This document shows, one piece after another, positions 1 through 11,788 of a DNA stretch of 11,788 bases. Position numbers and translations under genes: made by a program. How positions within the stretch are numbered: position 1 is the first letter of the stretch; each line of letters begins with the position of its first letter. The notes below the pieces were generated by a model. The model worked only from the letters and a program-made list of their open reading frames with translations, ran no database searches and was not told where the DNA came from. Source of the stretch: Terriglobales bacterium (lineage in GTDB: Bacteria > Acidobacteriota > Terriglobia > Terriglobales > Acidobacteriaceae). The stretch lies in the NCBI GenBank assembly GCA_015655365.1, contig JAATFE010000321.1:1-11788 (forward strand). The letters run 5' to 3'.

Positions 1-1
1 C

Positions 2-367
2 ATGAGCAAGCTTGTTGGAGTCGGCTCCTATAACGAATGGGAAGTGAAGGAGCTGCGTGAGGACCGCAAATTTGCTGTCGCCTATTTGCAAGTCGCCATG
101 GAAGCGCTCGACAACCCTGAAGAGCGCGGCGGCGGACTGCTCGCCTTGCGCGCTGTTGCAGAGGCCTACGGAGGACTGGGTGCAGTAGCGGCTGCGGCAG
201 GCATCAGCCGCGAGTCTCTCTATCGTGCGCTGTCTCCCAAGGGCAACCCAACACTCAAAACCCTGGTCGCCGTTCTGAAAACCGTGGGGCTGCGGCTATC
301 CATCGCGGAGAAACAGCCGGTGCAAACGGAGCAGGCAAAGGCCGGAGACGATTCTGCCGCCGCCTGA
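2..367 (+). CDS. Addiction-module antidote protein, HI1420/HigA-like antitoxin
   Basis: This is probably the DNA-binding antitoxin of a type II toxin-antitoxin pair, which neutralises a RelE/ParE-like toxin and represses its own operon. The 121-residue protein has the layout of the HI1420-type antidote family. A short N-terminal part (about 1-50, with EWEVKELRED and FAVAYLQVAMEAL) is followed by a Cro/C1-like helix-turn-helix at about 57-95, containing GLGAVAAAAGISRESLYRALS and NPTLKTLVAVLKTVGLRL. A short polar Ala-rich tail follows. In this family the toxin gene normally lies directly upstream, which here would be outside the window, so no toxin is seen. The ATG is the second base of the window, so its ribosome binding site cannot be judged and a longer N-terminus is possible. 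The family call comes from motif recognition. It is unclear whether the pair is active. Confidence 0.85.
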   Translation: MSKLVGVGSYNEWEVKELREDRKFAVAYLQVAMEALDNPEERGGGLLALRAVAEAYGGLGAVAAAAGISRESLYRALSPKGNPTLKTLVAVLKTVGLRLSIAEKQPVQTEQAKAGDDSAAA

Positions 368-526
368 TCGCCTCTTTCCTTTTCTCCCTGCCAGAAATCC
401 GAGACACAGGTTCTTCGACTCCGCTACTCTTCGGTTATACCGTCAGCAAGATTCGATCATGCCTGGCCTTCGGTCCAGCCCCGATGCGTGAAACCATCAG
501 CAATACGATTCTCTACTTACTCATGT
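368..526. other. Intergenic stretch before repeat copy 1
   Basis: These 159 bases between the antitoxin stop and repeat copy 1 contain no convincing reading frame. I see no strong hairpin followed by a T run and no clear promoter. Together with the repeat and a 28-bp leader they make up the 340-bp gap before the methyltransferase. Confidence 0.5.
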
Positions 527-679
527 CTAGGTCATTGACCAATTGATTTTGTACCTTGGGTTCGTGCTATCCCAGGTCTCAAAAGCGAGACCTCCACCCC
601 ACGGACGAAAACCTATCCGTGGGGACCCCAGACCTGGGGCACCCAGCGATGGTACGAATTCATGCAGTCAAAGACCTAG
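527..679 (+). repeat. Palindromic intergenic element, copy 1 (long form)
   Basis: This is one of four related elements in the window. The outer arms are CTAGGTCATTGACC at 527-540 and its near-complement ending in GACCTAG at 679, with two mismatches in the first 14 positions. Next comes GTACC (551-555) facing GGTAC (651-655). The inner stem is CCCAGGTCTC (571-580) facing GAGACCT (587-593). This copy carries the extra 42-bp module at 594-635, which has its own perfect 9-bp hairpin CCCCACGGA/TCCGTGGGG and ends by repeating GACCT. The element ends 28 bp before the methyltransferase ATG and so lies in its leader. There is no transposase or open frame inside. It could be a MITE-like element or a structured RNA element. 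Confidence 0.9.
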
Positions 680-707
680 AAGCCTGATGTAATGAAAACT
701 AAACCGG

Positions 708-1316
708 ATGACGATGGAACAAAAGCACGCCTTCTTCAATCAGATAGCTCCTTCGTGGGATCAGATACAGCGCGGGCCGCAGATCGCGCCGGGCATCCGT
801 AACTTTGTGCAATGCGCCTATCTTGACGGGGCAAAAAGCATTCTCGACGTAGGCTGCGGAACGGGTATTCTTGTGCCTTCGCTGCTCGCCTCTTATCCGC
901 GCACCAGGCCCATCATCGAACTCGACTTTGCCGAAGAGATGCTAAGGCACAACCGCGCCAAATTCCACCATCGCCGGCTAGTTCGGCTGGCCTGCGACGC
1001 GACGAACCTGCCTCTGCCGGACGAGTCCATCGACCTGGTTCTCTGCTTCAACACCGCGCCGCACCTGGGCTCCGGAGAAGCGGCATTTCGCGAACTGTTT
1101 CGCGTGCTGGCGCCGGGCGGAGTCATCGCCGCAGGGCACCTGATGAGCAGCGCGGAGTTGAATCGCTTCCATGCCAATCTGCACGGCTCGATTGCGCACG
1201 ACCACCTGCCGCCCGCAAAGGAACTGGGCGCGGTGTTTTCCCATCTTGGCGGTAAAGACGTCATGACGCAGGAGCAGCCGGGCTGGTACTTTGTCCGCGC
1301 CAACAAGCCGGAATAA
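708..1316 (+). CDS. Class I SAM-dependent methyltransferase
   Basis: This 202-residue soluble protein is probably a small-molecule or unspecified SAM-dependent methyltransferase. It has the Rossmann-type order of the class I family: an N-terminal cap with FFNQIAPSWDQ (9-19), glycine-rich motif I ILDVGCGTGIL (45-55), an acidic residue after strand 2 in IELDFAEEML (70-79), an aspartate after strand 3 in LACDATNLPLP (94-104), the strand-4 segment SIDLVLCFNTAPHL (107-120), and the motif FRVLAPGGVI (131-140). The substrate cannot be read from the sequence. The ATG at 708 is followed by another in-frame ATG at 714, and the ribosome binding site is weak for both, so the start could be two codons later. 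Repeat copy 1 ends just upstream. The stop lies only 10 bp from the convergent lacI-type gene, leaving no room for a separate terminator. Confidence 0.88.
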   Translation: MTMEQKHAFFNQIAPSWDQIQRGPQIAPGIRNFVQCAYLDGAKSILDVGCGTGILVPSLLASYPRTRPIIELDFAEEMLRHNRAKFHHRRLVRLACDATNLPLPDESIDLVLCFNTAPHLGSGEAAFRELFRVLAPGGVIAAGHLMSSAELNRFHANLHGSIAHDHLPPAKELGAVFSHLGGKDVMTQEQPGWYFVRANKPE

Positions 1317-1326
1317 CTCGCAGCAG

Positions 1327-2448
1327 TTACTTGTTCCGCTTCGTCGCTGCGCCTTTGCGCTTGCCCGCGTTGCGCTCCACCAGCGCCGGCAATGTGCCGC
1401 GCGGGAAGGCTGAGGACTGACGCACCACCAGTTGGGTCGGAATGTGCCACTCGGTCTGGGCGGCCTTGGGATGGTCCGACTCAATGCCGGCACGCAATGC
1501 CTCAACGGCGGCGGCGGCCAGATGCTTGCACGACATTTGCACCGTGGTCAGCGGCGGCAGCATGAACTGGGCCAGGTGAATGTCGTCAAATCCAACCACC
1601 GAAATGTCTTCCGGGACTTTGTGCGTGGTCCGGTAGAGGGCATGAAGAACGCCGATGGCGGTCATGTCGTTGGAGCAAAGCACCGCCGTAGGAAGCTCGG
1701 CAAGCCCGGTCAAATGCTCCATCGCCGCCATGCCACCCTCCATGGTGTGGTTGCCCTCTACCATGTGCTCAGGAGGAACGATCTGGCCTAACTCGGCCAT
1801 GGACTTGAGAAATGCGTCGCGCCGCGCCACGGCAGAGCGCAGGCGCAGCGGTCCGCTGATGAAGGCGATGTGACGATGACCGAGCGCGGCCAGATGTTGT
1901 ACCGCCTGGCGAATTCCCTCGGCATAGTTCACCTTGAGGACGCGAATATTGGGCAGGGCGGGACCGGCATCCACAAAAACCAGCGGGAACTCGCGCTCCA
2001 CAAGCTTCTGGACCAGATCCTCTTCGATGCCGAAGGTCATCACCGCCACGCCGTCCACATTGCGCTGCAACATGCGGCGGATCAGCGACTCGGTGCGGAC
2101 CGGCTCATAGTTGGTGGAACCGATCAGCACTTCATAGCCCTGCGCCACGGCAAGATTCTCAAATTCCTGCACCAGCTCGGGGAAAAAGGGGTTGGTGATC
2201 TCCGAGACAATGAGTCCCAACATGCGGCTGCGGCCGGAGACCAGCGCGCGCGCCTGGGTATTGGGCACGTAGCCCACTTCTTCAATCGCCTTCCACACCC
2301 GGCGCGCCAGCTCGGCATCGACGGTGGCGATGTGGTTCACCACACGAGAGACAGTGGCGATGGAAACACCGGCGCGGCTGGCCACGTCGCGGATGTTGAC
2401 GGTCCCGGACCGCCGCTGATCGGAAGAGTTGTTTCTGGAAGCGCTCAC
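1327..2448 (-). CDS. LacI-family transcriptional regulator
   Basis: This is a sugar- or metabolite-responsive repressor of the LacI/GalR family (373 residues, slightly longer than the usual 330-350). The helix-turn-helix is at about 17-38 (VNIRDVASRAGVSIATVSRV), followed by the hinge at about 62-74 (PNTQARALVSGRS). A periplasmic-binding-protein-like effector domain fills about 76-345, with landmarks LGLIVSEITNPFFPELV, VDGVAVMTFG, HRHIAFISGP, TAVLCSNDMTAIGVL and ISVVGFDDI. A basic tail (RNAGKRKGAATKRNK) ends the protein. The start is GTG, chosen because it is the first start codon ahead of the DNA-binding domain; no good ribosome binding site is visible. The target genes are not identifiable here because no sugar-use gene is adjacent. 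Nested palindromes just upstream may be an autoregulatory site. Confidence 0.93.
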   Translation of the reverse strand: MSASRNNSSDQRRSGTVNIRDVASRAGVSIATVSRVVNHIATVDAELARRVWKAIEEVGYVPNTQARALVSGRSRMLGLIVSEITNPFFPELVQEFENLAVAQGYEVLIGSTNYEPVRTESLIRRMLQRNVDGVAVMTFGIEEDLVQKLVEREFPLVFVDAGPALPNIRVLKVNYAEGIRQAVQHLAALGHRHIAFISGPLRLRSAVARRDAFLKSMAELGQIVPPEHMVEGNHTMEGGMAAMEHLTGLAELPTAVLCSNDMTAIGVLHALYRTTHKVPEDISVVGFDDIHLAQFMLPPLTTVQMSCKHLAAAAVEALRAGIESDHPKAAQTEWHIPTQLVVRQSSAFPRGTLPALVERNAGKRKGAATKRNK

Positions 2449-2985
2449 TGGTGAAAATGATAATACGCTTTCCTGTTGTTTCTCACATGCATTTCATGCA
2501 AAAAGGAAAGCGCAAGATCTCTGGAACCTGTATTTTGCATGATTTCCTCCCGGGATTGTCTTCGCGCAGGAGTCAAAGGAGAAAGGCACGCGATGCGCGG
2601 CTTCAGAAATCGTTTCCTAGCCTTCGGACTCAAACCGATGGAACTCCCGGAGTAATACGATTTAGGAATGCGTCTTCGCCTAGGCATTCCCGCGGCAAGC
2701 CGACTATTTTCCGCTGGCCAGCAACAATATCGAGATGACGGCCTTGAAGTCCTGGGGGAGGCAGTTTCAGGGCGAGGGCATAGGCCACCTCCGCATGAGA
2801 TTTCTCGCGCCAAAGGCCGATCATCTGCTTGAGGAGAAAAGTGAACGAGAGGCGCGTTTCAGGGAGGGTGAGGTCGCTGGTGGCAATGACCAGGGCGCGC
2901 GGGCAGCGGTGAGAGTACCGCTGGGTGGTCGTAGCCACTGCGCCCGACGATGGGGCCAGCGTGAAACAGAGACCACCAGCGGCGC
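2449..2985. other. 537-bp gap without a convincing gene
   Basis: Short frames exist on both strands here, but none has recognisable domains, a good start context or a convincing amino-acid pattern. Two structures stand out: the nested palindromes at 2466-2512, and a hairpin with a 7-bp stem GGAATGC (2665-2671) facing GCATTCC (2684-2690) with a 12-base loop and no T run after it. The stretch holds the lacI leader and the 3' flank of the Crp-type gene. It may also contain decayed coding sequence. Confidence 0.5.
2466..2512. promoter_or_regulatory. Nested inverted repeats upstream of lacI-type gene
   Basis: A perfect 8-bp inverted repeat, CGCTTTCC (2466-2473) and GGAAAGCG (2505-2512), encloses a second one, TGCAT-TTC-ATGCA (2488-2500). 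The pair starts 18 bp upstream of the GTG of the LacI-family gene, where an autorepressor operator or a leader hairpin could sit. A third TGCAT occurs at about 2537. The inner palindrome lacks the central CG typical of LacI/GalR operators, so the assignment is only a suggestion. Confidence 0.35.
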
Positions 2986-3696
2986 TTACGCTACGGACGC
3001 AATCGACGACCCTTCGGAGTTCTCTTCGGGCAGTTGATCGAGCAGGACCACATTGAGCAACGACTTGTGCACCTGGATGCGGCCGTCGTAATCGATAAAA
3101 CCGAGTTTCCGAAAGCGGTTCATAAAAAAGCTGACGCGGGAACGCGTAGTTCCGATCATCTCCGCCAGGGTTTCCTGCGTAACGGGTGGAATGAGGGCAT
3201 CCGATTCGCCAGGCCTTCCAAATTCCGCCATTAAAAGAAGAATTCGCGCCAAACGCTTTTCACTGGAATTGAAAAGCTGATCGACAAGGTCGGCCTGGGC
3301 TCGCATGCTTCGGGCCAGCAAAAATCTCAAGAAGAGGTCGGCAAACCCCGGTTCGCTATGGATTACGCGGATCATTTCGTTCCTCGTAATCTCGAGTGCG
3401 GCGCAGGTATTCACAGCCGTCGCAGACGCCATGCGCAATCCAGGTACCGAAGCGAGGGACTCCTCTCCGACAAACTCTCCTGCTGAAAAGAGAGTGATAG
3501 TGGCCTCTTTGCCGTTGTGCGAAACCACCGTGAGTCTTGCGCGTCCACTCTGAAGATAGAAGACAGAGTCCGCAGGATCACCTTGACTGAAAAACGCCTG
3601 CTTCGGCTTCACTTCAAGAAGTCTTCGACCGAGACCTGCATGCGCAAGAAAGGCCGCAGGGTCGAACGTCGAGTTGTTCGTACCGGTTGCTGACAT
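2986..3696 (-). CDS. Crp/Fnr-family transcriptional regulator
   Basis: This 236-residue regulator has an N-terminal cyclic-nucleotide-binding-type beta barrel (about 20-120), including the phosphate-cassette-like GEFVGEESLASVPGLRMASATA (73-94). A long dimer helix follows (about 122-145), then a C-terminal winged helix-turn-helix (about 170-212) with PPVTQETLAEMIGTTRSRVS and FFMNRFRKLGFIDYDG. It has a single cysteine (C98), so it cannot bind an FNR-type Fe-S cluster; an effector such as a nucleotide, or none, is possible. The ATG is well supported by GGAGG in the leader about 6 bases upstream. Repeat copy 2 and a 244-bp gap separate it from the kai-operon response regulator on the same strand, and nothing shows co-transcription. 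Its targets are unknown. Confidence 0.93.
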   Translation of the reverse strand: MSATGTNNSTFDPAAFLAHAGLGRRLLEVKPKQAFFSQGDPADSVFYLQSGRARLTVVSHNGKEATITLFSAGEFVGEESLASVPGLRMASATAVNTCAALEITRNEMIRVIHSEPGFADLFLRFLLARSMRAQADLVDQLFNSSEKRLARILLLMAEFGRPGESDALIPPVTQETLAEMIGTTRSRVSFFMNRFRKLGFIDYDGRIQVHKSLLNVVLLDQLPEENSEGSSIASVA

Positions 3697-3940
3697 GGAA
3701 CCTCCTTCAAGGCGGTTTCCAACCGGGTGTGGGCTGCGGCGGGAGAATCAAAGACCATAGGCGAGTGAAATAACTCCACGCGCAGCTACACTTTTGTAGC
3801 CTTCTCGTAGTGTGCGGCAATTGGAATATCCCAACTATCGGGGATGTTACTAAAAATGGAAGGAGTTGTCCGGATAAACCCTGACAAGAGGCGCTTGTGC
3901 ACTCTATAACTGGCCAGCATTCCGCTCCCGACTTGAAGCG
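3697..3940. other. Leader region of the Crp-type gene
   Basis: These 244 bases lie between the Crp-type start and repeat copy 2. They contain a strong Shine-Dalgarno sequence next to the gene and the palindrome described separately at 3785-3800. No reading frame is convincing, and I could not place a clear -35/-10 pair. Confidence 0.45.
3785..3800. promoter_or_regulatory. Palindrome GCTACA-N4-TGTAGC upstream of crp-type gene
   Basis: A perfect 6-bp inverted repeat with a 4-base spacer lies about 90 bp before the Crp-type start codon. The 16-bp symmetric layout has the size expected for a dimeric regulator site, possibly autoregulatory. It does not match the FNR or CRP consensus, so binding by the adjacent gene product is a guess. 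Confidence 0.35.
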
Positions 3941-4092
3941 CTAGGTCTCTGACCGGATGATTTAGTACCTTGAGTTCGTGCTCTCCCAGGTCTCAGAAGC
4001 GAGACCTCCACCCCACGGACGGAAACCTATCCGTGGGGACCCCAGACCTGGGGCGCCCAAGCTGGTACAACTTCAAGCGATCAGAGACCTAG
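3941..4092 (+). repeat. Palindromic intergenic element, copy 2 (long form)
   Basis: This copy has outer arms CTAGGTCTCTGACCG and, reading the other strand, CTAGGTCTCTGATCG: 14 of 15 positions match, and the one difference forms a wobble pair. The inner stem CCCAGGTCTC faces GAGACCT. The 42-bp extension carries the hairpin CCCCACGGA/TCCGTGGGG, as in copy 1. The right end overlaps the stop codon of the response regulator: bases 4089-4091 are the complement of TAG. The element therefore forms the immediate 3' untranslated region of the kai operon, where it could act as a terminator or a stability structure on the minus-strand transcript. Confidence 0.92.
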
Positions 4093-4793
4093 TGGGCCGA
4101 GGTGCCCGGTTCACTCTCCAGCGACTCCGGGGTCAGTAGTCCCATCTGAACGGCAAAGCGGACGACATCGCTACGCGTGCGAAACCCAAGCTTTTCGGTC
4201 AAGCGTAATCGGTAGGTCTCGATTGTTTTCACGCCTACAAACAGTTGACTGGCAATTTCCGCGCTGGTGTATCCGCGCGCCACAAGTCTGAGAACCTGCA
4301 GTTCGCGGGGACTAAGAAAGCGCGATGGTCGTGCTGGACCGGCTCTCGCACTGCTCTTGGCCAGCACATCCTGTACAAGAACGCTCGCCAAACGCGGATC
4401 CACGTAGATTCCTCCGCGATGCACCGCTCGTATGGCGGCAATCAGTTCTGTATCCACAGCCCTCTTGAGCAGGTAACCGGAGGCTCCGGCAGCCAGTGCC
4501 GATCTCAGGTATGCGGGATCGTCGTGCATGGTGAGGACAAGCAACCGGATCTCGCTGCAATCGCGCGCCAACTGTTGCAACGCCTTCATGCCGCCGCCCC
4601 GCGGCATGGTGAGGTCCAGCAAGACCACATCCGGCCTTATCTGCTTTGCTGTCCGAACCGCCTTTTCTCCGTCGTCGGCCTCCGAGACAATCTCCATATC
4701 GGCCTGGGCATCGATCAGCATTCTTAATCCTGCGCGGAGAATCGCGTGATCGTCTGCAATCATTACTCTGATCTTGTGGTTTCGCGCCGGCAT
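4089..4793 (-). CDS. NarL/FixJ-type response regulator of the kai operon
   Basis: This is a cytoplasmic DNA-binding response regulator (234 residues), almost certainly the partner of the kinase encoded just upstream. The receiver domain (about 7-125) has the acidic pair D14/D15, phospho-acceptor D60 in VVLLDLTMP, T88 in LLVLTMHDD and K110 in GYLLKRA, so all the usual phosphorylation residues are present. The LuxR/NarL helix-turn-helix lies at about 157-217 (LSPRELQVLRLVARGYTSAEI, then VKTIETYRLRLTEKLG). The gap to the kinase stop is 13 bp and contains AGGAG, which supports both the ATG start and translation from one operon mRNA. The TAG stop lies inside the terminal CTAG of repeat copy 2. Its target promoters are unknown. 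Confidence 0.95.
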   Translation of the reverse strand: MPARNHKIRVMIADDHAILRAGLRMLIDAQADMEIVSEADDGEKAVRTAKQIRPDVVLLDLTMPRGGGMKALQQLARDCSEIRLLVLTMHDDPAYLRSALAAGASGYLLKRAVDTELIAAIRAVHRGGIYVDPRLASVLVQDVLAKSSARAGPARPSRFLSPRELQVLRLVARGYTSAEIASQLFVGVKTIETYRLRLTEKLGFRTRSDVVRFAVQMGLLTPESLESEPGTSAH

Positions 4794-4806
4794 TTCGAGT
4801 GCTCCT

Positions 4807-6114
4807 CTATCCCGCTAAGGGCTCACTGTCCCGGTTGAGAAGCGGGACGTGCACCAGCATTCTAGTTCCCTTGCGCTGGGGAATGAACCGAATCGTCCCC
4901 CCCAGCATAGCCGCTCTCTCGCGCATACTCTGAATCCCCAGGCGGTGGGAGGAAACAGCTACGGCCTCAGCGTCAAAGCCGCATCCGTCGTCGATGACCG
5001 AGACCTCAACGGCCATGGCTAAGCAGGCGAGTCGAATGCTGACCTTCTTGGCCCCGGAATGCCTCGCCACGTTGGTCAGGGCTTCTTGAAGGATGCGATA
5101 CAACGTGATCTGGACCCCCGACGGCAGGCTATTGGACTGATTTTCATCGAGCCTTAGATCTACCGCTATTTTGTGACTCTCGGTGTAGTCATTGACGTAG
5201 CGACCCAGTGCAACACCCAAACCGTGGTCGTCCAGCACCGTTGGGTGAAGTCCGCGAGCGAGGCGGCCGACCTCGTCGATGGCCTGCCCTGCTATTTCTC
5301 GCAATCGGCGTCCCTGTTCCCTGGCAACTGCCAGTTCCCGAACATCATCGAGGCTGCGCAGGCCGACCAAGAGAGCTGTCAGCAACTGGCCGGCTTCATC
5401 ATGCAACTCGCGGGCAATCCAGCGCCGCTCCTCCTCTTGCGCCGAGAGTGTGCGCTCCAGCAGGAGCCGGTGCAACGCATCGGCCTGCTTGACCTCCTCG
5501 GCCTGTTTGCGTTTTTGCTCACTCAAATTGGTGACGACCATGCCCAGAGCCTGACCTTTGAATCCGCGAAACCTATTCAGAGAAAAATAGACCGGAGTCA
5601 GACTACCTTCCTTAGAACGCAAACTGAATTCGCCTTTCATGAACGCCTTTCGAGCATTCTTGAGCAGCGCTTCGAATCTGTCCTGCTCTGCTTCCACAAC
5701 CAGCGACTGGAACACGGTTCCGAGAATTTTCCCGGAAGGTCTGCCCATCATTTGTGCAAACCCTCGATTGCAGTAGAGCACGGTACCATCTCGCGACAGG
5801 ATCGCCGCGCCTTCGCTCATGGCCTCGACTAACAATCGATAAGCGGGCTCACCGCCTTTCAGAGTTACTACCTGCTCCCCGCGACGGCCGGACACCATCA
5901 AAGCATCCACTTCGCCAGACTGTATGGCACGAAGAGTTTCCTCGGCAGTCTTCAGCCGAGCGCGGAGCTTGGAATACGGATCGGCAGGCGTGGACGCCGG
6001 AGATTTGCGTTGAGCAGTTTTTGGACTTTTACGAGTCTTCTGCGGCGCATTGGTTTTGCCGCGCAGCCCTCCTTGGAGAGCTCGGACATCGGAATGCGTT
6101 CGTTTGTTGGACAT
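4807..6114 (-). CDS. Soluble PAS-domain histidine kinase (HisKA_3/NarX-type core)
   Basis: This 435-residue kinase would autophosphorylate and pass phosphate to the NarL-type regulator encoded next. No membrane segment is seen, so it is cytoplasmic. A basic tail (about 1-45, with KTRKSPKTAQRKSP) is followed by a segment containing LRAIQSGEVDALMV (61-74) and then a PAS domain (about 88-205). A coiled linker leads to the HisKA_3 dimerisation helix, with phospho-accepting H238 in ARELHDEAGQ. The HATPase_c domain (about 333-427) has the N box around N348 (LQEALTNVARHS), the G1 box DDGCGF (375-380) and a glycine-rich GGTIRF/GTRM region. The kinase starts 20 bp after kaiB stops; a GAGG overlaps the kaiB stop codon but is rather far from the ATG. 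Its place behind kaiBC suggests that it reads the KaiC state, in the manner of SasA, although it lacks a KaiB-like N-terminal domain. Confidence 0.94.
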   Translation of the reverse strand: MSNKRTHSDVRALQGGLRGKTNAPQKTRKSPKTAQRKSPASTPADPYSKLRARLKTAEETLRAIQSGEVDALMVSGRRGEQVVTLKGGEPAYRLLVEAMSEGAAILSRDGTVLYCNRGFAQMMGRPSGKILGTVFQSLVVEAEQDRFEALLKNARKAFMKGEFSLRSKEGSLTPVYFSLNRFRGFKGQALGMVVTNLSEQKRKQAEEVKQADALHRLLLERTLSAQEEERRWIARELHDEAGQLLTALLVGLRSLDDVRELAVAREQGRRLREIAGQAIDEVGRLARGLHPTVLDDHGLGVALGRYVNDYTESHKIAVDLRLDENQSNSLPSGVQITLYRILQEALTNVARHSGAKKVSIRLACLAMAVEVSVIDDGCGFDAEAVAVSSHRLGIQSMRERAAMLGGTIRFIPQRKGTRMLVHVPLLNRDSEPLAG

Positions 6115-6134
6115 CTAGTTTTTGAGACCTTACC

Positions 6135-6488
6135 TCAGCGTGCTGGTTGAAGATCCAGACCCACAAGAACGCTCTCTGTCTTCGAGAGGTTCCCAATGAT
6201 TCTTTTGACTGGTGGCGGGAGCCTTCTCACCAGGGTCGGGATGGCGATGATCTGATCGCCTTTGGCGAGTTGCGGCTTCTCAAGCAAGTCGACCACTTCG
6301 ATGCGGTATTTGCCTTTCAGCTTCTCCTCGCAGATCTTTTTTAGGTTGGCGATTGCAGTAATCGAGTTAGGGGTTTGGCCCGCGATGTAAAGCCGCAGCC
6401 GGTAGAAATCGTTCGCGTCGGCCTTTGCCGCGCTCTTCTTTGTGGCATTTCTCTTCGCGGGGCTCTTCTTTGCCGGAATCTTCTCCAT
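6135..6488 (-). CDS. kaiB: Circadian-clock-type protein KaiB
   Basis: KaiB is a small thioredoxin-like, fold-switching protein that binds the KaiC ring and, in cyanobacteria, drives the dephosphorylation phase of the clock. The core is at about 28-115: first strand [19 protein letters not shown] (28-46), helix [11 protein letters not shown], second strand [15 protein letters not shown], and the conserved proline segment [14 protein letters not shown] (80-93), ending with [17 protein letters not shown]. At 117 residues it exceeds the usual size of about 100 because of a Lys/Ala/Pro-rich tail (1-26). A GGAGA sequence about 6 bases before the ATG supports the start. It is separated from kaiC by repeat copy 3 and a small 6-bp-stem hairpin (TCTGGC at 6503, GCCAGA at 6517), which is unusual within an operon. 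Confidence 0.95.
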
Positions 6489-6529
6489 GTCGGCTCTCCG
6501 TCTCTGGCCTGAATCAGCCAGACTTGCAA

Positions 6530-6640
6530 CTAGGTCTTTGACCGGATGATTCTGTACCTTGGGTTCGTGCTTTCCCCGGTCCCAAAAGCGGGACCGGGGG
6601 CACCCAGTGCTGGTACCGCTTCATGCGGTCAAAGACCTAG
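6530..6640 (+). repeat. Palindromic intergenic element, copy 3 (short form, within kai operon)
   Basis: This is the most symmetric copy. Its outer arms CTAGGTCTTTGACCG and their complement are perfect over 15 bp. Next come ATGA (facing TCAT) and GTACC/GGTAC, and then the perfect 10-bp inner stem CCCCGGTCCC and GGGACCGGGG with loop AAAAGC. Relative to the other copies the inner stem has two changed base pairs, each compensated on the opposite arm. The 42-bp extension is absent. The right end overlaps the kaiC stop (6637-6639 is the complement of TAG), and the left end lies 41 bp upstream of the kaiB start, so the element fills the kaiC-kaiB junction. On the operon mRNA it would form a strong hairpin that could terminate, attenuate or process the transcript. 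Confidence 0.93.
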
Positions 6641-8127
6641 CTTGCCGCAACCGCACTTGGGCCTTCAACCGCCGAGGCCAGAAGGTGATCCTTCAGCACG
6701 AGGCCCAACTCCAGGCCCTTCTTGCTCACGATTAACTCGCGCGCCTCGCGCGAATGGGCCATGCCGCGGGATTTCAAAACGTAAAGCTCACGTCGCGGCC
6801 GCCCATTGGGTTTGCTGTCCCGCAACACAATCCAGGTATCCATGAGGGAAGAAACAGCCGCCGCAGTCCTCTCCTGCGGGTCTCCTGCGAAGGTCAGATT
6901 TGTGAAAATCGATGTGATCTGTTGCATTTTCAGGAAATCGACCAAGCGCACAAGCATCGATTTAATGTCATAGCTGCCGGATGCCGAAACCAAGTTCGTA
7001 ATCGGGTCGATGACCACAACGCTCGGTCGTATCTGAGAAATCAGTCTGTGAATCACGGCCAAATGCCCTTCCAGGCCAGTGCTGGTTGGGCGCATTGCAT
7101 TGAAATGCAACAGGCCTTTCTTCATCCATGGCTCCAAGTTAAGACCAACCGAGCGCATGTTGCGGAGAATCTGACTGGGAGACTCTTCAAAGGTAAAATA
7201 AAGGCACTTTTCGCCGCGGGCGCAGGAGGCGCTGGAAAAATTCGCGACCAGACTGGACTTTCCTGTGCCCGCTGTGCCGGTCACCAGTACGCTGCTTCCG
7301 CGGAAAAATCCCTTGCCCTCCATCATCTCGTCCAAGCTGGCGATGCCGGTCGAAACCCGGTCTCTTAGAGCTTTGTGATTGAGCACGAGAGACGTGATGG
7401 GCACCACCGAAATGCCCTCTTCATCGATCAGGAACGGATATTCATCGGTGCCGTGGGAAGTGCCCCGGTACTTGACGATACGCAACCGCCGGGTGGAAAT
7501 CTGATCCGAAACCCGATGGTCCAGCGAGATGACGCAATCGGCGACGTATTCCTCCAACCCGTGGCGGGTTAACGTATCGCTTCCGGCTTCTCCGGTAACA
7601 ATCGCAGTGAGCTTCTGGTCTTCTAGCCAACGGAACAGACGGCTGAGTTCAGAGCGCAATATCGCTGAGTCGACGATTCCGGAAAAGAGCGCCTCAACGC
7701 TGTCAAGAACAACGCGCTTCGCCTTGATTGCTTTGACAGCATGGGCCAATCGGATGAACAGACCATCGAGATTGTATTCTCCGGTTTCGGCAATCTGGTT
7801 TCGTTCAATGGAAACGAAATCCACTAACAGCTTTTTGCGTTTGGAAAGATCGCGTAAATCGAAACCCAGCGATGCGACGTTGGCCGTCAGTTTCTCCTCG
7901 GTTTCTTCGAAATTCATGCAGACACCAGGCTCGCCGTATTCAACCGCGCCATGCACCAGAAATTCCATGCCGAGCAAGCTCTTGCCACAGCCTGCGCGGC
8001 CACACACCAGCGTGACTCGGCCTTTTGGCAGCCCCCCGCCTGTGACTTCATCCAGCCCCTGGATCCCAGTCGGGACCTTGGCGAGCGAGGTGCGAACAAC
8101 TTTTGGCTTTGGCTTGGCGGCAGGCAT
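6637..8127 (-). CDS. kaiC: Circadian-clock-type ATPase/kinase KaiC
   Basis: KaiC is a double-RecA-domain ATPase that forms hexamers and, in cyanobacteria, keeps time by autophosphorylation. This 496-residue protein has both domains. CI (about 14-245) has Walker A GRAGCGKS (43-50) and the catalytic pair in FEETEE (E74/E75). CII (about 255-480) has Walker A GTAGTGKS (284-291), FEES (E314/E315) and Walker B VVVIDP (D374). By alignment, the cyanobacterial phosphosites S431/T432 correspond to S426/S427 in AVSSLMDT. The C-terminus is shorter than in the 519-residue Synechococcus protein, consistent with the absence of KaiA. GGGAG 7-8 bases upstream supports the ATG. The TAG stop is contributed by repeat copy 3. 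It heads a co-directional group with kaiB, the kinase and the regulator. Whether it oscillates cannot be read from the sequence. Confidence 0.97.
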   Translation of the reverse strand: MPAAKPKPKVVRTSLAKVPTGIQGLDEVTGGGLPKGRVTLVCGRAGCGKSLLGMEFLVHGAVEYGEPGVCMNFEETEEKLTANVASLGFDLRDLSKRKKLLVDFVSIERNQIAETGEYNLDGLFIRLAHAVKAIKAKRVVLDSVEALFSGIVDSAILRSELSRLFRWLEDQKLTAIVTGEAGSDTLTRHGLEEYVADCVISLDHRVSDQISTRRLRIVKYRGTSHGTDEYPFLIDEEGISVVPITSLVLNHKALRDRVSTGIASLDEMMEGKGFFRGSSVLVTGTAGTGKSSLVANFSSASCARGEKCLYFTFEESPSQILRNMRSVGLNLEPWMKKGLLHFNAMRPTSTGLEGHLAVIHRLISQIRPSVVVIDPITNLVSASGSYDIKSMLVRLVDFLKMQQITSIFTNLTFAGDPQERTAAAVSSLMDTWIVLRDSKPNGRPRRELYVLKSRGMAHSREARELIVSKKGLELGLVLKDHLLASAVEGPSAVAAS

Positions 8128-8415
8128 GGCTCAACTCCCGAGATTAAGGTTGGTGCGGCTGGGTGTGAATCGCCGGCCAGATCATAGCACGCCGCCTTTC
8201 CTTGCGCCAATGCAATAACGCACAGTTCCCTGCTCGCTCGCAGGTCGATGAGAGCCGTTCCAGTTATGGACAATTACATGGATGAGCGAACTGCGAACAT
8301 GCTGCCCATTTCCGATTCAAGCAAGAAAGCCTGTTTTTTTCGGACCCGATCACAAAGGAATACAATCCGCGGCAGCCGCTTCCCTGTGCTGAAAATTCGT
8401 GTCATGGACACACAC
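8128..8415. other. kaiC leader and promoter region
   Basis: This 288-bp gap lies between the 3' end of the MarC-type gene and kaiC. It holds the putative kaiC promoter and ribosome binding site. No frame looks like a real protein, and I see no strong T-tailed terminator after the MarC-type gene. Confidence 0.5.
8181..8210 (-). promoter_or_regulatory. Candidate sigma-70-type promoter of the kai operon
   Basis: On the minus strand, TTGGCG (complement of 8205-8210) is followed after 18 bases by TATGAT (complement of 8181-8186). These match the -35 (TTGACA) at four of six positions and the -10 (TATAAT) at five of six. A start about 7 bases further would give a leader of roughly 46 nt with GGGAG before kaiC. 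This is a by-eye call without statistical support. Confidence 0.4.
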
Positions 8416-9099
8416 TCACGGCCTCATTAATTCTGCAAGGAGCACGGCAAGCCCATTCCATGCAATCTGGACACCAATGCAGAGCAGAATGAACGCAATG
8501 ACCCGCAGGATTCCATGCGCAGTGGACGGAGGGATGACCTTTGAGATCTTGGGTGCATACGCGTAGCAGAAATAGACGAGCACGCTGAGGACAACTACGG
8601 CGAGAAACACTCCGACATGGGCCAGAATGTCTCTCGAAATGACGCGATTCGAGATATGGGCGGTGAGCGTCAAGAGAGCAACGAGTGTGCCAGGCCCCGA
8701 GGTTACCGGGAAAGTGAAGGGGTAAAATGCCTTCTGGTCGAGATCTTCCTTTCGCGTCTCGCTGCGCACTTCGGTCTCTTCCTGCTTGTTTCTGGAATTC
8801 GCACTTGCATCCCTTTCGTTCAACACCGACCAGCCCATTGCTGCGATGACGATGCCGCCCGAGAGTTGGACTATGGGCAGAGAGATGCCGAAGAAATTGA
8901 GGATGGCTGCGCCCACCAGCTCAATAATCGCCAGAAAAACTATGTTATCGATGGCGATTCTGCGCGCCAATGAGCGATAGACTTGGGGAGGCGCTTCGCC
9001 GACCAGTCCGAGAAAAACCAGCGCCGACCCGAGCGGATTGATCAGCGGAAGAAGCACGCTGAAGGCAAGCAAGAAGGAGTTCCAGAGTTGCAAGACCAT
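8416..9099 (-). CDS. MarC-family integral membrane protein
   Basis: This polytopic inner-membrane protein belongs to the MarC (UPF0056) family; its transport role, if any, is not established. The sequence shows about six hydrophobic segments. Three come early (SFLLAFSVLLPLINPLGSALVF; IVFLAIIELVGAAILNFFGI; LSGGIVIAAMGWSVL). A charged cytoplasm-like loop rich in E, K and R follows, then the family landmark FPVTSGPGTLVALLTL and two further membrane spans near the end. The PLINPLGSA motif close to the N-terminus is characteristic. I place the start at the ATG at 9099 (227 residues), giving a normal family length. A GTG at 9171 would add 24 polar residues and overlap the BON gene. The GGGAG beside this ATG is very close to it, so initiation is not certain. 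Confidence 0.88.
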   Translation of the reverse strand: MVLQLWNSFLLAFSVLLPLINPLGSALVFLGLVGEAPPQVYRSLARRIAIDNIVFLAIIELVGAAILNFFGISLPIVQLSGGIVIAAMGWSVLNERDASANSRNKQEETEVRSETRKEDLDQKAFYPFTFPVTSGPGTLVALLTLTAHISNRVISRDILAHVGVFLAVVVLSVLVYFCYAYAPKISKVIPPSTAHGILRVIAFILLCIGVQIAWNGLAVLLAELMRP

Positions 9100-9133
9100 C
9101 TCCCTGCGAGAGCCTAATTGAGGACCGCGGTCC

Positions 9134-9400
9134 CTACTGCGCTGAACTGGACTTGTTGTGTTTGACGGCACGCAGGGCGTTCACTACCTGCCTCACGTTC
9201 GGCACAGTGGATGCAACCTTCTCAGCGCCTGTGCGCCGGTGCTCCGAATTCACATCCCCAGATAGAGTGACGACGCCGTTCTTTACGGCGTAATTCACGT
9301 TATCGTGCAGATGGTTTTGGATCAGCGCGGCATCGAGATTCTTCTCGATGCCCTGGTCCAGATCGGAGTTCACCGCTTTTGCTTCGACTCCCCGGCCCAA
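9134..9400 (-). CDS. BON-domain protein, downstream part of a frame-broken gene
   Basis: BON domains are small alpha/beta modules found in periplasmic or envelope stress proteins such as OsmY and thought to bind phospholipids. This 88-residue frame has one BON domain: DLDQGIEKNLDAALI, DNVNYAVKNGVVTLSGDVNSEHRR, and AEKVASTVPNVRQVVNALR. The only start codon at its 5' end is TTG with no ribosome binding site; GTG at 9373 is an alternative. Both look artificial because matching coding sequence continues upstream in another frame (see the next entry). Removing one G from the GGGG run at 9390-9393 joins the two into a continuous protein of about 112 residues with a sensible ATG at 9473. The frame is therefore a broken gene or contains a sequencing error. 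It lies 34 bp before the MarC-family start. Confidence 0.75.
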   Translation of the reverse strand: MGRGVEAKAVNSDLDQGIEKNLDAALIQNHLHDNVNYAVKNGVVTLSGDVNSEHRRTGAEKVASTVPNVRQVVNALRAVKHNKSSSAQ

Positions 9401-9473
9401 AGTGGATCACAGCGACCTGATCCGCGACGACCTGTGAGCCAGCGAGCGACCTGGCCAGCGCTTCGAGCACCAT
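9390..9473 (-). pseudogene. Displaced 5' part of the BON-domain gene
   Basis: From an ATG at 9473 this frame reads MVLEALARSLAGSQVV and then ADQVAVIHFGPG, which looks like natural protein. Beyond that it loses sense and must shift frame by one base to join the BON-domain sequence (VEAKAVNSDLD onward). The break falls in a four-base homopolymer (CCCC on the plus strand at 9390-9393). Upstream of the ATG the frame stays open for only about 15 codons before a TGA. Confidence 0.6.
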
Positions 9474-9523
9474 TGTGGCTTTTCTATTCGCAATCGAATC
9501 GGGCGACCTGACGAGTCCCGATC

Positions 9524-9549
9524 AGCGCCGATAGGCCACAATTGGCGCT
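9524..9549. terminator. Weak hairpin between lmo0937-type and BON genes
   Basis: AGCGCC (9524-9529) and GGCGCT (9544-9549) form a perfect 6-bp stem with a 14-base loop, starting 11 bp after the stop of the small membrane protein on the minus strand. There is no T run after it, so it is at most a weak terminator or an mRNA 3'-end structure. Confidence 0.25.
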
Positions 9550-9560
9550 ATTTCTCCGGT

Positions 9561-9707
9561 TCAGAGACCCCGCCGGCCGGTTACCAGGTTGAAGACCAAG
9601 ATAATTACCGCAATCACCAGTAGGAGATGAATCAGACCACCGGCAACATGGAAGGTGAAGCCCAATAGCCACAACACCAGGATGATGACAAAGATCGTCC
9701 AGAGCAT
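9561..9707 (-). CDS. lmo0937-type small membrane protein
   Basis: This very short protein (48 residues) is almost entirely two hydrophobic helices: LWTIFVIILVLWLLGFTF, then a turn with HVAGG, then LIHLLLVIAVIILVFNLV, ending with the basic cap TGRRGL. This is the pattern of the small lmo0937-type family of bacterial membrane proteins, whose function is not established. The ATG at 9707 is preceded by AGGGAG about 8 bases upstream, which strongly favours this start over longer versions. The gene lies between the SYLF gene and the BON gene on the same strand, in an envelope-stress-like neighbourhood. Confidence 0.82.
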   Translation of the reverse strand: MLWTIFVIILVLWLLGFTFHVAGGLIHLLLVIAVIILVFNLVTGRRGL

Positions 9708-9786
9708 ATGCACACTCCCTGAATGTTTGTGGCGCCCGAGCCCTGACAGCGGTTGCGGACGCCACAAAAGATTCGAAACCAACTAA

Positions 9787-10479
9787 CTAGTTGGATGCTT
9801 TGGCCTCTGATTTGGCTTCCCGGACTGCATCGATGAACGCATGTGCCGAGGCAGGCGACGGAATTTCGCCCAACAGAACGCGGCGTGTGGAGATATCGTG
9901 CCCGTAGTAGGCATCCATGGAATCGTCGTCCCGGCGCAGATTGGCTCCGGTCAGTGTAAGTCCAGCAAAGGCGCCCTTGGCCCGCGAGTAGGTCAGGACC
10001 TCGGTATCAAGCTTCCAATCCGTATTGGCGGAAGCATGGCGTCCGACCGGTCCGGCTGCCGCGGAGGCATCCGCACCAAGCTGAAACTTGCTGGCGAGCA
10101 GATGTTGCATTCCTTTGTCGCCCTGGAAGATCATGACCAGATCCACGCCTTCGACGCCAATCTGCAATCCCCAGTTTCCGCCCGTAATAGCAAAAAACGC
10201 TGGCGCGCTCCAGCCGTGTGCTGTGCGGCAAGTTGCCAAGCCACGGCCATTCTCTCCGCCAAACACGAAGCCGGCCTTGATCATGCGTGGCACGACCGCT
10301 ACGCACTTTGCGTGATCGAATACATCATCCGGAATGCCTTTATCCGGAGTGGCCATGATCTCGTGCAGTACCGTAGCTGCACTTTCCAGCCGGTTCTGCG
10401 TTTCTTCGCGGGTCTCGGCCCAGGCGGCGCTAGCCGCACCCAAGCTGAACAATGCTACTAACGTCACAAGCTTCTTCAT
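9787..10479 (-). CDS. Secreted lipid-binding SYLF-domain (YSC84/DUF500) protein
   Basis: SYLF-domain proteins bind phospholipids; bacterial ones are usually exported. This 230-residue protein starts with a signal peptide MKKLVTLVALFSLGAASA with probable cleavage after AWA (residue 21). It continues with a helical segment (ETREETQNRLESAATVLHEIM) and the SYLF core: CVAVVPRMIKAGFVFGGENGRG, WSAPAFFAITGGNWGLQIG, VDLVMIFQGDKGMQHLL, and TYSRAKGAFAGLTLTGANL ahead of DDDSMDAYYG. The ATG at 10479 is chosen because it begins the signal peptide and has AGGTGAG 5 bases before it; an extension to 10530 would put a charged stretch before the signal. It lies upstream of the lmo0937-type gene with a 79-bp gap, so co-transcription is possible. 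Confidence 0.92.
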   Translation of the reverse strand: MKKLVTLVALFSLGAASAAWAETREETQNRLESAATVLHEIMATPDKGIPDDVFDHAKCVAVVPRMIKAGFVFGGENGRGLATCRTAHGWSAPAFFAITGGNWGLQIGVEGVDLVMIFQGDKGMQHLLASKFQLGADASAAAGPVGRHASANTDWKLDTEVLTYSRAKGAFAGLTLTGANLRRDDDSMDAYYGHDISTRRVLLGEIPSPASAHAFIDAVREAKSEAKASN

Positions 10480-10656
10480 GCATCTCACCTTTTTTCTACC
10501 TATGCGCGGCGTCTCTCGCTTTACGCGCACTTGAGGCGCACAAGGTAGTTCTCACATTAGAGCGACTACCTCACGCCGTCTGAGCAATAACGCTCAAGTG
10601 AAATGGGTCTCCCATCCGACATAAGAGGATGCCCTTTCCTTGGCCGCGCTGAATGA
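10480..10656. promoter_or_regulatory. SYLF gene leader with two inverted repeats
   Basis: The leader holds two perfect inverted repeats: AGGTAGT (10543-10549) facing ACTACCT (10565-10571), and TGAGC-N6-GCTCA (10581-10596). The second has the size and spacing of a dimeric regulator site. I could not place a confident -35/-10 pair. No gene is seen here. Confidence 0.3.
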
Positions 10657-10765
10657 CTAGGTCTTTGACCGGATGATTTAGTACCTTGGGTTCGTGCTAT
10701 CCCAGGTCTCAGAAGCGAGACCTGGGGCACCCAAGCTGGTACAACTTTAAGCGGTCAGAGACCTA
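10657..10765 (+). repeat. Palindromic intergenic element, copy 4 (short form)
   Basis: This copy has CTAGGTCTTTGACCG at its left end and, read on the other strand, TTAGGTCTCTGACCG at its right end. The terminal CTAG is therefore changed to CTAA on the right, and one arm position is a T facing a G, which pairs as a wobble in RNA. The inner stem CCCAGGTCTC/GAGACCTGGG is perfect over 10 bp with loop AGAAGC. It lacks the 42-bp extension. It lies between the divergent SYLF (-) and response regulator (+) genes, 240 bp from the latter. Confidence 0.92.
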
Positions 10766-11005
10766 ACTGGCGCGTAACGGGCAGGACGATATTCGCTGGA
10801 CCAGGTTTTGCAATGTGAAACGAACGCCTCTCCGCAACCATTTGGCAGCGACCACGGCGACCGCTCTGTCTTCGTGCATTTATGAAAGTGACACAAAACG
10901 CGCCAATAAGGTTCCAACAACTCTGTGCGAAATTGAACAGATTCGTAGTTTGATCCATGGAAGACTTTCTCTAATCCTCTTAAGGAAGCTGTTAACGGGT
11001 GAGAT
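10766..11005. other. Leader region of the single-domain response regulator
   Basis: These 240 bases contain a Shine-Dalgarno-like GGGTGAG just before the regulator ATG. A short plus-strand frame at 10815-11039 overlaps that start and looks accidental. No confident promoter or hairpin was found. Confidence 0.4.
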
Positions 11006-11518
11006 ATGCAAGAAGCGAAAGTGGGACTCCTCATCGTAGACGATGAGCCTTCGATAAGAACATCGATGTCACACGTTCTCATTGAGATTGGATATCGCGT
11101 TCGAACTGCTTCCGACGGATTCTCCGCATTGCAAGAGATCCGGCAGGAAATTCCAGACATCATTCTAACCGACCTCAACATGCCAGGGATGTCCGGCTTC
11201 GAGTTGCTATCGACGATCCGGAGCCAGTTTCCCGGAATCCAAACGATCGCCATGAGCGGCTCGTTCTGCGGCGATGAGGTGCCATGTGGTGTTGCAGCCG
11301 ACGCGTTCTTTCAGAAAGGCAGCAGCATGGGTTCCCTGTTGAGGATTATGGAAACACTTCCCAAGCCGGAACAGAAGTTGTCCAGGCAGTCATACCCGTT
11401 GGAGTCCGTCGGGTTTCAAGGCATAGAGCACACAATGGGCGGAGACACCGGTGTTGCAATTGCGCGCCCCGAACGTCGGGGTGGTTTCATCGCACAAGTT
11501 GACGGCGGCTCTGTATAG
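11006..11518 (+). CDS. Single-domain (CheY-like) response regulator with short C-terminal tail
   Basis: This 170-residue protein has a receiver domain (about 6-120) with all the usual residues: acidic pair D12/D13 in IVDDEPS, phospho-acceptor D56 in IILTDLNMPGMSG, S84 in IAMSGS and K104 in FFQKGSS. No output domain follows. It could act by protein-protein contact or as a phosphate shuttle; no kinase is adjacent, so its partner is unknown. The tail (about 121-170) is not a recognisable domain. Its IARPERRGGF segment resembles a short zinc-ribbon-like start with the two expected cysteines replaced by arginine, each one T-to-C change from Cys. The ATG is supported by GGGTGAG about 5 bases upstream. 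Confidence 0.88.
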   Translation: MQEAKVGLLIVDDEPSIRTSMSHVLIEIGYRVRTASDGFSALQEIRQEIPDIILTDLNMPGMSGFELLSTIRSQFPGIQTIAMSGSFCGDEVPCGVAADAFFQKGSSMGSLLRIMETLPKPEQKLSRQSYPLESVGFQGIEHTMGGDTGVAIARPERRGGFIAQVDGGSV

Positions 11519-11572
11519 CTTCTATGTGAACCGAATTGCATCTACTGAATGCAGCAAGAAAGAAGAACGTCA

Positions 11573-11788
11573 ATGCGCGACATCGCCGAATCGAATATGC
11601 TCTTGCGTGTGCAGGTTGATTTGCCCGACGGCATTAAGCTCTCGACGGAAGGATTCCGAGAGGGATGGAACTTTGTGCGATCGGTGGATGCACGCTGGCT
11701 GGAAAAGAAGATCCAAGCGCGCGGATGGAATTTCATCAAGCTTGGTGATGGGTCGTTGAGGAGCGGCGTAGGCGACACCTCGCAAGAG
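11573..11788 (+). CDS. Unnamed conserved-looking protein, 3' end cut by window edge
   Basis: An open frame with no stop runs from the ATG at 11573 to the last base (72 codons, incomplete). It begins MRDIAESNMLLRVQVDLPDG and continues with WNFVRSVDARWLEKKIQARG and then WNFIKLGDGSLRSGVGDTSQE. The composition and the balanced hydrophobic/charged pattern look like a real soluble protein, and I have the impression of having seen very similar proteins in Acidobacteriota, without an assigned function. AGAAG lies 7 bases before this ATG. Another in-frame ATG at 11549 would add eight residues but has no visible ribosome binding site. The gene starts 54 bp after the response regulator stops and may be co-transcribed. 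No function is proposed. Confidence 0.75.
   Translation, partial: MRDIAESNMLLRVQVDLPDGIKLSTEGFREGWNFVRSVDARWLEKKIQARGWNFIKLGDGSLRSGVGDTSQE

Follow-up and report, generated by a model that had tools for sequence, protein, structure and literature searches.

A high-copy family of REP-type elements in soil Acidobacteriaceae, oriented with GC skew in several relatives and probably spread by RAYT transposases

Introduction

The stretch of DNA analysed here (11,788 nt of contig JAATFE010000321.1, assembly GCA_015655365.1, from a Terriglobales bacterium; hereafter, the window) contains four long palindromic elements, all reading the same way. What are these elements, how did they reach their sites, and why do they share one orientation? 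We find that soil Acidobacteriaceae harbour a large family of small mobile DNA elements to which these four belong. We examine their structure, their distribution in relatives, the transposase genes that the same repeat flanks, and their orientation relative to GC skew.

Structure of the four elements

Full-length alignment placed all four elements (E1–E4, Table 1) on the plus strand at the positions given by the first-pass annotation, except that E4 proved to extend one nucleotide beyond the reported 10765. The inverted ends, the GTACC/GGTAC inner pair, and the 10-bp central stem described there were all recovered. The copies can be aligned end to end, with sharp CTAG-type ends, and they occupy intergenic positions, as checked for these four. 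A 42-bp insert with a second hairpin is present in E1 and E2 and absent from E3 and E4, and, at the loci scanned in the same genome, this extra hairpin lay inside elements in 10/10 distinct copies.

Table 1. Coordinates of the elements, their cores, and adjacent open reading frames in the window
Feature	Coordinates	Strand	Description
Element E1	527..679	+	153 bp; arms, REP core, and 42-bp insert with extra hairpin
E1 REP core	571..644	+	Stem interrupted by the 42-bp insert, plus GCACCC tail
E1 internal extra hairpin	597..624	+	CCCCACGGA...TCCGTGGGG
Element E2	3941..4092	+	152 bp; arms, REP core, and 42-bp insert with extra hairpin
E2 REP core	3985..4058	+	Stem interrupted by the 42-bp insert, plus GCGCCC tail
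ORF next to E2	4089..4793	-	Response-regulator-like (on sight); TAG stop within E2 terminal CTAG (4089-4092)
Element E3	6530..6640	+	111 bp; arms and REP core
E3 REP core	6574..6605	+	Hairpin plus GCACCC tail
ORF next to E3	6637..8127	-	KaiC-like (on sight); TAG stop within E3 terminal CTAG (6637-6640)
Element E4	10657..10766	+	110 bp; arms and REP core; right end CTAA
E4 REP core	10701..10732	+	Hairpin plus GCACCC tail

Folding with DNA parameters (on both strands for E3 and E4) yielded z-scores of -6.4 to -8.9, and E1 and E4 folded as RNA gave -7.5 and -7.9; an Rfam search of the window returned no family at the gathering score. Among 23 aligned copies, 97.0% of paired cells were retained as pairs against 95.6% after shuffling, and double-change cells numbered 11 against 3.7, 8 of the 11 falling at a single pair. 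One further measure is weak: the count of 3 pairs with double changes was reached by 34/500 shuffles.

Copy number and dispersal

The shared core, CCCAGGTCTC-loop-GAGACCTGGGGCACCC, occurs as an exact pattern at 80 sites in the window MAG, which is 67% complete, compared to 0 for a reversed-pattern control. The number of copies is thus far above four, bearing out the earlier suggestion of a high-copy family. A blastn search of this MAG with E4, in which 40 of 127 candidates were scored, returned at least 47 matches at E≤0.001; in some cases two matches are parts of a single element, and three weak matches reflect the palindrome matching itself. Matches to the family were present in 25/25 same-genus genomes of a first sample, and no match to the core pattern at up to 3 mismatches was detected in G043, a single-contig genome of the same genus. 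In relatives, the core is also dispersed without the arms.

The elements show clear signs of mobility. E2 and E3 are missing at the orthologous sites in 6/6 syntenic relatives, the outcome for which the first-pass annotation proposed to test, and similar copies occupy unrelated flanks. Strong folding, together with the location of two copies next to gene ends, could have suggested immobile structured elements, such as terminators or RNA elements, inherited vertically. We consider this very improbable because the absences of E2 and E3 at orthologous sites contradict vertical inheritance; the unrelated flanks of similar copies and the overall lack of any relation to gene direction (see below) also count against it.

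No target duplication other than CTAG was found in 32 full-length copies, whose flanks are near-random. The left and right end 4-mers matched 12 times against 12.0 expected, a weak comparison given that CTAG is also the consensus, and CTAG as a duplication is indistinguishable here from CTAG as a target preference. At one locus (L019), two tandem copies have a single CTAG in common, and in genomes G017 and G019 the arms enclose a different hairpin stem. Combined with the inverted 14-15-bp ends and the CTAG at each end, these two arrangements fit a classical MITE of a DDE transposase (for example, IS630/Tc1-like), in which TA or CTAG would be the target that is duplicated and the arms would serve as terminal inverted repeats. 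Such an origin is nevertheless quite unlikely: apart from the chance-level agreement of the end 4-mers, the core without arms is dispersed in relatives, where it flanks RAYT genes, and a MITE predicts no orientation bias.

Association of the core with RAYT genes

At 5 of the 20 Y1 loci fetched, the core flanks a Y1-transposase gene as an inverted pair (G014:C141, G002, G005, G004, and G001:C13), the right-hand copy in G005 having a tail one base shorter. All five core-flanked proteins exceed the cut-off of NCBIfam REP_Tyr_transpos (NF047646), which was passed by 6 of the 8 proteins submitted in total, the sixth being encoded at G003:C286, where no core adjoins the gene. The G005 protein matches TnpArep (4er8, E 4.8e-9), and the motif is EHVH in four of the core-flanked proteins and DHVH in one.

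In the window MAG, again at 67% completeness, none of the 4 Y1 matches is a core-flanked RAYT: two are complete and of IS200 type, and two are broken or cut fragments. Only one of the four, on C268, has the core nearby, with a degenerate copy about 270 bp away and another 2 kb away. The search covered Y1 transposases. A transposase gene that matches the repeat, of the kind the first-pass annotation proposed to look for, exists in five relatives, as a RAYT between inverted cores, and was not seen in the window MAG itself. That annotation gave two possibilities, a REP-like structured element or a MITE mobilised in trans. Its general proposal agrees with the high copy number, with the empty orthologous sites of relatives, and with the presence there of a transposase, with the qualification that the enzyme is a RAYT and not a DDE transposase. 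Because the transposase is an HUH Y1 RAYT rather than a DDE enzyme acting on terminal inverted repeats, and because there is no duplication beyond CTAG, the better reading is that of a REP-type element, moved in trans by a RAYT and set, in the window genome, within longer inverted arms (110-153 bp). The foot of the hairpin reads GGGTGC, which does not fit the GT[AG]G tetranucleotide; some G004 copies carry GGGTGG instead and with it GTGG.

Orientation of the elements relative to GC skew

The common orientation, which the first-pass annotation observed and left unexplained, is the most informative feature of the elements. In the window MAG, orientation is coherent on 9/9 contigs with at least two exact core sites and on 11/11 multi-copy contigs retrieved in full or almost in full (26 elements). 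In sampled 20-kb stretches, the G-rich strand is the one that carries the element in 25/25 cases in G009, 38/39 in G001, and 16/19 in G005. G004 has little polarity (24/34 by skew), and its skew is weak. These stretches were selected around sites already identified, ahead of any skew calculation, and cover 25/30, 39/87, 19/27, and 34/99 of the sites, respectively. At named loci, a set that includes contigs of these four genomes and thus overlaps with the preceding data, 107/124 elements in all 106 stretches follow the same rule, as do 72/80 of the listed loci and 41/47 assemblies by mean. Within the window MAG, orientation agrees with skew sign on only 23/40 contigs and on 14/17 with |skew| above 0.05, and for loci no longer than about 3 kb agreement is 33/65, the same copy being sometimes counted twice. 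In a sample of E. coli REPs, no orientation bias was found (9 versus 9).

The skew itself is a property of the strand: the sign of GC3 skew is the same for plus and minus genes in 19/20 stretches of G009, 18/20 of G001, and 12/14 of G005. Gene direction overall does not predict element orientation (60/124). Protein genes in G009 favour the C-rich strand (r=-0.52), and the elements oppose the local gene majority, lying on the majority strand in 4/25 cases in G009 and 9/37 in G001. The tRNA genes are on the G-rich strand in 11/11 cases across five stretches of G009 and G001 but only in 10/16 elsewhere.

Agreement between neighbouring copies is significant in G001 only (45/57 versus 30.4 shuffled) and not in G009 (12/20), G005 (13/21), or G004 (44/78 versus 38.7 shuffled, with 93 of 99 sites). 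Merging same-orientation copies less than 1 kb apart changes the counts from 30 to 29, 27 to 26, 93 to 91, and 87 to 72, indicating that most copies are outside close doublets. We located dnaA in 6/6 genomes; the stretches on both sides of it have the same skew sign in G001 and G005. In G002, a single contig, the sign flips many times over 20 skew samples, and its 20 core sites resolve no arcs.

Polarity of this kind could also be kept by selection on a strand-marking or fork-related site, of which Chi and KOPS are examples, with real mobility followed by loss of misoriented copies. Polarity is near-absolute among the copies sampled from G009 and G001 and is just as strong when they carry 1-3 mismatches (11/11 and 14/14, respectively) as when they are exact (14/14 and 24/25), which such a process could produce. 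However, the site looks dispensable because all six syntenic relatives lack E2 and E3, G004 and G000 retain the family without strong skew agreement, and G043 has no match to the core at up to 3 mismatches; furthermore, one copy of each pair around a RAYT gene breaks the orientation rule because the pairs are inverted. We therefore regard selection as an unlikely source of the polarity.

A model of replication-coupled spread

The explanation that we favour, and hold to be probable, is that these are non-autonomous REP-type elements spread in trans by an Acidobacteriaceae RAYT (REP-associated tyrosine transposase, an HUH Y1 nuclease), with orientation set at replication. Under this model, the hairpin core would be the substrate of the RAYT, which would copy or move the element in trans to intergenic sites, here often CTAG; in the window lineage, the REP lies within longer inverted arms that would spread along with it. 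Y1 enzymes of this kind act on single-stranded DNA, which is asymmetrically exposed at forks. New copies would therefore insert with a fixed polarity relative to replication, and the shared orientation of the four elements would follow. Copying by the RAYT on single-stranded DNA at the fork is thus the likely cause of the bias; catalysis on the core, movement at the fork, and identity of the G-rich strand with the leading strand are presumed in this account. Several results speak against the model: the window MAG yielded no core-flanked RAYT, G004 has little polarity, neighbour agreement is significant in one genome only, skew agreement in the window MAG is low, the tRNA genes follow the G-rich strand less well outside G009 and G001, and skew sign is the same on the two sides of dnaA in G001 and G005.

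The strand carrying the 5' foot (GGGTGC-hairpin) is the C-rich strand. In canonical REPs, the strand with the 5' foot is the active one. IS200/IS605 relatives, according to PMC6006769, use the lagging-strand template, in line with the model. If the 5'-foot strand is active in the present family, the placement is opposite to the simple IS608 expectation and tells against the model.

The stronger proposition, that replication direction fixes REP orientation almost absolutely, with RAYT-driven spread coupled to replication and REPs forming a record of fork polarity in Acidobacteriaceae, appears to us evenly balanced. The mechanism of REP spread is unsettled: RAYTs are the presumed agents, but the REPs of BIMEs, whose orientation alternates, carry no information on direction. 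With a REP family that is almost absolutely polarised in some genomes, the idea of replication coupling becomes directly testable, and, if the proposition is true, such a family would provide direct genomic evidence of this coupling. Where a genome has no clear origin, polarised REPs could also mark replication direction and inversions that occurred in the past.

Comparison with known systems

Like the family described here, IS200/IS605 elements (IS608, ISDra2) involve an HUH Y1 enzyme and no larger target duplication, and a single-stranded substrate and replication-linked insertion are the features to which we liken our model (PMC6006769, PMC2817692); those elements encode their own transposase, whereas ours are non-coding. 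The TIRtron/TIRYT elements of Acidobacteria (Di Nocera 2013, PMC3733652) likewise comprise Y1 transposases between long inverted repeats, some of them in repeat families. They are set apart by the shared motif GGGGWSAS, given for part of that family only, to which the core GGGGCACC does not conform, and how the repeats are oriented with respect to replication is not discussed in the passages of that article considered here. Class 3 TnpAY1 elements (Quentin 2018, PMC6006769) are also acidobacterial and high-copy, with about 600 atypical hairpins in Solibacter; their foot is CnGA and their motif NHVH, in contrast to GGGTGC and EHVH or DHVH here.

REP/RAYT systems (REPtrons and REPINs; E. coli TnpAREP, Pseudomonas and Stenotrophomonas REPs) share with the present family high-copy intergenic hairpins, a RAYT gene between inverted copies of the same repeat, the HUH motif, membership in NCBIfam REP_Tyr_transpos, and the lack of a visible target duplication. 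Published families without GT[AG]G include the CGTC repeats and the class 3 CnGA type. Compared with REP/RAYT systems, the acidobacterial family has, instead of a GTAG foot, a conserved GGGTGC (or GGGTGG) 5' of the hairpin, its copies are mostly outside close doublets, in the window genome the REP resides within inverted arms, and in several genomes the copies are strand-polarised.

Anatomy and copy number of the elements

The window is contig C272, one of the 528 contigs of a metagenome-assembled genome (MAG) that totals 2.42 Mb and is 67% complete. The four palindromic elements reported in it by the first-pass annotation are real, with one amendment, that E4 ends at 10766. In an alignment of the four, arms of the form CTAGGTC..TTGACC..TGATT..GTACC surround a core hairpin, and the copies that were folded far exceed shuffled sequences in stability.

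Features of the window
Feature	Position (strand)	Length	Description
E1	527-679 (+)	153 bp	arms and core, with the 3' side of the stem interrupted by an additional 42-bp insert containing a hairpin
E2	3941-4092 (+)	152 bp	arms and core, with the same kind of 42-bp insert as in E1
E3	6530-6640 (+)	111 bp	arms and core hairpin
E4	10657-10766 (+)	110 bp	arms and core hairpin
Neighboring ORFs	4089-8127		adjacent KaiB-like and KaiC-like ORFs, with sensor-kinase-like and response-regulator-like ORFs beside them (named on sight)

Across 23 aligned copies, 97.0% of cells pair, compared to 95.6% after shuffling. Double changes number 11 (3.7 after shuffling), and a single pair in the central stem accounts for 8 of them. 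In the 32 own-genome copies with both arms, information content drops to background beyond CTAG...CTAG, and no target duplication was seen outside CTAG. The hairpin of the 42-bp insert occurs 10 times in the own-genome loci scanned, each time within an element, and a different insert, CTTCGACAAGCTCAGGGCAGGCTC-like, occupies about the same place in the core stem of two other copies (loci L021 and L040). In two relatives, G017 and G019 (loci L344, L350, L355, L356), arms of a similar kind surround a different stem, CCACCCTTTCGCC...GGCGAAAGG; the stem is thus replaced within a retained frame.

Several individual arrangements were also observed. At L257, a string similar to CTTCGACAAGCTCAGGGCAGGCTC adjoins a core. 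Tandem copies at L019 (G000:C315) have one common CTAG between them, as if the end of one copy, its CTAG, had served as the insertion site of the next; the arrangement is less clear at L006 and L030, where the neighbor is a degenerate remnant. At L032 (G020:C303, ~1440-1680), degenerate CTACTAGCTA/AGCTAGGAGCT tandem repeats flank an element copy on both sides.

The high copy number initially proposed from the four copies was borne out: the exact core pattern has 80 sites in the MAG (47 forward, 33 reverse) compared to 0 for the control, and E4 as a blastn query gave at least 47 matches (40 of 127 candidates scored). In a first sample of relatives, the core was matched in 25/25 genomes of the same genus (own included) and 0/16 others; presence in the genus is not universal, because another same-genus genome, G043, has no match to a longer core pattern. 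Among the matches listed in a scan of named genomes are Acidobacteriaceae MAGs, Granulicella, Terracidiphilus, Occallatibacter and Acidicapsa. For the most part, the left arm is limited to the own genome, with 59 matches compared to 1-3 in each of five relatives, some few of these looking like chance (G019 also has one control match). Records under the labels Formivibrio, Syntrophobacteraceae, Planctomycetaceae and Rhodanobacteraceae (L082, L088, L094, L140) also contain exact core matches, perhaps as misbinned Acidobacterial contigs, or possibly through transfer.

Empty orthologous sites

Mobility, suggested in the first-pass annotation, is supported by orthologous sites for E2 and E3; among the matches listed, no synteny spans E1 or E4. 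In six relatives (G056, G061, G094, G073, G069, G055) the E2-E3 region lies on syntenic contigs, and both elements are absent in all six. Flanks were matched by blastn on both sides of the E2 site in 6/6 relatives and of the E3 site in 5/6, the contig of G069 stopping shortly past the E3 site, which the multiple alignment still spans. The alignment gap closes near the borders of E3; the exact border of E2 is unreadable in the relatives, the adjoining intergenic letters being poorly conserved. Parsimony favors E2 and E3 as insertions in the lineage of the window. The right end of E2 provides the TAG stop of the adjoining ORF, and E3 does likewise, which would fit insertion at CTAG sites already containing the stop codon.

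Orientation of the copies and GC skew

The element is asymmetric, and its strand is readable because both the loop (ARAAKC) and the tail (GCACCC) are. In the MAG, orientation is coherent in 9/9 contigs with at least two exact core sites and in 11/11 fetched contigs holding 26 elements (~3e-5 for independent strands, a figure that is too low, some pairs being tandem). Element orientation agrees with strand-specific GC skew: of the 80 listed loci from named genomes, 72 have the tail strand as the G-rich strand, as do 41/47 assemblies by mean and 33/34 where |skew| is at least 0.1. Agreement within single genomes was 25/25 in G009, 38/39 in G001, 16/19 in G005 (15/19 using a shorter core pattern) and 24/34 in G004, where skew is weak. 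In the MAG, 23/40 contigs agree, rising to 14/17 above |skew| 0.05 and 9/10 above 0.08.

Gene direction does not predict orientation (60/124 over all named loci), and elements oppose the local gene majority, lying on the majority strand in 4/25 cases in G009 and 9/37 in G001. In G009, G001 and G005, genes of both strands mostly share one skew sign, which intergenic skew tracks (r 0.95-0.96); therefore, skew there is no by-product of transcription. In G004, the two gene strands do not show this agreement. Of the REPs matched by a REP pattern in four 50-kb stretches of E. coli K-12, 9 were oriented with the leading strand, as placed from the origin position, and 9 against it.

The G-rich strand is described as the leading strand as a general rule (PMC8941118), and tRNAs lie on it in 11/11 cases in five stretches of G009 and G001 and in 10/16 in other sets. 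Against this assignment, protein genes in G009 lean to the opposite strand, and the stretches to either side of dnaA share one skew sign in both G001 and G005. Along the 1.7-Mb contig G009:C1, skew switches sign three times over ten sampled stretches, which suggests inversions moving elements and skew together. GC skew reaches 0.2 in 20-kb stretches of this contig (L252-L261) and also of G001:C16 (L286-L289), with both gene strands alike, suggestive of inversions or of an atypical layout of replication in these Acidobacteriaceae. We infer a link between element orientation and fork direction.

Associated transposases

Y1_Tnp genes were found in 25/26 genomes of the genus searched. At five of the 20 loci read (G014:C141, G002, G005, G004, G001:C13), inverted core copies stand at both gene ends, no more than ~70 bp from the ORF ends or overlapping them; the right-hand core in G005 has a complete stem and a tail shorter by one base. 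Two inverted REPs around the gene are the arrangement described as defining units of REPs and REP-associated tyrosine transposases (RAYTs) (PMC2817692). All five proteins score above the REP_Tyr_transpos cut-off, and that of G005 matches E. coli TnpArep 4er8. The G003:C286 protein also exceeds the cut-off, but without a core nearby. Thus, the transposase with matching ends anticipated for the family exists at five loci in relatives, whereas none was found in the MAG itself, whose two complete Y1 proteins are both of the IS200 type. The cognate RAYT may lie in the unassembled third of the genome, or the copies there may be relics.

Mechanism and comparison with known systems

The best account of these observations is that a RAYT spreads the REP on single-stranded DNA at the replication fork: acting on DNA exposed there, it would disseminate REP copies. 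Transposon orientation and the sliding clamp are reportedly the subject of one study cited in PMC6006769. IS200/IS605 enzymes are described as using the lagging-strand template (PMC6006769); should the G-rich strand be the leading one, that template would be the strand with the GCACCC tail. The foot of canonical REPs lies on the 5' side of the hairpin, and the single-stranded REP, not its inverse, is recognized by TnpAREP of E. coli (PMC8266576). By comparison, the foot-first strand of the Acidobacteriaceae element would be the one opposite the GCACCC-tail strand, which leaves two candidates for the active strand of the core.

Both REP-RAYT units and, in Acidobacteria, Y1 genes accompanied by inverted repeats have been described before (PMC3733652). 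Replication-strand polarity of a REP family was not found in the literature covered, most subscription papers lying outside the search. A nearby observation comes from Pseudomonas fluorescens, whose tandem REP arrays are reported as forward at about 2 Mbp and reverse at about 4 Mbp (PMC3116915).
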